A DNA stretch of 64,000 nucleotides, taken from NCBI RefSeq assembly GCF_018918095.1, contig NZ_JAHLPV010000006.1, positions 1 through 64,000 on the forward strand, read 5' to 3'. Source of the stretch: Acetivibrio sp. MSJd-27. Lineage in GTDB: Bacteria > Bacillota > Clostridia > UMGS1840 > HGM11507. Within the stretch, counting starts at the first letter, position 1. Each line of letters begins with the position of its first letter. The notes below the pieces were generated by a model, which was not told the DNA's origin, did not search any database, and saw only the letters and a program-made list of their open reading frames with translations. Made by a program: the position numbers and the translations under genes. This document shows, piece after piece, positions 1 through 64,000 of this stretch.

Positions 1-74
1 GCTGGCCATGTGGAAGTGGCGGGATGGGAACCATGGCACGCTGCATCGGATACTCATGTTTTTATTCCCAATAG
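1..74 (+). CDS. possible 3' end of an unidentified gene (partial)
   Basis: The first bases are open in the third frame up to a TAG at 72-74, five bases before a strong terminator hairpin, which is the usual position for a gene end. The 23 visible residues contain a glycine-rich stretch (CGSGGMGTM) that recalls the C-terminal loop of thiolases, but the rest does not match well. The other two plus frames are also open for a similar length, so neither frame nor identity is secure. Confidence 0.2.
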   Translation, partial: WPCGSGGMGTMARCIGYSCFYSQ

Positions 75-78
75 ACAC

Positions 79-118
79 AAAAACGCGTGGATTCGCTTGA
101 TGGAATCCATGCGTTTTT
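79..118. terminator. bidirectional Rho-independent terminator
   Basis: A 16-bp stem (79-94 with 103-118, one G-U pair) has A-tracts on its left and T-tracts on its right, so it would terminate transcripts from both sides. It would end the oadB/small-protein transcript on the minus strand and whatever gene enters from the left. A second perfect 10-bp hairpin (131-140 with 150-159) lies between it and the minus-strand stop codon. That one is followed by a T-rich run only on the plus strand. Confidence 0.8.
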
Positions 119-170
119 CGACAGGCTGATGCCAGGAAGATTTTATTCATCTTCCTGGCATTTCACTTTT

Positions 171-302
171 TTATTCTGATTTTGCAGGAAATAGCTTATT
201 GAGCAATTTAATGCAAACATATATCACAAGGATAACAATAAAGATTCCCAGCATTCCTTTTCCCATAATGGGAAGAGAATGGAGCAAAGCCTGTATATTC
301 AT
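171..302 (-). CDS. OadG-related small membrane subunit (43 aa)
   Basis: This short gene starts at ATG 302 behind an AAGGAGG ribosome site and lies 12 bp downstream of the decarboxylase beta subunit. The 43-residue product has one hydrophobic segment (about residues 13-36, GMLGIFIVILVIYVCIKLL) and a short basic tail, the topology of the gamma subunit of sodium-pumping decarboxylases (OadG/MmdD/GcdC), which anchors and assembles the complex. It lacks the long extracytoplasmic tail of full OadG. Position and size match the very small OadG-like proteins found beside OadB homologues in clostridia. Function is inferred from neighbour and topology. Confidence 0.7.
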   Translation of the reverse strand: MNIQALLHSLPIMGKGMLGIFIVILVIYVCIKLLNKLFPAKSE

Positions 303-314
303 CTTGATCCCTCC

Positions 315-1435
315 TTAAACAATTAGGGCGATAATCAAACCGCCGGCAATGACGGAAGCAATCTGCCCGGAAACATTTGCGCCAACCGCATGCATCAGCA
401 AGAAGTTGTTCGGATCTTCTTTCAGTCCCATTTTATGAATGACGCGCGCTGACATCGGGAAAGCGGAAATTCCTGCGGCACCTATCATGGGATTCACTTT
501 GTTTTTGGTAAAGAGATTGATAAATTTGGCGAAGAATACGCCGCCTACCGTATCAAAAACAAACGCTACCAGGCCTAAGCACATAATTAGCAGTGTTTGG
601 GGAGTCAGAAATTGTGCCGCCTGCATTTTTGTCGAGATAGTGAGTCCCAGGAGCAGGGTAATTAGATTTGCCAGTTGATTTTGCGCGCTGTCTGAAAGGG
701 AATTTAAAACACCGCATTCTCTTATCAGATTTCCAAACATTAAAAAGCCAATCAGAGAAACACTCTTTGGCGCGATAATACCGGCAATTACTGTGATGAT
801 GACAGGGAAGAGAATCCTTGTCGTTCTGGATACGCTTGTCTGCGCATACGGCATGCGGATTAGACGCTCTTTTTTTGTTGTAATCAGGCGAATGACCGGC
901 GGCTGTACGATAGGAACCAACGCCATATAAGAGTATGCTGCCACAATGATGGCGCCTATGTAGTTGGAGTTAAAAAAGTTTGCCACAAAAATAGAGGTTG
1001 GGCCATCAGCGGCGCCGATGATGGCGATGGAAGCGGCGTCCTTCAAATCAAATCCGAACAGGGAAGCCACGCTCAGAGTGAAAAAGATTCCAAACTGTGC
1101 CGCCGCGCCGAATAATAACATTTTAGGATTTGAAAGAAGCGGACCAAAATCGATCATAGCACCAATCCCGATAAAGAGCAGCAGAGGAAACAGTTCATTG
1201 GCAATCCCTGCTTGAAACAGTGTATCAATTGCTCCGTATTCTGTTACCCCGTCAAAGATTTGGTTGACTGCTCCTGAAAGGGGCAGGTTGACCAGAATGG
1301 CTCCAAAACCAATGGGCAGAAGAAGTGTCGGTTCCATATCCTTTTTGATGGCCAGATAAATCAAAAGCCCCCCAATCAGCCACATTACAACCTGCTGCCA
1401 CTGGATTTCAAAGATGTTTGCAAAAAGTGTTTCCA
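315..1435 (-). CDS. sodium ion-translocating decarboxylase subunit beta (OadB/GcdB/MmdB family)
   Basis: The 373-residue polytopic membrane protein is the carboxyl-lyase and Na+ channel part of biotin-dependent decarboxylases (oxaloacetate, methylmalonyl-CoA or glutaconyl-CoA type). The family's DGPT motif, with its Na+-binding aspartate, is at residues 144-147 inside GAADGPTSIF, and the conserved GNLIREC and SAFPMSARV segments follow. ATG 1435 was chosen over upstream in-frame codons because a GGAG ribosome site precedes it and it gives the family's N-terminus. Only the small gamma-like partner is adjacent. The alpha carboxyltransferase and the biotin carrier are not in the window, so the substrate cannot be assigned. 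Confidence 0.93.
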
Positions 1436-1463
1436 TTTCATTTCTCCTTTGCTTTAAGTATCT

Positions 1464-1512
1464 ATAAAAAAAGACTTCTACTGCAATCAAAAACGGTTGC
1501 AATAAAAGTCTT
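1464..1512 (-). terminator. terminator of the two-component operon
   Basis: An 18-bp stem (1471-1488 with 1495-1512, some G-U pairs) is followed on the minus strand by seven T residues (1470-1464). It lies downstream of the response regulator stop and just ahead of the oadB start, so it separates the two transcription units and leaves little room for an oadB promoter. Confidence 0.75.
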
Positions 1513-1592
1513 GCTTTTTCAAGTAAGTGCGGGCAGAAGTACTGCCGGAATGACGCAACATACTACAGCATATCGCTGCAAGCTACTCCCTT

Positions 1593-2171
1593 TTATACGG
1601 ATTCCTGCAAGGCTTTGCATAAAGCCTCATATTGTCTTGCTTCCTCAAAATTCTCCAGCGCATAACTCGAGATAGAGAGAAGATGGTAAATTTCCGGATT
1701 CAATGTATATTCTTTTAAAAGAACTTTTAACTTGTCCAAAGCTTCCTGATATTGACTGCCTGCTATCATAAACTTAATGGAGGAAAGCTGCTCGTCCAAA
1801 GCGGATAAAACGTTGTCATCATTCAGCTGTGTCAGAATTTTTTGCATTTTGTCTGTTGTGAAAGGTTTCTGAAGATAACAAACGGCTCCCAAATTGGTGG
1901 TTTCCACTGCATTTTTGATGGTGCCGTATGCGGTCATCACAATAACCGGCGTTTTGATTCCCGCTTTGCGTATTTGCCTTAAAACTTCCGTACCGGACAT
2001 TTCCGGCATTTTGATGTCCAGCATAACCAAGTCGAAGTTTTCTTTGCGGAGTTTGGCAAGGGTGTCGGATCCGTTATCAGACAAGGTGACATGATATCCT
2101 TCTATTTCAAAGAATTTTTGAAGCATTAGGCGGATATTCTTTGTATCATCCGCAATCAGAACTTTTTTCAA
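1593..2171 (-). CDS. response regulator: receiver domain with a helical C-terminal extension, no DNA-binding domain
   Basis: Residues 1-118 form a CheY-like receiver: acidic D8/D9, phosphoacceptor D52 (LDIKMPEMSG), T80 and K102 (QKPF). The remaining ~75 residues are helical and TPR-like rather than a helix-turn-helix, so output is probably protein-protein rather than direct DNA binding. The start is TTG at 2171, read from the neighbouring ACTTGAAA: the kinase stop overlaps it by 4 bp and a GGAGG sits upstream, indicating translational coupling to the kinase. The product is 192 residues. The downstream partner is unknown. Confidence 0.85.
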   Translation of the reverse strand: MKKVLIADDTKNIRLMLQKFFEIEGYHVTLSDNGSDTLAKLRKENFDLVMLDIKMPEMSGTEVLRQIRKAGIKTPVIVMTAYGTIKNAVETTNLGAVCYLQKPFTTDKMQKILTQLNDDNVLSALDEQLSSIKFMIAGSQYQEALDKLKVLLKEYTLNPEIYHLLSISSYALENFEEARQYEALCKALQESV

Positions 2172-3964
2172 GTATTGGTTTCCTCCTTAAAAGTTGGTAT
2201 AGTAAATACAAAAGTGCTGCCCTTTCCGGGCTGGCTCACAGCACGAATGGTACCGTGATGGGCATTGATAATCTGACCGGATAAATAAAGACCGAGCCCG
2301 CTGCCTCTGTACTCTATATTGTCATCGCTATGTCGAAAATCACTTTGGAATAACTGCTTTAAATTTTCTTCTGAAATTCCAAGACCGGTGTCCTGAATAC
2401 TTATCTTGATAAAATTCTCTTCTTCAATCGCATTTAAACGGATAAGATCGCCTTCATCTGTATATTTAAAAGCGTTGTTTAAAATATTATTAAAGACAAG
2501 TGTCAATTTTTCAAAATCAGCTTTGACAGGAGGGAGTTCTTTTGAAATTTCGTTTATAATGGTAACTTTATGATATTTTGAAACTTCACTAAATTGTGAT
2601 ATAGAATGATTTGCAATTTCAAATACAGATTCGGGACAAAGATGATAAGTAATGTTTCCCGATTGTATTTTAGAAAGTTCCAGCAGTTCATCAATTAATT
2701 TTGAAAGCCGGCTTACATCATCTTTTACTGTATCTATAATCTCCTGTTGTCCCTTCTCCAATCCGCTGTTGCTCAAGATACTGGAACCCATCAGAATGGA
2801 GGTTAGAGGCGTTTTCAGTTCGTGTGAAACGGTCGCGATAAAATCGGTGCGGATTTTTTCCGTTTCCTTAATGGTGGTGACATCCTGCATTAATAGACTA
2901 TATTTTTTTTGATCTGTAATTTTTGTTGCAATTACATGGTAGGTTTTTTCTTTTACCGGAAAAAAGACAACTTTTTCCCTTCGCTCTTCCTCTGTTAGAG
3001 AAAGGGTTTTCAGAAGCTCCAATATCTCTTTATTCTGAATGATTTCAATAATATGCCGTTTCTCAGCAGATTTTGCATTTGTCTCAAAAAAACGTTCCGC
3101 TGCTGGATTCAGAAGTTCTATCATAAACTGGAAATCGACAATCAGAAAGGGATTTTCAATGTTGTTGGTGAGCGTTTCTAAATTTTTCTTTTCGGCCAGG
3201 AGATTTGACACATTTATGGTTTCATATTCCTGCAAACGTGTGAGCATATGGTTAAATTCATCTGCAATTACACCGATTTCGTCAGAACGGTTCATATGAA
3301 CCGGCTGCGTAAAGTCTCCGTTTGAAACCTTTTTTAAATGATTACTCAAAACAGTCAAGGGGCTTAGCATTCGCCTGACTAAAATTGTGGCGAAGAAATA
3401 AGCGCCAAGTGCTACGCACAAAGTTAAAAGAAAAATAAATACAGACTGCATCCTCGCATTTTCAGTCGCCTGCTTTTTTCTGGCAAGCATCTCGTTGATA
3501 TTTGTATCACGGATCGCCCTGATATCTTCTTTCAGTGATTGAAATAGCGGAGAAAGAGAATGGTTATAGTAATCAACACCCGCATTTAATCCGTTTTTCG
3601 CTACCTCTTCCTGTAAAAATGAAAAATTTTTACAATAAATATCATAATTGGAACGAATTTTTTGCATTTCCGGATTGTTTGCTTCCAGCAGGTAAAACCA
3701 ATTTAAAAAGTTTTGCATTCCTTCCGTAAAAACAGCAATTCCATCATTTTTACCAATTGTCATATACATCAGTGTAGCGCTGTCCTGACGATCAATAATC
3801 TCCAGCATTTCATCAACGGACTGAATATTTCTGTAATTGGTTTCAATCATGGAATCGATATCCTCACTGATGGAATAAAAAGAAACGGTCGATACGATGC
3901 CGACTGTTAAAATACAGAAAACCATAACGATGTATATAAAGGCAAATTTAAGCTTCATGGACAT
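2168..3964 (-). CDS. membrane sensor histidine kinase (HAMP-PAS-HisKA-HATPase)
   Basis: The order is TM helix 1 (about residues 6-28), a ~145-residue helical extracytoplasmic sensor, TM helix 2 (174-194), HAMP, PAS (about 262-360), HisKA with phosphoacceptor H381 in TVSHELKTP, then an HATPase domain with N-box NNAFKYTDEG, DTGLGIS and GSGLGL. It would autophosphorylate and signal to the coupled response regulator. The start is uncertain: the ATG at 3964 or 3958 directly precedes TM1, both have weak ribosome sites, and an upstream extension to 4006 is also open. The ligand is unknown. The sensor resembles four-helix-bundle chemoreceptor-type domains. Confidence 0.9.
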   Translation of the reverse strand: MSMKLKFAFIYIVMVFCILTVGIVSTVSFYSISEDIDSMIETNYRNIQSVDEMLEIIDRQDSATLMYMTIGKNDGIAVFTEGMQNFLNWFYLLEANNPEMQKIRSNYDIYCKNFSFLQEEVAKNGLNAGVDYYNHSLSPLFQSLKEDIRAIRDTNINEMLARKKQATENARMQSVFIFLLTLCVALGAYFFATILVRRMLSPLTVLSNHLKKVSNGDFTQPVHMNRSDEIGVIADEFNHMLTRLQEYETINVSNLLAEKKNLETLTNNIENPFLIVDFQFMIELLNPAAERFFETNAKSAEKRHIIEIIQNKEILELLKTLSLTEEERREKVVFFPVKEKTYHVIATKITDQKKYSLLMQDVTTIKETEKIRTDFIATVSHELKTPLTSILMGSSILSNSGLEKGQQEIIDTVKDDVSRLSKLIDELLELSKIQSGNITYHLCPESVFEIANHSISQFSEVSKYHKVTIINEISKELPPVKADFEKLTLVFNNILNNAFKYTDEGDLIRLNAIEEENFIKISIQDTGLGISEENLKQLFQSDFRHSDDNIEYRGSGLGLYLSGQIINAHHGTIRAVSQPGKGSTFVFTIPTFKEETNT

Positions 3965-4205
3965 AAAGAACCCACATTTCAACAGATAATATGATTTATT
4001 ATACAATAAATCGAAAAAGAAACCAAATAGTAAAACCTATGAAAATCAAAAGAAAAACTCAGAAATGAAAGGAAATAGGGGGATAAATTGAAAAAATGGT
4101 CTTAAAATACATCTGCGATTTATATATAGGCCAAAATCGGATGATTGCATTATTTCCAAAAACGTATTAGAATCAATCACGGAAAACAAACGAAGGGCAT
4201 CAAAA

Positions 4206-5033
4206 ATGAAAAAAAACACAGTACAGACAGTGATAAAGGGTGTATGTATAGGTGCATCCATGCTTATTCCAGGCGTCAGCGGAGGAACAATGGCAATTAT
4301 ATTGGGAGAGTATGATAAACTGGTTCATGCGGTTAGCACGTTCCGGAAGGATATGCGAAATCACACAGTTTATTTACTTACCTTTCTCTGTGGAGGCTTG
4401 GCAGGAGTTCTTCTCTTTGCAAGATTGCTTTTATATCTTGTCGAATGCTTTGAAAAGCCGATGATGTTCCTGTTTCTCGGAGCAGTTTTGGGCAGTATTC
4501 CGATGCTGTTTCAAAAAACCGGAGAAAGAAAAGTATCCTTTTCCTCAGCCGGATATGTTCTGCTTGGAATTTTGATTGTATTGCTTTTGGGTAATTTGCC
4601 CTCAAACCTGTTAGCCGGTGACACAGAACACTTTTCGTTTATTTGGATGGGAGTGTTCGGTTTTATCATCGCGATTGCATTGGTACTTCCCGGAATAAGT
4701 GCTTCCTATATGCTGCTGATGCTTGGATTATATGATTTGACACTTCAGGCAATCAGCCGATTTGATGTATTCTTTTTATTACCGCTGGGGATAGGAGCAG
4801 TTGCGGGCATTTTGCTGACAACAGGTGTATTAGAAAAGTGTATGCAGAAGCACCCCAAAGGTACTTTTCTGTTAATCATAGGCTTTGTATGCGGAGCTGT
4901 CCCGGAGATTTTTCCGGGCATACCGTCTGGATGGGAACTTGCAGCTTCTGTTATATTATTTTTTATCGGATATGGGATTATTCGTCAGCTGGGAAAAATG
5001 CCAGCTCAATCAGCCTCATCTTTGCCAATTTAA
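4206..5033 (+). CDS. DUF368 family polyprenyl-phosphate transporter
   Basis: The 275-residue polytopic membrane protein begins with the family signature GASMLIPGVSGGTMAIILGEYD and repeats a related motif mid-protein (VLPGISASYMLLMLGLYD), the internal duplication typical of DUF368. Family members have been shown to return undecaprenyl phosphate across the membrane (PopT), recycling the lipid carrier for envelope polymers. ATG 4206 follows a GAAGGG ribosome site. The gene stands alone, divergent from the histidine kinase, and ends at a bidirectional terminator. Confidence 0.88.
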   Translation: MKKNTVQTVIKGVCIGASMLIPGVSGGTMAIILGEYDKLVHAVSTFRKDMRNHTVYLLTFLCGGLAGVLLFARLLLYLVECFEKPMMFLFLGAVLGSIPMLFQKTGERKVSFSSAGYVLLGILIVLLLGNLPSNLLAGDTEHFSFIWMGVFGFIIAIALVLPGISASYMLLMLGLYDLTLQAISRFDVFFLLPLGIGAVAGILLTTGVLEKCMQKHPKGTFLLIIGFVCGAVPEIFPGIPSGWELAASVILFFIGYGIIRQLGKMPAQSASSLPI

Positions 5034-5040
5034 TATAATT

Positions 5041-5081
5041 AGGAAAAAACCGCAGTATATAAAAAACTGCGGTTTTTTCCT
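5041..5081. terminator. bidirectional terminator between convergent genes
   Basis: A perfect 16-bp stem (5041-5056 with 5066-5081) carries A-tracts and T-tracts within the arms. It lies between the DUF368 stop and the stop of the convergent AraC gene and can serve both. Confidence 0.85.
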
Positions 5082-5103
5082 GCTTCCTGGAAAGCCTTTG
5101 GCG

Positions 5104-5994
5104 TTAATCTGCTTTTACTGATTTTGCATATTCACTGGGTGACATGCCGGTGTAATGTTTAAACTGACGGGAAAAGTAGTGAATGCTGTCATAGCCGAGA
5201 AGTGCGGCTATCTGGGTGAAATTATACTGTTCCTCTCGGATGAAAATTTTTGCTTTTTCAATTTTCATCTGATTAAAGTAATGCATGACTCCGGTTCCCA
5301 TTTTTCCGGCAAAAGCGGTCTTCAAGGCGGTTTCACTGATGTTTGAATAGGCGGCGATATCCTTGAAATGCAGAGTCTGTCCGATATTTTCATTTAAAAA
5401 GGAGATAATTTCTTCCACAATATCCTGTTCAAAGCGTTCTTTGATAATGGAAACCGGCTTCTTTTCCTCCTTTTGCATCAGATTTGCGCGGTATAAAGAG
5501 ATCATCAGCTGTTCCAGCAAAAGCTTAATCATCTGAAAAGAGGCAAAAGGATGGCTGGGGGATTTCATGAGCTCTGTTGTATAAGGATTATTGAGAGGAG
5601 TTAAAAAAGAATCTTCAGCCTCTTTAATGATTTGGGAAAGAAGTTTTTTTTGGGCCTGGTTTACGGAGAAAAGCTTATTCTGAAAAAATTTTGAAGCTTT
5701 GGATTTACATTCAAAAGAGATGATAACCAGATTGGGAGCCACTTTTCCATTGGCAGAAAGCGTGTGGAATTCATTTGGTTTATGAAAAATCATTTCACCG
5801 TGTTCCAGACGAAAAACGCGCTCATCAGCTGTTACATTAATTTCTCCTTTATCTACGTATACCAATTCCCAAAAATTGTGCTTTTCGCCGGTAAAGACGA
5901 AATCCTTGCGGTATTCAAAGTAATGAATTGTCACAATTCGTTTAATGATAAGCTCTTCCTCTAACGTTGTTTTGATGTACTGTTCCTCTTCCAT
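5104..5994 (-). CDS. AraC family transcriptional regulator
   Basis: The 296-residue protein has an N-terminal cupin-like sensor (motifs HNFWELVYVDKGE and FHKPNEFH, about residues 30-110) and two C-terminal helix-turn-helices (about 195-292, ending in the family hallmark YDSIHYFSRQFKHYTGMSPSEYAK). ATG 5994 was chosen because GGAGAAAG lies 8 bases upstream. Upstream codons are open but have no ribosome site. It is divergent from galE with 139 bp between starts, which hold a pair of direct repeats 21 bp apart, so it likely controls the hexosamine genes. The inducer is unknown. Confidence 0.88.
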   Translation of the reverse strand: MEEEQYIKTTLEEELIIKRIVTIHYFEYRKDFVFTGEKHNFWELVYVDKGEINVTADERVFRLEHGEMIFHKPNEFHTLSANGKVAPNLVIISFECKSKASKFFQNKLFSVNQAQKKLLSQIIKEAEDSFLTPLNNPYTTELMKSPSHPFASFQMIKLLLEQLMISLYRANLMQKEEKKPVSIIKERFEQDIVEEIISFLNENIGQTLHFKDIAAYSNISETALKTAFAGKMGTGVMHYFNQMKIEKAKIFIREEQYNFTQIAALLGYDSIHYFSRQFKHYTGMSPSEYAKSVKAD

Positions 5995-6044
5995 TTTTCT
6001 TTCTCCATTTTTTAGAATATGATTATTATATATTAAAATGTCTG

Positions 6045-6079
6045 AAAATGCAAATATTCTGACCAAAAATGTAAATATT
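6045..6079 (+). promoter_or_regulatory. candidate AraC-type operator: two direct repeats ahead of galE
   Basis: AAAATGCAAATATT at 6045-6058 recurs as AAAATGTAAATATT at 6066-6079, an exact 21-bp offset (two helical turns), as expected for tandem AraC-family half-sites. The second copy abuts the -35 position of an extended -10 element (TGATATGAT, hexamer 6097-6102) for galE, an activating placement. Assignment to the divergent regulator is inference. Confidence 0.55.
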
Positions 6080-6133
6080 TTTTGTTGGGATAGTGATATG
6101 ATATGGATCAGAAAAAAGAAGGAGGTTAAAATC

Positions 6134-7144
6134 ATGCATATTCTTGTTACAGGCGGTGCCGGATATATTGGCAGCCATACGCTGGTTCAGCTTCTGGAGG
6201 CCGGTTACGAGGCAACGGTATTGGATAATCTTTGCAATAGCAGTGAAGAATCACTCAGAAGAGTGAAAAAGATAACAGGAAAAGAATTTTCTTTTTGCAA
6301 GGTCGATTTGACCGATCGGATGGCGGTTGAATCGGTATTTCAGAAAAATAATTTTGATGCGGTGATTCACTTTGCCGGTTTGAAAGCGGTGGGGGAAAGC
6401 GTAGCCCAGCCTCTTCGATACTACGATAATAATATTACAGGGACACTAATTCTCTGCGAAACCATGCAGAAACATGGTGTGAAAAAAATTGTGTTCAGTT
6501 CCTCTGCAACGGTTTATGGAAATCCACATACGGTTCCCATTAAGGAGGATTTTCCGCTGTCTGCAACCAATCCCTATGGACAAACAAAATTAATGCTGGA
6601 AACCATACTGAGAGATTTGCATCATGCCGATCCGCAGTGGGATATCGCTCTTCTTCGCTATTTTAATCCAGTGGGTGCGCATGAGAGCGGAATGATTGGC
6701 GAGGATCCCAACGGAATTCCCAATAATCTGGTCCCTTATATCGCACAGGTTGCGGTTGGAAAAAGAGAAAAGGTAAACGTATTTGGCAATGATTACGATA
6801 CAAAGGACGGAACGGGAGTGAGGGACTACATTCATGTGGTTGACCTTGCAAACGGTCATTTAAAAGCGCTGGAAAAAATTAAGGAATCTGTCGGCGTAGT
6901 GACTTATAATCTGGGAACAGGAACCGGATACAGTGTACTTGAAATGATCCAGACGTATGAGAAGGCCAGCGGAAAAAAAGTGCCTTATGAGATTACTGCA
7001 AGAAGACCGGGAGATATCGCCTGCTGTTATGCAGACCCGCAAAAAGCAGAAAATGAGCTGGGATTCCATGCGGAAAAATCATTGTTTGATATGTGCAAAG
7101 ATAGTTTTAGATGGCAGGAGGCGAACCCAAATGGATACAAATAA
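6134..7144 (+). CDS. galE: UDP-glucose 4-epimerase
   Basis: The 336-residue short-chain dehydrogenase-fold enzyme interconverts UDP-glucose/UDP-galactose and often the N-acetyl forms. The NAD-binding GGAGYIGS is at residues 7-14 and the catalytic S124, Y148 and K152 (NPYGQTKLM) are all present. ATG 6134 follows a consensus GGAGG; a further upstream open stretch has no ribosome site. It is the first gene of a three-gene overlapping unit with a nucleotidyltransferase and an N-acetylhexosamine kinase, suggesting it epimerises UDP-GlcNAc/UDP-GalNAc or UDP-Glc/UDP-Gal made by them. Confidence 0.95.
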
Positions 7145-8012
7145 AATTACATTGGCGGTTATGGCGGCTGGAATGGGAAGCCGCTTCGGAGGTTTAAAGC
7201 AGATTGAACCTATCGGTCCAAACGGTGAGATTATTATTGACTATTCTGTTTATGATGCAAAGAAGGCCGGATTTGATAAGATTGTTTTCATCATAAAAAA
7301 AGAGATTGAAAAAGAATTCCGTGAGATGACTGGAAAGCATATTGAAAAAATGATTGATGTCGACTATGCGTTTCAGGAGATTGACAAGGTTCCGGAAGGA
7401 TTTCACGTTCCCGAAAGCAGAAAAAAACCCTGGGGAACTGGTCATGCAATTTTATGCGCAAGAGATAGAATAAAGACGCCCTTTGCAGTTATCAATGCAG
7501 ATGATTATTATGGCTCCTTTGCCTATCAGACAATGGCGGAACATTTGAAAAGCAGTTCTAAAGAGTACGCAATGGTAGGCTTTCTTTTGAAGAACACACT
7601 GACGGAAAACGGAACCGTTGCAAGAGGGATCTGCGAAGCGGAAAACGGTTATTTAAAGACAATTACAGAGCGTACCAAAATTCAGGATTCCAAATATACA
7701 GAGGATGGAGAGCATTGGGTACCCTTGCCCGAAGATTCCATAGCTTCCATGAATCTGTGGGGCTTTGACACTTCCATTTTCCATTATCTCGAGGAAGGAT
7801 TTTCCCAATTCTGCGAGGAAAAAGGAACGGAAGAAAAAAGTGAATTTTTTCTTCCAAGCGTTGTTGACCAGCTGATTCAAAGCGGAGAAAAACGAGTAAG
7901 GGTTCTCTCTACTCCGGAAAAGTGGTATGGTGTCACCTATCGCCAGGATATGGAAATGGTGAAACAGGCAATGATAAAACTGACGGAAGAAGGGAGATAT
8001 CATGGAATTTAA
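7131..8012 (+). CDS. sugar-1-phosphate nucleotidyltransferase
   Basis: The 293-residue protein has the NTP-transferase core: the GxGxR loop as [13 protein letters not shown] (residues 12-24), K/WGTGHAIL and the metal-binding INADDYYG. It would join a sugar 1-phosphate to a nucleotide with release of pyrophosphate. The start lies inside galE (14-bp overlap) behind CAGGAGG, and its end overlaps the kinase by 11 bp, so the three are translationally coupled. In bifidobacterial hexosamine operons this step is a GalT-type uridylyltransferase; here a pyrophosphorylase-type enzyme fills it. The exact sugar is inferred from context. Confidence 0.85.
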
Positions 8013-9078
8013 AGAGATTGTCGAAAAATTTCAGGTACCTGAGACTTTTATCAGCTGTGAACCATACGGGGAAGGGCATATCAATGATACATATCAGGTT
8101 AAATGCGAGGGAAAAAGATATATCCTTCAGAGAATGAATCATCATGTGTTTCATCATCCAGAGCAGTTAATGAGCAATATTGTAAAAGTAACGGAACATT
8201 TGAAAAAGAAGATTGAGGAAAACGGCGGCGATCCACTTCGAGAAACATTAACGGTTATTCCTACAAAGGAACAGGAAAGTTTTTTTGTGACGCCGGACGG
8301 TAACTATTTCAGAATGTATGATTTTATCGAGAATGCGCAAACTTATCAGGTGGTGGAACAGCCTGTCCATTTCTACAACGCCGCAAAGGCGTTCGGGCGT
8401 TTCCAGAAGCTTTTGAACGATTTTCCGGCGGATGAACTGTACGAGACGATTCCAAACTTCCATCACACGCTAAAGCGGTTCGAGGCATTGAAAAAAGCGG
8501 TTGCTGAAAATAAGGCGGGCAGGAAGGAAGAGGTCGCGGCGGAGATCGCTTTTGCTATGGAACGGGAAAAGGACGTCTCTATTCTGGTGGAGTTGATTGC
8601 AGAAAAGAAAATACCGCTTCGTGTGACACATAATGATACAAAATTCAATAACATTATGATAGATGATGCAAGCGGAGAGGGCATCTGTGTGATTGATTTG
8701 GATACAGTCATGCCCGGCTCTTTGCTGTATGATTACGGCGATTCTCTGCGTTTCGGCACCAATCCTGCCAGTGAGGATGAAAAAGACTTGACCAAGGTCT
8801 ATATGGATATTGAATTGTTTGAACAGTTTTCCAAGGGCTTCATAGAAGAGATGGGGAGCACGCTGACGAAAACGGAACGGGAATTCATGCCCTTTTCTGC
8901 CAAGCTGATGACCTTTGAGTGCGGAATTCGCTTTCTGACGGACTATCTGGAGGGGGATCACTATTTTAAAATCCACTATCCGGAACAGAACCTAGACCGT
9001 ACAAGAACCCAGTTTAAACTGGTGGCGGATATGGAAAAGAAAATGGAGCAGATGAAGGCGATTGTAGCAAAATATTAA
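8002..9078 (+). CDS. nahK: N-acetylhexosamine 1-kinase-like phosphotransferase
   Basis: This is a 358-residue aminoglycoside-phosphotransferase-fold kinase. The N-terminal PYGEGHINDTY (residues 21-31), catalytic-loop THNDTKFNN (209-217) and metal-binding IDLDTVMPGS (231-240) match NahK, the anomeric kinase that phosphorylates GlcNAc/GalNAc at C1 in lacto-N-biose/galacto-N-biose use. It sits in a coupled unit after galE and a nucleotidyltransferase, a coherent salvage route from free N-acetylhexosamine to UDP-sugar. No lacto-N-biose phosphorylase or transporter is adjacent. Homoserine-kinase-like alternatives are unlikely given the context. Confidence 0.82.
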   Translation: MEFKEIVEKFQVPETFISCEPYGEGHINDTYQVKCEGKRYILQRMNHHVFHHPEQLMSNIVKVTEHLKKKIEENGGDPLRETLTVIPTKEQESFFVTPDGNYFRMYDFIENAQTYQVVEQPVHFYNAAKAFGRFQKLLNDFPADELYETIPNFHHTLKRFEALKKAVAENKAGRKEEVAAEIAFAMEREKDVSILVELIAEKKIPLRVTHNDTKFNNIMIDDASGEGICVIDLDTVMPGSLLYDYGDSLRFGTNPASEDEKDLTKVYMDIELFEQFSKGFIEEMGSTLTKTEREFMPFSAKLMTFECGIRFLTDYLEGDHYFKIHYPEQNLDRTRTQFKLVADMEKKMEQMKAIVAKY

Positions 9079-9115
9079 TGCAATAAAAAGGTGGCATCTG
9101 TAAAAAATATTTTTT

Positions 9116-9143
9116 AGGGAGTTGAAATTTCAGCTCCCTTTTT
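9116..9143 (+). terminator. terminator after nahK
   Basis: A 10-bp stem (9116-9125 with 9130-9139) is followed by a T run. It ends the galE operon and lies just before the stop of the convergent membrane-protein gene. Confidence 0.75.
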
Positions 9144-9149
9144 CGTGTA

Positions 9150-9695
9150 TTATTTTTTGGGGAGAAAACTCAATATGCAGCTAAAAAGTAAGTATAGAAA
9201 AACGAGTATCATTTTTGTGTTTTTTATTTTCAGCTTATAGTGACAAATCATGCCGATATGAATTGCAAAAATTACGCTTCCTATTATTTTTAAATTGATT
9301 ATTGGACATATAGCGGAAATGGAGAAAAATATAAAATTTAAAACGATATTTATCAATATAAACGGCAAAAACAAAATCCTTAGCTGGTCATAAAAAACGT
9401 GATTAGCCCCTATGAAATGAAAGAGAGCCTCATCGATATAAATTCTAAGATGATATCCGAATTTTGCCAATGCAAGGGATAGAGACGTGACAATCAAAGT
9501 GACAAAAACCGCATGAAACGGAGAACCGTTGATTTTTGGGTAATACATTCTTAATGAAGTGCCGGCGGCTATCACACCGCACACATACCGGTAAATACGA
9601 AACAGTTTTTCAAAATCGTAAGTAATGCAGTCCGCACTTTTTATGTATTTCACAGGGTGTACCAATATACGAAACAGAAAGTTGGAATGGTTCAT
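9150..9695 (-). CDS. uncharacterised membrane protein
   Basis: The 181-residue protein has about five hydrophobic segments (around residues 36-46, 60-80, 105-125, 130-152 and 160-178) with little charged sequence between them. The topology recalls the Yip1-like small membrane proteins common in Firmicutes, but I do not recognise a signature. ATG 9695 has a good AGGAGGGG ribosome site. It follows the cation transporter by 35 bp on the same strand and is probably cotranscribed with it. No function can be assigned. Confidence 0.6.
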   Translation of the reverse strand: MNHSNFLFRILVHPVKYIKSADCITYDFEKLFRIYRYVCGVIAAGTSLRMYYPKINGSPFHAVFVTLIVTSLSLALAKFGYHLRIYIDEALFHFIGANHVFYDQLRILFLPFILINIVLNFIFFSISAICPIINLKIIGSVIFAIHIGMICHYKLKIKNTKMILVFLYLLFSCILSFLPKK

Positions 9696-9730
9696 TTGTT
9701 CCCCTCCTATTGCGGATAAAGAAAAACATC

Positions 9731-10918
9731 CTATTGATTCTTGGTGGTGGTAGAGATATAACTTCTGTCTACTGTAATCACGGTATTATAAGTCTCATCA
9801 ATCTGCTTCACTTTTTGATCAATCACATGGCAGAGCTCCTTGTCATTCATTGAAAAGGAAAACGGAACCGTGATATCAAACAAAAGATTTGAATGAGTAT
9901 TGCCGAACACAACACGAAAATCATGGATCGATAATTCCTCGGAGATAGTTCGGACAATTTCTATAATTTGTTCTTTTAAACGATTCACTCTTTCGTCATC
10001 CGTTACGATAGGATCTAAATGAATGACCAAATGAATATTCAGCTCATTTAGAAAATCATATTCAATGTTATCTATGATATCATGACTTAACATAATGTCC
10101 TGTTTGGCGGGAACTTCCACATGAACAGAGGCAAAACAGCGTTCGGGACCATAGTTGTGAATCACCAGATCATGCAGCCCAATAACGCCGTCGTAAGATA
10201 AAATCTTTTGATAAAAAACATCTATAAATTCTTTGTCGGGAGCGGTTCCAAGAAGCGGATTGGCGGTTTCTATGACCAGTTTCACACCGGATACAATAAT
10301 AAACAGTGCCACCGCTACCCCCATATAACCGTCTAACTGAAAGCCGCTGAACCTTGCAATGATCGTGGAAAGAAGGACGGCAGAAGTTGCGTAGACATCA
10401 TTCAAACTGTCGGTAGCCGTTGCTTGCAAAGCAGCAGAATGAATAATCTTTCCGACCTTTTTGTTAAACATGCCCTGCCAAAGCTTTATAAGAATAGAAA
10501 TACACAGAACAAAAATGGTAATATAACTGAAATGAATTTCATCGGGATGAAATATTTTATCCGCAGAAGAAGAGATCAGCTGAAGACCTAAAAAGATAAT
10601 CACAAAGGATACAATCAAGCCGGTGATATACTCCATTCTGGCATGACCATAGGGGTGTTCTTCGTCTGCCGGTTTGCCTGAGAGCTTAAATCCTACCAGA
10701 GTAATAACAGAGGAGCCTGCATCCGACAGATTATTGACCGCGTCAGCGGTAATAGATATACTGCGAAACAGAATCCCTGTCAAAATCTTAATGAGAAATA
10801 AAAAGAAATTGGAGAAAACTCCAACCCAGCCGGCCAGCTTACCATAACTTTCCCGCACAGAGGGATTTTTGATATCATTTCTGTTTTTGATAAAATGTTT
10901 GATAATTTGTTCTGTCAT
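9731..10918 (-). CDS. cation diffusion facilitator (CDF) family transporter
   Basis: The 395-residue metal:H+ antiporter has six predicted TM helices in the first 220 residues and a long cytoplasmic tail. TM2 carries TADAVNNLSDAGSS (57-70), followed by EEHPYGHARMEY; TM5 carries TATDSLNDVY. The asparagines in TM2 and the DxxxD in TM5 are typical of a broad Firmicutes subgroup with Mn/Fe/Zn transporters, so the substrate is not fixed. ATG 10918 has a GGAG site. The tail ends with an MntE/ZitB-like domain and is longer than in minimal CDF proteins. Confidence 0.9.
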   Translation of the reverse strand: MTEQIIKHFIKNRNDIKNPSVRESYGKLAGWVGVFSNFFLFLIKILTGILFRSISITADAVNNLSDAGSSVITLVGFKLSGKPADEEHPYGHARMEYITGLIVSFVIIFLGLQLISSSADKIFHPDEIHFSYITIFVLCISILIKLWQGMFNKKVGKIIHSAALQATATDSLNDVYATSAVLLSTIIARFSGFQLDGYMGVAVALFIIVSGVKLVIETANPLLGTAPDKEFIDVFYQKILSYDGVIGLHDLVIHNYGPERCFASVHVEVPAKQDIMLSHDIIDNIEYDFLNELNIHLVIHLDPIVTDDERVNRLKEQIIEIVRTISEELSIHDFRVVFGNTHSNLLFDITVPFSFSMNDKELCHVIDQKVKQIDETYNTVITVDRSYISTTTKNQ

Positions 10919-10936
10919 GTACGAAAACTCCTTTTT

Positions 10937-11010
10937 AATAAGGGCATTGCCCTGTCATTCAACAATTCAGCGGGAGGTTGCACTTCCGCTGAAAAAGGAA
11001 GTGTCTGAAA
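10937..11010 (+). repeat. dispersed structured repeat, copy A
   Basis: A ~74-bp element begins AATAAGGGCATTGCCCT, contains the hairpin CAGCGGGAG/CTTCCGCTG and ends GAAAAAGGAAGTG. A second copy at 43996-44068 shares the order, and its hairpin arms differ by changes that keep pairing. It lies between the CDF gene and the stop of the convergently oriented upstream unit. No coding capacity. Confidence 0.6.
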
Positions 11011-11046
11011 AGGCAAGGGCATTTTCAGCCCGAATATATCTTCCTA

Positions 11047-11517
11047 TTACTTTTTTATATTGAAGAAATATATCAGAAGAATAAAGAGTAAAAAAAAGCA
11101 AAAGAAGAATTGTATCACATGAGAAGAGGAGGAAAACTCTTCTTTTTTTTCATACTGTTCCAATTTATCTGGAAATTCCGCCGGCGTCGTTATGGAGTTA
11201 ACCAGTTGGGTAGCCTTTTCGAAGTCACTAGCTCTAACATAGAGATCAATGCCCATAGAGGAATTTCCCATTACCACCTCGACATAGGCACCGGCACCGT
11301 GATGTTTTTTCAAAACAGGAATACGGTTTTCTTTTAAATAAGATTCGATATAGTTTGCGTAAAAACTGCCGGACAGCGTCATCAAAAAAATGGGTTCCTC
11401 TTTCTCAGGCGGTAAATCGGGCAGTTTTTCCAAATTATCGACCAAGAGCACTCCACAATCGGCACAGGTAACAATGCCGTCTACATATTCCGTTCTGCAA
11501 TTCGGGCAAAAGGGCAT
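11047..11517 (-). CDS. zinc-ribbon/DUF2007 protein with C-terminal membrane anchor
   Basis: The 156-residue protein opens with a zinc ribbon (CPNC at 4-7, CADC at 18-21), followed by a DUF2007-type ferredoxin-like domain (about residues 40-115, motif SGSFYANYIESYLKENRIPV, later FEKATQLVNSI) and one C-terminal TM helix (about 135-152). DUF2007 proteins are described only as putative signal-transducing proteins. A 42-residue membrane peptide is encoded 22 bp upstream on the same strand. Start ATG 11517 has a modest AAAGG site. Confidence 0.75.
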   Translation of the reverse strand: MPFCPNCRTEYVDGIVTCADCGVLLVDNLEKLPDLPPEKEEPIFLMTLSGSFYANYIESYLKENRIPVLKKHHGAGAYVEVVMGNSSMGIDLYVRASDFEKATQLVNSITTPAEFPDKLEQYEKKEEFSSSSHVIQFFFCFFLLFILLIYFFNIKK

Positions 11518-11539
11518 AAAATCAACCTTTCTTCTTTCG

Positions 11540-11668
11540 TTATTTTTTTGTAATTATGTATTTGATAATCAGAATAAAAGAAATTAAAACCCAAACTGTC
11601 ACAAAAGCAATAAAAACCATGATAAGTCCGGCAATGATATTCATTGTAAGAGAATCCGATTGAAACAT
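11540..11668 (-). CDS. 42-residue single-span membrane peptide
   Basis: The ORF starts at ATG 11668 and encodes MFQSDSLTMNIIAG followed by a ~25-residue hydrophobic helix and a short basic tail (KYIITKK), N-out/C-in by the positive-inside rule. The ribosome site is weak (GTGATGA). It lies 22 bp before the DUF2007 gene and is probably cotranscribed. I do not recognise it. The clean TM composition and position support a real gene. Confidence 0.5.
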   Translation of the reverse strand: MFQSDSLTMNIIAGLIMVFIAFVTVWVLISFILIIKYIITKK

Positions 11669-12129
11669 ATTATCATCACACTTTCATTTCAAAAATATAT
11701 CTTGTAATTTTTGAGAAATTGATTTTGCTATATATTACAATTTACTTTATGCAAGTAAAATCCGGTATTTTCCAGGTTTTGCACAACAAAATAAATGGAT
11801 GATTCAATAAGGAATCAGCTGGTCAGAAGCTTGTTTCCGCTTACAGCGTGTATTTGTGATGCAATATTTTCTAGAAATTCTTGAATTTTTAGTCATTCAA
11901 TAAGGGCATTGCGTCGTTAACGTTTTGTGAGATCACAATAACTGCAACCTCCAACAGAAAAGATATGGAAACAGCCGCATGGCAGGAGAATAGCATCATT
12001 TATTGTATCATGATTCAAAATAGAAGTCAATTTAATCGGTTGGGAGAAAATACGTTGACAAATGAAAGAATTGAATGTAAAATAATAACTGGAATGATAA
12101 AATATGCTTTATGAAAGAAGGGATTTTTG
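11669..12129. other. 460-bp intergenic region with repeat fragments
   Basis: The stretch separates divergent genes and must hold promoters for both. It contains two fragments of the dispersed repeat's first bases (ATTCAATAAGG near 11804-11814, and ATTCAATAAGGGCATTGC at 11895-11912). About 40 bp later comes TGCAACCTCC, the reverse complement of the hairpin side of copy A, as if a copy had been rearranged. No further gene is visible. Confidence 0.5.
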
Positions 12130-13446
12130 ATGTTATGTCCAAACTGTAAGGCGGAAAATCAGGAAGATTCTATTTTCTGTAAAAATTGCGGGAACCGTAT
12201 CGAAGAAATACGGAAGGAAGACGTTTTAAACAGCCATTCAGAGGCAGCAAGTGAGCTTCAGCAGGTAAAAGAGGAAGAAAAGAAGTGTCCTGATTGCAGT
12301 ACTGTGGTGGAAGAGGATTCCATGTTTTGCCCTGCTTGTGGCTGTAAATTATCTGAAAATCCATATTCTGTTGAAAGCGGCTTCATGGAGACAGAAGAAA
12401 GAGAGCCATTTTGGAAAAACAAAAGGAAACGGAATATCCTATTGATATCCGTTGCCAGTGTTATGCTGATAACTGCGGTTATCTATGCAGGATTTCATTT
12501 TGCTTATATAACATGCAGAATGGCAATCTCTGCGAATGACAACGGAAGAATAGAACAAATCTATCAAGAAAACCGGCATAACAAAAGCTTCATGAAAAAA
12601 ATGGAGTATTTTGCTACCAAACAGGTTGATAAAATATATAAAAATTATAAAAAAGAAAATTACAGTTATGATACTGCCATAGAAAAACTGAGCTGTTATG
12701 AAAATTTTGTAAATATCACAGGATATGAGCAGGATCTGAAAACAATCAGCGATTCAAGGCTTGCTTTTCAGCAGGGGAATAAATATAAAAGCGAACAAGA
12801 TATCCTGAATGCTGCGATTGAATATAGGCAAGTAGATCCGCTCGATGATAAGAATTATCAAATTGCGTCTGATTTCATCAGTGAAAATGCAGAAAAGATC
12901 AAGAAACTTGCGCTGGAAGAATTAGATAGTATGCAAAGCGCGGGTACCTTTAATTTGGGTGAAGTGTTTATTGACAGAGTTGCGAATCTTCTGAAAGAAG
13001 ATGATGAATTTGTGCATAGGGCATATCAATTCATGGCCGAAAAAGCCAAATCAGAGCAAAAAGTAAAGGTTGCCGGCACGAAAATTCTCAATCAGCAGTA
13101 TTGGGGATATGATCTGCTGTCCGTTTCTTTTCAGAATGTATCTGATAAAACAGTTAACTGTATGGAAGTTTTGATTTTGGGATTTGATAAGGATAAAAAG
13201 CCTGTAAAAATAAAATCTGAGTTCAATAAAGAAGGTAAATATGAATTGTGGGGAAAATCAGATCAACAGATTAAAAGCGGTGCAACCACAGGAGGAGACA
13301 GCGGATGGATGGCATATAATGCGGGGGAGATTGTCTACTTGTATGCCTGCCCTTATCAGGTAACTTTCTCAGATGGAGAGGTATGGGAAAATCCGTATGC
13401 GGATTACTTTTATGAGACTTATGCCGGGAAAGAGCTAAAGGAATAA
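12130..13446 (+). CDS. double zinc-ribbon membrane protein with extracytoplasmic domain
   Basis: The 438-residue protein has two N-terminal zinc ribbons (CPNC...CKNC within residues 3-20, CPDC...CPAC around 54-72), a TM helix (about 100-122), a helical middle region and a C-terminal beta-rich domain (about 320-430) of the FxLYD/DUF5780-like kind, with motifs LLSVSFQNVSDKTV and VTFSDGEVWENPYADYF. The layout is typical of Firmicutes cell-surface sensors of unknown role. The start is ATG 12130; the TTG one codon upstream is less likely. It ends at a terminator. Confidence 0.75.
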   Translation: MLCPNCKAENQEDSIFCKNCGNRIEEIRKEDVLNSHSEAASELQQVKEEEKKCPDCSTVVEEDSMFCPACGCKLSENPYSVESGFMETEEREPFWKNKRKRNILLISVASVMLITAVIYAGFHFAYITCRMAISANDNGRIEQIYQENRHNKSFMKKMEYFATKQVDKIYKNYKKENYSYDTAIEKLSCYENFVNITGYEQDLKTISDSRLAFQQGNKYKSEQDILNAAIEYRQVDPLDDKNYQIASDFISENAEKIKKLALEELDSMQSAGTFNLGEVFIDRVANLLKEDDEFVHRAYQFMAEKAKSEQKVKVAGTKILNQQYWGYDLLSVSFQNVSDKTVNCMEVLILGFDKDKKPVKIKSEFNKEGKYELWGKSDQQIKSGATTGGDSGWMAYNAGEIVYLYACPYQVTFSDGEVWENPYADYFYETYAGKELKE

Positions 13447-13475
13447 TGAATCATATGAGAAAGATTTTTCTCTGA

Positions 13476-13514
13476 AAATAATGCCTGGGCTCCTCGGGTG
13501 CTCAGGCATTATTT
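13476..13514. terminator. terminator between convergent zinc-ribbon gene and pflA
   Basis: A 15-bp stem (13476-13490 with 13500-13514) begins with A residues and is followed by T-rich sequence. It lies between the two convergent stops. Confidence 0.75.
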
Positions 13515-13551
13515 ATTTAAAAATAATATTTTATTCTTGCAGAGGGGATTT

Positions 13552-14274
13552 TTAAGATACTTCAAAATGATGTTTCCGAAAAATTTCTTTTATTTTTTCC
13601 ATATCTTCTTTGGAGGGCGGCTCAATTTTCTCCAGCTGATAAGGCTCTTTTAGGGCTTCCCATTTGTATTCTCCCATTTTATGAAAGGGGAGAAGCTCAA
13701 TTTTTTCAATGCAGGAAAACTTTTGTAATTTTTCCGCCATTTGTTCCAGCATGGGATAATCAAGTGTATAATCTGGAAGAATGACATGGCGGATCCAAAC
13801 CGGTTTGCCGATTTTTTCCCGGTATTGCAATGTTTTAAGCGCATTATGATTATCCATCCTTGTAATTGTCTTGCACATTGTTGGATCGATAGACTTAATA
13901 TCCAATAAAAGTAAATCTGCTTTGTCCAGAATATTTTTTACATTTTCGGGAGGAATGGCTCCGGAGGTATCAATTGCTATATGCATTCCGTTTTCTTGCA
14001 GCTGGTCCATCAGTGCTTCGCAAAACACGGATTGTAGCAAGGGTTCCCCGCCGGAAAATGTCACACCGCCGGAAAGATAATTTTTGTAAGAAAGAATATT
14101 TTCAGCTAAACGGTCTGCCTCCATCAGCATACCGCCGTTTGTATCCCAGGAATCCGGATTGTGGCAGAATAGACAACGCAGCGGGCAGCCCTGAAAAAAC
14201 ACTACAAAACGCACGCCGGGGCCATCTACCGCCCCAAATGACTCCAGAGAATGAATCCTTCCGGTGATACTCAT
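13552..14274 (-). CDS. pflA: pyruvate formate-lyase activating enzyme
   Basis: The 240-residue radical-SAM enzyme installs the glycyl radical on PflB. The CxxxCxxC cluster ligands are C30, C34 and C37 (GCPLRCLFCHN), with an extra cysteine-free loop as in the short PflA class; SGGEPLLQ is the SAM-binding GGE motif. ATG 14274 follows AAAGGAG. It is downstream of pflB but separated from it by a strong hairpin, which would lower its expression relative to the lyase. Confidence 0.95.
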   Translation of the reverse strand: MSITGRIHSLESFGAVDGPGVRFVVFFQGCPLRCLFCHNPDSWDTNGGMLMEADRLAENILSYKNYLSGGVTFSGGEPLLQSVFCEALMDQLQENGMHIAIDTSGAIPPENVKNILDKADLLLLDIKSIDPTMCKTITRMDNHNALKTLQYREKIGKPVWIRHVILPDYTLDYPMLEQMAEKLQKFSCIEKIELLPFHKMGEYKWEALKEPYQLEKIEPPSKEDMEKIKEIFRKHHFEVS

Positions 14275-14294
14275 AAAACGCTTCTCCTTTCCGT

Positions 14295-14325
14295 AAAAAG
14301 GACAAACAAACTGTTTGTCCTTTTT
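14295..14325 (-). terminator. intercistronic terminator between pflB and pflA
   Basis: A perfect 14-bp stem (14295-14308 with 14312-14325, 3-base loop) ends in a T tract on either strand. It lies 25 bp after the pflB stop and overlaps the space used by the pflA ribosome site region, so pflA must be read by partial read-through or from an overlapping promoter. Confidence 0.8.
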
Positions 14326-14350
14326 AGTATAACCAATTCAGGGGGGATCA

Positions 14351-16564
14351 TTAGAATCTGGTGTGGAATGTCCGGTTGATGACATCCATCTGCTGTTCTC
14401 TTGTCAGTTTGATGAAATTGACAGCGTAACCGGAAACGCGTATTGTAAGCTGAGGATATTTCTCCGGATGATCCATAGCATCCAGAAGCACCTCACGGTT
14501 CAGCACATTGACATTGATATGATGACCTTCGTCCATAAAGTATCCATCCATCAGCTGCACCAAGTTTGCGGTTTTTTCATCGTCCGCTTTTCCAAGAGCA
14601 CCGGGTACGATGGAAAAGGTATAGGAAATTCCGTCCTCGCTGTAATCATAGGGGATTTTAGCAACTGATTTCATAGAAGCGATACAGCCGTTTTCATCCC
14701 TCCCGTGCATCGGGTTGGCACCCGGAGCAAAGGGTTCTCCGGCTTTTCTGCCGTCGGGAGTTGAACCGGTCTTTTTGCCATAGACAACGTTTGACGTGAT
14801 GGTAAGAACGGAAAGAGTAGGAATGCTGTCGCGATAGGTTCTTACCTTTCTCAGTTTTTTCATAAAACCACGGATAACTTCTTCCGCAATAATATCGACA
14901 CGATCATCGTTGTTTCCGAATTTCGGATAATCCCCTTCTATTTCAAAATCAACTGCCAGACCTGCTTCGTTGCGAATTGGTTTTACCTTGGCATATTTGA
15001 TTGCGGACAAACTGTCCACAATAACAGAAAGTCCGGCTACGCCGCAGGCAGATGTTCTTAAGATGTCTTTGTCATGAAGTGCCATCTGCAGTCTTTCGTA
15101 GCAGTATTTATCGTGCATATAATGGATGATATTCAAAGTGTTGATATACAGGTTTGCCAACCAATCGCACACACTGTCAAATTTGCGCATGACTTCTTCG
15201 TAATCCAGATATTCGGATGTGATAGGCGCCAGTTCCGGACCAACCTGATCGCCATAGCGCTCATCTTTGCCGCCATTGATGGCATAGAGGAGAGCCTTGG
15301 CCAGATTTGCACGGGCACCAAAGAACTGCATCTGTTTCCCGATGCGCATAGCGGAAACGCAGCAGGCTATTCCATAATCATCGCCGAATTTTTCCATCAT
15401 CAAATCATCATTTTCATACTGAATGGATGAAGTTTGAATCGAAATCTTAGCGCAGAATTTTTTGAAGTTTTCAGGCAGTCTGGGACTCCACAAAATTGTC
15501 ATATTGGGTTCCGGAGCAGGCCCCAGATTTACCAGCGTATGCAGGAAACGGTAAGACATTTTGGTGACCATGTGTCTGCCATCTAAGCACATTCCTCCGA
15601 TGGACTCGGTAATCCAGGTAGGATCGCCGGAGAAAAGTTCATCATAGGCAGGCGTTCTCAGAAAACGGACAATTCTCAATTTCATAACGAAATGGTCCAC
15701 CAGCTCCTGAATTTCAGACTCTGTAAAAGTACCGTCTTTCAGGTCCTGTTCTGCATAGATATCAAGAAAAGTAGAAATACGGCCAATACTCATTGCTGCG
15801 CCGTTTTGTTCTTTTACCGCACCGAGGTAACCAAAATACAGCCACTGAATGGCTTCCTTTGTATTTTTGGCGGGTTTTGAGATATCAAAGCCATATTTTG
15901 CAGCCATTTCTTTGAGTTCATTCAATGCTTTAATCTGTTCGGAAGTCTCTTCCCGAAGACGGATGGTTGGACTGTCCATAATGTCCATCACCAGATCTTT
16001 TTTCTCTTGCTGCTTCTGTTCAATTAAATAGTCAACGCCGTAAAGAGCGATTCTTCTATAGTCCCCGATGATTCTGCCACGGCCGTACGCGTCCGGAAGA
16101 CCAGTGATGATACCGGTATGACGCGCCTTTTTCATCTCGTCGGTATATGCGTCAAAAACACCGTCATTGTGAGTTTTGCGGTATTTAAATACGTTGGCGA
16201 CATCCTTGTCCATTGTTTTGTTGTAAGCTTCCAAAGATGTTTTGACCATACGGATACCGCCAAACGGCATAATCGCGCGTTTTAAAGGTTCGTTTGTCTG
16301 AAGACCGACAATCTGTTCCAAGTCTTTGTCAATATATCCTGCTTCATGGGAAGCAATGGTGGAAATCGTTTTTTCATCAATATCATATACACCACCGCGG
16401 CTGCGCTCTTCTTTGAGCAGTTCAGAAAGTTCATCCCATAATTTGGTTGTACGTTCTGTCGGCTCAACCAGAAAACTGTCATCACCGTCATAAGGGGTGT
16501 AGTTTTCGACAATAAAGTCTCTTACGTTAATATCTTTTAACGCTTTTTCTGTGTTGAAATCCAT
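14351..16564 (-). CDS. pflB: formate C-acetyltransferase (pyruvate formate-lyase)
   Basis: The 737-residue glycyl-radical enzyme converts pyruvate and CoA to acetyl-CoA and formate under anaerobiosis. Active-site cysteines are adjacent at 401-402 ([12 protein letters not shown]) and the radical glycine is G712 in RVSGYAVNF, both diagnostic for PFL rather than glycerol dehydratase or choline lyase relatives. ATG 16564 lies behind AGGAGAGATGAG. It is encoded with its activase downstream. An imperfect dyad in the upstream region may be a redox-regulator site. Confidence 0.97.
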
Positions 16565-16891
16565 TTCTCATCTCTCCTTTATTTAACAATAACCATTCCT
16601 GTTATCTTTCCTTAGATATATTAACATACTTTCTGAGGTGTTGTAAACCTTACAGCACCATATATATTTGCCAACAGAGAAAAAACGTGGAAATGCTTAA
16701 TAGAGACTTTGTTAATTAATTAACTTTTGTATAGTTATCACAACTGGGAAAAGTATAATAATACAAAAAAATGATGATAATACAATTTTAATAAAAGAAA
16801 ATGTATACTTTGATGATGTATTTATGATGAAATCAGAATTGAAAGATAGATCTATACGTGATAAAATAATCCTTATTAGAATAAGAAAGAG
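16565..16891. promoter_or_regulatory. pflB upstream region with a dyad
   Basis: This 327-bp AT-rich region separates divergent pflB and the MGMT gene. It contains an imperfect inverted repeat at 16637-16659, GGTGTTGTAA and TTACAGCACC around ACC, which recalls the TTGT...ACAA half-sites of the NADH sensor Rex but with a shorter spacer. Nothing else is evident. Confidence 0.35.
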
Positions 16892-17224
16892 ATGAGTCAT
16901 TTGACGTTTTATGAAAAAGTGTATGAAATTGTTGCTCAAATACCAAAGGGAAATGTAATGACATACGGTCAGATTGCGGCCTTAGCAGGGAAACCCAACG
17001 CAAGCCGTGCTGTGGGACATGCGTTGCGCGTTTGTCCGGAAAAATTAGAACTTCCTTGTCACCGCGTTGTCAATACCCGGGGATACTTAAGCGGAGGAAA
17101 GGCATTTGGCGGAATGGAAATACAAAAGCAGTTACTCGTGCAAGAGGGGATCAAAGTATCGGAAGATTATTGCATTGATCTAGAAAGATATCTTTCTTGG
17201 AATCAGCAAATTTGCGGAAAATAA
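16892..17224 (+). CDS. MGMT family protein (methylated-DNA-cysteine methyltransferase fold)
   Basis: The 110-residue protein consists only of the C-terminal alkyltransferase domain. It has PCHRVV with the nucleophilic cysteine C56, the helix-turn-helix region NASRAVGHALR and the GYLSGG loop. Because the cysteine is intact (not the tryptophan of alkyltransferase-like proteins) it may repair O6-alkylguanine, although the N-terminal domain of Ada/Ogt is absent. The start has only a weak purine-rich ribosome site. It stands alone between two long intergenic regions. Confidence 0.85.
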   Translation: MSHLTFYEKVYEIVAQIPKGNVMTYGQIAALAGKPNASRAVGHALRVCPEKLELPCHRVVNTRGYLSGGKAFGGMEIQKQLLVQEGIKVSEDYCIDLERYLSWNQQICGK

Positions 17225-17343
17225 ATTGGATATATTTCTGTAATCTTGAAGACGGAGCAGACAGTTTGTAAACAATATATTTATTGAATCAATTGATAAA
17301 ATATGTATTTTTGCAATTTTTGTATTTGAAATTTGCAAAATGA

Positions 17344-17372
17344 TTGCGGAAATTTCTGTTTTATGATATAAT
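17344..17372 (+). promoter_or_regulatory. strong predicted sigma-A promoter upstream of the RpiR gene
   Basis: TTGCGG (17344-17349), a 17-bp spacer and an extended -10 (TGATATAAT, hexamer 17367-17372) predict a start near 17379, about 300 nt before the RpiR start codon. Confidence 0.6.
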
Positions 17373-17378
17373 AACTTT

Positions 17379-17681
17379 CATAACTCTAAGTCATTAAAAA
17401 TATCAAGAGTTTCGAAGAAGATTGAATCACAATACTGTGGTGACATCCTGTCATCTTCGTTGTTGCGATATAGTAGTTCGCAATGCCAACTCAGCAATAG
17501 AGTGCATATAATACATTGGGCATCTATATCATCAGCTAATTATATAATCAATCGGAAATTTCTTTTCAATGCAATTTGTACTTTATAAAAAGGAAGCTTA
17601 TATTGTATTTTATCTGCTTCTTGATTAAGATATTTGTTGTTCTATACTTTGACATATTTTGATATAAGGGGAACTTTTATC
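17379..17681 (+). ncRNA. candidate structured 5' leader or small RNA
   Basis: The ~300-nt transcript leader predicted from the promoter contains successive stems: AACTCT/AGAGTT (17382-17387 with 17406-17411), CGAAGA/TCTTCG (17413-17418 with 17454-17459) enclosing TGACA/TGTCA (17441-17445 with 17449-17453), and TTGCGA/TCGCAA (17463-17468 with 17478-17483). Another possible stem is GAAGC/GCTTC near 17592-17621. I match it to no known riboswitch. It could be a regulatory leader of the RpiR gene or an independent RNA. Confidence 0.35.
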
Positions 17682-18545
17682 ATGCAGAAAAATATTATTA
17701 CAGTCATTCAGGAATCCTATCATACTTTTTCAAAAAGTCAGAAGCTGATCGCAGATTATATTGTCAATAATTATGAAAAGGTTGCTTTTATGACGGCTGC
17801 AAAATTAGCGGAAGTGGTAAAGGTTTCGGAATCAACCGTGGTAAGATTTGCAGCTGAATTGGGACTGGACGGTTACCCGGAACTTCTTCGACAGCTGAAG
17901 GAAATGGTTCCGACAAAGCTTACTTCCGTTCAGAGAATTGAGATTGCATCCTCAAATTTTAAGGAACAGGATATTCTGAAAAATGTGATTCATTCCGATA
18001 TTTACAAATTGAAACAGACACTTAATACAGTGGATAGAAATTCGTTTAATCAAGCGGTTCATTCCATTCAAAAAGCGAAAAAAATTTATATACTGGGTGT
18101 CAGAAGCGCAGCATCTCTGGCCAGCTTTCTTGGATTTTATTTTAACCTGATGTTTGAAAACGTAAAATTGATCCACACGAACTCTGTCAGCGAAATGTTC
18201 GAACAGCTAATAGGGATAGGGGAAGGGGACGTGGCGATCGGTATCAGTTTTCCCCGTTATTCCAGGAGAACCTTAAAAGCGATGGAGTTCGCACATAAAA
18301 GCGGTGCAAAGGTTGTCGCTATTACAGACAGCAATATGTCTCCGTTGAATAAGACAGCGGACTATTCCTTGATCGCCAGAAGTGATATGGCTTCTTTTGT
18401 AGATTCTCTCGTTGCCCCCTTGAGTCTTATCAATGCACTGATTGTATCCCTCGCAATGAATAAGAAGGATGAAATGGCGCAAACTTTTGAGAAATTGGAA
18501 AGAATTTGGGAAGAGTATCAGGTTTATGATGTTTCCCAGGAATAG
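17682..18545 (+). CDS. MurR/RpiR family transcriptional regulator
   Basis: The 287-residue protein has an N-terminal HTH_6 domain (about residues 1-78, motif AKLAEVVKVSESTVVRFAAELGLDGYPEL) and a C-terminal SIS sugar-phosphate-binding domain (about 120-250). Such proteins usually respond to phosphosugars such as N-acetylmuramate 6-phosphate or ribose phosphate. ATG 17682 follows AAGGGG; an earlier in-frame start has no ribosome site. The neighbours are not sugar genes, so its regulon is unclear. The flavoprotein gene follows after 8 bp. Confidence 0.88.
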   Translation: MQKNIITVIQESYHTFSKSQKLIADYIVNNYEKVAFMTAAKLAEVVKVSESTVVRFAAELGLDGYPELLRQLKEMVPTKLTSVQRIEIASSNFKEQDILKNVIHSDIYKLKQTLNTVDRNSFNQAVHSIQKAKKIYILGVRSAASLASFLGFYFNLMFENVKLIHTNSVSEMFEQLIGIGEGDVAIGISFPRYSRRTLKAMEFAHKSGAKVVAITDSNMSPLNKTADYSLIARSDMASFVDSLVAPLSLINALIVSLAMNKKDEMAQTFEKLERIWEEYQVYDVSQE

Positions 18546-18553
18546 GTGTAAAA

Positions 18554-19774
18554 ATGTATGATGTGATTGTTGTCGGCGGCGGAGCCGCGGGATTAATGGC
18601 AGCCGGCACAGCTGCCGGGAAATATAAAAATGTTGGGATTGTTGAGAAAAACAGCCGTTTGGGAAAAAAGATTTTAATCACCGGAAAAGGGCGCTGTAAT
18701 GTGACAAATGCAGCGGATATCAGCGACTTCTTCCCCCAGATATTTCGAAATGGAAACTTTATGTACAGTGCCTTCTATTCTTTTACCAATGAGGATACGA
18801 TGGCACTTTTTCGCGAATTGGGCGTACCTTTGAAGATTGAACGGGGACAGAGAGTTTTTCCGGAATCGGATCGGGCAGGGGATATTGCCGGCGCACTGAA
18901 AAGGTATTGTCAAAGAGGGAATGTACAGTTTATATCAGGAACGGTGAAAAGCCTGTTTATAAGAGAAGGACGCTGTCAGGGCGTCTGTCTCTCAGATAAT
19001 AACATTTTGGAGGCGCACAAGGTGATAGTCGCTACCGGAGGCGTCTCCTATCCGCTGACAGGAAGTACAGGAGACGGCTATCGGCTTGCCAGACAGGCAG
19101 GTCATTCTGTTGTGCCGCCCAAGCCCGCGCTGGTTCCGCTGGAACTGAAAGAAGCGGAAGTAAAAGAGCTGCAGGGATTATCTCTAAAAAATGTGTCTTT
19201 GAAAGTGATCGATTCGGAGCGGGAAAAAGCCGTTTATGAAGATTTTGGCGAGATGTTATTTACTCACTTTGGGATTAGCGGGCCGCTGGTGATATCCGCA
19301 TCTTCCCATATAAAAGAACAGGGGAGTTACCGTATTGTAATCGATTTAAAACCTGCACTTACGGAACAGCAGCTGGAAAAACGGTTGCTGAGGGACTTTG
19401 AAAAATTTCAGAATAAGGATTTTAAAAATAGTTTAAATGAATTGTTGCCTAAAAAGATGATTTCCGTTATAATAAAGAACAGCGGTATCCATCCGGATAC
19501 AAAAATCAACCAGATAACAAAGGAACAGCGGAAAACGTTGATTTCCGTTTTAAAAGGATTCACTTTTACTTATAAAAAGAAACGGCCGATCGAGGAGGCC
19601 ATTATCACTGACGGTGGTATCAATGTAAAGGAAATCAATCCGTCAACGATGGAATCGAAATTGCTTCCCAATCTATTTTTTGCCGGAGAGGTTTTGGATG
19701 TTTGCGGATATACAGGTGGCTTTAATCTGCAAGTCGCTTTTTCCACTGGTCATCTGGCGGGGGAGAATGTTTAA
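18554..19774 (+). CDS. BaiN/HI0933-like NAD(P)/FAD-dependent oxidoreductase
   Basis: The 406-residue flavoprotein has N-terminal VVGGGAAGLMAA (residues 6-17, FAD dinucleotide fold), the family motif LGKKILITGKGRCNVTN (about 37-53) and C-terminal AGEVLDVCGYTGGFNLQVAFSTG. The family (BaiN, YhiN) includes an enzyme implicated in bile-acid dehydroxylation, but most members have no defined substrate. The BaiN name does not imply bile-acid metabolism here. It is the second gene in a run with hutP, cmk, plsC and ispH-rpsA, a conserved clostridial arrangement. Confidence 0.88.
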   Translation: MYDVIVVGGGAAGLMAAGTAAGKYKNVGIVEKNSRLGKKILITGKGRCNVTNAADISDFFPQIFRNGNFMYSAFYSFTNEDTMALFRELGVPLKIERGQRVFPESDRAGDIAGALKRYCQRGNVQFISGTVKSLFIREGRCQGVCLSDNNILEAHKVIVATGGVSYPLTGSTGDGYRLARQAGHSVVPPKPALVPLELKEAEVKELQGLSLKNVSLKVIDSEREKAVYEDFGEMLFTHFGISGPLVISASSHIKEQGSYRIVIDLKPALTEQQLEKRLLRDFEKFQNKDFKNSLNELLPKKMISVIIKNSGIHPDTKINQITKEQRKTLISVLKGFTFTYKKKRPIEEAIITDGGINVKEINPSTMESKLLPNLFFAGEVLDVCGYTGGFNLQVAFSTGHLAGENV

Positions 19775-19794
19775 AAAGAGAGGTGGAAGGCCTT

Positions 19795-20256
19795 ATGGAT
19801 TATCATTATGACAGTAAAGACATTGCTGCCTGTGCAGTGACGCTAAGCGTTTCGAAAAACCAATCGGAAGAGGACCGATTAAAAAAAGAATACCGGGATA
19901 AGGATATCCTTTGCTGTGCTGTGAATTTTGGCGGAGAATTTATCTCCTCCATTATGAAAATTATTGAGCGGGCAGTGGTATGCGCAAAGAGGGAAGGGGT
20001 GATCGATCACTCCCATGTGGAAGAGGGCTCGGTAGCCGGAGCAACAAGAGAGGCACTGGCACAGATTATGCCTAAGGCGATTGGACTGAATGTGGGGGGC
20101 AAGATAGCAGTTGCGCGGTATAAAGACCATATTTCAGTTGCTGTTTTCTTCGGGATAGGGCTGCTTCACCTAAATGAGATTGCCATTGGCCTGGGACACA
20201 GAGTATTGGATGTAAGGAGCAGTGCAATAAATGAAAACATACAAAATAGCGATTGA
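19795..20256 (+). CDS. hutP: HutP family RNA-binding protein
   Basis: The 153-residue protein matches HutP, the L-histidine- and Mg2+-dependent antiterminator that binds UAG-repeat RNA. The signature region HSHVEEGSVAGATREAL has the metal-ligand histidines, followed by NVGGKIAVARYKD and GIGLLHLNEIAIGLGHR. ATG 19795 lies behind AGGTGG/GGAAGG; the GTG at 19783 is too close to that site. No hut genes are adjacent and the 3' end overlaps cmk by 26 bp, so its role here may not be histidine catabolism. The target RNA is unknown. Confidence 0.85.
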   Translation: MDYHYDSKDIAACAVTLSVSKNQSEEDRLKKEYRDKDILCCAVNFGGEFISSIMKIIERAVVCAKREGVIDHSHVEEGSVAGATREALAQIMPKAIGLNVGGKIAVARYKDHISVAVFFGIGLLHLNEIAIGLGHRVLDVRSSAINENIQNSD

Positions 20257-20902
20257 CGGACCAGCCGGTGTGGGAAAGAGTACGATAGCCAAGAGACTGG
20301 CTTCTCTTTTTCACTTTACCTATGTGGATACCGGAGCCATGTACCGAACGATTGCCCTGTATTATATAGAAAAGCGTCTTCCGCTGGAAAATGAAGAGGT
20401 TGTGCTTTCCCATTTAAATGACATTGAAATATCTCTTCGCTACATAGATGGAATGCAGAACATCTTTTTGAATGGAAAAAACGTGACGGATTTGATCCGG
20501 ACGCCGGAAGTATCAACCGGCTCTTCGCAAGTGGCCGTTATCGGTGGTGTCAGAGAGAAGCTGGTAAAGCTGCAACGCGAAATTGGGGAAAAGCAAAATG
20601 TCGTGATGGACGGACGTGATATTGGCACAAAAGTGTTTCCGGATGCTGATGTGAAATTGTTTTTGACCGCAACCTGTGAGGAACGGGCAAAACGAAGAAT
20701 GGCGGAAATGCGTGAAAAAGGAATGCAAGCATCTTACGATGAGATTTTAGAAAGTATCCGGTTTCGGGATGAAAATGATTCCAACCGGAAAATAGATCCG
20801 CTAAAGCCGGCTTCTGATGCAATTATGGTGGACAATACGCAGGACACGCTGGAACAGACAGTGGAGAGAATTAAAAATATCATAAAGGAACGGTTAAAAT
20901 GA
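20231..20902 (+). CDS. cmk: (d)CMP kinase
   Basis: The 223-residue P-loop kinase phosphorylates CMP and dCMP. GPAGVGKST is at residues 10-18, DTGAMYR is the nucleotide-monophosphate-binding signature, and MDGRDIGTKVFPDADVKLFLTA is characteristic of Cmk. The start codon lies inside the hutP 3' end and the stop overlaps plsC by 4 bp, so translation is coupled. Its place before plsC and ispH-rpsA is standard in clostridia. Confidence 0.97.
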   Translation: MKTYKIAIDGPAGVGKSTIAKRLASLFHFTYVDTGAMYRTIALYYIEKRLPLENEEVVLSHLNDIEISLRYIDGMQNIFLNGKNVTDLIRTPEVSTGSSQVAVIGGVREKLVKLQREIGEKQNVVMDGRDIGTKVFPDADVKLFLTATCEERAKRRMAEMREKGMQASYDEILESIRFRDENDSNRKIDPLKPASDAIMVDNTQDTLEQTVERIKNIIKERLK

Positions 20903-21474
20903 GTTTTTATCATTTTGCAAGGCAGGTTTGCAGAATTTATTTGAAAATTTTCTTTCGAATTGAATATCTAAATGAGGAGAATGTCCCCGCCAAAGGAGCT
21001 GTGATTTGCTGCTGCAATCACAACAGTAATCTTGATCCGGTTATGGTTGGCTGCATCAAGCAAAGGGATTTTTCCTTCATGGCAAAGGAAGAATTGTTTG
21101 AGGTGCCGCTGTTCGGAAGGTTGATACGAAGTCTGCATGCATTTCCTGTGAAACGAAACAGCGGTGATTTAGGGGCAATCAAAAAGGCGATGACCATCTT
21201 AAAAGAGGGGCATGCACTGGTTTTATTTCCGGAAGGAAGGCGCAGCAAAGATGGAAAACTTCAAGAGGGAAAAGACGGTGTGTCTCTTCTTGCAAAGAAA
21301 ACCGGAGCTACGGTAATCCCTTGTGCGACAAATGGAAAACCAAAGCTCTTTCGAAAAACAAAAATTATTTACGGCAAACCAATTGATATGGAAAAATATG
21401 CAGATACAAAAGATTTAAAGCCATTGACGAAATGTGTAATGGAAGAGATAGGCAAACTGATGGGGGAATTATGA
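20899..21474 (+). CDS. plsC: 1-acyl-sn-glycerol-3-phosphate acyltransferase
   Basis: The 191-residue membrane-associated acyltransferase makes phosphatidic acid. The HX4D catalytic motif is N-H41-NSNL-D46, and the FPEGRRSKDGKL substrate-binding motif lies at about residues 113-124. It overlaps cmk by 4 bp at its start and ispH-rpsA by 4 bp (ATGA) at its end. Confidence 0.95.
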   Translation: MSFYHFARQVCRIYLKIFFRIEYLNEENVPAKGAVICCCNHNSNLDPVMVGCIKQRDFSFMAKEELFEVPLFGRLIRSLHAFPVKRNSGDLGAIKKAMTILKEGHALVLFPEGRRSKDGKLQEGKDGVSLLAKKTGATVIPCATNGKPKLFRKTKIIYGKPIDMEKYADTKDLKPLTKCVMEEIGKLMGEL

Positions 21475-23495
21475 TACAGGTGGCAAAAAACGCTGGATTT
21501 TGTTTTGGTGTTGACCGGGCGGTATCGGCGACCTATGAACAGCTCAAGGAAAGCGAAAAAAAACTATTTACCTTGGGTGAAATCATTCACAATGAACAAG
21601 TTATTGCCGATTTGGAAAAGAAAGGGGTTTCTGTGATTGAAAATCTGAAAGATGTCAATCCGGTAACCGACAAAGTTATTATTCGGGCACACGGCGTATC
21701 AAAACAAATTTATGATGAATTGGAAGCGAGAAACATTGAATATTTGGACTGTACTTGTCCCTATGTAAAAAAAATTCATAATATTGTGCATGAAAAATTT
21801 TTGGATGGATATCATATTGTAGTCATTGGGAAAAGCCAGCATCCCGAGGTGATTGGCATCAACGGATGGTGTGAAAATACGGCTACAATTCTTTATGATG
21901 AAGAAAAATGTTTGCAAGATTTGAAAAAGTATGATAAAATGGCGATTGTTGCGCAAACTACTATTGATAAAGTGAAATTTTACAAAATTATTAAAATTTT
22001 AAAAAACTATTGTAATGAGATACAAATCTTTGATACAATATGTAGTGCAACATCCAAGCGTCAGGACGAAGCGGAAAAGATAGCAAAGGAATCTGACGTA
22101 ATGATTGTAGTCGGCGGGAAAGACAGCTCTAATTCCAAAGAACTGTATTTGAAGTGCAAACATCTCTGTCCGCAGACTTATCTGATCCAGACAGCGGATC
22201 AATTAGCCGGTAAAGAGCGGTTTTCCGGCAAAAAAATTGGAATTACAGCGGGTGCTTCAACACCGGCTTATATAATTAAGGAGGTTCTGAACATTATGTC
22301 AGAAGAAAAAAATATTTCAAATGGTGAAGAAAACTTCGCTGATATTTTAGAGCAATATCTTAATTCATCTATACATACAGGGCAGGTGATTAAGGGTACA
22401 GTAGACCGCGTGTCTGCTACCGAAGTGAATGTAAATATCCCGGGATATAAAGGGGTAGGTGTCATTTCTCTTGATAATTTGACAGATGATCCCCAGGTAA
22501 AAGCGAATGATCTTTTGAATGTTGGTGATGAAATCGAAGCGTTTGTTATTAAGACCAACGATGTGGAAGGAATTGTGCAGCTTTCTAAGAAACGCGTTGA
22601 TTCCATGAAAAACATTGAGAAAATAAAAGAAGCTTTTGAAACGCAGGAAATTTTAACCGGTAAAGTGGTTGAGATTAACAAAGGCGGTCTTTCCGCTCTT
22701 GTGAACCACGTGAAGGTATTCGTTCCCAATTCTTTGGCGACCGAGAGATATACAGAGGATATCAGCTTTTTGATGGGGACGGAAGTTTCCTTGAAAATCA
22801 TAGATTTCAATGAGCAGAGAAGACGGGCTGTGGGTTCCATTAAAGCGGTTCTGATGGAAAAGAAAAAAGAACAGCAGGAAAAATTCTGGGCGGATGCTGA
22901 AGTGGGGAAGGCTTATTCAGGCGTTGTGAAATCTCTTACAAACTTTGGTGCATTTGTCGATCTAGGCGGTGTCGATGGTTTGATTCATATCACAGAGTTG
23001 TCTTGGGGAAGAATCAAACATCCTTCTGAAATTGTTAATGTAGGCGATATCGTTGACGTATATATCAAGGATTTGGATACAGAGAACAAAAAGATTTCTC
23101 TGGGCTTCAAAAAAGCAGAGGACAACCCTTGGCTGAAAGTGCAGAATGAAATGAAAGTCGGCGATGTTATCAATGTTAAAGTCGTGAGACTGGTTCCTTT
23201 CGGTGCATTTGCAGAAGTGATTCCGTTTGTGGATGGTCTGATTCACATCTCTCAGATTTCGGATAAGAGAATTGCAAAACCAGCGGATGTTCTTACAATC
23301 GGAGAGCAGGTTGATGCCAAAATCATCGAACTAGATATTGAGAAACAAAAAATCAGTTTGAGTATCCGTGCTCTGATTGAAGAGGGAAAAGCGGCTGAGG
23401 CAGCAGTTCCGTCAGAAGAAGTTGCTGCAGAGGAAGTAAAATCGGAAGAAACCACAGTTGAACCTGTCGCTGAAGAAACAACGGATGCCGAATAA
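21471..23495 (+). CDS. ispH: fused HMBPP reductase (IspH) and ribosomal protein S1
   Basis: The 674-residue fusion: residues 1-~285 are IspH, the last enzyme of the MEP isoprenoid pathway, with [4Fe-4S] ligands C11, C96 and C191 and the catalytic E126 (SQHPEV). From ~310 there are four S1 RNA-binding repeats (starts near 315, 400, 485 and 572), ending in an Ala/Glu-rich tail. A short acidic linker joins the halves. The ATG overlaps the plsC stop. Fusion of these two proteins is a known clostridial trait. No internal stop suggests separate products, though internal initiation at M277 is possible. Confidence 0.95.
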   Translation: MIQVAKNAGFCFGVDRAVSATYEQLKESEKKLFTLGEIIHNEQVIADLEKKGVSVIENLKDVNPVTDKVIIRAHGVSKQIYDELEARNIEYLDCTCPYVKKIHNIVHEKFLDGYHIVVIGKSQHPEVIGINGWCENTATILYDEEKCLQDLKKYDKMAIVAQTTIDKVKFYKIIKILKNYCNEIQIFDTICSATSKRQDEAEKIAKESDVMIVVGGKDSSNSKELYLKCKHLCPQTYLIQTADQLAGKERFSGKKIGITAGASTPAYIIKEVLNIMSEEKNISNGEENFADILEQYLNSSIHTGQVIKGTVDRVSATEVNVNIPGYKGVGVISLDNLTDDPQVKANDLLNVGDEIEAFVIKTNDVEGIVQLSKKRVDSMKNIEKIKEAFETQEILTGKVVEINKGGLSALVNHVKVFVPNSLATERYTEDISFLMGTEVSLKIIDFNEQRRRAVGSIKAVLMEKKKEQQEKFWADAEVGKAYSGVVKSLTNFGAFVDLGGVDGLIHITELSWGRIKHPSEIVNVGDIVDVYIKDLDTENKKISLGFKKAEDNPWLKVQNEMKVGDVINVKVVRLVPFGAFAEVIPFVDGLIHISQISDKRIAKPADVLTIGEQVDAKIIELDIEKQKISLSIRALIEEGKAAEAAVPSEEVAAEEVKSEETTVEPVAEETTDAE

Positions 23496-23508
23496 TATAT
23501 GAGTGATG

Positions 23509-23543
23509 ACAGATGAGAGGAATTCCTTTCATCTGTTTTTTTT
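23509..23543 (+). terminator. terminator after ispH-rpsA
   Basis: A 12-bp stem (23509-23520 with 23525-23536) is followed by eight Ts, ending the hutP-to-rpsA transcript. Confidence 0.85.
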
Positions 23544-23601
23544 ATGTCGAAATATCACTAGTTATGAGGCTTTTTCAGAAAATCATTGCAATTTTAACCG
23601 T

Positions 23602-23637
23602 ATTGTTATATAATACAATAGTTATATAATATAACTA
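23602..23637. promoter_or_regulatory. two abutting palindromes: candidate FabT-like operators
   Basis: ATTGT(N8)ACAAT at 23602-23619 is directly followed by the perfect 19-bp palindrome TAGTTATATAATATAACTA at 23619-23637. They share one base and also contain TATAAT-like -10 sequences. Placement ~110 bp ahead of the MarR-type gene that leads the fatty-acid operon suggests autoregulation by that protein. Confidence 0.55.
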
Positions 23638-23746
23638 ATTAAACATTCTCTTTGAAACTGTGAGATAACGTGATAATCTTACCGGAGCTGTTTTGAATAA
23701 AAAATTATGACAATATCCCTTATTGAATTTAGGCAGAGGTGTTTTT

Positions 23747-24235
23747 ATGGAGAAAAATATAGATATCTCAACAATGATGATGAGTAACAAGGAACTCACC
23801 GCATTGCTTCTGCTGGAAACCGGTTTCTCCCTGCGAAATGTGATGCGCTTTGAGAAAGCGGAAAAAAAGCGGAATCTGAGTATTTTAAAATTTAATATTT
23901 TATCGGTGATTTACGAGTATGAAAGTTCTTCGATGAGGGACATTGCAGATGTGCTTAATATCCGCCGTTCTAATTTTTCCAAGTATATTGAGGAACTTCT
24001 CCAGGATGGATATGTTACAAGGGTCAATGATCAGACGGATCGGCGAAAAATTTATGTTGCGCTGACGCCAAAAGGGAAAAAAATCTTCATGCGTTATAAA
24101 AAGGTATATATGAGGGGATTGAGCAAAAAATTTGGCTGTTTTACTGACCATGAAATTATCCGTTTGAATGACGCTTTAATTACAATACAGACATTGATGA
24201 GAAAATATAAAAACTACAAGAAAAATGAGGAGTGA
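23747..24235 (+). CDS. MarR family regulator, probable FabT-type controller of fatty-acid synthesis
   Basis: The 162-residue winged-helix protein has the recognition region MRDIADVLNIRRSNFSKYIEELLQDGYV and the MarR wing DQTDRRKIYVALTPKGKK. ATG 23747 was chosen for its GAGGTG site; an upstream in-frame start lacks one. As the first gene before fabD with palindromes upstream, it is likely the operon's repressor like FabT of streptococci, which responds to acyl-ACP. The functional match is inference. It is not FapR (no hot-dog domain). Confidence 0.8.
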   Translation: MEKNIDISTMMMSNKELTALLLLETGFSLRNVMRFEKAEKKRNLSILKFNILSVIYEYESSSMRDIADVLNIRRSNFSKYIEELLQDGYVTRVNDQTDRRKIYVALTPKGKKIFMRYKKVYMRGLSKKFGCFTDHEIIRLNDALITIQTLMRKYKNYKKNEE

Positions 24236-24239
24236 AGAT

Positions 24240-25166
24240 ATGGGAAAAACAGCATTTGTATTTTCTGGCCAGGGCTCACAGTATATCGGAATGGGCAGGG
24301 AGCTGATTGAAAAATATGAAGCAGCAGCAAGGGTCTATGATCAGGCGGGAGAGGTGTTTGGAGAATCCTTCCTGCAACTATGTTTTGAAGGGGAACTGGA
24401 GGAACTCTCCAAAACCTTAAATGCACAGCCTGCTATTTTTACGTTGTCTATGGCTGTTTTAGAGATTTTGAAGGAAAAGGGAATAACAGCAGATGAAATT
24501 GCAGGATTTTCGTTAGGGGAAATCTCGGCTTGCTGCTGTGCTGGAGTTTTTTGTTTATCGGATGGATTTCAAATCGTTAAACTTCGCGCAGAAGCGATGC
24601 AAAAGGCCGCAGAAGAATTCGGCGGGATAATGTATGCTATATTAAACAGTGATGCAAAAACGATTGAAGCCGTTTGCAATGGAATCACGGAGGGGTATGT
24701 TGCGCCTGTCAACTACAACGCGCCGAAACAGACTGTAATTGCTGGAGAGGAAAAGGCAGTACAGATTGCGGCAAAAAAGCTGGCGGAGGATTATGGTGCT
24801 AAAACCGTTCGATTAAATGTAAATGCAGCTTTCCACAGCAAAATGATACAATCCGCATCAGAAGCTTTCGGAGAAGCATTGAACGGCTTTTCTTTCCAAA
24901 AGCCGCAGATGATCTGCTATTCGGATATTACGGGAAAGCCTGTGGAGCGAATCGATGCCAATTATTTAAAAACGCAGATGATCTCCCCGGTGCAGTGGGT
25001 TACCATAATAGAAAATATGTGTGCCGATGGAGTGGACACTTTTATAGAGCTTGGATCCGGCAAGACACTGTGCGGACTAATCAAAAAAATAAACCGCAGC
25101 GTGCGGACGTTCCATATAGAGGACTGCAAAACTTTAGAGGAATTCCTTGAGAAAATGTCACTGTAG
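24240..25166 (+). CDS. fabD: malonyl-CoA:ACP transacylase
   Basis: The 308-residue enzyme loads malonyl groups onto ACP. FSGQGSQYIGMG is at residues 8-19, the nucleophile S91 is in GFSLGE, and the catalytic H199 is in NAAFHSKM. ATG 24240 follows GAGGAG in the end of the MarR gene region. First enzyme gene of the operon. Confidence 0.96.
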   Translation: MGKTAFVFSGQGSQYIGMGRELIEKYEAAARVYDQAGEVFGESFLQLCFEGELEELSKTLNAQPAIFTLSMAVLEILKEKGITADEIAGFSLGEISACCCAGVFCLSDGFQIVKLRAEAMQKAAEEFGGIMYAILNSDAKTIEAVCNGITEGYVAPVNYNAPKQTVIAGEEKAVQIAAKKLAEDYGAKTVRLNVNAAFHSKMIQSASEAFGEALNGFSFQKPQMICYSDITGKPVERIDANYLKTQMISPVQWVTIIENMCADGVDTFIELGSGKTLCGLIKKINRSVRTFHIEDCKTLEEFLEKMSL

Positions 25167-25235
25167 AGAGCGGCGGTTTTGACCAAATGAATAAAAGAAG
25201 TTTTATGACTTACCATTTGAAGAAGGAGAAGCATA

Positions 25236-26234
25236 ATGGCAAATTTTAATATACGCGGGATGGGAACTTACATTCCGGAATATGTTCTTACCAACGAAGA
25301 ACTTTCTAATATAGTAGATACCAATGACGAGTGGATAACCAAAAGGGTGGGGATTAAAGAACGCCGTATCTCTCAGGGAGAATCCACCTGGTATATGGGA
25401 AAATGCGCGGCTTTGCAGGCTTTGGATCATGCAAAAATGAAACCTGAGGACATCGACATGATTATTGCTACAACTGCAACACCTGATTTTTTTTATCCGT
25501 CGCTTTCCTGTCTGGTACAAAAAGAAATCAAAGCGGTAAATGCGTTTTGCTTTGACCTGACTGCCGGCTGCAGCGGTTTTATCTATGCTGCTGACGTGGC
25601 GGAGAAATATTTGAGAACCGGTGAATATAAAAATATATTGATCGTCTGTTCAGAATGTCTTTCCGCTGTGACGGACTATACGGATAGAAGCACCTGTGTT
25701 TTGTTTGGCGACGGCGCGGGAGCTTGTGTTGTTTCTTCCGTAGGAGACGGAAAAATGCTGGCATCTCATCTTGCCTCGGAAGGGGAAGGCGGTTTCAGCC
25801 TGTATGGCAAAGCGATTACAAATCACAGCCCTTTTGTGAAGCCGGAGATTGCGGAAAAATATAATGAATTTCCGGATTGCAATGATTATTTTCTAAAAAT
25901 GGATGGACCTGAGGTCTATAAATTCGCCACTCGTGCGATGGTACACGCCTGCCAAAAAGTTTGTGAAAAAGCGGGAATCACGATCGATGACGTGGACTAT
26001 GTTATTCCCCATCAGGCAAATGAGCGCATTATAGATTTTGCTGTAAAGAGATTAAAATTAAATCCGGAAAAAGCGGTTAAAACCATTCGGCAATATGGAA
26101 ACACGTCATCAGCAAGTAATCTTCTCTGCTTTGACAGTTTGATAAAACAGGGAAAACCACAAAAAGGGGATAAAGTAATTTTCACTGCTTTTGGCGCAGG
26201 ATTAACCTATGGTGCTTTTTTGCTGGAATGGTAG
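25236..26234 (+). CDS. fabH: beta-ketoacyl-ACP synthase III
   Basis: The 332-residue condensing enzyme starts fatty-acid chains from acyl-CoA and malonyl-ACP. The active-site C112 is in TAGCSGFIYA, the histidine is in PHQANERI and the asparagine is in GNTSSAS, the complete Cys-His-Asn triad. Start ATG 25236 has AAGGAG. It lies after fabD rather than before it, unlike many Firmicutes operons. Confidence 0.96.
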   Translation: MANFNIRGMGTYIPEYVLTNEELSNIVDTNDEWITKRVGIKERRISQGESTWYMGKCAALQALDHAKMKPEDIDMIIATTATPDFFYPSLSCLVQKEIKAVNAFCFDLTAGCSGFIYAADVAEKYLRTGEYKNILIVCSECLSAVTDYTDRSTCVLFGDGAGACVVSSVGDGKMLASHLASEGEGGFSLYGKAITNHSPFVKPEIAEKYNEFPDCNDYFLKMDGPEVYKFATRAMVHACQKVCEKAGITIDDVDYVIPHQANERIIDFAVKRLKLNPEKAVKTIRQYGNTSSASNLLCFDSLIKQGKPQKGDKVIFTAFGAGLTYGAFLLEW

Positions 26235-26246
26235 GAGGAGTTTTTA

Positions 26247-26978
26247 ATGAAATGTGCAATTGTAACAGGCGCATCCCGCGGAATCGGCAAGGCGATTGCG
26301 ATTGGATTGGCAAAGGATGGATTCCAAATTGTTGTCAACTATTTAAATAATGAAAGGAAGGCGCTCGAGACGGTGGCTGAATGTGAGGTTTACGGGGTGA
26401 AGGCCATCGCAGTTCAGGCAAATGTATCGGATTATGAGGCCTGCCGCCAGTTGGTTTCCAAGGCAAAAGAAACCTTCGGAAGCATTGATGTTCTGGTAAA
26501 TAATGCTGGAATTACGAAGGATAATCTGCTTCTTAGAATGAAACCAGAGGATTTTACAAATGTCATTGACGCAAATCTGACCAGTGCGTTTCACATGATG
26601 TCTTTCGTTACACCGATTATGCTCAAACAGAGAAGCGGGAGAATTATCAATATTTCATCTGTTGTCGGTATTTACGGAAATAAAGGACAAATGAATTATG
26701 CCGCTTCCAAAGCTGGCTTGATTGGAATGACCAAGAGTGCTGCCAAAGAGATTGGCGTCCGTGGAATTACAGTAAATGCAGTTGCTCCCGGTTTTATCCA
26801 GACAGAAATGACGGATGTTCTCGGCGATACTTTTAAGGAGACGATCATTCAAAACACGGCGCTCAAATGCCTTGGTGAAGCAGAAGATATTGCCAATGCG
26901 GTGTCTTTTCTTGCATCGGAAAAAGCGAGATATATTACAGGCCAGGTTATCCAGGTGGACGGCGGTTTGAGTTTATAG
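26247..26978 (+). CDS. fabG: 3-oxoacyl-ACP reductase
   Basis: The 243-residue short-chain dehydrogenase reduces 3-ketoacyl-ACP with NADPH. TGASRGIGKAIA is at 7-18, NNAGIT is near 88, and the catalytic Ser-Tyr-Lys is in ISSVVGIYGNKGQMNYAASK, with the family end GQVIQVDGGLSL. It starts 12 bp after fabH behind GGAGGAG. Confidence 0.96.
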   Translation: MKCAIVTGASRGIGKAIAIGLAKDGFQIVVNYLNNERKALETVAECEVYGVKAIAVQANVSDYEACRQLVSKAKETFGSIDVLVNNAGITKDNLLLRMKPEDFTNVIDANLTSAFHMMSFVTPIMLKQRSGRIINISSVVGIYGNKGQMNYAASKAGLIGMTKSAAKEIGVRGITVNAVAPGFIQTEMTDVLGDTFKETIIQNTALKCLGEAEDIANAVSFLASEKARYITGQVIQVDGGLSL

Positions 26979-27005
26979 TTATAACAAAACGGAGGATAGA
27001 ATAAC

Positions 27006-28235
27006 GTGAGTAGAGTAGTGATTACAGGGATTGGAGTCATCACTCCGGTCGGAAAAGACATCAAAACCTTTTGGAAAAATATCGTAAATGGAAAACATGG
27101 TTTTTCCAAAATCGAATCCTTTGACACAGAACGTTTTAAGGCAAAGCTGGCCGGAGAAATCAAAGATTTTCATCCGGAGGATTACATTGATAAAAAAGAA
27201 GCGAAGAGAATGGACCGCTTTTGTCAGTTTGCGATTGCGGCGACACAGGAAGCGGTTGCGGACAGCGGCATTGACTTTTCTTTCTATGATCCGTACCGTG
27301 TCGGTTGTATCATCGGTTCCGGTATTGGCGGAATTAAGACCTTTGAAACAGAGTGTGACAAGTATTTTGCGAAGGATTCCGTGCGTATCTCAGCATTTAT
27401 GATCCCTTCTATGATATCGAATATGGCGTCCGGTATGATTTCGATGCGCTATCAGTTAAAAGGCTCCAGCTTTGCCGTAACCAGCGCCTGTGCATCTTCT
27501 ACCCACGCAATAGGTGAGGCTTACCGGGCTATTAAACACGGTTATATGGATGCAGTGGTTGTCGGAGGTGCGGAAGCGGTTATTACACCGCTTGCTGTAG
27601 GCGGATTTCAAAATATGCAGGCACTTTCCACTTCGGAGGATCCGGATCGCTGTTCCATGCCTTTTGATAAAGAACGCAACGGATTTATCATGGGAGAAGG
27701 CGCGGGTATCCTCATTATGGAAACCTATGAAAATGCGGTGAAAAGAGGCGCTGAAATCTATGCGGAAGTAGCCGGATATGGATCCACTTCTGATGCATAC
27801 CACATTACCAGTCCCGATCCGGAAGGCGAGGGAGCTGCAGCTGCCATGAGGATGGCGGTGCAAGATGCCGGTTTAAATCTCTCTGATGTAGACTATATTA
27901 ATGCGCATGGAACGAGTACGCCCTTGAATGATAAATTTGAGACAGCGGCTATTAAGAAAGTATTCGGCGATTATGCTTATCAACTGAATGTTTCATCCAC
28001 CAAAGGTGTTACAGGGCATTTGCTGGGTGCTGCCGGCGCGGTAGAAGGAATTGCCTGCTGCCTTGCGATTCGGGATTCGGTGATCCCTCCTACCGCGAAT
28101 TATAAAGCGAGTGATCCGGAATGCGATTTAAACATTGTTCCCAACACGGCGATACAGAAAGAGGTTAATGTGGCGATTTCCAATTCGCTGGGATTTGGCG
28201 GACATAATGCTACTGTATTATTCAAAAGGGTTTAG
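27006..28235 (+). CDS. fabF: beta-ketoacyl-ACP synthase II
   Basis: The 409-residue chain-elongation condensing enzyme uses GTG as its start at 27006 behind GGAGG. The active-site C162 is in TSACASSTHA and the two histidines are in NAHGTSTPLND and KGVTGHLLGAAG. Order and spacing fit the type II FAS operon. Confidence 0.97.
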   Translation: MSRVVITGIGVITPVGKDIKTFWKNIVNGKHGFSKIESFDTERFKAKLAGEIKDFHPEDYIDKKEAKRMDRFCQFAIAATQEAVADSGIDFSFYDPYRVGCIIGSGIGGIKTFETECDKYFAKDSVRISAFMIPSMISNMASGMISMRYQLKGSSFAVTSACASSTHAIGEAYRAIKHGYMDAVVVGGAEAVITPLAVGGFQNMQALSTSEDPDRCSMPFDKERNGFIMGEGAGILIMETYENAVKRGAEIYAEVAGYGSTSDAYHITSPDPEGEGAAAAMRMAVQDAGLNLSDVDYINAHGTSTPLNDKFETAAIKKVFGDYAYQLNVSSTKGVTGHLLGAAGAVEGIACCLAIRDSVIPPTANYKASDPECDLNIVPNTAIQKEVNVAISNSLGFGGHNATVLFKRV

Positions 28236-28247
28236 GAGGAGCAAAGA

Positions 28248-28679
28248 ATGGAATTTAAGCATGTATTGGAATTGATTGAAAAAATGGAAAATTCAAGCAT
28301 TACAAATCTGGAACTGACAGAAAAAGAGTTTACCTTAAAGTTGGAAAAAGGTGATGTAACATCTTCTGTCAAACCGGATTCCATCTCCCAAAATAGTTCT
28401 CTTAATGCCGCAAGACAGGAAGAAAAGCAGGAAAGCGCATTAAAAGGGAATATTGTTACGGCTCCTATTGTAGGAACATTCTATCAGTCATCCTCCCCAG
28501 AGAAAGAACCATTTGTAAAAGTCGGTCAAACGATTCAGGAAGGGGATGTCGTGTGTATTATCGAGGCGATGAAACTGTTCAATGAAGTGCAGAGCGATTA
28601 CAGCGGTGTTGTAAAAAAGATATTGGTTCAGGATGGAGATCTGATGGAATACGGACAGCCGATCATGATTATAGAATAG
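28248..28679 (+). CDS. accB: biotin carboxyl carrier protein of acetyl-CoA carboxylase
   Basis: The 143-residue protein has an N-terminal region for complex assembly, a variable linker (about 40-65) and a biotinyl domain with the biotinylated K109 in EAMKLFNE. It carries CO2 between AccC and AccA/AccD. It starts 12 bp after fabF. Confidence 0.96.
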   Translation: MEFKHVLELIEKMENSSITNLELTEKEFTLKLEKGDVTSSVKPDSISQNSSLNAARQEEKQESALKGNIVTAPIVGTFYQSSSPEKEPFVKVGQTIQEGDVVCIIEAMKLFNEVQSDYSGVVKKILVQDGDLMEYGQPIMIIE

Positions 28680-28689
28680 GGGGATTGGA

Positions 28690-29115
28690 ATGCTGAACAA
28701 AGAACAAATCATGGAGATCATTCCTCATAGGGCACCGTTTCTCCTGATCGATGAAGTACTGGAAATGGAACCTGGAAAACGGGTAGTGGCGCTGAAGCAT
28801 GTGACCGAGGATGAATATTATTTCAAAGGGCATTTTCCCGGAAATCCGGTGATGCCAGGGGTTTTGCAGGTAGAGTCTCTTGCGCAGGCCGGAGCGGTCT
28901 GCGCGCTTTCCCTGGAGAAGAATAAGGGGAAAACAGCCTATTTCGCCGGATTAAACAAAGCGAAATTCCGCAAAAAGGTAGTGCCGGGTATGACACTGCG
29001 GCTGGAAGTGGAAATTATCCGCAGTCTGTCTAAAATCGGAATTGGTTCTGCGGTGGCCTATGACGGTGATGGTGACGTTGTGTGCTCCTGTGAAATTACC
29101 TTTGCGATTGAATGA
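28690..29115 (+). CDS. fabZ: 3-hydroxyacyl-ACP dehydratase
   Basis: The 141-residue hot-dog enzyme removes water from 3-hydroxyacyl-ACP. The catalytic H48 (GHFPGNPVMPGVL) and E62 (QVESLAQ) are present, with the N-terminal IPHRAPFLLID typical of FabZ. It lies between accB and accC, the usual clostridial location. Confidence 0.96.
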   Translation: MLNKEQIMEIIPHRAPFLLIDEVLEMEPGKRVVALKHVTEDEYYFKGHFPGNPVMPGVLQVESLAQAGAVCALSLEKNKGKTAYFAGLNKAKFRKKVVPGMTLRLEVEIIRSLSKIGIGSAVAYDGDGDVVCSCEITFAIE

Positions 29116-29123
29116 GGTGTGAC

Positions 29124-30464
29124 ATGTTTCAAAAAGTATTGATTGCAAACAGGGGAGAAATTGCGGTCCGGATCATTCGTGCATTGCGCGAGCTTGGTAT
29201 TAAAAGCGTGGCGGTTTATTCCAAAGCGGACGAGGATGCCCTGCATGTCCAACTGGCAGATGAAGCTATCTGCATCGGTCCTCCTCAGTCGAAGGACAGC
29301 TACTTAAATATGCAGAATATATTAACGGCTTGCATTGCTTCTGGATGTCAGGCAATTCATCCCGGATTTGGTTTCCTGTCTGAAAACCCCAATTTTGTCC
29401 GTATGTGCGAGCTTTTAAAAATCAAATTCATCGGTCCGGATGCATCCATCATTGAGATGATGGGCGATAAGGCTACAGCAAAAACGACAATGAAAAATGC
29501 GGGAGTTCCGGTTGTGCCAGGCTCCGATGGAGAAGTGGACAATCTTGAATCTGCTTATGAGGTTGCGGAGGAGATAGGCTATCCCGTCATGATCAAAGCG
29601 TCAGCCGGCGGCGGGGGAAAAGGAATCCGTCTGGTACGCGCGAAGGAAGAATTGGAAAACAGTTTCTTTTCCGCAAAAACGGAGGCAAAGGCTGCCTTTG
29701 GAAACGACGGAATGTATATTGAAAAATTCATCGAAGAACCGAAGCACATTGAAATTCAGATACTCGCTGATGAACACGGAAATATTGTTCATCTCGGTGA
29801 AAGAGACTGTTCCATTCAGCGGAGAAATCAGAAGATTATCGAGGAGGCTCCCGCTGAATTCCTAGGGGAAGAAATCCGCGGAAAAATGGGAGAGGCAGCC
29901 AAAAATGCAGCAAGAGCAGTCGGATACAAAAATGCGGGCACCATTGAATTTCTGGTTGATAAATATAAAAATTTTTACTTTATGGAAATGAATACCCGGG
30001 TGCAGGTGGAGCATCCGATCACTGAGATGATTACCGGCGTGGATATTGTGAAAGAACAGGTACGCATTGCACAGGGAGAAAAGCTGTCCTTTTCACAGGA
30101 AGACATTATTCTGAACGGGCATTCCATCGAATGTCGGATTTGCGCGGAAAATCCAAAAGAAAATTTTCGTCCCTGTCCTGGAGAGATTACTGGTCTTCAT
30201 ATTCCAGGAGGTCCCGGTGTTCGAGTGGATAGTGCGGTGTATCAGGGATATCGGATCCCACCATACTATGATTCTATGATAGCAAAGATTATTGTACATG
30301 CAGATAACCGGAAAGAAGCGATTGTTAAAATGCGTTCCGCTCTTGCGGAAATGATTATTGCGGATATTGAAACGAATGAGGACTATCTTTTGTCAATCCT
30401 GAAGGACAAGGATTATGTAGAGGGAAATTTCAATGTTTCTTTTCTGACGGAAAAGAAATTTTAG
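29124..30464 (+). CDS. accC: acetyl-CoA carboxylase biotin carboxylase subunit
   Basis: The 446-residue ATP-grasp enzyme carboxylates biotin. It begins FQKVLIANRGEIAVRIIRA, has the glycine-rich ATP loop SAGGGGKGIR (about 160-169), ERDCSIQRRNQK and MNTRVQVEHPITE. ATG 29124 is preferred over an ATG 12 bp upstream because it gives the family N-terminus and suits the GAGGTG site. Confidence 0.97.
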   Translation: MFQKVLIANRGEIAVRIIRALRELGIKSVAVYSKADEDALHVQLADEAICIGPPQSKDSYLNMQNILTACIASGCQAIHPGFGFLSENPNFVRMCELLKIKFIGPDASIIEMMGDKATAKTTMKNAGVPVVPGSDGEVDNLESAYEVAEEIGYPVMIKASAGGGGKGIRLVRAKEELENSFFSAKTEAKAAFGNDGMYIEKFIEEPKHIEIQILADEHGNIVHLGERDCSIQRRNQKIIEEAPAEFLGEEIRGKMGEAAKNAARAVGYKNAGTIEFLVDKYKNFYFMEMNTRVQVEHPITEMITGVDIVKEQVRIAQGEKLSFSQEDIILNGHSIECRICAENPKENFRPCPGEITGLHIPGGPGVRVDSAVYQGYRIPPYYDSMIAKIIVHADNRKEAIVKMRSALAEMIIADIETNEDYLLSILKDKDYVEGNFNVSFLTEKKF

Positions 30465-30474
30465 GTGGTGCTGA

Positions 30475-31356
30475 ATGAATATGCTGAAAGATTTATTAAA
30501 AAACGTAAAAGATAAATTTTATGATGACGGGCAGGAAATCAAAATTTCAGAATTGAAATCCCAGGTGGACATTCCGGATGACCTTTGGCTGAAATGCCCG
30601 AAATGCAATGCGACTCTGGTTCGAGATGATGTGGAAAAGGAAAATATGGTCTGCACGAAGTGCGGTTATCATTTTCGAATCAGTGCAAAAGAACGGATTG
30701 ATATGATTGCAGACACAAACACGTTTATAGAATATGATAAGGAGATGCATTCAGTCAATCCCATCGGCTTTGATGGATATGAGCAAAAGCTGCGCAAACA
30801 GAAAAGTATCAGCGGCTTGAATGAGGCGGTGGTAACTGGTGAATGTACGATTAATAGCTACCCCTGCGCCATTGGAGCAATGGATTCCAAATTTCTGATG
30901 GGCTCTATGGGAAGTGTTGTGGGAGAAAAGATTGCACGGCTCTTTGAGCGGGCGATTGAGAAGCGGCTTCCGGTCATTATTTTTACAGCCTCAGGCGGTG
31001 CGAGAATGCAGGAAGGTATTATTTCACTGATGCAGATGGCCAAGACAAGCGCAGCAGTCAAAAAACATTCGGAAGCAGGACTTTTATATATCGCTGTCCC
31101 GACCGATCCTACGACAGGCGGCGTGACTGCCAGCTTTGCTTCGCTTGGAGATATTATTATTTCTGAACCGAAAACGCTGATTGGTTTTGCGGGCAGAAGA
31201 GTCATTGAAGGCACGATCAAGCAAAAACTTCCGGAGGAATTTCAAAGTGCGGAATTTTTGCTGGAGCATGGCTTTGTTGATATGATTGTTCACCGGAAAG
31301 CAATGAAGAACGTACTGGCCAAATTGCTGCGGTATCACAGCGAAAAGGAGGTCTAG
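30475..31356 (+). CDS. accD: acetyl-CoA carboxylase carboxyltransferase subunit beta
   Basis: The 293-residue subunit has the N-terminal four-cysteine zinc finger (CPKC...CTKC, about residues 42-64) and the crotonase-fold carboxyltransferase core ([28 protein letters not shown]). It starts behind AGGTGG; a second ATG two codons on is possible. It ends 3 bp before accA. Confidence 0.97.
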
Positions 31357-31359
31357 GAA

Positions 31360-32169
31360 ATGGCAAATCAAAAGTCAGCATACGAAAGATTGCAGCTCAT
31401 TCGCCATAAGGAACGGCCGAATTTAAAGGACTATGTTCCGTTGATATTTGACGAATTTTATGAAATGCATGGTGACCGCCTATATGGCGATGACAGGGCA
31501 ATTTTGGGCGGGATCGGTGTGTTTGAAGGACAGACTGTGACTGTTATCGGTCATTTAAAAGGAAAAAATATCAATGAAAATAAAAAAACAAATTTTGGTA
31601 TGCCCCACCCGGAGGGATATCGAAAAGCGCTTCGTTTGATGAAGCAGGCAGAAAAATTTCATCGTCCTGTTATCTGCTTTATTGATACGTCAGGGGCTTT
31701 TTGCGGCATCGAAGCGGAACAGCGCGGTCAGGGAGAAGCAATCGCAAAAAATTTGCTGGAAATGTCTGATCTGAAAGTACCTGTTGTTAGTATTGTGATG
31801 GGGGAAGGAGGCTCTGGCGGTGCACTTGCGTTAGGTGTTTGTGATGAATTTGCGATGCTTTCCAATGCAATTTGTTCTGTCATTTCACCTCGCGGCTTTG
31901 CATCAATTCTATGGAAAGATCCTACCCGTGAAGAGGAAGCGGCAAATATGATGCGTATCACTGCGCAAGATTTATATAAACTTGGCGTGTGTGATGCAAT
32001 TATTGAGGAGGCGGACGGCGCTGCCCACAAAAATGTGGAGGGAACCGCCGAAAATATCAAACGTTATCTGGAGGATACGCTTGCCAAGCTGGAAACGAAA
32101 AGCATAGACGATTTGCTGAGAGAACGATATGAAAAATACCGTGCCATCGGTATGTTTGAAGAAATGTAG
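31360..32169 (+). CDS. accA: acetyl-CoA carboxylase carboxyltransferase subunit alpha
   Basis: The 269-residue subunit pairs with Acc[39 protein letters not shown] and [14 protein letters not shown] are the conserved carboxyltransferase segments. It is somewhat shorter than the E. coli form at the N-terminus, as usual in clostridia. A GGAGG site precedes it. Confidence 0.97.
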
Positions 32170-32179
32170 GTGACGGGAA

Positions 32180-32407
32180 ATGTTTGAAAAGATTCAAAGG
32201 GTTCTTGCAGAGCATTTTCATGTTTCAAAAGACAACATTTCCAGGACAACAAAACTGCAGGAGGATTTAGGAGCAGATTCTCTGGACTATGCAGATTTGA
32301 TGATGGCTTTTGAAGATGCTTTTCATATCGATATCAAGGACGAAGAATTTGAACCGGTTAAAACGGTAAAAGATATAGAGAATTATTTGATAAAAAATAA
32401 GGGCTAG
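32180..32407 (+). CDS. acpP: acyl carrier protein
   Basis: The 75-residue carrier has the phosphopantetheine serine S34 in the motif LGADSLDYADL. The usual DSLDTVEL is changed to DSLDYADL, still with helix-II acidic residues. It is the last gene of the fatty-acid operon rather than the second, as in many Firmicutes. Its TAG stop overlaps the stop of the convergent PAP2 gene by 2 bp. An alternative is a dedicated carrier for another pathway, but the location favours fatty-acid synthesis. Confidence 0.93.
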   Translation: MFEKIQRVLAEHFHVSKDNISRTTKLQEDLGADSLDYADLMMAFEDAFHIDIKDEEFEPVKTVKDIENYLIKNKG

Positions 32408-32429
32408 TTTTTACTAACCCTTATTTTTT
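32392..32429. terminator. bidirectional terminator overlapping two stop codons
   Basis: A 17-bp stem (32392-32408 with 32413-32429) with A-tract and T-tract ends includes the last codons of both acpP and the convergent PAP2 gene, so coding and termination share the same bases. Confidence 0.85.
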
Positions 32430-33252
32430 TGAATCTTTGAAAGAGATAAGGACAGATAAATGTGATAGCAAAACCGGTCAGAAAATACCGTATTAGATTC
32501 AGCCAGAAGAAATCACCAATTAATTTGAGGCCAAATTGGATAAACACCAATATCAAAATACCGCTTGTCACCTTCCGGATCTGTTCTGAAAGTTTTGCTT
32601 TCACTTGAAAATCAAGAAATTTTTGTTCCAGCGAAAAACCCAATAAAAAGCCTAAGAACAGAGGAGACACTTTTAAAATGTCAGGATCGTCCGTAAGCGC
32701 AATACCAAGGAGACCTGGTATGAGAAACAGATACAGCATCCAGTATTTTTTGTTACTAAGTATTTTTTTCATCAGCAATTGTACTGCAATGATAAGAAAA
32801 ATACCAATTAAAATTCCGCAGAAAACATCCAGCGGAGTGTGTACACCTAGATAAATTCGGGAAAACCCAATTAACAGTGTCATAACAATTCCGAAAATCA
32901 GAAGAATACGCGAAGGGAATTGCAGCCATAGGGAAGTGAAAAAGGATGCTGTCATTTGTGAGTGACCGCTTGGAAAAGAATAACCATAACTGGTGTTCAA
33001 ATCCTTTCGAATTATGTCGCTGTAAGAAAAAGGGCGCGATTCTTTCCATATGTGCTTCAAATCAATGTTGATGAAAATGCTGAAAACCAAAGAACACACC
33101 AGCAAAAGCCCTTTTTCTTTACTGACACACCAGTATAGGATTACAACGCAAAAAACAAACAGCATTTCATTTGCCAGGTTTGTGATTAACAGAAAAAATT
33201 GATCCAGAGCAGGAGTCGAAAAACTTTGAATCCACTGCATAAAAGCGATCAA
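32404..33252 (-). CDS. PAP2 superfamily membrane phosphatase
   Basis: The ~282-residue protein has about seven TM segments and all three PAP2 motifs: KHIWKESRPF (KX6RP type), PSGHSQMTASF and SRIYLGVHTPLDVF. It probably dephosphorylates a lipid or isoprenyl pyrophosphate. The best start is TTG 33252, seven bases after GGAGGTG; ATG 33240 lies four codons on but far from that site. It follows the DMT gene by 13 bp. Confidence 0.85.
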   Translation of the reverse strand: MIAFMQWIQSFSTPALDQFFLLITNLANEMLFVFCVVILYWCVSKEKGLLLVCSLVFSIFINIDLKHIWKESRPFSYSDIIRKDLNTSYGYSFPSGHSQMTASFFTSLWLQFPSRILLIFGIVMTLLIGFSRIYLGVHTPLDVFCGILIGIFLIIAVQLLMKKILSNKKYWMLYLFLIPGLLGIALTDDPDILKVSPLFLGFLLGFSLEQKFLDFQVKAKLSEQIRKVTSGILILVFIQFGLKLIGDFFWLNLIRYFLTGFAITFICPYLFQRFKKIRVSKN

Positions 33253-33265
33253 TTTAAAACACCTC

Positions 33266-33595
33266 CTAACCCTTGAATACAAAGAATACAGCGCCTACCA
33301 TGCACAGAAAGGCAAACACATAATTCCAGGTAAACCTTTCTTTTAAATAGAAGATGGTAAACAGAGAAAACACAATCAATGTGATAACTTCCTGAAGAAT
33401 TTTAAGCTGTGCGGTGGTGAAATAGTTTGAACCGATGCGGTTTGCCGGAACCTGAAAAATATATTCAAAAAAGGCAATTCCCCAACTGCACAGTATCACA
33501 ATCAAGAGGGAAGCAGATTTAAATTTCAGATGCCCATACCAGGCAAACGTCATAAAAATATTTGAGATGAAAAGCAGAAGTATCGTCCAGTACAT
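33266..33595 (-). CDS. DMT family protein (DUF486)
   Basis: The 109-residue protein has four TM helices and the DUF486 features YWTILLLFISNIFMTFAWYGHLK, WGIAFFEYIFQVPANRIG and YLKERFTWNYVFAFLCMVGAVFFVF (quoted in pieces). It is half the size of full DMT exporters and would dimerise. The substrate is unknown. It is probably cotranscribed with the PAP2 gene. Confidence 0.82.
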   Translation of the reverse strand: MYWTILLLFISNIFMTFAWYGHLKFKSASLLIVILCSWGIAFFEYIFQVPANRIGSNYFTTAQLKILQEVITLIVFSLFTIFYLKERFTWNYVFAFLCMVGAVFFVFKG

Positions 33596-33662
33596 TTTAA
33601 AACAGCACTCTTTCTTTTTTCGTTTATTTAAAGTAAGTATATCATATAATTTCTTTTAACAC

Positions 33663-33692
33663 AAATAAAAAGACCACTAAAAAGCGGCCTTT
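33663..33692 (-). terminator. minus-strand terminator-like hairpin upstream of the DMT gene
   Basis: On the minus strand AAAGGCCGC pairs with GTGGTCTTT through two G-U pairs and is followed by TTTTTATTT; on the plus strand the same positions are A-C mismatches, so the structure is specific to minus-strand RNA. It lies ~70 bp upstream of the DMT start, with no minus-strand gene close enough upstream, so it may be an attenuator in the leader. Confidence 0.5.
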
Positions 33693-33713
33693 CCATAAAG
33701 GAGTAAGCTTAAA

Positions 33714-33788
33714 ATGAACTCAGTGGGGATTTCGAATTCATTTTATACAGCAATAAAGGGGTTTTTATCGCTATATAAGACATTATAG
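33714..33788 (+). CDS. possible 24-residue peptide ORF
   Basis: ATG 33714 lies ten bases after a full AAAGGAG ribosome site and reads MNSVGISNSFYTAIKGFLSL before ending at TAG 33786-33788. The ribosome site is the only support and there is no homology I can recognise. Confidence 0.15.
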   Translation: MNSVGISNSFYTAIKGFLSLYKTL

Positions 33789-34027
33789 CTGTTTACAATT
33801 AGTTTGTCAATTAAATTTATTAAGATTTTCAGAAAATGTACAATATTAGTGAGGTTGGGACGCTTTTATGGCGATTTTTGATTTGTAAAAGTGTTTTCTA
33901 TTATGCAGTGATTTTTCATAAAATATCGATATTTGATTGCTTTTTTTAAAAAGAAATGGGATAATAAAGAAAATAGATAATTGTGCAAGTAGTTATTTAT
34001 AGCTTTGGTGCTGAAAGGAAGAATAAG

Positions 34028-34882
34028 ATGGCAATCTACGAAAAACAGAATTATGGTTTTTTAACAGAGCGTCTCTATAACGTATCACTAAACCTTTTTT
34101 CCGTTGGAAAAAACACCTATAAAAAGCCTTGGCATTGGGAATCTAAGCCGGTTGAATACTATACACTGCACTATGTGCTGGAAGGTACAGGCAGTTATTC
34201 TGTACTTGGAAACGAGTTCCATACAAAAGCCGGTGATGCAGTTCTTATCTATCCGAATTCATTGGCAACAATTGATACTTTTACGATCCCTTATATATTT
34301 CACTGGGTTAATTTTAATGGTGCGGTATTAAAAGATCTATTAAAAAATACGGATTTCACAAAAGAAAGCCCTATTATGCATCTGCCAGACTGCTTGGTTC
34401 CGTATATCGAGAAAATGACAGAAAAACAAGGGCTATATCCTTATCAGCAATCCCATATGATTGGTTGCCTTTATCTTTTATTTTCAGAGATAATAGAGCG
34501 TTCTTCGGGTTCCGGAAAGGATGAAGATTATAAAAAGCTGTATGTACACAAAGCCTTTGACTATATTTCTGAAAACTATTATTTCAATATTTCGGTGACG
34601 GATATTGCAGGCCATGTGGGTTTGAGCAGAAGCCATTTATACCGTTTGTTCATGGAAGAGTTGAATATGTCGCCGCTTCAGTATCTGACACAGTACCGGT
34701 TGGAAAAAAGTTTGGTTATGTTAAAAGAAACCGATCTGTCTGTTTCAGATATTGCTTTGCGAGCAGGTTTTGAAAGTGCATACTATTTTTCCAGAGTATT
34801 TTCAAAATATATGGGCCAAGCCCCTTCTGTTTTTCGAAAACAGAAGGACTTTCATTTAAACCATGTGGAAATTACAGAATAA
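34028..34882 (+). CDS. AraC family transcriptional regulator
   Basis: The 284-residue protein has an AraC-binding cupin N-terminus (YTLHYVLEGTGSY, IYPNSLATI, HWVNFNG) and two C-terminal helix-turn-helices (ISVTDIAGHVGLSRSHLYRLF; FESAYYFSRVFSKYMGQAPS). ATG 34028 follows GAAAGGAAG. It resembles regulators of sugar-use operons, but no sugar genes are adjacent. A stem with a weak T-run follows. Confidence 0.87.
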   Translation: MAIYEKQNYGFLTERLYNVSLNLFSVGKNTYKKPWHWESKPVEYYTLHYVLEGTGSYSVLGNEFHTKAGDAVLIYPNSLATIDTFTIPYIFHWVNFNGAVLKDLLKNTDFTKESPIMHLPDCLVPYIEKMTEKQGLYPYQQSHMIGCLYLLFSEIIERSSGSGKDEDYKKLYVHKAFDYISENYYFNISVTDIAGHVGLSRSHLYRLFMEELNMSPLQYLTQYRLEKSLVMLKETDLSVSDIALRAGFESAYYFSRVFSKYMGQAPSVFRKQKDFHLNHVEITE

Positions 34883-35213
34883 AATATTTCTTTCTTTGTT
34901 AAATGGCAATGAAAGCATCTTATTAAAAAGTATGAAAAAACAGGTTGTGCCGTATCAAATGTAGCACAACCTGTTCTGCTTTATTTAAGAATAAGAAAAA
35001 CGCTTTTACGGATCAAAAGCGAACATTGCTCTTAAGTATTTAGGAAGTTGAACACAATAATGAATTTATACAAGTAAATTTTCTGCGCGTAAGGGTGCAA
35101 CACGTCTGACGTCTTGCAAGACTAACAATCCGAAAAGGCGGGAATTTAATAAGTGCAGGGGTATGTGGCGGTCCACTCTCTATCATCTAAACCGGACGGA
35201 TTTTTCCCCTTTG
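34883..35213. other. 331-bp intergenic region
   Basis: It contains the AraC terminator and, at 35111-35122, the perfect 12-bp palindrome GTCTTGCAAGAC within a relatively GC-rich block (35085-35180). I see no gene or recognisable RNA in that block. Confidence 0.4.
34939..34975 (+). terminator. terminator-like hairpin after the AraC gene
   Basis: A perfect 12-bp stem (34939-34950 with 34964-34975) is followed by a broken T-rich stretch (CTGCTTTATTT). Confidence 0.6.
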
Positions 35214-36050
35214 CTATTTCTCTATAACACTGACTGCCATTTTAACGAAGTATTCTCGGAAAAAAGGAAGCTTTGCAACTGGTTTCAAGAATCCCCTCAA
35301 AGGTACTTCCTTATAATATACAGGAGTGAGCTGTAATTTGTTCAATATTTTTTTATATCGTTTCAAAGTCATTTTATTGATATAAGAAAAGTATTCTCTG
35401 CCTTTTTGATCCTTTGAAATACGGAAAGAAATGCGCTCTTCACCGTCGGGCAGATCCTTAACAAGCTCTTTATAAGCTTTGATTAAGGTTTTATCACTGA
35501 AAAACAGATGAACCCATGGGATAAAAATCACATCGCTTAAATGCGCTCCGAAGGGATGATTGTAGGGAGGAAAATTGATAAAAACTTTTCCGCCTTTTTT
35601 TAAAACGCGCATCACTTCTCTTAAAACTGCTTCCGGCTGAGCCACATGTTCCATCGCATCATTCATGATAATTGTATCAAAGCTGTGGGATGGGAAAGGA
35701 AGCTTTGAAGCGTCAGCTATAAAGAATTGAAATTTGTTTTGAAGATTTAATTTTTTTGCAAGCTCCATAGAATCTTGTTCATATTTGGGTACAATATCAA
35801 CACCGGTTACTTTTTTTGCACCGCAGGATGCATAGTAAAGAGATTTTCCACCGGCTCCGCAGCCGATGTCCAGGATTTCTTTGTCGCGAAACATTTCATC
35901 CTTTGAGAGATAATCCAGATAAAATTTTATCGTATCCTCTCCCTTTTCATATTGCCACATAGAATAGGTTTTTATGCCGTCATTGTTTAAGTTAAAGGGA
36001 TGAACAACAGGTTTAAAGCATTTATTCCAACGTTTTAACAAATTTACCAT
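35214..36050 (-). CDS. class I SAM-dependent methyltransferase
   Basis: The 278-residue protein has motif I ILDIGCGAGGKSLYYA (about residues 58-73), motif II VTGVDI and post-I FDTIIMNDAMEHVAQPEAVL, of the Methyltransf_11 type. The C-terminal ~90 residues resemble extensions in UbiE-like and glycan-modifying methyltransferases. The substrate is unknown. ATG 36050 follows GGAGTG. It stands alone, divergent from glutamine synthetase. Confidence 0.85.
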   Translation of the reverse strand: MVNLLKRWNKCFKPVVHPFNLNNDGIKTYSMWQYEKGEDTIKFYLDYLSKDEMFRDKEILDIGCGAGGKSLYYASCGAKKVTGVDIVPKYEQDSMELAKKLNLQNKFQFFIADASKLPFPSHSFDTIIMNDAMEHVAQPEAVLREVMRVLKKGGKVFINFPPYNHPFGAHLSDVIFIPWVHLFFSDKTLIKAYKELVKDLPDGEERISFRISKDQKGREYFSYINKMTLKRYKKILNKLQLTPVYYKEVPLRGFLKPVAKLPFFREYFVKMAVSVIEK

Positions 36051-36357
36051 AGGTTTTTCACTCCAACATTTGCAATTTGATTTTATAGTATACCATGGTC
36101 ACAAGCCACATATTGGAAAGTGGCATGATACAATTGTTCTCCGAAACACAGAAATCTCTGATTTCGTTTTGTTTCGTGAGGTTATTATACCATAAAAAAG
36201 AAGCAAATGGTAAAAAATTTGAAAGAAAATCAAAAAAAATTTATCATTTCTACAAAAATGATAGGACCGATGGTGAAACACAAAAAAATGTTTGAAAAAT
36301 ATGGCCTGAAATGTTATGATATTGTAGTAGATATAAAACAGGGGGAAAAGGAGACAT
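36051..36357. promoter_or_regulatory. glutamine synthetase upstream region with hairpin
   Basis: This 307-bp AT-rich region contains an interrupted stem: CGAAACA (36142-36148) with TGTTTCG (36170-36176) outside GAAATC/GATTTC (36151-36156 with 36160-36165). No T-run follows it, so it may be a protein site or leader structure rather than a terminator. I recognise no known riboswitch. Confidence 0.35.
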
Positions 36358-38484
36358 ATGGATTATAAAAACGTTGATGTAAAGGATATATTCGCCACTC
36401 ATGTTTTTGACGACAGGGTTATGAAGGAAAGGCTGCCGAAAAATATTTATTCTTCTTTAAAGAAAACAATACTTTTGGGCAAACCTTTGGAACCAGAGGT
36501 GGCAAATGTGGTTGCCAACGCTATGAAAAATTGGGCGGTGGAAAAAGGAGCAACCCATTATACCCATTGGTTTCAGCCTTTAAATGGTGTAACGGCCGAG
36601 AAACACGACGCTTTTTTGATGCCAACGGCTGACGGCGGCGTGATAGATGAACTTTCAGGCAAAAAACTGGTAAAAGGTGAATCGGATGCGTCTTCCTTTC
36701 CATCTGGAGGAGTGCGCGCAACCTTTGAAGCAAGAGGTTATACTGTTTGGGATTGTACCTCTCCTGCGTTTTTAAAAGAAGATAAGGCAGGTCTCACCCT
36801 CTGCATTCCAACTGCTTTTTATTCCTATACAGGGGTTGCTCTTGACAAAAAAACGCCGTTGCTTCGTTCTATGGAAGCGGTTTCTTCTCAAGCGCTGCGG
36901 GTTTTGCGCGCATTGGGAAACACCTCGTCGAAAAAGGTTCTCACCTGTGTTGGTGCAGAACAGGAATATTTCTTGATTGATAAGGCATGCTATGCAAAGC
37001 GCAAGGATTTGATCTTTACAGGGAGAACTCTTTTTGGTTCTATGCCTCCAAAGGGCCAGGAGATGGAAGATCATTATTACGGCGCTTTAAAAGAGCGGGT
37101 TGCAATGTTTATGAAGGAACTGGATGTGGAACTCTGGAAAGTGGGGGTGACCGCAAAAACAAAGCACAATGAAGTTGCGCCTGCCCAGCATGAACTCGCG
37201 CCGATTTATGCTTCCAATAATATTGCCGCAGATCATAACCAACTGATTATGGAAACCTTGAAAAAAGTGGCGAGCCACCATGATTTTGTAGCGTTGCTTC
37301 ACGAAAAACCTTTTCAGGGAATCAATGGATCCGGCAAACATAATAATTGGTCCTTGGAGACGGATGACGGCTTCTGTTTGTTTGATCCGGGAGATACTCC
37401 ACAACATAATGCGCAGTTTCTGGTATTTTTGAGTGCTGTGATCAAGGCGGTGGATGAATATGCTGATTTGGTTCGGGCATCGGCGGCAAATGCCGGAAAT
37501 GATTGCCGTTTAGGCGGACATGAGGCTCCTCCCAGCATTATTTCAATTTACCTTGGAGAAGAGCTGGCAGAAATATTGCGTCGAATTGAGGAAAAAGATC
37601 CGGAGGATTCCAAAGCAGGAAATTCTGGAGTGATCGAAATAGGCGTATCTACCTTGCCCAAAATTCCTGTAGATTCCACGGATAGAAATCGCACTTCACC
37701 TTTTGCGTTTACAGGAAATAAGTTCGAATTCCGTATGGTTGGTTCCAGCGCGTCTATATCCGGTCCTAATATCATACTGAACACTATTGTGGCGGAAGCG
37801 TTAAGTCAGATTGCAGACCGTCTGGAAAAGGCGGAAAACGTTCAAAAAGAAGTCAACCGTGTGGTTCGTGACATTGTGAAAAATCATAAACAGATTATTT
37901 TTGACGGCAACGGTTATTCCGGCGATTGGGTGAAAGAGGCAGAAAGCAGAGGACTTCCCAATATCACAAATACGGTTGACGCATTGATGGCTTACAAAGT
38001 GGAAAAAAATATCCGGGTTCTGGAGCGGTTTGGCGTTATGAGCCGTGTGGAGTCTGATGCCCGTTATGAAATATATACAGACATTTATATCAAGCAAATT
38101 AATATCGAAGCTCTCACCATGATCGAAATTGCAAGAAGAGAGATTTTACCTGCTGTTATGCGTTTTGCAAAAGAGATCGCTGTATCATTAAATGAGATGA
38201 AAAGCACCGGGCTTGATTTAAATATGGAAGAACAGGAGAAACTATTAAAGAAAGCAAATAGCTTGATGAATCTGTTCAGCAGCCAGATTGAGGTTCTGGA
38301 GAAGGAAACCGAATTTGCAAAGAACGTTGTCAGCGGTACCTATGAAACGGCATGCGCATACCGTGACAAGGTAGCGACTGCTATGGAGGCTTTGCGGAAA
38401 ACAGGTGATGAACTGGAGAAGATTGTATCAAAGGATATCTGGCCGTTGCCGACTTATTCAGATATGCTGTTTTATATTGATTAA
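36358..38484 (+). CDS. glnN: type III glutamine synthetase
   Basis: The 708-residue enzyme makes glutamine from glutamate and ammonia. It is much longer than GSI (~440-470) and shows GSIII-specific segments: MKNWAVEKGATHYTHWFQPL near the start, SSFPSGGVRATFEARGYT, GAEQEYFLID, and KHNEVAPAQHELAP for catalysis. ATG 36358 follows GGGGGAAAAGGAG. It is monocistronic or followed by the Asp23 gene after 14 bp. Confidence 0.96.
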   Translation: MDYKNVDVKDIFATHVFDDRVMKERLPKNIYSSLKKTILLGKPLEPEVANVVANAMKNWAVEKGATHYTHWFQPLNGVTAEKHDAFLMPTADGGVIDELSGKKLVKGESDASSFPSGGVRATFEARGYTVWDCTSPAFLKEDKAGLTLCIPTAFYSYTGVALDKKTPLLRSMEAVSSQALRVLRALGNTSSKKVLTCVGAEQEYFLIDKACYAKRKDLIFTGRTLFGSMPPKGQEMEDHYYGALKERVAMFMKELDVELWKVGVTAKTKHNEVAPAQHELAPIYASNNIAADHNQLIMETLKKVASHHDFVALLHEKPFQGINGSGKHNNWSLETDDGFCLFDPGDTPQHNAQFLVFLSAVIKAVDEYADLVRASAANAGNDCRLGGHEAPPSIISIYLGEELAEILRRIEEKDPEDSKAGNSGVIEIGVSTLPKIPVDSTDRNRTSPFAFTGNKFEFRMVGSSASISGPNIILNTIVAEALSQIADRLEKAENVQKEVNRVVRDIVKNHKQIIFDGNGYSGDWVKEAESRGLPNITNTVDALMAYKVEKNIRVLERFGVMSRVESDARYEIYTDIYIKQINIEALTMIEIARREILPAVMRFAKEIAVSLNEMKSTGLDLNMEEQEKLLKKANSLMNLFSSQIEVLEKETEFAKNVVSGTYETACAYRDKVATAMEALRKTGDELEKIVSKDIWPLPTYSDMLFYID

Positions 38485-38498
38485 AAGGAGTGAGCTGT

Positions 38499-38867
38499 GT
38501 GGAAAAGAAGAATTTAGATCAGTTTATTGCGGAGAGCGGAAATGTAAATGTGGCACAAAATGTAATCGCAGCTATGGTAGAAAAGGCGACTCTTGAAGTA
38601 CCTGGCGTTCATTCTATGACGCTGGAAAGATCCGTAGGCTTTCTAAATAAGAGTGCAAAGAAGGTAAGCGGTGTCAAGGTTATGTTTGAAGGAAAAACCG
38701 AGCTTTCCTTGGAGATCAGTGTTGTTTTGGATTATGGAAGCAATGTCATTTCCGTTTCTACAGCGGTTCAGGAAAAAGTAAAAGATGCAATTGAAAATAT
38801 GATCGGTATCAAAGTAAAAAATATTGACGTTCTTGTCGAGGAAATATATGTCGAGGAAACTGAATAA
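38499..38867 (+). CDS. Asp23/Gls24 family envelope stress protein
   Basis: The 122-residue protein of the Asp23 family begins with the family-like NVAQNVIAAMVEKATLEVPGV (split here for length) and ends with VKNIDVLVEEIYVEE. Such proteins associate with the membrane. GTG 38499 is the likely start, behind AAAGGAG; an in-frame GTG at 38490 overlaps that site. It precedes nusB, the classical position of this family in Firmicutes. Confidence 0.9.
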   Translation: MEKKNLDQFIAESGNVNVAQNVIAAMVEKATLEVPGVHSMTLERSVGFLNKSAKKVSGVKVMFEGKTELSLEISVVLDYGSNVISVSTAVQEKVKDAIENMIGIKVKNIDVLVEEIYVEETE

Positions 38868-38892
38868 ACCCTTTTTTAGGGTTTATTTTTTT
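38863..38892 (+). terminator. terminator after the Asp23 gene
   Basis: A 9-bp stem (38863-38871 with 38879-38887) incorporating the TAA stop is followed by a T run. It separates the Asp23 gene from nusB. Confidence 0.75.
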
Positions 38893-38942
38893 CGTAAAAT
38901 GCTGTATAATATACAGAGTGAATTAGGAAGCGGAGGATCATT

Positions 38943-39356
38943 ATGGGCAGAAGAAAATTAAGGGAATATGCCTTCTATATTATTTTTAGCCTGCCGTTTA
39001 CCAAGTATACGGCGAAAGAAGCGCTTAACAATATCAACTCAGTGATTGATAAGGACGAGCTGGAACCGGAGAATCTTAAGTACATTGAACAGACTGTTTT
39101 GGGTGTGGAAGAAAATTTGGAAAAAATCGACTCAATCATTGAAACTTATTCGAAAGGTTATCGTCTGGAGCGGATATCGCGTGCTGCGCTTGCTGCAATG
39201 CGTCTCTCAATCTATGAAATCCTTTTTCAGAAGGATGTGCCTGAAAATGTTTCAATCAATGAAGCGGTTGAAATTATAAAACAATTTGATTCAGAGGAGT
39301 CGAAGAAATTTTCCAATGGGATCTTAGGTTCTTTTGTCCGGGGAAGAGAAGGATAA
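38943..39356 (+). CDS. nusB: transcription antitermination factor NusB
   Basis: The 137-residue all-helical RNA-binding protein works in rRNA antitermination. It begins GRRKLREYAFYIIFS, has RLERISRAALAAMRLSIYEILF and ends VSINEAVEIIKQFDSEESKKFSNGILG (conserved NusB segments). ATG 38943 follows GCGGAGG. It leads the nusB-to-recN gene run. Confidence 0.95.
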   Translation: MGRRKLREYAFYIIFSLPFTKYTAKEALNNINSVIDKDELEPENLKYIEQTVLGVEENLEKIDSIIETYSKGYRLERISRAALAAMRLSIYEILFQKDVPENVSINEAVEIIKQFDSEESKKFSNGILGSFVRGREG

Positions 39357-40276
39357 TGGCACTTCATCTGGGAATCGACACAAGTGCCTATACCACATCG
39401 ATAGCGCTTTATAATGATGAGAAGAATACATATGTGCAGGAAAGAAAAGTATTAGCGGTAAAATCAGGCGACCGCGGTCTTCGGCAGAGTGAAGCGGTTT
39501 TTCAACACAATAAAAATCTGCCTGAACTTTTGGAGTCTTTCCGTGGAAACCTTCAAACGATTTCTTCCGTCAATGTAAGCGCTTGGCCAAGAAGGCTAGA
39601 AGGCTCTTATATGCCGGTTTTCACTGTCGGAACGGGCTACGGGAAGGCAATTGCCGCATCTCTTAATATCCCTTTTCAAACATTTTCCCATCAAGAAGGT
39701 CATGTGATGGCCGCTTTATACGGAACGGAAGAAGTTTCAGTTCCTTTTCTGGCCCTTCATCTTTCTGGTGGAACGACGGAATTACTAAAGGTTCACAGAC
39801 AATGCGGCGGAATGCATATTGAAAAGATCGGCGGGACATTGGACTTGAATTTTGGACAGCTTATTGACCGGATTGGTGTTTCCTTGGGGTATCCGTTTCC
39901 TTGCGGAAAACATATGGATAACGCAGGAGAAATCTCTGCAGATTGTAAAAAAATTCGTGTAAAAATGTCAGAGGATCTCCAATTTAATATATCAGGCTTG
40001 GAGAATAAAATTTCGGCTTTGCCCCCGGGACAACAGGTGTCGGTTCTGTTTCGGACAATTGGTGAACTCACAAAAGATTGGGTGAATGCAGCGCAAAGAA
40101 AATATGGAATAAGGCAGGTTGTCATTTCTGGCGGTGTGGCTGCAAATTCTATCATTCGGAAGCTTCTGGAAGAAGAGCACATTCACTTCGCGTCTCTGGA
40201 ATTATCCTCTGACAACGCTGTAGGTCTCAGTATGCTGGGAGCTCAAATAGAAAGGCGGCAATCATGCAGATCATAA
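39356..40276 (+). CDS. TsaD/Kae1-like paralogue (M22 family)
   Basis: The 306-residue ASKHA-fold protein keeps the TsaD metal ligands: H112 and H116 in SHQEGH and the aspartate in SSDNAVGLSMLG, plus the nucleotide loop LSGGTTELLKV and ISGGVAANS. Sequence between them diverges from canonical TsaD (no long N-terminal ASCDDT), so this is probably the clostridial paralogue that accompanies nusB and xseA, with the true tsaD elsewhere. The ATG overlaps the nusB stop (TAATG). Role uncertain: t6A-related or otherwise. Confidence 0.82.
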   Translation: MALHLGIDTSAYTTSIALYNDEKNTYVQERKVLAVKSGDRGLRQSEAVFQHNKNLPELLESFRGNLQTISSVNVSAWPRRLEGSYMPVFTVGTGYGKAIAASLNIPFQTFSHQEGHVMAALYGTEEVSVPFLALHLSGGTTELLKVHRQCGGMHIEKIGGTLDLNFGQLIDRIGVSLGYPFPCGKHMDNAGEISADCKKIRVKMSEDLQFNISGLENKISALPPGQQVSVLFRTIGELTKDWVNAAQRKYGIRQVVISGGVAANSIIRKLLEEEHIHFASLELSSDNAVGLSMLGAQIERRQSCRS

Positions 40277-41463
40277 CAGTATCACAATTGAATAAATACA
40301 TTAAAACGCTGCTGGACTATGATGAACTTTTAAATAATGTATATATAAAGGGGGAGCTTTCCAACTTTAAACTGCATTATGCTTCTGGGCATTGCTATAT
40401 GACGTTGAAAGATGAGGGCGGTGTTGTAAAAGCGGTTATGTTCCGAAGCGCTGCCTCCAAATTAAAATTTGCACCGGAAAACGGCATGAAGGTGATCGTC
40501 AATGCACGGGTATCTGTCTATGAAAGGGACGGTGTTTATCAGCTCTATATCAACGAGATGCAGCCAGACGGTATAGGTGCTCTTCATATCCGATACAATC
40601 AATTGAAGGATCAATTGGACAAGGAGGGGCTGTTTGACAAACGGTTAAAAAAAGGGATCCCGAAATATCCTGAAAAAATCGGCATTATAACTTCCCCGAC
40701 AGGTGCGGCGATTCGGGATATTCTGAATGTTATTTCCCGCCGCTATCCCATATGCCAAGTTTACATTTTTCCCGCTCAGGTACAGGGCGAAGAAGCAAAA
40801 TATACGATTGTGGAAGGGCTTTTGTACTTTAATAAAGTACAGAAAGTGGATACAATTATAGCGGGCAGAGGCGGAGGTTCTATCGAGGATTTATGGTGTT
40901 TCAATGAGGAGATGGTGGCAAGGGCGATTTTTGATTCTGAAATTCCGGTGATCTCTGCAGTAGGGCATGAGACAGATTTTACGATTGCAGATTTCACTGC
41001 GGACTTGAGGGCTCCCACGCCGTCTGCGGCGGCAGAGCTTGCGGTTCCTGATATCACAGAGCTAATTCAATATGTTTCAATCTCCCACGTGAGATTGATG
41101 AACGCTTTGAAAAGTTCTGTCGATGTGAAAAAGGCGAAGCTGAAGCATGCCGCAGAAAATCGTTTTTTGAGTCATCCAATGCTGTTAATAGAAGATAAAA
41201 TACAACGTCTCAGCGATTATTCTCTGAAAATGAGTTTATATTTTGAGAAAACACTGAAAGAAAAACAGCAAAATTTTATTCGTAATGTTTCGAAACTGGA
41301 TTCTCTCAGCCCTTTGCAGGTTTTAAAGAGAGGGTACTCTTTTGTGGAAAAAGAAGATGGACAGGTCATTGATAGTATTGCCAAAGTACATGAAAAGGAC
41401 ATTCTACATCTGTCCTTTCATGACGGAAAAGCAAAATGTGTCGTTCATGATATTGAGAAATGA
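40264..41463 (+). CDS. xseA: exodeoxyribonuclease VII large subunit
   Basis: The 399-residue subunit has an N-terminal OB fold (VSQLNKYIKTLLDYDELLNNVYIKGELSNFK in pieces) and the catalytic core with GIITSPTGAAIRDI, GRGGGSIEDLWCFNEE and SAVGHETDFTIADF. It degrades single-stranded DNA together with XseB. It overlaps the previous gene by 13 bp. Confidence 0.96.
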   Translation: MQIITVSQLNKYIKTLLDYDELLNNVYIKGELSNFKLHYASGHCYMTLKDEGGVVKAVMFRSAASKLKFAPENGMKVIVNARVSVYERDGVYQLYINEMQPDGIGALHIRYNQLKDQLDKEGLFDKRLKKGIPKYPEKIGIITSPTGAAIRDILNVISRRYPICQVYIFPAQVQGEEAKYTIVEGLLYFNKVQKVDTIIAGRGGGSIEDLWCFNEEMVARAIFDSEIPVISAVGHETDFTIADFTADLRAPTPSAAAELAVPDITELIQYVSISHVRLMNALKSSVDVKKAKLKHAAENRFLSHPMLLIEDKIQRLSDYSLKMSLYFEKTLKEKQQNFIRNVSKLDSLSPLQVLKRGYSFVEKEDGQVIDSIAKVHEKDILHLSFHDGKAKCVVHDIEK

Positions 41464-41473
41464 GGGAGAGAAT

Positions 41474-41710
41474 ATGTCTGTAAAAAAAGTCACCTTTGAG
41501 GAAGGAATGGAGGAATTGGAATCCATTGTAGCTAAACTGGAACGGGGAGAGGCTGCCCTGGATGAATCCATCACTTTGTTTGAGCGCGGAGTTGCTTTGA
41601 CAAAAGAAATGCAAAAAATGCTGGAAACGGCTGAAAAAAAAGTGAAGCTGTTGGTGAAAGACGGAGATGCGATAGAAGAGACAGATTTTCCGGAAGGATC
41701 CGGAGTATAA
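41474..41710 (+). CDS. xseB: exodeoxyribonuclease VII small subunit
   Basis: The 78-residue helical subunit has TFEEGMEELESIVAKLERGE and LDESITLFERGVAL, diagnostic of XseB. ATG 41474 has a GGGAGAG site. It is ten bases after xseA. Confidence 0.95.
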   Translation: MSVKKVTFEEGMEELESIVAKLERGEAALDESITLFERGVALTKEMQKMLETAEKKVKLLVKDGDAIEETDFPEGSGV

Positions 41711-41725
41711 GAACGGAGTTTTATT

Positions 41726-42607
41726 ATGGATATGCAAACATTTCAATCGGAATGGCAGACGAAACGGGCTAAAATTGATCGATATCTTCAAAGCGATCTG
41801 AAAAGAGAAGAATGCTATTACAGCACAGTTTACAAGGCTATGAATTACAGTGTACAAAGCGGCGGAAAACGCATTCGCCCGGTTCTTCTGATGGCATGTT
41901 ATGAGCTGTTTTCCGATAATACGGAAGAAACCTTGCCTTTTTGTGCGGCGATGGAGTATATTCATACCTACTCCCTGATTCATGATGATCTGCCCTGTAT
42001 GGATGATGATGAACTCAGGAGAGGAAATCCTACCTGTCATGTGAAATTTGGCGAAGCAATGGCTGTTTTGGCAGGGGATGCATTGCTTAACAGAGCTTAT
42101 GAGAAAATTTTTTCTTCCTCTCATCCGAGAGCGATGAAAGCGGGAGAAATCATTTCTTTCTATGCTGGCAGCGAAGGCATGATCGGCGGTCAAGTTATCG
42201 ATATGGAAAGTGAAGGAAAGGAAATTTCCGCTGAGAAATTGGAAAAATTGCAGGAATTGAAAACCAGCGCATTGCTTTCTGCATCCTGCGGAGCCGGTGC
42301 TGTACTCGGCGGGGCAGATGAAAAAGAGACAGCACATCTGAGAGAGTTTGGTAAACTGCTGGGTCTTGCTTTCCAGATACAAGATGATATTTTGGATGTA
42401 ACATCCACAAGCAGTGAACTGGGAAAACCGGTTGGCAGCGATGAGAAAAATCATAAAACTACTTACGTTTCTCTGTTTGGATTAGAAAAATGTCAAAATT
42501 TGAATCAGCAGCTGACGGAGCAAGCTATAAAAAGCCTGGATCTTTTTAAAGAGAGAGCGGATTTTTTAAAGGAACTAGCCTTATGGCTGTTAAACAGGAA
42601 AAAATAA
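41726..42607 (+). CDS. ispA: (2E,6E)-farnesyl diphosphate synthase
   Basis: The 293-residue prenyltransferase has the first aspartate-rich motif DDLPCMDDDELRRG and the second DDILDVT. It makes short-chain prenyl diphosphates from IPP and DMAPP. In OLE-bearing Firmicutes this gene sits directly upstream of the OLE RNA. Here a DUF212 gene comes between. Confidence 0.95.
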   Translation: MDMQTFQSEWQTKRAKIDRYLQSDLKREECYYSTVYKAMNYSVQSGGKRIRPVLLMACYELFSDNTEETLPFCAAMEYIHTYSLIHDDLPCMDDDELRRGNPTCHVKFGEAMAVLAGDALLNRAYEKIFSSSHPRAMKAGEIISFYAGSEGMIGGQVIDMESEGKEISAEKLEKLQELKTSALLSASCGAGAVLGGADEKETAHLREFGKLLGLAFQIQDDILDVTSTSSELGKPVGSDEKNHKTTYVSLFGLEKCQNLNQQLTEQAIKSLDLFKERADFLKELALWLLNRKK

Positions 42608-42638
42608 CGGGTGATTTTATCCCGGGTGAGGATAATAA

Positions 42639-43088
42639 ATGAAGTATATCATTGAATTTTTTTCAAATTCTATATTGATGGCGGTACTTTTGAGTTGGTT
42701 CACTGCCCAGGCATTAAAGGTTGTTTTTGTTTTGATAACGAACCGTAAGTTTGATTTGCAGAGATTTGTAGGCTCAGGCGGCATGCCAAGTTCACATTCT
42801 TCGTTGGTTATGACTTTGGTTGTTATGGTTGCCAGAGCAGATGGAATCTCATCCACGACGTTTGCCCTCGCTTTGGCATTTGCGGTTATTGTTATGTATG
42901 ATGCAATGGGAGTCCGCAGAGCAGCCGGAGAGCAGGCGAAAACCATAAATATGATTGTAGAAGAATGGCTTCCTGATTCTGATATGCTGATGGAAGACCG
43001 TTTAAAGGAACTGATTGGGCATACACCTTTGCAGGTATTGATGGGGGCAATTTTGGGTATTGCAATCGGTCTTGTCTTTCCTTTATAG
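42639..43088 (+). CDS. divergent PAP2 family protein (DUF212)
   Basis: The 149-residue membrane protein has the DUF212 pattern: WFTAQALKV, RFVGSGGMPSSHSSLVM (a degenerate phosphatase PSSHS motif), DAMGVRRAAGEQA and the end IGHTPLQVLMGAILGIAIG. Four TM helices are predicted. The function is unknown; relatives are linked to lipid or acid phosphatase folds. It is inserted between ispA and the OLE element, 31 bp after ispA. Confidence 0.88.
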   Translation: MKYIIEFFSNSILMAVLLSWFTAQALKVVFVLITNRKFDLQRFVGSGGMPSSHSSLVMTLVVMVARADGISSTTFALALAFAVIVMYDAMGVRRAAGEQAKTINMIVEEWLPDSDMLMEDRLKELIGHTPLQVLMGAILGIAIGLVFPL

Positions 43089-43155
43089 CTGTTGAAAAAA
43101 CTTGCAATTTTCAGTGCAGAGAGGCCATTTGTTAAAAAATAGGAAGTGCAGGCGG

Positions 43156-43184
43156 TTGCTTTTCATTAGACAATATGGTATAAT
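43156..43184 (+). promoter_or_regulatory. promoter upstream of a short hairpin-terminator unit
   Basis: TTGCTT (43156-43161), a 17-bp spacer and TATAAT (43179-43184) with an upstream TGG. The predicted start is near 43191, directly before two hairpins. Confidence 0.55.
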
Positions 43185-43190
43185 AAAATC

Positions 43191-43240
43191 AAATTGAAAA
43201 GATAGAAATCTTTTCAATTGCTTGCAAAGCAAGCTTTTTG
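43191..43240 (+). ncRNA. candidate ~50-nt transcript: perfect hairpin plus terminator
   Basis: AATTGAAAAGAT (43192-43203) pairs perfectly with ATCTTTTCAATT (43208-43219) and is followed at once by GCTTGC/GCAAGC (43220-43225 with 43229-43234) and five Ts. With the promoter just ahead this looks like a complete small-RNA unit, or simply the terminator region of the upstream operon. Confidence 0.35.
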
Positions 43241-43289
43241 TATTTATAAAATGCAAAAATGATTTTGATTACACCGAAAATACTGCTGT

Positions 43290-43345
43290 GTTGTCAAACA
43301 TGACAACGGCGCGAACGTTTTCGCGCACTCAAAACTTCGTTTTGA
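43290..43345 (+). repeat. three adjacent perfect 7-bp hairpins before OLE
   Basis: GTTGTCA/TGACAAC (43290-43296 with 43301-43307), GCGCGAA/TTCGCGC (43309-43315 with 43320-43326) and TCAAAAC/GTTTTGA (43329-43335 with 43339-43345) follow one another with 1-2 base gaps. The third overlaps the -35 area of the OLE promoter. Confidence 0.6.
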
Positions 43346-43356
43346 CGGCAGATTTA

Positions 43357-43365
43357 TGGTATAAT
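43357..43365 (+). promoter_or_regulatory. extended -10 promoter of the OLE RNA
   Basis: TGGTATAAT (hexamer 43360-43365) lies 12 bases before the closing stem of the RNA, the right distance for initiation at its 5' end. The -35 region is poor, suggesting dependence on the extended -10 or on an activator. Confidence 0.6.
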
Positions 43366-43377
43366 AAATTGTAAATT

Positions 43378-43976
43378 AGACGGTGCAGTATTCTAGTCGG
43401 CTGATTCGATTTCGAAGGCGGGCCTAAAAATCCGCTGTCGGGCATATCGATGAAGTTCCTGGTGTCCGCTTTGGACGCCCAGTCTGGGGTGGATGCTGGG
43501 AGTTAAGGTTGCGGGGCGTTTCGCAATGGCATGTGAAGTTCGTACCTGCTTCCGTGGAGACTTAAGCTTGTGGCCTTTCTCTTCTGTGCCTTTGGGCGCA
43601 AGGAGGAGGCTACGACTTAGGATAAGAACCTACTATGCGGTGTTTCTGCTGTGAGTAGAGTAGCCTGCCTTGAAGTGGATATGGGGGACGTGAGATCAGA
43701 TTTCTGCCTAGAGGCCTATAGGCAGAGGTTATCGCTCATTGAAACCATGTTTGCAAAAGAGGCTAAGATTCGATGAAAGTCGTTGAGGAAATCTTCTAGA
43801 CTGTTTTATAAGTAATTTGTGGATTGCAGTGTGGACTAAGTGGTGATCAAGTTTTGCATCAGGCGACTATGCAAAAAAGGGTTTAATGGGGAACCACCGC
43901 TACGGCAACGGGCGGCACTCTTTTAGGAAATCTTACTTGACCTAAGCCACAAACTTTACACAAATTATCACCGTCT
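43378..43976 (+). ncRNA. ole: OLE RNA (ornate, large, extremophilic RNA)
   Basis: A ~600-nt, G+C-richer, protein-free element lies between the ispA/DUF212 genes and an OapA-type membrane protein gene followed by dxs, the characteristic OLE neighbourhood. Its ends pair: TAGACGGTG (43377-43385) with CACCGTCTA (43969-43977), a perfect 9-bp closing stem. Internal hairpins include GGTGTCC/GGACGCC (43461-43467 with 43473-43479) and CTGCCTA/TAGGCAG (43704-43710 with 43719-43725). No ORF of note is present. OLE RNA binds OapA at the membrane and in Halalkalibacterium affects tolerance to cold, short-chain alcohols and Mg2+. Identification rests on context, length and structure; I could not run a covariance model. 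Confidence 0.87.
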
Positions 43977-43995
43977 ACTTTTTATTATCTGATTC

Positions 43996-44068
43996 AATAA
44001 GGGGCATTCCCTATCATTCATTCAATCAGCAGGAGATAGAACTCCTGCTGAAAAAGAAAGCGATTCAC
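43996..44068 (+). repeat. dispersed structured repeat, copy B
   Basis: This copy resembles 10937-11010: AATAAGGGGCATTCCCT, then hairpin CAGCAGGAG/CTCCTGCTG (9 bp, perfect) and GAAAAAGAAAGCG. Relative to copy A, arm positions change with pairing kept. It sits between the OLE closing stem and the oapA ribosome site, so it would be in the oapA leader. Confidence 0.6.
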
Positions 44069-44136
44069 CGCCGCACACAGAAGCGGAGAGCCAGAAAAGA
44101 TATTATTTCATTATAAATTTGAAGAGGTGGGACTGG

Positions 44137-44709
44137 TTGGATAAAACCGATGGCAGTACGTGCAAAAAGAAAAAAAAGAAAAAAAGTAATGCGTCATGGA
44201 TTGCTTTAGTGGTTACCATGACTTTTGTCATATCTATCACAATGTCCTTTGTCACGAATAGTTTGACCGAGAATTTAAATATTGTATTTGCCGGACTGAT
44301 TTTGTTGTCTATTATCGCAGTCGGAATTGTTTTTGACATCATTGGGATTGCGGTTACAGCGGCAGATGAAACACCGTTTCACGCCTTGGCTTCCAAAAAG
44401 AAAAAAGGAGCGAAAGCTGCAATTCGGTTAATTCGTAACGCAGAGAAGGTATCGAGTTTCTGCAATGACGTTGTGGGGGATATCGCCGGAATTATAAGCG
44501 GCTCTACCTCAGCGGTGATCGTTATATATATTGTGAATGCATTTCATACAAAATCCGATATTGTTCCGGGCATGATCGTCACCGCACTGGTTGCGGCTTT
44601 GACAGTCGGCGGCAAGGCAATGGGAAAATCTCTTGCCATAAAAAAATCTTATTATATTGTTCATTTTGCAGCAAATGTTTTAAGCTTGTTCGGCTTTGGG
44701 AAAAAGTAA
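44137..44709 (+). CDS. oapA: OLE RNA-associated membrane protein OapA
   Basis: The 190-residue protein has a lysine-rich N-terminus (seven K in a row at about 11-17), then about four TM helices and the central conserved block AVTAADETPFHALASKKKKG...NAEKVSSFCNDVVGDIAGIISG, which recalls DUF21/CNNM-type Mg2+ transporter segments. OapA dimers bind OLE RNA and hold it at the membrane. TTG 44137 is chosen because GAGGTGG precedes it. The gene lies 160 bp after OLE and 22 bp before dxs, as in known OLE loci. Confidence 0.88.
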   Translation: MDKTDGSTCKKKKKKKSNASWIALVVTMTFVISITMSFVTNSLTENLNIVFAGLILLSIIAVGIVFDIIGIAVTAADETPFHALASKKKKGAKAAIRLIRNAEKVSSFCNDVVGDIAGIISGSTSAVIVIYIVNAFHTKSDIVPGMIVTALVAALTVGGKAMGKSLAIKKSYYIVHFAANVLSLFGFGKK

Positions 44710-44731
44710 GATAAGGAAACTGTTTAAAAAA

Positions 44732-46576
44732 ATGAAATTATTAGATCTTATAAACCAGCCAAATGATATAAAGAAAATAAGCGATGAGCAGCTTCCTGCC
44801 CTTTGTGAAGAGATAAGGGAGTTTCTGATTCAATCCGTATCGGAAACCGGAGGACATCTTGCCTCCAATTTGGGGGTGGTGGAACTGACCATCGCTTTAC
44901 ATAAATCCTTTCAGCTTCCACAGGATAAAATTATTTTTGATGTGGGACATCAAAGTTATGTTCATAAAATTTTGACGGGGCGTAAAGAGCAATTTTCTAC
45001 TCTTCGCCAATATAAAGGACTTTCCGGTTTTCCAAAAACCTATGAAAGTGAATATGATACCTTAAATACAGGACACAGTTCTAATTCTATTTCGGTTGCG
45101 CTCGGAATCCGCCGCGCCTTTGATTTGACAGGAAATAAAAGTAAAGTTGTTGCTCTGATCGGGGATGGCGCTTTGAGCGGCGGAATGGCCTATGAGGCGT
45201 TGAACGATGCGGGACAAGGCAGAGACAATGTCATAGTTGTGCTCAATGACAATCAGATGTCAATCTCCAAAAATACTACCGGAATTTCAAACTATCTGAG
45301 TAAAATTCGTACAACGATCCGCTATCTGGATGCAAAAAATTCCATTGAGAATATGTTTAAAAATACACCGAAATTGAAAAAACTGATTCATAATACAAAG
45401 AATGTATTGAAACATGTTTTGGTGTCAGGGGCAATATTTGAAGAACTGGGTTTTTCCTATTACGGCCCTTATGACGGACATAATATCAGTGAACTGTGCG
45501 ATGTCTTTCAAGCAGTAAAACATATTGAACATCCGGTTTTGATTCATGTAATCACCAAAAAAGGCAAGGGATATCTGCCGGCGGAAATTGCACCGGAAAA
45601 ATATCACGGAGTGCCTGCTTTTGATTCCAGCTGCGGTATTGCAAAGACGAAGAAGAAAAATTATTCCTCTGTTTTTGGGGAAAAACTTTGTGCACTTGCC
45701 CAGCAGAATTCGCGTATCACAGCCATCACTGCCTCTATGCCTGACGGCACCGGATTAAGTGCGTTTGCCGGCCTATATCCGGAACGTTTTTATGATGTAG
45801 GAATTGCGGAGGAGCATGCAGTATCCTTGGCTACCGGTCTTGCATTGGGAGGATGCATTCCTGTTTTTGCAGTATACTCTTCCTTTCTGCAGAGAGGTTA
45901 TGATCAGGTTTTAACGGATGTAGCCTTGATGAATACACATGTAGTCTTTTGTGTCGATCGGGCGGGATTGGTCGGAGAAGACGGAGAGACACATCAGGGA
46001 ATTTTTGATTTGTCTTATCTTAGCCATATTCCGAATTTAACCATTTTATCTCCTGCCAGTTTTCAGGAATTGGAAATGATGTTGGAATATGCGGTGCAGT
46101 ATATGAACTCGCCGACGGCTATCCGCTATCCAAGAGGCGGAGAAGGAGCGGTTCTGCCCAAATGTCCTCCAATAGAAACCGGAAAAAGCGTCGTGCTCCT
46201 GGACGGGGAGGACGCGGTTATTGTAGCGGAAGGTAGGATGGTTTCCGTAGCATTGGAAACCGCATACCGTCTTCGTCAGGAAAATATTTATTCGGCTGTA
46301 ATTAATGTTCGTTCCATTAAACCTTTGGATGTTGATTTGATGCAAATGTATGCCCGGAGCACAGGCAGAATGGTCGTGATTGAGGAAAATGTAAAAAGCG
46401 GTGGATTGGGGCAGTCTGTTTTAGATTGTATAAAGGATATTCCCAATACAAAACTGCTTCTTAAATGTATTCCAGATGCGTTTATTGAACACGGATGTGT
46501 CTCGGAGCTTCATAAGGTTTGCGGATTGGACAGCGAATCTGTATTTTCAGAAATGAAAGAGGTGCTTTTTGCTTGA
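44732..46576 (+). CDS. dxs: 1-deoxy-D-xylulose-5-phosphate synthase
   Basis: The 614-residue thiamine-diphosphate enzyme makes DXP from pyruvate and glyceraldehyde 3-phosphate, the first MEP-pathway step. It begins LLDLINQPNDIKKIS, with the TPP motif GDGALSGGMAYEALN...NDNQMSIS, the mid-domain VGIAEEHAVSLATGLA and DRAGLVGEDGETHQG. ATG 44732 gives the family N-terminus. With ispA and ispH also in the window, isoprenoid synthesis is well represented. Confidence 0.96.
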   Translation: MKLLDLINQPNDIKKISDEQLPALCEEIREFLIQSVSETGGHLASNLGVVELTIALHKSFQLPQDKIIFDVGHQSYVHKILTGRKEQFSTLRQYKGLSGFPKTYESEYDTLNTGHSSNSISVALGIRRAFDLTGNKSKVVALIGDGALSGGMAYEALNDAGQGRDNVIVVLNDNQMSISKNTTGISNYLSKIRTTIRYLDAKNSIENMFKNTPKLKKLIHNTKNVLKHVLVSGAIFEELGFSYYGPYDGHNISELCDVFQAVKHIEHPVLIHVITKKGKGYLPAEIAPEKYHGVPAFDSSCGIAKTKKKNYSSVFGEKLCALAQQNSRITAITASMPDGTGLSAFAGLYPERFYDVGIAEEHAVSLATGLALGGCIPVFAVYSSFLQRGYDQVLTDVALMNTHVVFCVDRAGLVGEDGETHQGIFDLSYLSHIPNLTILSPASFQELEMMLEYAVQYMNSPTAIRYPRGGEGAVLPKCPPIETGKSVVLLDGEDAVIVAEGRMVSVALETAYRLRQENIYSAVINVRSIKPLDVDLMQMYARSTGRMVVIEENVKSGGLGQSVLDCIKDIPNTKLLLKCIPDAFIEHGCVSELHKVCGLDSESVFSEMKEVLFA

Positions 46577-47376
46577 AAACAGAAAAAGCCAGGATTGATG
46601 TGCTGATGGTTGAAAAAGGACTGGCGGAAAGCCGTGAAAAAGCCAAAAGCATTCTGATGTCCGGAAATGTATATATCGGTGAAGTAAAATTTGACAAGCC
46701 TGGCATGGCGGTTCCTGTGGATTCTGAGATAACGGTGAGACAGCGGGATCCATATGTCAGCCGCGGCGGACATAAACTGGAAAAGGCAATGCAGTGTTTT
46801 TCCCTGAATTTAAATGAGAAAATATGTATGGATGTAGGAGCTTCTACAGGCGGATTTACGGACTGCATGCTTCAAAATGGCGCGGCAAAAGTTTATGCCG
46901 TTGATGTGGGATATGGTCAGTTGGCGTGGAAGCTGCGCACAGATGACCGTGTTGTCAATTTAGAACGGACAAACATCCGCTATCTGGATCCCGCTTTGAT
47001 TATTGATGAATTGGATTTTGTCTCTATTGATGTGGCATTTATCTCATTAAAATTGGTACTGCCGGTTTTAAAAGAACTCCTGAACGATGGAAAAGAGATT
47101 GTGGCATTAATCAAACCACAATTTGAAGCGGGAAGAGAAAAGGTCGGTAAAAAAGGTGTCGTACGAGACTTATCCGTTCACAAGGAAGTGTGCCATATGA
47201 TAGCGGACTTTGCAGTGGAAGCGGGTTTTTCCGTCACCGGTTTTGATTTTTCTCCTATTAAAGGACCGGAAGGCAATATAGAATATCTGATACATCTTGT
47301 AAAAGGGGAAGGCCAAGAAATGTATGATCTTTCCGCAATGGACAGCGTTGTCGAGAAATCTCATACGGAATTATAG
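46573..47376 (+). CDS. tlyA: TlyA family rRNA (cytidine-2'-O)-methyltransferase
   Basis: The 267-residue protein has an N-terminal S4 RNA-binding domain (RIDVLMVEKGLAESREKAK) and an FtsJ-like methyltransferase domain (MDVGASTGGFTDCMLQNGA, VALIKPQFEAGREKVGKKGVV). TTG 46573 overlaps the dxs stop (TTGA) with GAGGTG upstream, so translation is coupled to dxs. The family methylates 16S and 23S rRNA. Confidence 0.93.
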   Translation: MKTEKARIDVLMVEKGLAESREKAKSILMSGNVYIGEVKFDKPGMAVPVDSEITVRQRDPYVSRGGHKLEKAMQCFSLNLNEKICMDVGASTGGFTDCMLQNGAAKVYAVDVGYGQLAWKLRTDDRVVNLERTNIRYLDPALIIDELDFVSIDVAFISLKLVLPVLKELLNDGKEIVALIKPQFEAGREKVGKKGVVRDLSVHKEVCHMIADFAVEAGFSVTGFDFSPIKGPEGNIEYLIHLVKGEGQEMYDLSAMDSVVEKSHTEL

Positions 47377-47389
47377 GACGGATAGCAGA

Positions 47390-48238
47390 ATGGAAATTAA
47401 AAAGGTTGGAATTATTCTAAAAAGCGAAAGCCAGATTGACATTTTGGACAATCTGATTGAAATGCTTCATAATCACAATAAAGAAATCTATTTTAGCTGT
47501 GAGCTGCCAAAGAAACCGTTTGCTAACATGGTATCGGCTGAAAAATTTTATCAGATTGTGGATTTAATCATTGTGCTCGGAGGGGATGGAACTCTTTTAA
47601 AAATCGCACAGGATGCAGCAATTCACGGCATTCCGATCTTAGGAATTAACTTCGGCCATCTGGGATTTTTATCGGAACTGGAAAAGGAAGATTTAAAAAT
47701 ATTAGAGCGTATGCTTCATGGTCGGTATCAAATTGAAGAGCGCATGATGTTAAAATGCACCATCTTATCTGACGGGGAATCAAAATGTTATTATGGTCTG
47801 AATGATATTGTGATATCCAGAGGTGCAATGCCAAGGATGATTCATTTTAATATTCATGTGGAAAATCAATGTGTGGAAGAATACATTGCCGACGGTCTGA
47901 TTTTGGCGACGCCAACCGGCTCCACTGCTTATTCTCTTTCTGCAGGAGGCCCTATTGTTGAACCGAGCACCGATTTGATTATTGCAACGCCCATTTGTCC
48001 CCATTCCATCAAATCCCGTTCGTTGATTATAAGCGGGCAAAGAAAGGTCAAAGTCGGATTAGATGAGGCATATAATGCGACCGCTTTTATCAGTGTGGAT
48101 GGAATGGAAAACATTATCGTTCCTCCTTCCAGCAGCATTATCATAGAGAAGGCGGAATACACCACGAAATTACTTCGCGTTACGGACAAAAATTTTTATT
48201 CTATTTTGAAAGAGAAATTGACGGAAAGAGGTGTTTGA
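47390..48238 (+). CDS. nadK: NAD kinase
   Basis: The 282-residue enzyme phosphorylates NAD to NADP. It has the GGDGTLLKIA motif, LGINFGHLGFLSE, the second conserved region LNDIVISRG and the ATPTGSTAYSLSAGGPI glycine-rich loop. ATG 47390 is preferred; upstream open sequence lies within tlyA. Confidence 0.96.
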   Translation: MEIKKVGIILKSESQIDILDNLIEMLHNHNKEIYFSCELPKKPFANMVSAEKFYQIVDLIIVLGGDGTLLKIAQDAAIHGIPILGINFGHLGFLSELEKEDLKILERMLHGRYQIEERMMLKCTILSDGESKCYYGLNDIVISRGAMPRMIHFNIHVENQCVEEYIADGLILATPTGSTAYSLSAGGPIVEPSTDLIIATPICPHSIKSRSLIISGQRKVKVGLDEAYNATAFISVDGMENIIVPPSSSIIIEKAEYTTKLLRVTDKNFYSILKEKLTERGV

Positions 48239-48240
48239 AC

Positions 48241-48714
48241 GTGAAAATAAAAAGACAACGTGCAATACTCGATTTGATAAAAAAAGAGGAGATTACAACA
48301 CAAGAAGAACTTTCTGAATATTTAAACCGAATGGGTTTCAAGGTGACGCAGGCAACGGTATCCCGCGATATCAAGGAACTAAAGCTGCTGAAAGTACCAT
48401 CCGAACACAGCAAGGGCAGCAAATATGGATATCTGGAGACAAGAAACACAAATCCGGCCAGCCATGCGATGAACCGATTGACCAGTATTTTTAATGATAC
48501 GGTTCTATCGGTTGATTATGCGGTGAATTTGGTTGTTATAAAAACATTGGAGGGTATGGCGCAGGGGGTTGCAGCTGTTTTGGATGCTCTGAATGATGAT
48601 AGTATTATGGGCACAATTGCCGGCGATAACACCATTATGATCATCACGAAAAGTGAAGTGAAAGCCAAAGAACTTTCTGAAAAGCTAAAAAATTTATTGA
48701 ATTTTTCGAACTGA
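48241..48714 (+). CDS. argR: arginine repressor
   Basis: The 157-residue protein has an N-terminal winged helix (TQATVSRDIKELKLLKVP) and a C-terminal hexamerisation/arginine-binding domain (GTIAGDNTIMII). GTG 48241 follows GAGGTG. ArgR beside recN and the MEP genes is the common Firmicutes arrangement. Confidence 0.95.
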   Translation: MKIKRQRAILDLIKKEEITTQEELSEYLNRMGFKVTQATVSRDIKELKLLKVPSEHSKGSKYGYLETRNTNPASHAMNRLTSIFNDTVLSVDYAVNLVVIKTLEGMAQGVAAVLDALNDDSIMGTIAGDNTIMIITKSEVKAKELSEKLKNLLNFSN

Positions 48715-48727
48715 GAGAGGGATAGTT

Positions 48728-50410
48728 ATGCTGGTAAGCCTTACAATCCATCAAATTGCGGTAATCCAAAGCGTTCAGATTGAATTTGATAAAGGTCTTA
48801 ATATTTTAACCGGGGAAACCGGTGCCGGTAAATCGATTATTATCGATGCACTCAATATGATTTTAGGCAACCGCGTGTCAAAAAACTTGATACGCACTGG
48901 TGAAGAGTCTGCCAGTGTTTCAGCTATTTTTATGGTGCAGGAAAAAGTGCAGGATTATCTCTCAGAAAATGGTTTTCCCTGTGAGGAGGGGGAGCTGATG
49001 CTCTACCGTGAAATAAATATTTCCGGAAAGAGCACGATAAGGATAAACGGGAAATTGGCTACGGCCTCTATTCTGAGAGAAATTGCAGATTCCTTGGTAA
49101 ATATTCATGGACAGCATGACAATCAATCTTTGATGAATCCGGAAAAACATTTACATATCCTAGATGAATTCTGCAACAACGAAAAAGAGCTGTATGATTA
49201 CCGGCAAGCTTATCACCGATATAGACAAATAGAAAAAGAACTCAGCAAGTTTCATATTGATGAAGAAGAAAAAATACGCCGGCAGAGAATGCTGGAGTTT
49301 GAAATACAAGAGATTGAAGCAGCTGATTTAAAAGCGAATGAGGAAGAAGAGCTGACAGAAAAAAGAAATATTCTGTCTAACGCACAGAATATTTTAAAGA
49401 ATGTGAGCAGAGCTTATGAGCTTTTATATGGTTCGGCAAATGCATATGAGGATATGGGGGATGCGGTAAAGTGTATTGAACAGGCCAGCCGTTATGATAC
49501 TTCTTTGAATCAGATAAAAGACAGCGCTTATGATGTGTATTATAATATGGAGTCCGTAGCGGAATCTCTCCGGCATTACCGCGATGGGTTTGAGTACGAT
49601 GAAGCGGAAGTCAATGAGATAGAAGCTAGACTTAGTTTGATAAATGATCTGAAAAGACGTTATGGCGGAAGTTTGGCTTATATTCAAGAATATCTTATGA
49701 AGGCAAAGGAAGAGCTTTCCGGCATTCTTCATTTAGATGAAAAGCTTTCCGAGTTAAAGGTGTTGTATTCTCAGGCTGAAAAAAAGCTTCAAAATACAGC
49801 GGAAATCCTGACAGAATCCCGTAAGAAGGCAGCGGTCAAACTGGAACAGCAGATTATGTCCGAATTGTCGGAATTGAATATGCCCAATACCAAGTTTCAT
49901 GTTTCTTTTTCCATGATAGAAGATACCAAGAAATTTACAGAATACGGGCAGGAAAAAATTGAATTTCTGCTGAGTGCCAATGTGGGACAAAACATGGACA
50001 AGCTGTCTAAAATTGCATCAGGTGGAGAGTTGTCACGGATTATGCTGGCAATCAAATCAGCAGTTTTTGAGCAGGATGGTGCAGAGACTCTTATTTTTGA
50101 TGAAATTGATACCGGTGTCAGCGGTCGGGCAGCACAGAAGATTGCTGAGAAACTCTATAAAGTTTCAAAAAATCGTCAGGTACTTTGCGTTACTCACTTA
50201 CCTCAGATTGCTGCAATGGCCGATCATCATTATTTAATTGAAAAAAATGTGGTTGCGGATGAGACGCTTACAACGGTTTCACACCTTAACGAAGCGGAAA
50301 AGGTACAGGAAATCGCCAGAATCATCGGCGGCGTAAAAATTACTGACTCTACCCTGGAAAATGCCGGTGAGATGCTTGCACTTTCCAGGATGTATAAGAG
50401 GGAAAAATGA
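48728..50410 (+). CDS. recN: DNA repair protein RecN
   Basis: The 560-residue SMC-like ATPase works in double-strand-break repair. Walker A GETGAGKSIIIDALNMILG is near the N-terminus, a long coiled coil spans about 150-380, and the signature ASGGELSRIMLAIK, Walker B TLIFDEIDTGVSGRAAQ and CVTHLPQIAAMADHHY follow. Confidence 0.97.
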   Translation: MLVSLTIHQIAVIQSVQIEFDKGLNILTGETGAGKSIIIDALNMILGNRVSKNLIRTGEESASVSAIFMVQEKVQDYLSENGFPCEEGELMLYREINISGKSTIRINGKLATASILREIADSLVNIHGQHDNQSLMNPEKHLHILDEFCNNEKELYDYRQAYHRYRQIEKELSKFHIDEEEKIRRQRMLEFEIQEIEAADLKANEEEELTEKRNILSNAQNILKNVSRAYELLYGSANAYEDMGDAVKCIEQASRYDTSLNQIKDSAYDVYYNMESVAESLRHYRDGFEYDEAEVNEIEARLSLINDLKRRYGGSLAYIQEYLMKAKEELSGILHLDEKLSELKVLYSQAEKKLQNTAEILTESRKKAAVKLEQQIMSELSELNMPNTKFHVSFSMIEDTKKFTEYGQEKIEFLLSANVGQNMDKLSKIASGGELSRIMLAIKSAVFEQDGAETLIFDEIDTGVSGRAAQKIAEKLYKVSKNRQVLCVTHLPQIAAMADHHYLIEKNVVADETLTTVSHLNEAEKVQEIARIIGGVKITDSTLENAGEMLALSRMYKREK

Positions 50411-50411
50411 C

Positions 50412-50804
50412 ATGGAAACTTACGGATTGGTAAAGCAAGTGAATGATGGAACCGCTGTTGTCAAGGTAGTGCGGGAAAGCTCCTGCGGGGGAAACTGTGC
50501 CGCCTGCAATGCCTGTGGCAATAGGGAAATCCTAACGGTTGTGAAAAATCCTATGGGAGCCAAATGCGGTGATGTTGTAAGAATAACTTCTTGCAGCAGA
50601 CAGGTACTGAAATCTGCTTTTATTTTATATTTTTTACCCATTTTGGTGTTTATTACAGTATATTTGGTGTCTTCGCGATATTTAGAACCAATGTTCTCTA
50701 TTTGCTTTTCTGTCGTTCTGGTAGGATTTTTTTATTTTGTGTTAAAGAAATGCGAAAAAAAGTTGATAATAGACAGTGAGATCACCGATATTATTCACAA
50801 TTAA
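50412..50804 (+). CDS. SoxR-reducing system/RseC family protein
   Basis: The 130-residue membrane protein has an N-terminal cysteine-rich segment (ESSCGGNCAACNACGNREI, residues 19-37), then SCSRQVLKSAFILYFLPILVF and two TM helices. The domain is shared with RseC and RnfB-associated proteins, and the cysteines may bind an Fe-S centre. ATG 50412 immediately follows the recN stop. No rnf or rse genes are nearby. Confidence 0.85.
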   Translation: METYGLVKQVNDGTAVVKVVRESSCGGNCAACNACGNREILTVVKNPMGAKCGDVVRITSCSRQVLKSAFILYFLPILVFITVYLVSSRYLEPMFSICFSVVLVGFFYFVLKKCEKKLIIDSEITDIIHN

Positions 50805-50908
50805 AGAAAAAGGACTGTTTCTGCAGCAGGGGGTATCTTTTGTTTTCGCTGAAAAATCAAAATTTTCACCGAAAATTTTTTGGATGATACTTGAAAGGAG
50901 TACAGCAG

Positions 50909-51574
50909 ATGAAACGAATTACGATATTTACAGGTCACTATGGAAGCGGAAAAACGGAAAATGCAATCAATTATGCGCTGAAGTTGAAAGAGCAGGGGGA
51001 AGAGGTTGTGATCGTAGACCTGGACATTGTCAATCCGTATTACCGCACGAAGGATGCGGAAATTTTTTTGCAGGAAAAAGGGATTGAAGTGATCTCGCCA
51101 TTATTTGCAAACACAAATGTAGAAATGATGACTTTGCCGTCTGATGTGTACAAGGTATTTGCCAACAAATCTAAAAAGGTAATTTTTGATGTCGGAGGAG
51201 ATGACGACGGTGCAACTGCTTTGGGGCAATACTTTTCACATTTTCAAAATGACTCGTATGACATGTTTGTTGTTATAAATACCAAACGCCCCTTGACGGA
51301 GACGAAAGAAAATATTATAATAATTCTATTAGGCATTGCTGAGAAATCTCGATTGAAACCCACAGGGTTGATCAACAATACCAATATTGCCGCGGATACG
51401 CGGATAGAAGATATCAAAGACGGTGAAAAAGTTGTCCTTGAAGTCTCAAAAGAACTTGATGTGCCTTTTATTTGGAGTACTGTCAAAGAAGATTTGGCGG
51501 AGGAATATAAAAAGCATACAGAACACGAAGTTATGCCGCTGCATAAATTTATGGTTATGCCTTGGCAGGAATAA
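50909..51574 (+). CDS. P-loop ATP-binding protein of the MinD/CobQ-like class
   Basis: The 221-residue protein has Walker A TGHYGSGKTENAIN (residues 8-21), VIVDLDIVNPYYRTKD and IFDVGGDDDGATALGQY. It resembles small SIMIBI-class ATPases. ATG 50909 follows AAAGGAG. It lies 17 bp before the ferredoxin of a 2-oxoacid oxidoreductase, so it may help assemble or regulate that complex, though this is inference from position. Confidence 0.8.
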   Translation: MKRITIFTGHYGSGKTENAINYALKLKEQGEEVVIVDLDIVNPYYRTKDAEIFLQEKGIEVISPLFANTNVEMMTLPSDVYKVFANKSKKVIFDVGGDDDGATALGQYFSHFQNDSYDMFVVINTKRPLTETKENIIIILLGIAEKSRLKPTGLINNTNIAADTRIEDIKDGEKVVLEVSKELDVPFIWSTVKEDLAEEYKKHTEHEVMPLHKFMVMPWQE

Positions 51575-51591
51575 ATCGGAGGTGTGAATAT

Positions 51592-51798
51592 ATGGCGCAG
51601 GTAATTATCAACCAGGATGCATGTAAAGGCTGTGGATTGTGTACAACCGCTTGTCCCAAGAAAATTGTCCATTTATCAAAAGATAAACTGAACATAAAAG
51701 GGTTTCATCCGGCAGAAGTGATCGAGCAGGATAAATGTATCGGATGCGGTTTTTGTGCAACAATCTGTCCGGACGTTGTCATCCGCGTAAAAAAGTAG
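51592..51798 (+). CDS. 2-oxoacid:ferredoxin oxidoreductase delta subunit (2[4Fe-4S] ferredoxin)
   Basis: The 68-residue protein has two CxxCxxCxxxC clusters (CKGCGLCTTACP, CIGCGFCATICP). It would carry electrons from the thiamine subunits. ATG 51592 follows GGAGGTG. First of four oxidoreductase subunit genes. Confidence 0.9.
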   Translation: MAQVIINQDACKGCGLCTTACPKKIVHLSKDKLNIKGFHPAEVIEQDKCIGCGFCATICPDVVIRVKK

Positions 51799-51817
51799 AA
51801 CAGGTGGAGGAATTGTT

Positions 51818-52879
51818 ATGGAAAAGTTATTAATGAAGGGGAATGAGGCAATCGCCGAAGCCGCAATCAGAGCTGGCTGCCGGCATTTCTATGGTTATCC
51901 TATTACCCCTCAGACAGAGGTATCTGCATATATGTCCAAGAAGATGCCGAAGGTAGGCGGTCTGTTTTTACAGTCCGAGAGTGAAGTGGCGGCAATCAAT
52001 ATGGTATACGGCTCTGCAGCCGCAGGTGTCAGAACAATGACATCCTCGTCAAGTCCCGGCATCAGTCTGAAGTCAGAGGGAATTTCCTATATTGCAGGTG
52101 CTGATTTGCCTTGTGTTATCTTAAATATCGTAAGGGGCGGCCCTGGTCTGGGAGGAATTCAGCCGGCGCAGTCCGACTATTTTCAAGCCACAAAGGGCGG
52201 TGGACACGGTGATTATCATCTGGTTGTCCTCGCTCCTTCCTCTATTCAAGAATGTGTAGATTTAACCTTTGAAGCATTTGATATTGCCGATACATATCGC
52301 CTTCCTGTTATGATAATGGGAGATGGTATGCTTGGTCAGATGATGGAGCCGGTTGTATTCGGCGAGCATAAAGGAAGAGAAATTCCTGAAAAAACATGGG
52401 CTTGTAGCGGTACAAATATGAAGAGGGAACACAATATTGTCAACTCCCTGTATATCGATCCCAAAGAATTGGAAGATACGGTTATTGCACGGCAGAAAAA
52501 ATATGATTATATTTTGGAAAATGAAGTGAAATATGAAACGGATTCCGTGGAAGATGCGGATATTGTTTTGGTTGCTTATGGCACAATCGGAAGAGTAGCG
52601 AAGAATGCTATGATAAAAGCCAGAGCAGAGGGGCTTAAAGTTGGATTGGTTAGACCGATTACCCTCTGGCCGTTTCCAGCCAAAGCGATCAACGATATCG
52701 CTTCTACGGCAAAAGCATTTATTTCAGTAGAAATGAGCATGGGTCAGATGGTGGAAGATGTCAGACTTGCTGTAAATGGCAAAGCGCCGGTCTACTTCAC
52801 AGGTAGAACCGGAGGTATCATCCCTCAGCCAACTGAAATATTGGAAAAAATCAAAGAAGTTGCGGGAGGTATCAAATAA
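51818..52879 (+). CDS. vorB: 2-oxoacid:ferredoxin oxidoreductase alpha subunit (VorB-type)
   Basis: The 353-residue subunit has the pyrimidine-binding and transketolase C-terminal domains: GNEAIAEAAIRAGCRHFYGYPITPQTEV, MTSSSSPGISLKSEGISY, NIVRGGPGLGGIQPAQSDYFQA (conserved family segments, partly quoted). VorB of branched-chain 2-oxoacid (3-methyl-2-oxobutanoate) ferredoxin oxidoreductase is the closest family; 2-oxoglutarate (KorA) is an alternative. It ends one base into the beta subunit start. Confidence 0.88.
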   Translation: MEKLLMKGNEAIAEAAIRAGCRHFYGYPITPQTEVSAYMSKKMPKVGGLFLQSESEVAAINMVYGSAAAGVRTMTSSSSPGISLKSEGISYIAGADLPCVILNIVRGGPGLGGIQPAQSDYFQATKGGGHGDYHLVVLAPSSIQECVDLTFEAFDIADTYRLPVMIMGDGMLGQMMEPVVFGEHKGREIPEKTWACSGTNMKREHNIVNSLYIDPKELEDTVIARQKKYDYILENEVKYETDSVEDADIVLVAYGTIGRVAKNAMIKARAEGLKVGLVRPITLWPFPAKAINDIASTAKAFISVEMSMGQMVEDVRLAVNGKAPVYFTGRTGGIIPQPTEILEKIKEVAGGIK

Positions 52880-53631
52880 TGAAAACAGTATTCGATAAAC
52901 CACATGCACTGACAGATGTGCCTTTTCATTACTGTCCCGGATGTACCCATGGTATCGTTCACCGCTTGGTTGCAGAAGTAATGGATGAACTGGGAATTGA
53001 GGGGAAAACAGTTGGCGTCGCATCGGTTGGCTGTTCCGTTTTCTCTTATAATTATTTTAACTGTGATATGGTACAGGCAGCTCATGGGCGCGCGCCGGCT
53101 GTTGGAACAGGTGTTAAACGGGCAAATCCGGATAATATTGTTTTTACCTATCAGGGAGACGGTGATTTGGCTGCCATCGGCACGGCAGAAACGATTCATG
53201 CGGCAACAAGAGGCGAAAACATTACGATTATTTTTATCAATAATGCAATATACGGTATGACAGGCGGCCAGATGGCACCGACCTCCTTGGTGGGGCAGAT
53301 TACCCAGACAACCCCCTACGGAAGAAAGATTGAAACGCAAGGCTATCCAATCAGAGTTTGTGAGATGCTAGCCACTCTGGAGGGTCCTTCCTATTTGGAA
53401 CGGGTTTCCGTAGACGATGTAAAGAATATTAAAAATGCCAAAAAAGCTATTAAGAAAGCCTTTGAATATCAAATCGAAGGAAAGGGCTTCAATTTGATTG
53501 AAGTTCTGTCAACTTGTCCTACCAACTGGGGCTTGTCTCCGGTGGAAGCACTGGAATGGCTGAGAAACAATTTGATGGTACACTATCCGCTGGGCGTATT
53601 TAAAGATAAGGGGGCGGAAAACAATGAATAA
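52879..53631 (+). CDS. 2-oxoacid:ferredoxin oxidoreductase beta subunit (thiamine diphosphate)
   Basis: The 250-residue TPP subunit has YCPGCTHGIVHRL with the cluster cysteines, the TPP motif QGDGDLAAIGTAE...FINNAIYGMTGGQMAPTS and the end NLIEVLSTCPTNWG. ATG overlaps the alpha stop (TAATG). It forms the catalytic centre with the alpha subunit. Confidence 0.92.
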   Translation: MKTVFDKPHALTDVPFHYCPGCTHGIVHRLVAEVMDELGIEGKTVGVASVGCSVFSYNYFNCDMVQAAHGRAPAVGTGVKRANPDNIVFTYQGDGDLAAIGTAETIHAATRGENITIIFINNAIYGMTGGQMAPTSLVGQITQTTPYGRKIETQGYPIRVCEMLATLEGPSYLERVSVDDVKNIKNAKKAIKKAFEYQIEGKGFNLIEVLSTCPTNWGLSPVEALEWLRNNLMVHYPLGVFKDKGAENNE

Positions 53632-54160
53632 TGAAATTGTAATCGCAGGTTTTGGCGGACAGGGTGTTCTGTTTGCCGGTAAATTACTGGCGTATACCGG
53701 AATGATGCTGGACAAAGAGGTTTCGTGGCTGCCTTCCTATGGGCCTGAAATGCGAGGCGGAACCTGTAATTGCCATATTATATTAAAAGATGATTTGGTA
53801 GGTTCTCCTGTTGTTGTTGAACCAACGGAAGTGATTGCGTTGAATGGACCGTCCTTCCAAAAGTTCGAAAACAGTATTGTCAAAGGCGGAAAAATGATAT
53901 ATGACAGTACATTGATAGATGTGAAACCCGTAAGAGCAGACATTGAATATATTGCAATTCCTGCGACTAAGATGGCCGATGATATCAATGCCAGTAAACT
54001 TGCAAATATGATTATTACAGGAAAAATGATTAAAGAAACTGGTGTATTCACATTGGAAGAAGTACTGGAAGCTGTGAAAAAGCTGGTTCCAGCGTCTAAA
54101 CCGGAGCTTTTGGAATTGAATCAGACAGCCATAAAAAAAGGCTATGAATATAATGCTTAA
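53624..54160 (+). CDS. 2-oxoacid:ferredoxin oxidoreductase gamma subunit
   Basis: The 178-residue subunit has the N-terminal GFGGQGVLFAGKLLA and PSYGPEMRGGTCNCHI, typical of the gamma domain. It overlaps the beta subunit by 8 bp and completes the four-gene complex. A terminator follows at 54259-54299. Confidence 0.92.
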   Translation: MNNEIVIAGFGGQGVLFAGKLLAYTGMMLDKEVSWLPSYGPEMRGGTCNCHIILKDDLVGSPVVVEPTEVIALNGPSFQKFENSIVKGGKMIYDSTLIDVKPVRADIEYIAIPATKMADDINASKLANMIITGKMIKETGVFTLEEVLEAVKKLVPASKPELLELNQTAIKKGYEYNA

Positions 54161-54224
54161 ATAAAAAAGTTTTTCATGCCGAAAAACGCAGTCGGACTTC
54201 GTATGCTGTTTTTTGAAACATGCA

Positions 54225-54246
54225 ATTGCGCACGATTCTGCGCAAT
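54225..54246. repeat. 8-bp hairpin after the oxidoreductase operon
   Basis: ATTGCGCA (54225-54232) pairs perfectly with TGCGCAAT (54239-54246). It lies before the terminator; its role is unknown. Confidence 0.5.
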
Positions 54247-54258
54247 TTCCTATGTTAT

Positions 54259-54299
54259 AAAATAAAGGGAGCTGTACATTCTGTACAGCTCCCTTTATT
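54259..54299. terminator. bidirectional terminator after the oxidoreductase operon
   Basis: A perfect 19-bp stem (54259-54277 with 54281-54299) with A/T-rich ends lies between the gamma subunit and the convergent SPOCS gene. Confidence 0.88.
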
Positions 54300-54431
54300 T
54301 TATTGATTTTTGCTGAAAAGTTATTTTGCTTTACATCATTTAAAATACTGATTAAATAAACTAATTTAATATTTTTATAATATTATGTCAAATTATAGCG
54401 GAGATGATTTTAAAAAGTTTTATTATGTCTT

Positions 54432-55982
54432 TTATGGAATTAAAAGCTGTATCCCGGAGACGACAGCCTTATCACCTGAGAGGCCGTTGGCTTCTATAAT
54501 ATCGCCTACTGTCGTTTTATATTTTTTTGCGATATCCCATAAATTTTCATTTTCGCTGCAAAAATAAATAACAATACTCGGACGTTTTTTCACCAATGCC
54601 TTCTCTTCATCAATGCTGACACTCTTAATCAAATTATTCTTAGAGGTATTTTTCAGTCTTGCGCGGAACCCTAAAGTGGTTCGAAGCTCTATATCATAGT
54701 CGCTTGTTATGTTATAACCGGAATGTATCAAATCAATTTTTGCTTCACATTCCGTACCTGCTTTGGCATCATCGCAGGGAAGATTGTTAACGAACGGAAC
54801 TTCTTTTGATACACTGTAAATCGGTTTTTCGGCATTTGCTGATGTATATAGAATATCTGTTTGAACAGTTCCTTCAATTCTAATATTTCCATTTGTAACG
54901 GAAATTGCATCTATCTTAGGATTTGCATTAAAGCTATAGATTTTGCTGATGCTTGGAATATCATCAAAATGAACATCTGATTTGTTTAAAAGTTGCGTGT
55001 TGATATCTCCTACTATTTCATCGATACTGTAGTCCGTTTTTTCAATCTCCATTTCGTATTTTGTAGAATAGGCATCTACAATTGCATGAAAAGTTACATT
55101 TTCATAGGACTTTGTGCTCAGTTTCAATTTTGTTTCCAAACAAAGCTGGCGTTTTTGCCCCTCTTCGTCCTCCTGTGCAAAGTACTGAAGATCTGCTACG
55201 ACAAAATCAGTATCGCACTCGCAGTTTTCCTGCATACCTTCCACATCCAAAATTTCAGTAAAGGGAATTTCATGCTCCATATACTGCAGTCCTGTATCTT
55301 CAATATCACCGTTATATAGCGTTGCAACACTGAGTTCTCCTTTTACCACAATTTTATTATTGATCGGTTTTACTTCTTTGTTGGCCAATTTGACATCAAC
55401 TTTTAAAATATCTGAAATAGATGGTTTTCCCATGGGGACTTCCAGATCTTCCCGCAATACAATTTCATTTTGCCCTTCACATACTGTTTTATAGGTTTTC
55501 AGTTCCTTAGATAATGTTTGGATGTTTTCATCCTCCATTTCACAGACAAATTCCATTTCACTCTGATCCTGTACACAGGCATCCAGAGATATGGTAGATG
55601 CAAAATTTATTTTTCTGCTGTTGATTACATTGGTGCTGGAAGAACTGACAGAAGCGTCCAAAGCAAGATCCATATTTTGTCGAAGCCCTTTTAATTCCAT
55701 TACGTGTGAAAAATTCTGAGAAGTTTCAATTGATTTTACAGAAGGGCTTTCCTCCTCCGCTGAAATGTAAAGAATATTGAGCTTTAACACTCCGTTTACT
55801 ACAGCCCGATCCTGCATCACTTCACAGCTGGTGATATCCGCATAGGTATCCGTTTTTAAAACCGAACCGATATCCGGTTTGGAATCCGGCACGATGATGT
55901 CCCATTCACAGATAACATTATTGGAATCCACCGCGATTGTTTTTGATGTTTTCATACTTTCAGAAGAAATTACTGCACTCAT
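54432..55982 (-). CDS. SPOCS domain (DUF3794) protein with C-terminal LysM
   Basis: The 516-residue protein has three repeated SPOCS/DUF3794 domains (about residues 25-130, 175-290 and 330-440, each with a SVLKTDTYADITSCEVMQDRAVVNG-like strand pattern) and a LysM peptidoglycan-binding domain at the end (CSENENLWDIAKKYKTTVGDIIEANGL, about 472-500). Such proteins are in or beneath spore coats, which supports a spore-forming host. ATG 55982 has GGAG. Monocistronic, on the minus strand. Confidence 0.88.
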   Translation of the reverse strand: MSAVISSESMKTSKTIAVDSNNVICEWDIIVPDSKPDIGSVLKTDTYADITSCEVMQDRAVVNGVLKLNILYISAEEESPSVKSIETSQNFSHVMELKGLRQNMDLALDASVSSSSTNVINSRKINFASTISLDACVQDQSEMEFVCEMEDENIQTLSKELKTYKTVCEGQNEIVLREDLEVPMGKPSISDILKVDVKLANKEVKPINNKIVVKGELSVATLYNGDIEDTGLQYMEHEIPFTEILDVEGMQENCECDTDFVVADLQYFAQEDEEGQKRQLCLETKLKLSTKSYENVTFHAIVDAYSTKYEMEIEKTDYSIDEIVGDINTQLLNKSDVHFDDIPSISKIYSFNANPKIDAISVTNGNIRIEGTVQTDILYTSANAEKPIYSVSKEVPFVNNLPCDDAKAGTECEAKIDLIHSGYNITSDYDIELRTTLGFRARLKNTSKNNLIKSVSIDEEKALVKKRPSIVIYFCSENENLWDIAKKYKTTVGDIIEANGLSGDKAVVSGIQLLIP

Positions 55983-56162
55983 TTTTTACTCCATTCTGCC
56001 GCTGTGCGCCGGCTTTTCATAACAGCTTCCGCCCCCGCACAGGTTCATAAGATTTCAACGGAAGCACCAACCTTTTTCTTATAGAATAGGTATGCTGTCC
56101 GCAACGAAAATATGACAGTAAGAAAAAGAAGAAAAAATACTCTTTTTTCCTTATGCAAATTG

Positions 56163-56171
56163 TGGTATAAT
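56163..56171 (+). promoter_or_regulatory. extended -10 promoter of the acetyltransferase operon
   Basis: TGGTATAAT (hexamer 56166-56171), the same extended form as at the OLE promoter, lies about 120 bp ahead of the gene start at 56293. Confidence 0.45.
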
Positions 56172-56292
56172 ATGTGCAAGGCATCTTATATAGGATGTCT
56201 AGACATCTCATACGGAATAAATCCGGATACTGAAATTGGATATTATGCCATTAAAGGTACATAAGAATTATATAAAGAAGGAGGGAATAGAA

Positions 56293-57567
56293 TTGGACAC
56301 ATACTATATGCTTGATAATGCGGCGAAGCTATTCCCAGCCGTGGCGAATTCATCAAACAGTGCTACTTTCCGTGTATCGATTATCCTCAAAGAGAGAATC
56401 GATCCCGCATTGCTGCAAAATGCGGTTGATATATCAGTAAAGCGTTTTCCTATGCTATGTGTCAAAATTCGCAAAGGACTATTTTGGAATTTTTTTGATG
56501 AAAATAAGATGATTCTGTTGGTACAGAAGGAAAGCAAATATCCCTGTCATGATATACATCCGCATCAAAATCATGGACACTTTCTGAGAGTACTGTATTT
56601 TCAGAAACGAATTTCCCTAGAGGTGTTTCATGCCTTAACCGACGGAACAGGGGCTTTAGAATTTTTGAAAACAATCGTATACGAGTATCTTATTCTCAGC
56701 GGCAGAAAAATAGAAGCGCAGAACTTAATCCGTCTGCCGGAAAGTATGATAAGCAAATATGAAATGGAAGACAGCTATTTAAAATATGATCGGGGCATTA
56801 AGTATTCCAAAGAAGAGAAGCTAAAAAAAGCTTTTCGTATTGAAGGGACACCGTTAGAACCTTTTGGTCATAATGTTATACAGGGTGTTTTGTCTGCTTC
56901 CGGAATGAATCAAGCCGCGAAACAGAAGAATGCAACCATAACGGAATATCTGGTGGCGCTCTTTCTGTATTCTATCTATGCTCAAAACATGAGATATGGT
57001 ATTTATCATGATATTATTACAATTGCTGTGCCGGTTAATTTGAGAAAGAAATTTCCATCCAAAACCCTGCGTAACTTTTTTTGCGTCATTTATATCAGCG
57101 TTCCGGCAAGACAGGAATTGAATTTTGAAAAAATTTTAGCGGAAGTTGTCTGCCAAATGAAAGAAAAAACAAAGCAGGAATTTTTAGAACGGGCGATAGC
57201 AGAAAACGTCCGACTGGAAAAAAATTTAATGGTAAAATTTGTGCCCTTATTTATTAAGCAATTTATATTGAAGCTATCTTTTAAAAATCGAGCAGAAAAG
57301 CGAAGAACAGCAACATTGACAAATTTGGGGAATATTTTAGTTCCAGAAGAGATGAAAAAGGATATTGATTTTGGAGAGGCTATTTTATATCCTACTATAA
57401 ACAGTCCTGTAAATTGCAGTATTCTTTCTATGAATGACAAATTGAATATCACGTTTACCCGCAATATCGCTGAAACGGATATCATTCGATACTTTTTTCG
57501 CTTTCTTGCCGATGAGACAGGATTGGATATTACGGTGTATTCTAATGATTGGGGGATGGAAGAGTGA
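56293..57567 (+). CDS. condensation-domain/alcohol acetyltransferase-like protein
   Basis: The 424-residue protein has the CoA-dependent acyltransferase fold shared by alcohol acetyltransferases and condensation domains. The catalytic HHxxxDG-type motif appears as FHALTDGTGALEFLKT (about residues 115-130), and FKNRAEKRRTATLTNLG and NFFCVIYISVP are later conserved stretches. TTG 56293 behind AAGGAGGG is the likely start; the in-frame codons upstream lack a site. It is coupled to the DUF6320 gene. Substrate unknown. Confidence 0.72.
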   Translation: MDTYYMLDNAAKLFPAVANSSNSATFRVSIILKERIDPALLQNAVDISVKRFPMLCVKIRKGLFWNFFDENKMILLVQKESKYPCHDIHPHQNHGHFLRVLYFQKRISLEVFHALTDGTGALEFLKTIVYEYLILSGRKIEAQNLIRLPESMISKYEMEDSYLKYDRGIKYSKEEKLKKAFRIEGTPLEPFGHNVIQGVLSASGMNQAAKQKNATITEYLVALFLYSIYAQNMRYGIYHDIITIAVPVNLRKKFPSKTLRNFFCVIYISVPARQELNFEKILAEVVCQMKEKTKQEFLERAIAENVRLEKNLMVKFVPLFIKQFILKLSFKNRAEKRRTATLTNLGNILVPEEMKKDIDFGEAILYPTINSPVNCSILSMNDKLNITFTRNIAETDIIRYFFRFLADETGLDITVYSNDWGMEE

Positions 57568-58244
57568 ATCGTTGTGGCAATTGTCATGTGTTTGTATCAG
57601 AAAATTTGGCAAGCTGTCCTTTATGCCACCAGAAAATGAGGAAAGAGCAAGACAGGGAGGAACGCTGGTATCCTGATTATGAAACGCCCCGCTTAAAGAA
57701 AATGCAGCGCCTATCATACAGAATCTGTCTTTTTCTCTCGATAGCGCTCTGCTTGATCAGTGGCTTTGTCAATCTTCTAACCTATGAACAGGCCAGACAT
57801 AAACTTTGGTTTCTCTATGTGGTGGCAGCGGTTCTTTATCTATGGCTTTTGATTGGCAATACCATCTTATCCGCTTCGCGAAAAGGGGCGAAGCTTATTT
57901 TACAGACAGTTGGTATTTCTTTGTTACTATATATTATTGATGCCAATTCAGGCTATCATCGATGGTCGTTAAACTGGGCGATTCCTTTTTTGCTCACAGC
58001 ATCTATCCTTTCCATGATGACAGCCTTTTTTTCGAGAAAAAAGATGTGGAACGAATATATCGGCTATGCGATTGCTATGACAGCTATGGGTTTTCTTCCG
58101 GTATTACTATTCGTATGTAAAGTCACCAAAATACTTTGGCCCAGCGCAGTATGTGCTCTGAGCGCTGTTCTTTCTTTGATTGCGATGTTTGTCTTTTCCA
58201 GCAAACAGCTGAAAAAAGATTTGAAACATCGGTTTCATTATTAA
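57564..58244 (+). CDS. DUF6320-like zinc-ribbon membrane protein
   Basis: The 226-residue protein opens with a zinc ribbon (CGNC...CPLC, residues 4-23), followed by six hydrophobic helices (about 50-220). GTG 57564 overlaps the acetyltransferase stop (GTGA). Partnership of this family with the acetyltransferase is common in clostridia, suggesting a membrane-linked acyl transfer, but no function is known. Confidence 0.75.
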   Translation: MNRCGNCHVFVSENLASCPLCHQKMRKEQDREERWYPDYETPRLKKMQRLSYRICLFLSIALCLISGFVNLLTYEQARHKLWFLYVVAAVLYLWLLIGNTILSASRKGAKLILQTVGISLLLYIIDANSGYHRWSLNWAIPFLLTASILSMMTAFFSRKKMWNEYIGYAIAMTAMGFLPVLLFVCKVTKILWPSAVCALSAVLSLIAMFVFSSKQLKKDLKHRFHY

Positions 58245-58281
58245 ATTAATAGCCTTTAGGTCGGAGAAACGGAGTATCAAT

Positions 58282-58758
58282 ATGCTTTTTGTATTTATCA
58301 TTCTTACAGTTTGCGTAATTAGTGATTTCTTTTCCAAAATGCTTGCTTACCATATGTTTCGTTTGGAAGAAATTCCTGTTATTAAGGACGTTTTGTATTT
58401 TACATACGTTGAAAATAGAGGAGCTGCTTTTGGCATACTGCAAAATCACCGCTGGATTTTTATTACTGTTACGATACTGGCAATGATTGCGATTATTGTT
58501 TATATTGCCTGGAAAGAACCCAAAAATAAAATGCTGCTTGTATCGCTGGCCTTGATTCTGGGGGGCGGAATCGGCAATCTGATTGATCGTATCAGTCTTT
58601 CCTATGTTATTGATTTCATTGATGTGCGGCTGATTCATTTTCCCGTGTTTAATATAGCGGATATCTGTGTTGTCTGCGGATGCATTTTACTCTGTATATA
58701 TATACTATTTTTTGACGGAAAGAACGGAGAAACAGAAGATGGAAATCTTAACGCTTGA
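58282..58758 (+). CDS. lspA: lipoprotein signal peptidase
   Basis: The 158-residue four-helix membrane aspartyl protease removes signal peptides from lipoproteins. Conserved ENRGAAFGIL, GGGIGNLIDRI and FNIADICVVCG supply the catalytic aspartates. It overlaps the next gene by 20 bp. Confidence 0.95.
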   Translation: MLFVFIILTVCVISDFFSKMLAYHMFRLEEIPVIKDVLYFTYVENRGAAFGILQNHRWIFITVTILAMIAIIVYIAWKEPKNKMLLVSLALILGGGIGNLIDRISLSYVIDFIDVRLIHFPVFNIADICVVCGCILLCIYILFFDGKNGETEDGNLNA

Positions 58759-59671
58759 AAAGGTGTCAAAGCAAAATGAGAAATGCAGAATAGACAAATA
58801 TCTGGCAGAGCAGATTACCGATCTCACCCGGAGCCATATTCAGAAATTGATCGAGGAGGAGGAAGTTTTTGTAAACGGAAAAGCGGTAAAATCAAACTAT
58901 AAACTGCGGGAGTCAGATGAAATTACGGTACACTTGCCTGTTCCCAAGGTGCTTGCCGCAAAGGCAGAGGAGATTCCGCTTGACATTGTCTATGAGGATG
59001 ACAGCCTGCTGGTTGTCAATAAGCCACAGGGCATGGTAGTGCATCCGGCTTACGGCAATTTTGAAGGCACACTGGTCAATGCCTTGATGGGGCATTGCAG
59101 GGAGTCGCTTTCCCAGATCAATGGGATTATCAGGCCGGGTATTGTTCATCGTATCGATAAGGATACCAGTGGGCTTTTACTAATCGCGAAGGACAATGAA
59201 ACGCATTTGTCTTTGGCACAGCAGATTAAGGACCACAGTGTAAACCGAAGGTATATGGCTGTTACCATTGGGGTTGTAAAAGAGGAAGAGGGAACGGTAA
59301 ATGCACCGATTGGGCGTGATCCGAAAAATCGAAAAAAGATGGCGATTGTCTATCAAAATTCAAAAGAGGCCATAACTCATTACAGAGTAATGGAGCGCTT
59401 TGAAGGGTACACTCTGATTGAATGTAAATTGGAAACCGGCAGAACGCATCAAATTCGAGTGCATATGGCCTCTTTAAACAAGCCAATTCTCGGAGACCCG
59501 GTATATGGTCCCAAAAATAATAAACGGTTTCCTCATCTGATTGGGCAGCTGCTTCACGCCTATCAAATTGGATTTATCCATCCGAAAACAGGGGAGTATA
59601 TGGAATTTTCCAAAGAGCCGCCGGAACTATTTCAACAGGTTTTAGAAAAACTGAGAAATATCACAAAATAA
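58739..59671 (+). CDS. RluA family pseudouridine synthase (RluD-like)
   Basis: The 310-residue enzyme has an S4 domain (about 15-70, CRIDKYLAEQITDLTRSHIQKLI) and a catalytic domain with the active D in HRIDKDTSGLL, GRTHQIRVHM and GDPVYG. It modifies uridines in rRNA. ATG 58739 lies inside lspA, with GAACGGAG upstream. RluD of lspA-rluD pairs is the typical assignment. Confidence 0.92.
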   Translation: MEILTLEKVSKQNEKCRIDKYLAEQITDLTRSHIQKLIEEEEVFVNGKAVKSNYKLRESDEITVHLPVPKVLAAKAEEIPLDIVYEDDSLLVVNKPQGMVVHPAYGNFEGTLVNALMGHCRESLSQINGIIRPGIVHRIDKDTSGLLLIAKDNETHLSLAQQIKDHSVNRRYMAVTIGVVKEEEGTVNAPIGRDPKNRKKMAIVYQNSKEAITHYRVMERFEGYTLIECKLETGRTHQIRVHMASLNKPILGDPVYGPKNNKRFPHLIGQLLHAYQIGFIHPKTGEYMEFSKEPPELFQQVLEKLRNITK

Positions 59672-59851
59672 TAGATTGCGGAAAAATGAAATGGAAACGT
59701 TTTTAAATGAAGCATCTACAATTCGTTTGCTTCGAAATTGCTTTCCAGTCTTGAAAAATAATCGTAAAAACATCACTGCGAGGTTATAAAAATGATGCTT
59801 CCAGAAAATTCATTCCTGAATGTGATAACATAAAAGAAAAGGAGTTTACTT

Positions 59852-59932
59852 ATGAGGATGGCGAAATCGCAGAAATTTACTGAACAAATATTGGGGGGAA
59901 ATTTTTTATATAAAAATTTGAATTTTTTGTAG
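59852..59932 (+). CDS. possible 26-residue peptide ORF
   Basis: ATG 59852 follows AAAAGGAG by eight bases and reads MRMAKSQKFTEQILGGNFLY, ending at TAG 59930-59932, whose bases coincide with the -35 of the pyr promoter. No homology is recognisable; the ribosome site is the only support. Confidence 0.2.
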   Translation: MRMAKSQKFTEQILGGNFLYKNLNFL

Positions 59933-60104
59933 ACAAATTGCAAAGTTTCCTGTATAATAAAGAAAATATGAAAAAAGTTCCTTTAAATTAGTCCTGTGAG
60001 GCTGGTAAGGTATTATATTTAAGTCCTTGGCATAACTGAGTCATGCTGTAGGGTTATAAGAGTGTATACACCGTTTATCAGTCTGGATAAACGGTTTTTA
60101 TTTT
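59930..60104 (+). promoter_or_regulatory. pyr operon promoter and PyrR-dependent attenuator
   Basis: The promoter TAGACA (59930-59935), 17-bp spacer, TATAAT (59953-59958) precedes the PyrR-binding loop AGTCCTGTGAGGCT (59990-60003), which matches the consensus ARUCCNGNGAGGYU. A terminator stem CCGTTTATC/GATAAACGG (60071-60079 with 60086-60094) followed by TTTTTATTTT ends the leader 34 bp before pyrR. UMP-bound PyrR would stabilise the anti-antiterminator and cause termination. Confidence 0.88.
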
Positions 60105-60137
60105 GTCTGAAACAGGACAAGCGGAAAGGGGGATATC

Positions 60138-60674
60138 ATGGGAAAAAAAATTATTTTGGACGCGGCGGCGATGGAGCGGGCAGTGACTAGAATTTCCTAT
60201 GAGATCATTGAGAAAAACAAAGGAATTGAAGATCTGGCGCTCATTGGAATTCAGAGAAGAGGCGTGAGCCTTTCCAAGCGGATTGCGGAAAAAATAGAAG
60301 AGATTGAAGGGAAGCCAGTAGAACGCGGGATATTAGATATTACTTTTTACCGTGACGATTTGAGTCTGTTGAATGAACACCCTGTTTTAAACGGAACCAA
60401 CATCGATTTTCAGATTGAAGGAAAAAAAATCGTTCTGGTGGATGATGTGCTTTATACCGGTCGCACAGTGAGGGCTGCTATTGAAGCGATTATGGATCTG
60501 GGAAGGCCAAAATGTATTCAGCTTGCTATCATGGTAGACAGGGGACATAGGGAACTTCCTATCATGGCAGACTATGTGGGAAAGAATCTTCCAACTTCCA
60601 CAAGAGAAGTGGTCAAAGTCCACATTACTGAATTTGACGGAGAAGAGAATATTGTAATTGAGCAAAAAAAATAA
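60138..60674 (+). CDS. pyrR: bifunctional pyr operon attenuator / uracil phosphoribosyltransferase
   Basis: The 178-residue protein has the PRPP loop [19 protein letters not shown] and the PyrR N-terminal [16 protein letters not shown]. It regulates the leader just upstream and can make UMP. ATG 60138 follows GGAAAGGGGG. Confidence 0.96.
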
Positions 60675-60687
60675 AAGGAGAAATAAA

Positions 60688-62007
60688 ATGGGGATGAAAA
60701 CAAATATCGGATCTGAGGGGATCCATGATGCAAGGCAACTTGGTTTGCCTAAAATGCTTATTTTGGGATTGCAGCATGCGTTTGCAATGTTCGGCGCAAC
60801 TGTTTTGGTTCCGCTGCTGACAGGTCTAAGCGTTTCTACGACACTTCTGATGGCCGGTTTAGGAACATTGTTCTTCCATCTGGTTACAAAAGGAAAAGTG
60901 CCTGCTTTTTTGGGCTCTTCCTTCGCGTTTCTTGGCGGATATGCGGCCATTGCACCAATGCTTGCAGATAATGTGCCGAATAAGGAAATGCTTCCATATG
61001 CGTGTTTGGGAGTTGCTGCTGCGGGTCTTGTATATCTTATTTTGTCAGCGCTTTTCAAAGTGTTTGGAGTCAACAAAATTATGCGGTTCTTTCCGCCGGT
61101 GGTTACCGCGCCGATTATCATTGCGATCGGTTTAACTTTAGCTCCCAGTGCGATTACTAATTGCCAGCAGAATTGGATTTTGGCTGTTATTGCATTAGGA
61201 ACAATCATTGTCTGTAATATCTGGGGAAAAGGCATGGTAAAAATCATCCCGATTATCATAGCGATTGTGGTATCCTATATTGTTGCAATATTTATGGGTG
61301 AGATTAATTTTACTGCGGTAAAGGAAGCTGCCTGGTTTGGTCTTCCTCTGGATTCCAAAGCATTTGCTTTTAATGCCTTTCAGAATAGTTCGATGGCAAT
61401 AACCGCTATCATTGCAATTGTCCCGATTTCTCTGGCTACTATGATGGAACATATCGGTGATATTTCTGCAATTAGCGCCACCTGTAACCGTAATTTTCTG
61501 GCTGACCCCGGTCTTCATCGTACCTTGCTGGGGGACGGCGTTGCGACAACACTTGCTTCTCTTTTCGGAGGACCTGCAAATACTACATATGGAGAAAATA
61601 CAGGAGTTTTGGCACTGACAAAGGTATATGATCCAAAAGTCATCCGGATTGCCGCCTGTGTAGCAGTAGTATTGTCCTTCTCTCCAAAGGTTGCTGCAAT
61701 TATCAGCACCATTCCTTATGCGATTATCGGCGGTATTTCCCTTATCCTATACGGAATGATTTCCGGTATTGGTTTGCGGAGCGTTGTGGAGAATAAAGTG
61801 GATTTTACAAAAAGCCGCAATCTGATTATTGTCGCGGTAATATTGGTTACAGCCCTTGGTTTTGCCGATACTGGACTTACCTTCCATATCGGCTCTGTAT
61901 CCATTACACTGACAGGACTGGCAATCGCCGCAATTCTTGGGATTGTGCTGAATGCAGCAATCCCGGGCAACGACTACGTATTTATGTCAGAAGAGAATAA
62001 AGACTAA
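60688..62007 (+). CDS. uraA: uracil permease
   Basis: The 439-residue nucleobase:cation symporter 2 family transporter has about 12-14 TM helices, with MFGATVLVPLLTGL near the start and the signature PVTYGENTGVLALT-like segment NTTYGENTGVLALTKVYD. ATG 60688 follows AAAAGGAG. Its place in the pyr operon marks it as the uracil importer. Confidence 0.94.
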   Translation: MGMKTNIGSEGIHDARQLGLPKMLILGLQHAFAMFGATVLVPLLTGLSVSTTLLMAGLGTLFFHLVTKGKVPAFLGSSFAFLGGYAAIAPMLADNVPNKEMLPYACLGVAAAGLVYLILSALFKVFGVNKIMRFFPPVVTAPIIIAIGLTLAPSAITNCQQNWILAVIALGTIIVCNIWGKGMVKIIPIIIAIVVSYIVAIFMGEINFTAVKEAAWFGLPLDSKAFAFNAFQNSSMAITAIIAIVPISLATMMEHIGDISAISATCNRNFLADPGLHRTLLGDGVATTLASLFGGPANTTYGENTGVLALTKVYDPKVIRIAACVAVVLSFSPKVAAIISTIPYAIIGGISLILYGMISGIGLRSVVENKVDFTKSRNLIIVAVILVTALGFADTGLTFHIGSVSITLTGLAIAAILGIVLNAAIPGNDYVFMSEENKD

Positions 62008-62012
62008 TTCAG

Positions 62013-62058
62013 AAAGGGGGGAGAACAACAAAAAACTTTTTGTTGACTTCCTCCTTTT
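62013..62058 (+). terminator. hairpin between uraA and pyrB
   Basis: A long imperfect stem (62013-62033 with 62038-62058, two G-U pairs and a 3-base internal loop) ends in a T-rich arm 34 bp before pyrB. It could attenuate or process the transcript. No PyrR-binding loop lies in front of it. Confidence 0.5.
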
Positions 62059-62091
62059 CCAAAAACATTTCGAAACATTGAGGTGATTCCT

Positions 62092-63012
62092 ATGACTTTT
62101 GAAAAAGACCTCCTTGGGATTAAAAACCTGAGTGTGGACCAAATCAATGAGATTTTAAAAAATGCAAAAATCATGAAGACATTGCTTCAGCAGAACAATA
62201 AGAAAGGACCGCATCTGCAGGGAAAGAGCGTCATTACACTTTTTTACGAGAACAGTACACGGACACGGCTTTCCTTTGAGTTAGCTTCTAAATATCTGAG
62301 TGCAAATGCGGCAAATGTCGCAGTAGCTTCCTCCTCTGTTCAGAAAGGCGAATCCCTGATCGACACAGCCAGAACCATTGACATGATGGGAACGGATGTT
62401 CTTATCATACGTCATTCATCCGCGGGAGCTCCCCATTTAGTGGCCCAGAATGTTGATGCTTCTGTCATCAATGCAGGAGATGGAATGAATGAGCATCCCA
62501 CACAAGCACTTCTGGACGCTTTCACCATGGTAGAGAAAAAAGGAAAGCTGGAAGGGCTGAAAGTCGCAATTGTAGGTGATATTCTTCACAGCAGAGTGGC
62601 GAGAAGCAATATCTATCTTCTCAACAAATTCGGAGCTGAAGTTGTTGTGGCGGGACCTTCCACATTGATGCCTTATGAGATTGAAAAATTGGGCGTAAAA
62701 GCGTATACTGATGTAGAAAAGGCTCTCAAAAATGCAGATGTAGTCATGGGGCTACGCATTCAGCTGGAACGGCAGAAGACAGGTCTTTTTCCTTCTATTG
62801 ACGAATATTCTGAAATTTTCGGTGTGAACGATGAAAGACTGAAGCTGGCAAAAGAGGACGCCATTATTATGCATCCGGGGCCGGTCAACCGCGGTGTTGA
62901 AATTTCATCTTCCCTTTATGACCACGAAAGGTCATTTATTGATGAACAGGTTCAAAATGGTGTAGCCGTCCGCATGGCTGTGCTATATCTTTTGACCAGA
63001 AAGGAGAAATAG
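62092..63012 (+). CDS. pyrB: aspartate carbamoyltransferase catalytic subunit
   Basis: The 306-residue enzyme makes carbamoyl-aspartate. It has ENSTRTRLSFELASK (carbamoyl-phosphate loop), NAGDGMNEHPTQALLDAFT and HPGPVNRGVEI. ATG 62092 is preferred because GAGGTG (62080-62085) is its ribosome site rather than a GTG start. No pyrI is visible next to it. Confidence 0.96.
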   Translation: MTFEKDLLGIKNLSVDQINEILKNAKIMKTLLQQNNKKGPHLQGKSVITLFYENSTRTRLSFELASKYLSANAANVAVASSSVQKGESLIDTARTIDMMGTDVLIIRHSSAGAPHLVAQNVDASVINAGDGMNEHPTQALLDAFTMVEKKGKLEGLKVAIVGDILHSRVARSNIYLLNKFGAEVVVAGPSTLMPYEIEKLGVKAYTDVEKALKNADVVMGLRIQLERQKTGLFPSIDEYSEIFGVNDERLKLAKEDAIIMHPGPVNRGVEISSSLYDHERSFIDEQVQNGVAVRMAVLYLLTRKEK

Positions 63013-63013
63013 C

Positions 63014-64000
63014 ATGAAAATTTTGATCAAAAATGCAGCAGTAATCAACTATGATAAAGAAGAAAAATGTGATATATATATAGTGGATGGAAAAATCGTG
63101 AAAATGCGTGAAGGATTAAAGGAAGAAGCAGATAAGGTAATTGACGCTTCTGGAAAAATGGTTCTTCCTGGTTTGATTGACATTCACTGCCATCTGCGCG
63201 ATCCTGGGTATGAATACAAAGAAGACATTAAAACCGGTTCCAGAAGCGCTGCAAAAGGCGGATTTACAGGAATTGTAGCGATGCCGAACACCAAGCCGGT
63301 TGTTGACAATAAGTCTGTTGTAGAGTATATTCTGAACAAGGCCGAAAAAGAATCTGTTGTTCATGTCTATCAGGCTGGCACCATCTCAAAGGGCTTGGAA
63401 GGAAAAGAGCTTTCTGAGATGGGAAGAATGAAGGAAGCAGGAATTGTGGCGGTTACCGACGACGGAAAGCCGGTGATGGATTCCGGATTGATGAAAAAAG
63501 CTATGATTTATGCGGATATGCTGAAAATACCGGTTATCTCTCATGCCGAGGATTTGACACTGCTGGAAGGCGGTGCAATGAATGAAGGGTTTACCGCGAC
63601 CTGTCTGGGAATCAAGGGCATTACCCGAGCTGCGGAGGAGACAATGACTTCACGGGATATCATTTTGGCAAAAACAACGGGGACGCCGGTTCATATTACA
63701 CATGTCAGCACAAAAAACGCAGTGGAAATGATAAGAACTGCCAAAAAGCAGGGAGTCAAAGTAACGGCGGACAGCTGCCCGCATTATTTTTCTTTGACAG
63801 ATAAAGCTTGCGAAGGCTTCAATACCAATGCGAAGATGAATCCTCCTCTTCGAGAAGAGGAGGATCGACTTGCCATAATAGAGGGACTTAGGGACGGCAC
63901 CTTAGATATGATAGGCACCGATCATGCTCCTCATCACAGAGATGAAAAAAACTGTGAATTTGACAAAGCGCTGAATGGAATTGTAGGCTTTGAGACCGCC
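63014..64000 (+). CDS. pyrC: dihydroorotase (3' truncated by window end)
   Basis: The first 329 residues are present. The enzyme closes carbamoyl-aspartate to dihydroorotate. Zinc ligands lie in DIHCHLRDPGYEYKED (HxH), HITHVSTKNAV and the catalytic DHAPHH. ATG 63014 is one base after the pyrB TAG stop, behind AAGGAG. The C-terminal ~100 residues lie beyond the window. Confidence 0.95.
   Translation, partial: MKILIKNAAVINYDKEEKCDIYIVDGKIVKMREGLKEEADKVIDASGKMVLPGLIDIHCHLRDPGYEYKEDIKTGSRSAAKGGFTGIVAMPNTKPVVDNKSVVEYILNKAEKESVVHVYQAGTISKGLEGKELSEMGRMKEAGIVAVTDDGKPVMDSGLMKKAMIYADMLKIPVISHAEDLTLLEGGAMNEGFTATCLGIKGITRAAEETMTSRDIILAKTTGTPVHITHVSTKNAVEMIRTAKKQGVKVTADSCPHYFSLTDKACEGFNTNAKMNPPLREEEDRLAIIEGLRDGTLDMIGTDHAPHHRDEKNCEFDKALNGIVGFETA

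Follow-up and report, generated by a model that had tools for sequence, protein, structure and literature searches.

A full-length OLE RNA gene and its partner genes in the clostridial genome of Acetivibrio sp. MSJd-27

Among structured bacterial RNAs with no known biochemical activity, OLE RNA is one of the largest. In H. halodurans it belongs to a membrane-bound OLE RNP that takes part in Mg2+ and stress responses (PMC9723947, PMC12265935; on the mechanism also PMC12286853, PMC12054373), and its gene there, which lies within an operon, is also served by a promoter of its own (PMC9723947). In the published model, helices P1 and P2 lie at the 5′ and 3′ ends of the molecule, in domain 2, and P3+P3.1 make up a stem proposed to cross the membrane (PMC12265935), for which ~12 bp would be long enough. 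Cryo-EM structures of OLE have revealed dimer contacts formed by the loops L4 and L9 (PMC12286853). RNA-only multimers are likewise formed by ROOL and GOLLD, two other large ornate bacterial RNAs (PMC12286853), which are nevertheless families distinct from OLE. Closer to it stand variant 1 (TANB77) and variant 2 (RF39), also found in anaerobes, in which P7 and P8 are shortened or missing and whose hosts largely lack OapB and OapC (PMC11332333).

This article describes the OLE RNA gene found in a 64,000-nucleotide stretch of the Acetivibrio sp. MSJd-27 genome, hereafter the window. With full-length OLE (RF01071) it shares all the model positions, every helix, the dimer loops, P1/P2, the adjoining oapA and isoprenoid genes, and a putative promoter of its own. 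With variants 1 and 2 it has the conserved core in common, but here P7, P8, OapB and OapC are all present; ROOL and GOLLD have no Rfam match in the window. It is an unmistakable but unremarkable member of a family already recorded in thousands of related bacteria, and it leaves existing knowledge of OLE unchanged. A member with all its partners is still of some use, because so large and structured an RNA has no known biochemical activity.

Identity and extent of the gene

When the 64-kb window was searched with cmscan, RF01071 was matched on the plus strand at 43364-43990, untruncated and over all 616 model positions, with 474.4 bits (E=4.1e-136) against a gathering score of 50. A sequence-only reading of the same DNA had seen at 43378-43976 a protein-free, heavily structured element of ~600 nt, had taken it for a full-length OLE RNA, and had proposed this very search, in which the lack of an OLE match would have spoken against it. 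The strong match upholds that reading, whose boundaries are off by no more than 14 nt from the ends of the Rfam match and by no more than 1 nt from the closing stem. Between 43089 and 44118 neither strand contains an ORF of at least 80 aa, which rules out a protein-coding gene at this locus and agrees with the element being protein-free. Its structured nature is confirmed as well: the minimum free energy of the OLE region is -228 kcal/mol, compared to -188 (sd 8) for shuffled sequences (z -4.9). In the cmscan alignment P7, P8 and P9 are all full-length. Having P7, P8 and the loops for dimer formation, the RNA is of the full-length type; the first two also rule out the shortened variants. That the element at 43364-43990 is an OLE RNA gene can be taken as virtually certain.

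A covariance-model scan of the 3.05-Mb genome found a single OLE copy, the window's own, and the same scan gave no OLE match in any of 14 control genomes. No tRNA or tmRNA was found in the window, where the only other Rfam family is a distant PyrR binding site (RF00515, 59976-60103, 56.8 bits), the leader of a pyrimidine operon.

Helices and loops of the RNA

The molecule is closed by P1, whose 5′ arm TAGACGGTG (43377-43385, plus strand) is the perfect complement of the 3′ arm CACCGTCTA (43969-43977, plus strand). Judged on the window's sequence alone, a perfect run of 9 bp turns up in ~2% of shuffles. The comparison with relatives is more telling: in 68 OLE loci, with the arms held in a fixed register, own partners pair at 7.13 of the 9 positions and partners swapped between species at 6.12 (sd 0.12, maximum 6.56, 2,000 trials); if the register is left free, the longest helix averages 8.4 for own and 6.8 for swapped partners. 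The perfect 9-bp closing stem noticed in the sequence-only reading is therefore genuine on comparative grounds, even though P1 is missing from the Rfam structure line of the RF01071 match. Next inward comes P2, in which GCAGTATTCTAG pairs with CTAGACTG; its 5′ side lies in the conserved segment GCAGTATTCTAGT (43385-43397) and its 3′ side is TCTAGACTG (43795-43803), both on the plus strand. Relatives display compensatory switches in this helix (CAG/CUG, CAC/GUG, CUG/CAG and CGG/CCG), and the adjoining U-A pair becomes C-G.

The elements used for dimerisation are intact in the cmscan alignment (all on the plus strand). The P4 hairpin (43417-43436) carries a CCTAAAAATCC loop with the A-rich L4 sequence CCUAAAAAUCC, corresponding to the A-A dimer contact, and the apical loop region of P9 (43706-43718), corresponding to the dimer kissing loop, retains the palindromic GGCC of L9 at 43713-43716 (contacts as in PMC12286853). 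The window's RNA departs from the RF01071 consensus: the loop of the hairpin at 43560-43622 (plus strand), which we name P7 from the order of the helices, contains a 17-nt insert (gugccuuugggcgcaag), and a small hairpin near model positions 424-436 is shortened. Its P3+P3.1, predicted to consist of 11 interrupted pairs, is on the short side: relatives have mostly 11-16 and typically 13 pairs, and some others also have 11; these figures come from well-parsed relatives only, automatic parsing having picked the wrong segment in a number of others. In P6, a candidate anti-Shine-Dalgarno mimic for bS21, ACCUGCUU (43544-43551), is one change away from ACCUCCUU, and the mimic looks imperfect in this RNA.

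A separate complementarity may be due to chance: AATACTGC, upstream of OLE at 43279-43286, could pair with the conserved OLE sequence GCAGTATT at 43385-43392.

Promoter, neighbouring genes and partners

An extended -10 promoter-like site, TGGTATAAT, is found at 43357-43365 on the plus strand, accompanied by a poor -35; its spacing predicts a start near 43372. The motif recurs upstream of most OLE relatives, as a rule 23-34 nt ahead of the conserved OLE block, and agrees there at a mean of 6.9 of 8 positions, where shuffled sequences reach 5.6. The own promoter that had been proposed for this element is thus retained as a promoter-like site whose position is kept in relatives. A second such site, TTGCTT-17-TATAAT preceded by TATGG and near-identical to that of OLE, occurs between the DUF212 gene and OLE, in a segment (43156-43239) that has no Rfam match. 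Directly after it come a hairpin of 12 bp and a second one that, with its TTTTT, resembles an intrinsic terminator; this arrangement would yield a transcript of ~50 nt.

The expected gene order, with OLE between ispA/DUF212 and an OapA-type gene followed by dxs, is corroborated by Pfam matches. Upstream of OLE are xseA, xseB, an ispA-type polyprenyl synthetase gene (41726-42607; PF00348, E 5e-62) and a DUF212 (divergent PAP2) gene (42639-43088; PF02681, E 8e-50). Downstream are oapA (44137-44709, with a TTG start after GAGGTGG), dxs (44732-46576; PF13292, E 3e-117), genes for an FtsJ/S4 protein and NAD kinase, argR (48235-48714; TIGR01529, 147.7 bits, above the cut-off) and recN; the genes given here with coordinates are on the plus strand. 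ArgR has been named, as unpublished, as an OLE partner in H. halodurans (PMC12265935). Being on the same strand and just 5′ of oapA, the element could be imagined as a structured cis leader, an attenuator or riboswitch that regulates oapA-dxs, rather than a trans-acting RNA. But the match is complete and to an independent RNA family of ~600 nt, ~146 nt separate the end of OLE from oapA, the first gene 3′ of it, and there is no terminator-like site at the OLE 3′ end on the plus strand. Moreover, some genomes have OLE beyond the fetched oapA flank, and H. halodurans OLE works as an RNP (PMC9723947), so that a cis leader is extremely improbable. The gap between OLE and oapA also contains a perfect 10-bp hairpin, TCAGCAGGAG/CTCCTGCTGA (44026-44051), with no T run after it, possibly a processing or regulatory element.

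The OapA of the window is 47-53% identical to OapA-type proteins in the eight aligned genomes, with which it has an invariant FCNDVVGD block in common. The aspartates of this block, four residues apart, probably correspond to D100 and D104, altered in the H. halodurans PM1 mutant. A tree of OapA proteins places it within Clostridia sequences and gives strong support to no particular nearest group. It matches CNNM/DUF21 weakly (E 7.9e-6), a likeness already published for OapA (PMC11332333). Elsewhere in the genome, a 93-aa protein encoded between map and infA matches OapB (PDB 7k9b, E=1.8e-13), a protein encoded between rpoC and rpsL matches OapC, or YbxF (PDB 4lck, E=2e-14), and a bS21 gene is present. 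Judging by these matches, the genome encodes OapA, OapB, OapC and bS21 as putative OLE partners.

Sequence, structure conservation and partner genes, which are observed directly here, combine with what is known from the studied relatives into a single explanation. An RNA of ~600 nt would be transcribed from the extended -10 promoter, probably with some read-through from the upstream gene cluster, and would fold into an architecture closed by P1/P2. As in those relatives, it may dimerise via the P4, P5/P6 and P9 loops and be held at the membrane by OapA, the product of the next gene; OapB, OapC/YbxF and bS21 would probably join as further partners. The window's OLE is then most likely the RNA scaffold of a membrane-bound OLE RNP, which would adjust Mg2+ handling as well as energy and stress responses. 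Against it speak the 11 pairs of P3+P3.1, a number shared by other relatives, and the imperfect look of the P6 mimic. We give this explanation as a whole a probability of about 85%; taken by itself, the operation of the stress-response mechanism in this host appears somewhat likely.

OLE, MpfA and the range of hosts

OLE and MpfA are anticorrelated, and species with OLE rarely have more than one MpfA (PMC11332333). The window's genome encodes, besides OLE and OapA, an MpfA-type CNNM protein of 436 aa (L101:3561-4871, on genome contig C20). Among nine genomes of the host's order, one of them 88% and another 77% complete, it alone combines OLE/OapA with this type of Mg2+ exporter: OLE and OapA occur without a full CNNM (MpfA-type) protein in five genomes from another family, and the three from the host's own family lack both of them and encode a full MpfA-type protein. 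The pattern fits the published anticorrelation, but nine genomes are too few for a claim. This small order, where OLE segregates from the protein proposed to replace it, MpfA, offers a possible set of genomes for comparison under the replacement hypothesis of Fernando and Breaker (2024). Might this OLE then be a decayed, non-functional remnant in a species that now depends on its MpfA-type exporter? The 436-aa protein, the sibling genomes that have MpfA and lack OLE and OapA, and the weak P3 would suit such a history, but the conserved motifs and helices are all intact at 474 bits, the putative promoter is kept, oapA is intact and OapB, OapC and bS21 are present, which makes a remnant very unlikely. 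It is also doubtful, if less so, that the host has been caught in an evolutionary hand-over, with a complete OLE RNP set and an MpfA-type exporter as two Mg2+/stress systems.

A genome collection was scanned with OapA and the best 80 loci were kept: OLE lies within the fetched flanking DNA in 74 of these, and elsewhere in the same genome in five of the other six. By published accounts, oapA is found only together with ole. One Butyricicoccus MAG with oapA has no OLE match in its whole 2.1-Mb assembly, possibly owing to a gap in the MAG. OLE has been counted in 2,822 Bacillota species/genomes, gut clades included (PMC11332333), and its hosts have already been called extremophilic and/or anaerobic, with uncultured gut clades among them (PMC9723947, PMC11332333). 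The suggestion that the label "extremophilic" is too narrow was hence right, but already in print. By their record titles, many of the OapA relatives come from rumen, rectum, rabbit or chicken samples, and thermophiles, Thermosediminibacter and Thermoclostridium, are also found among them.
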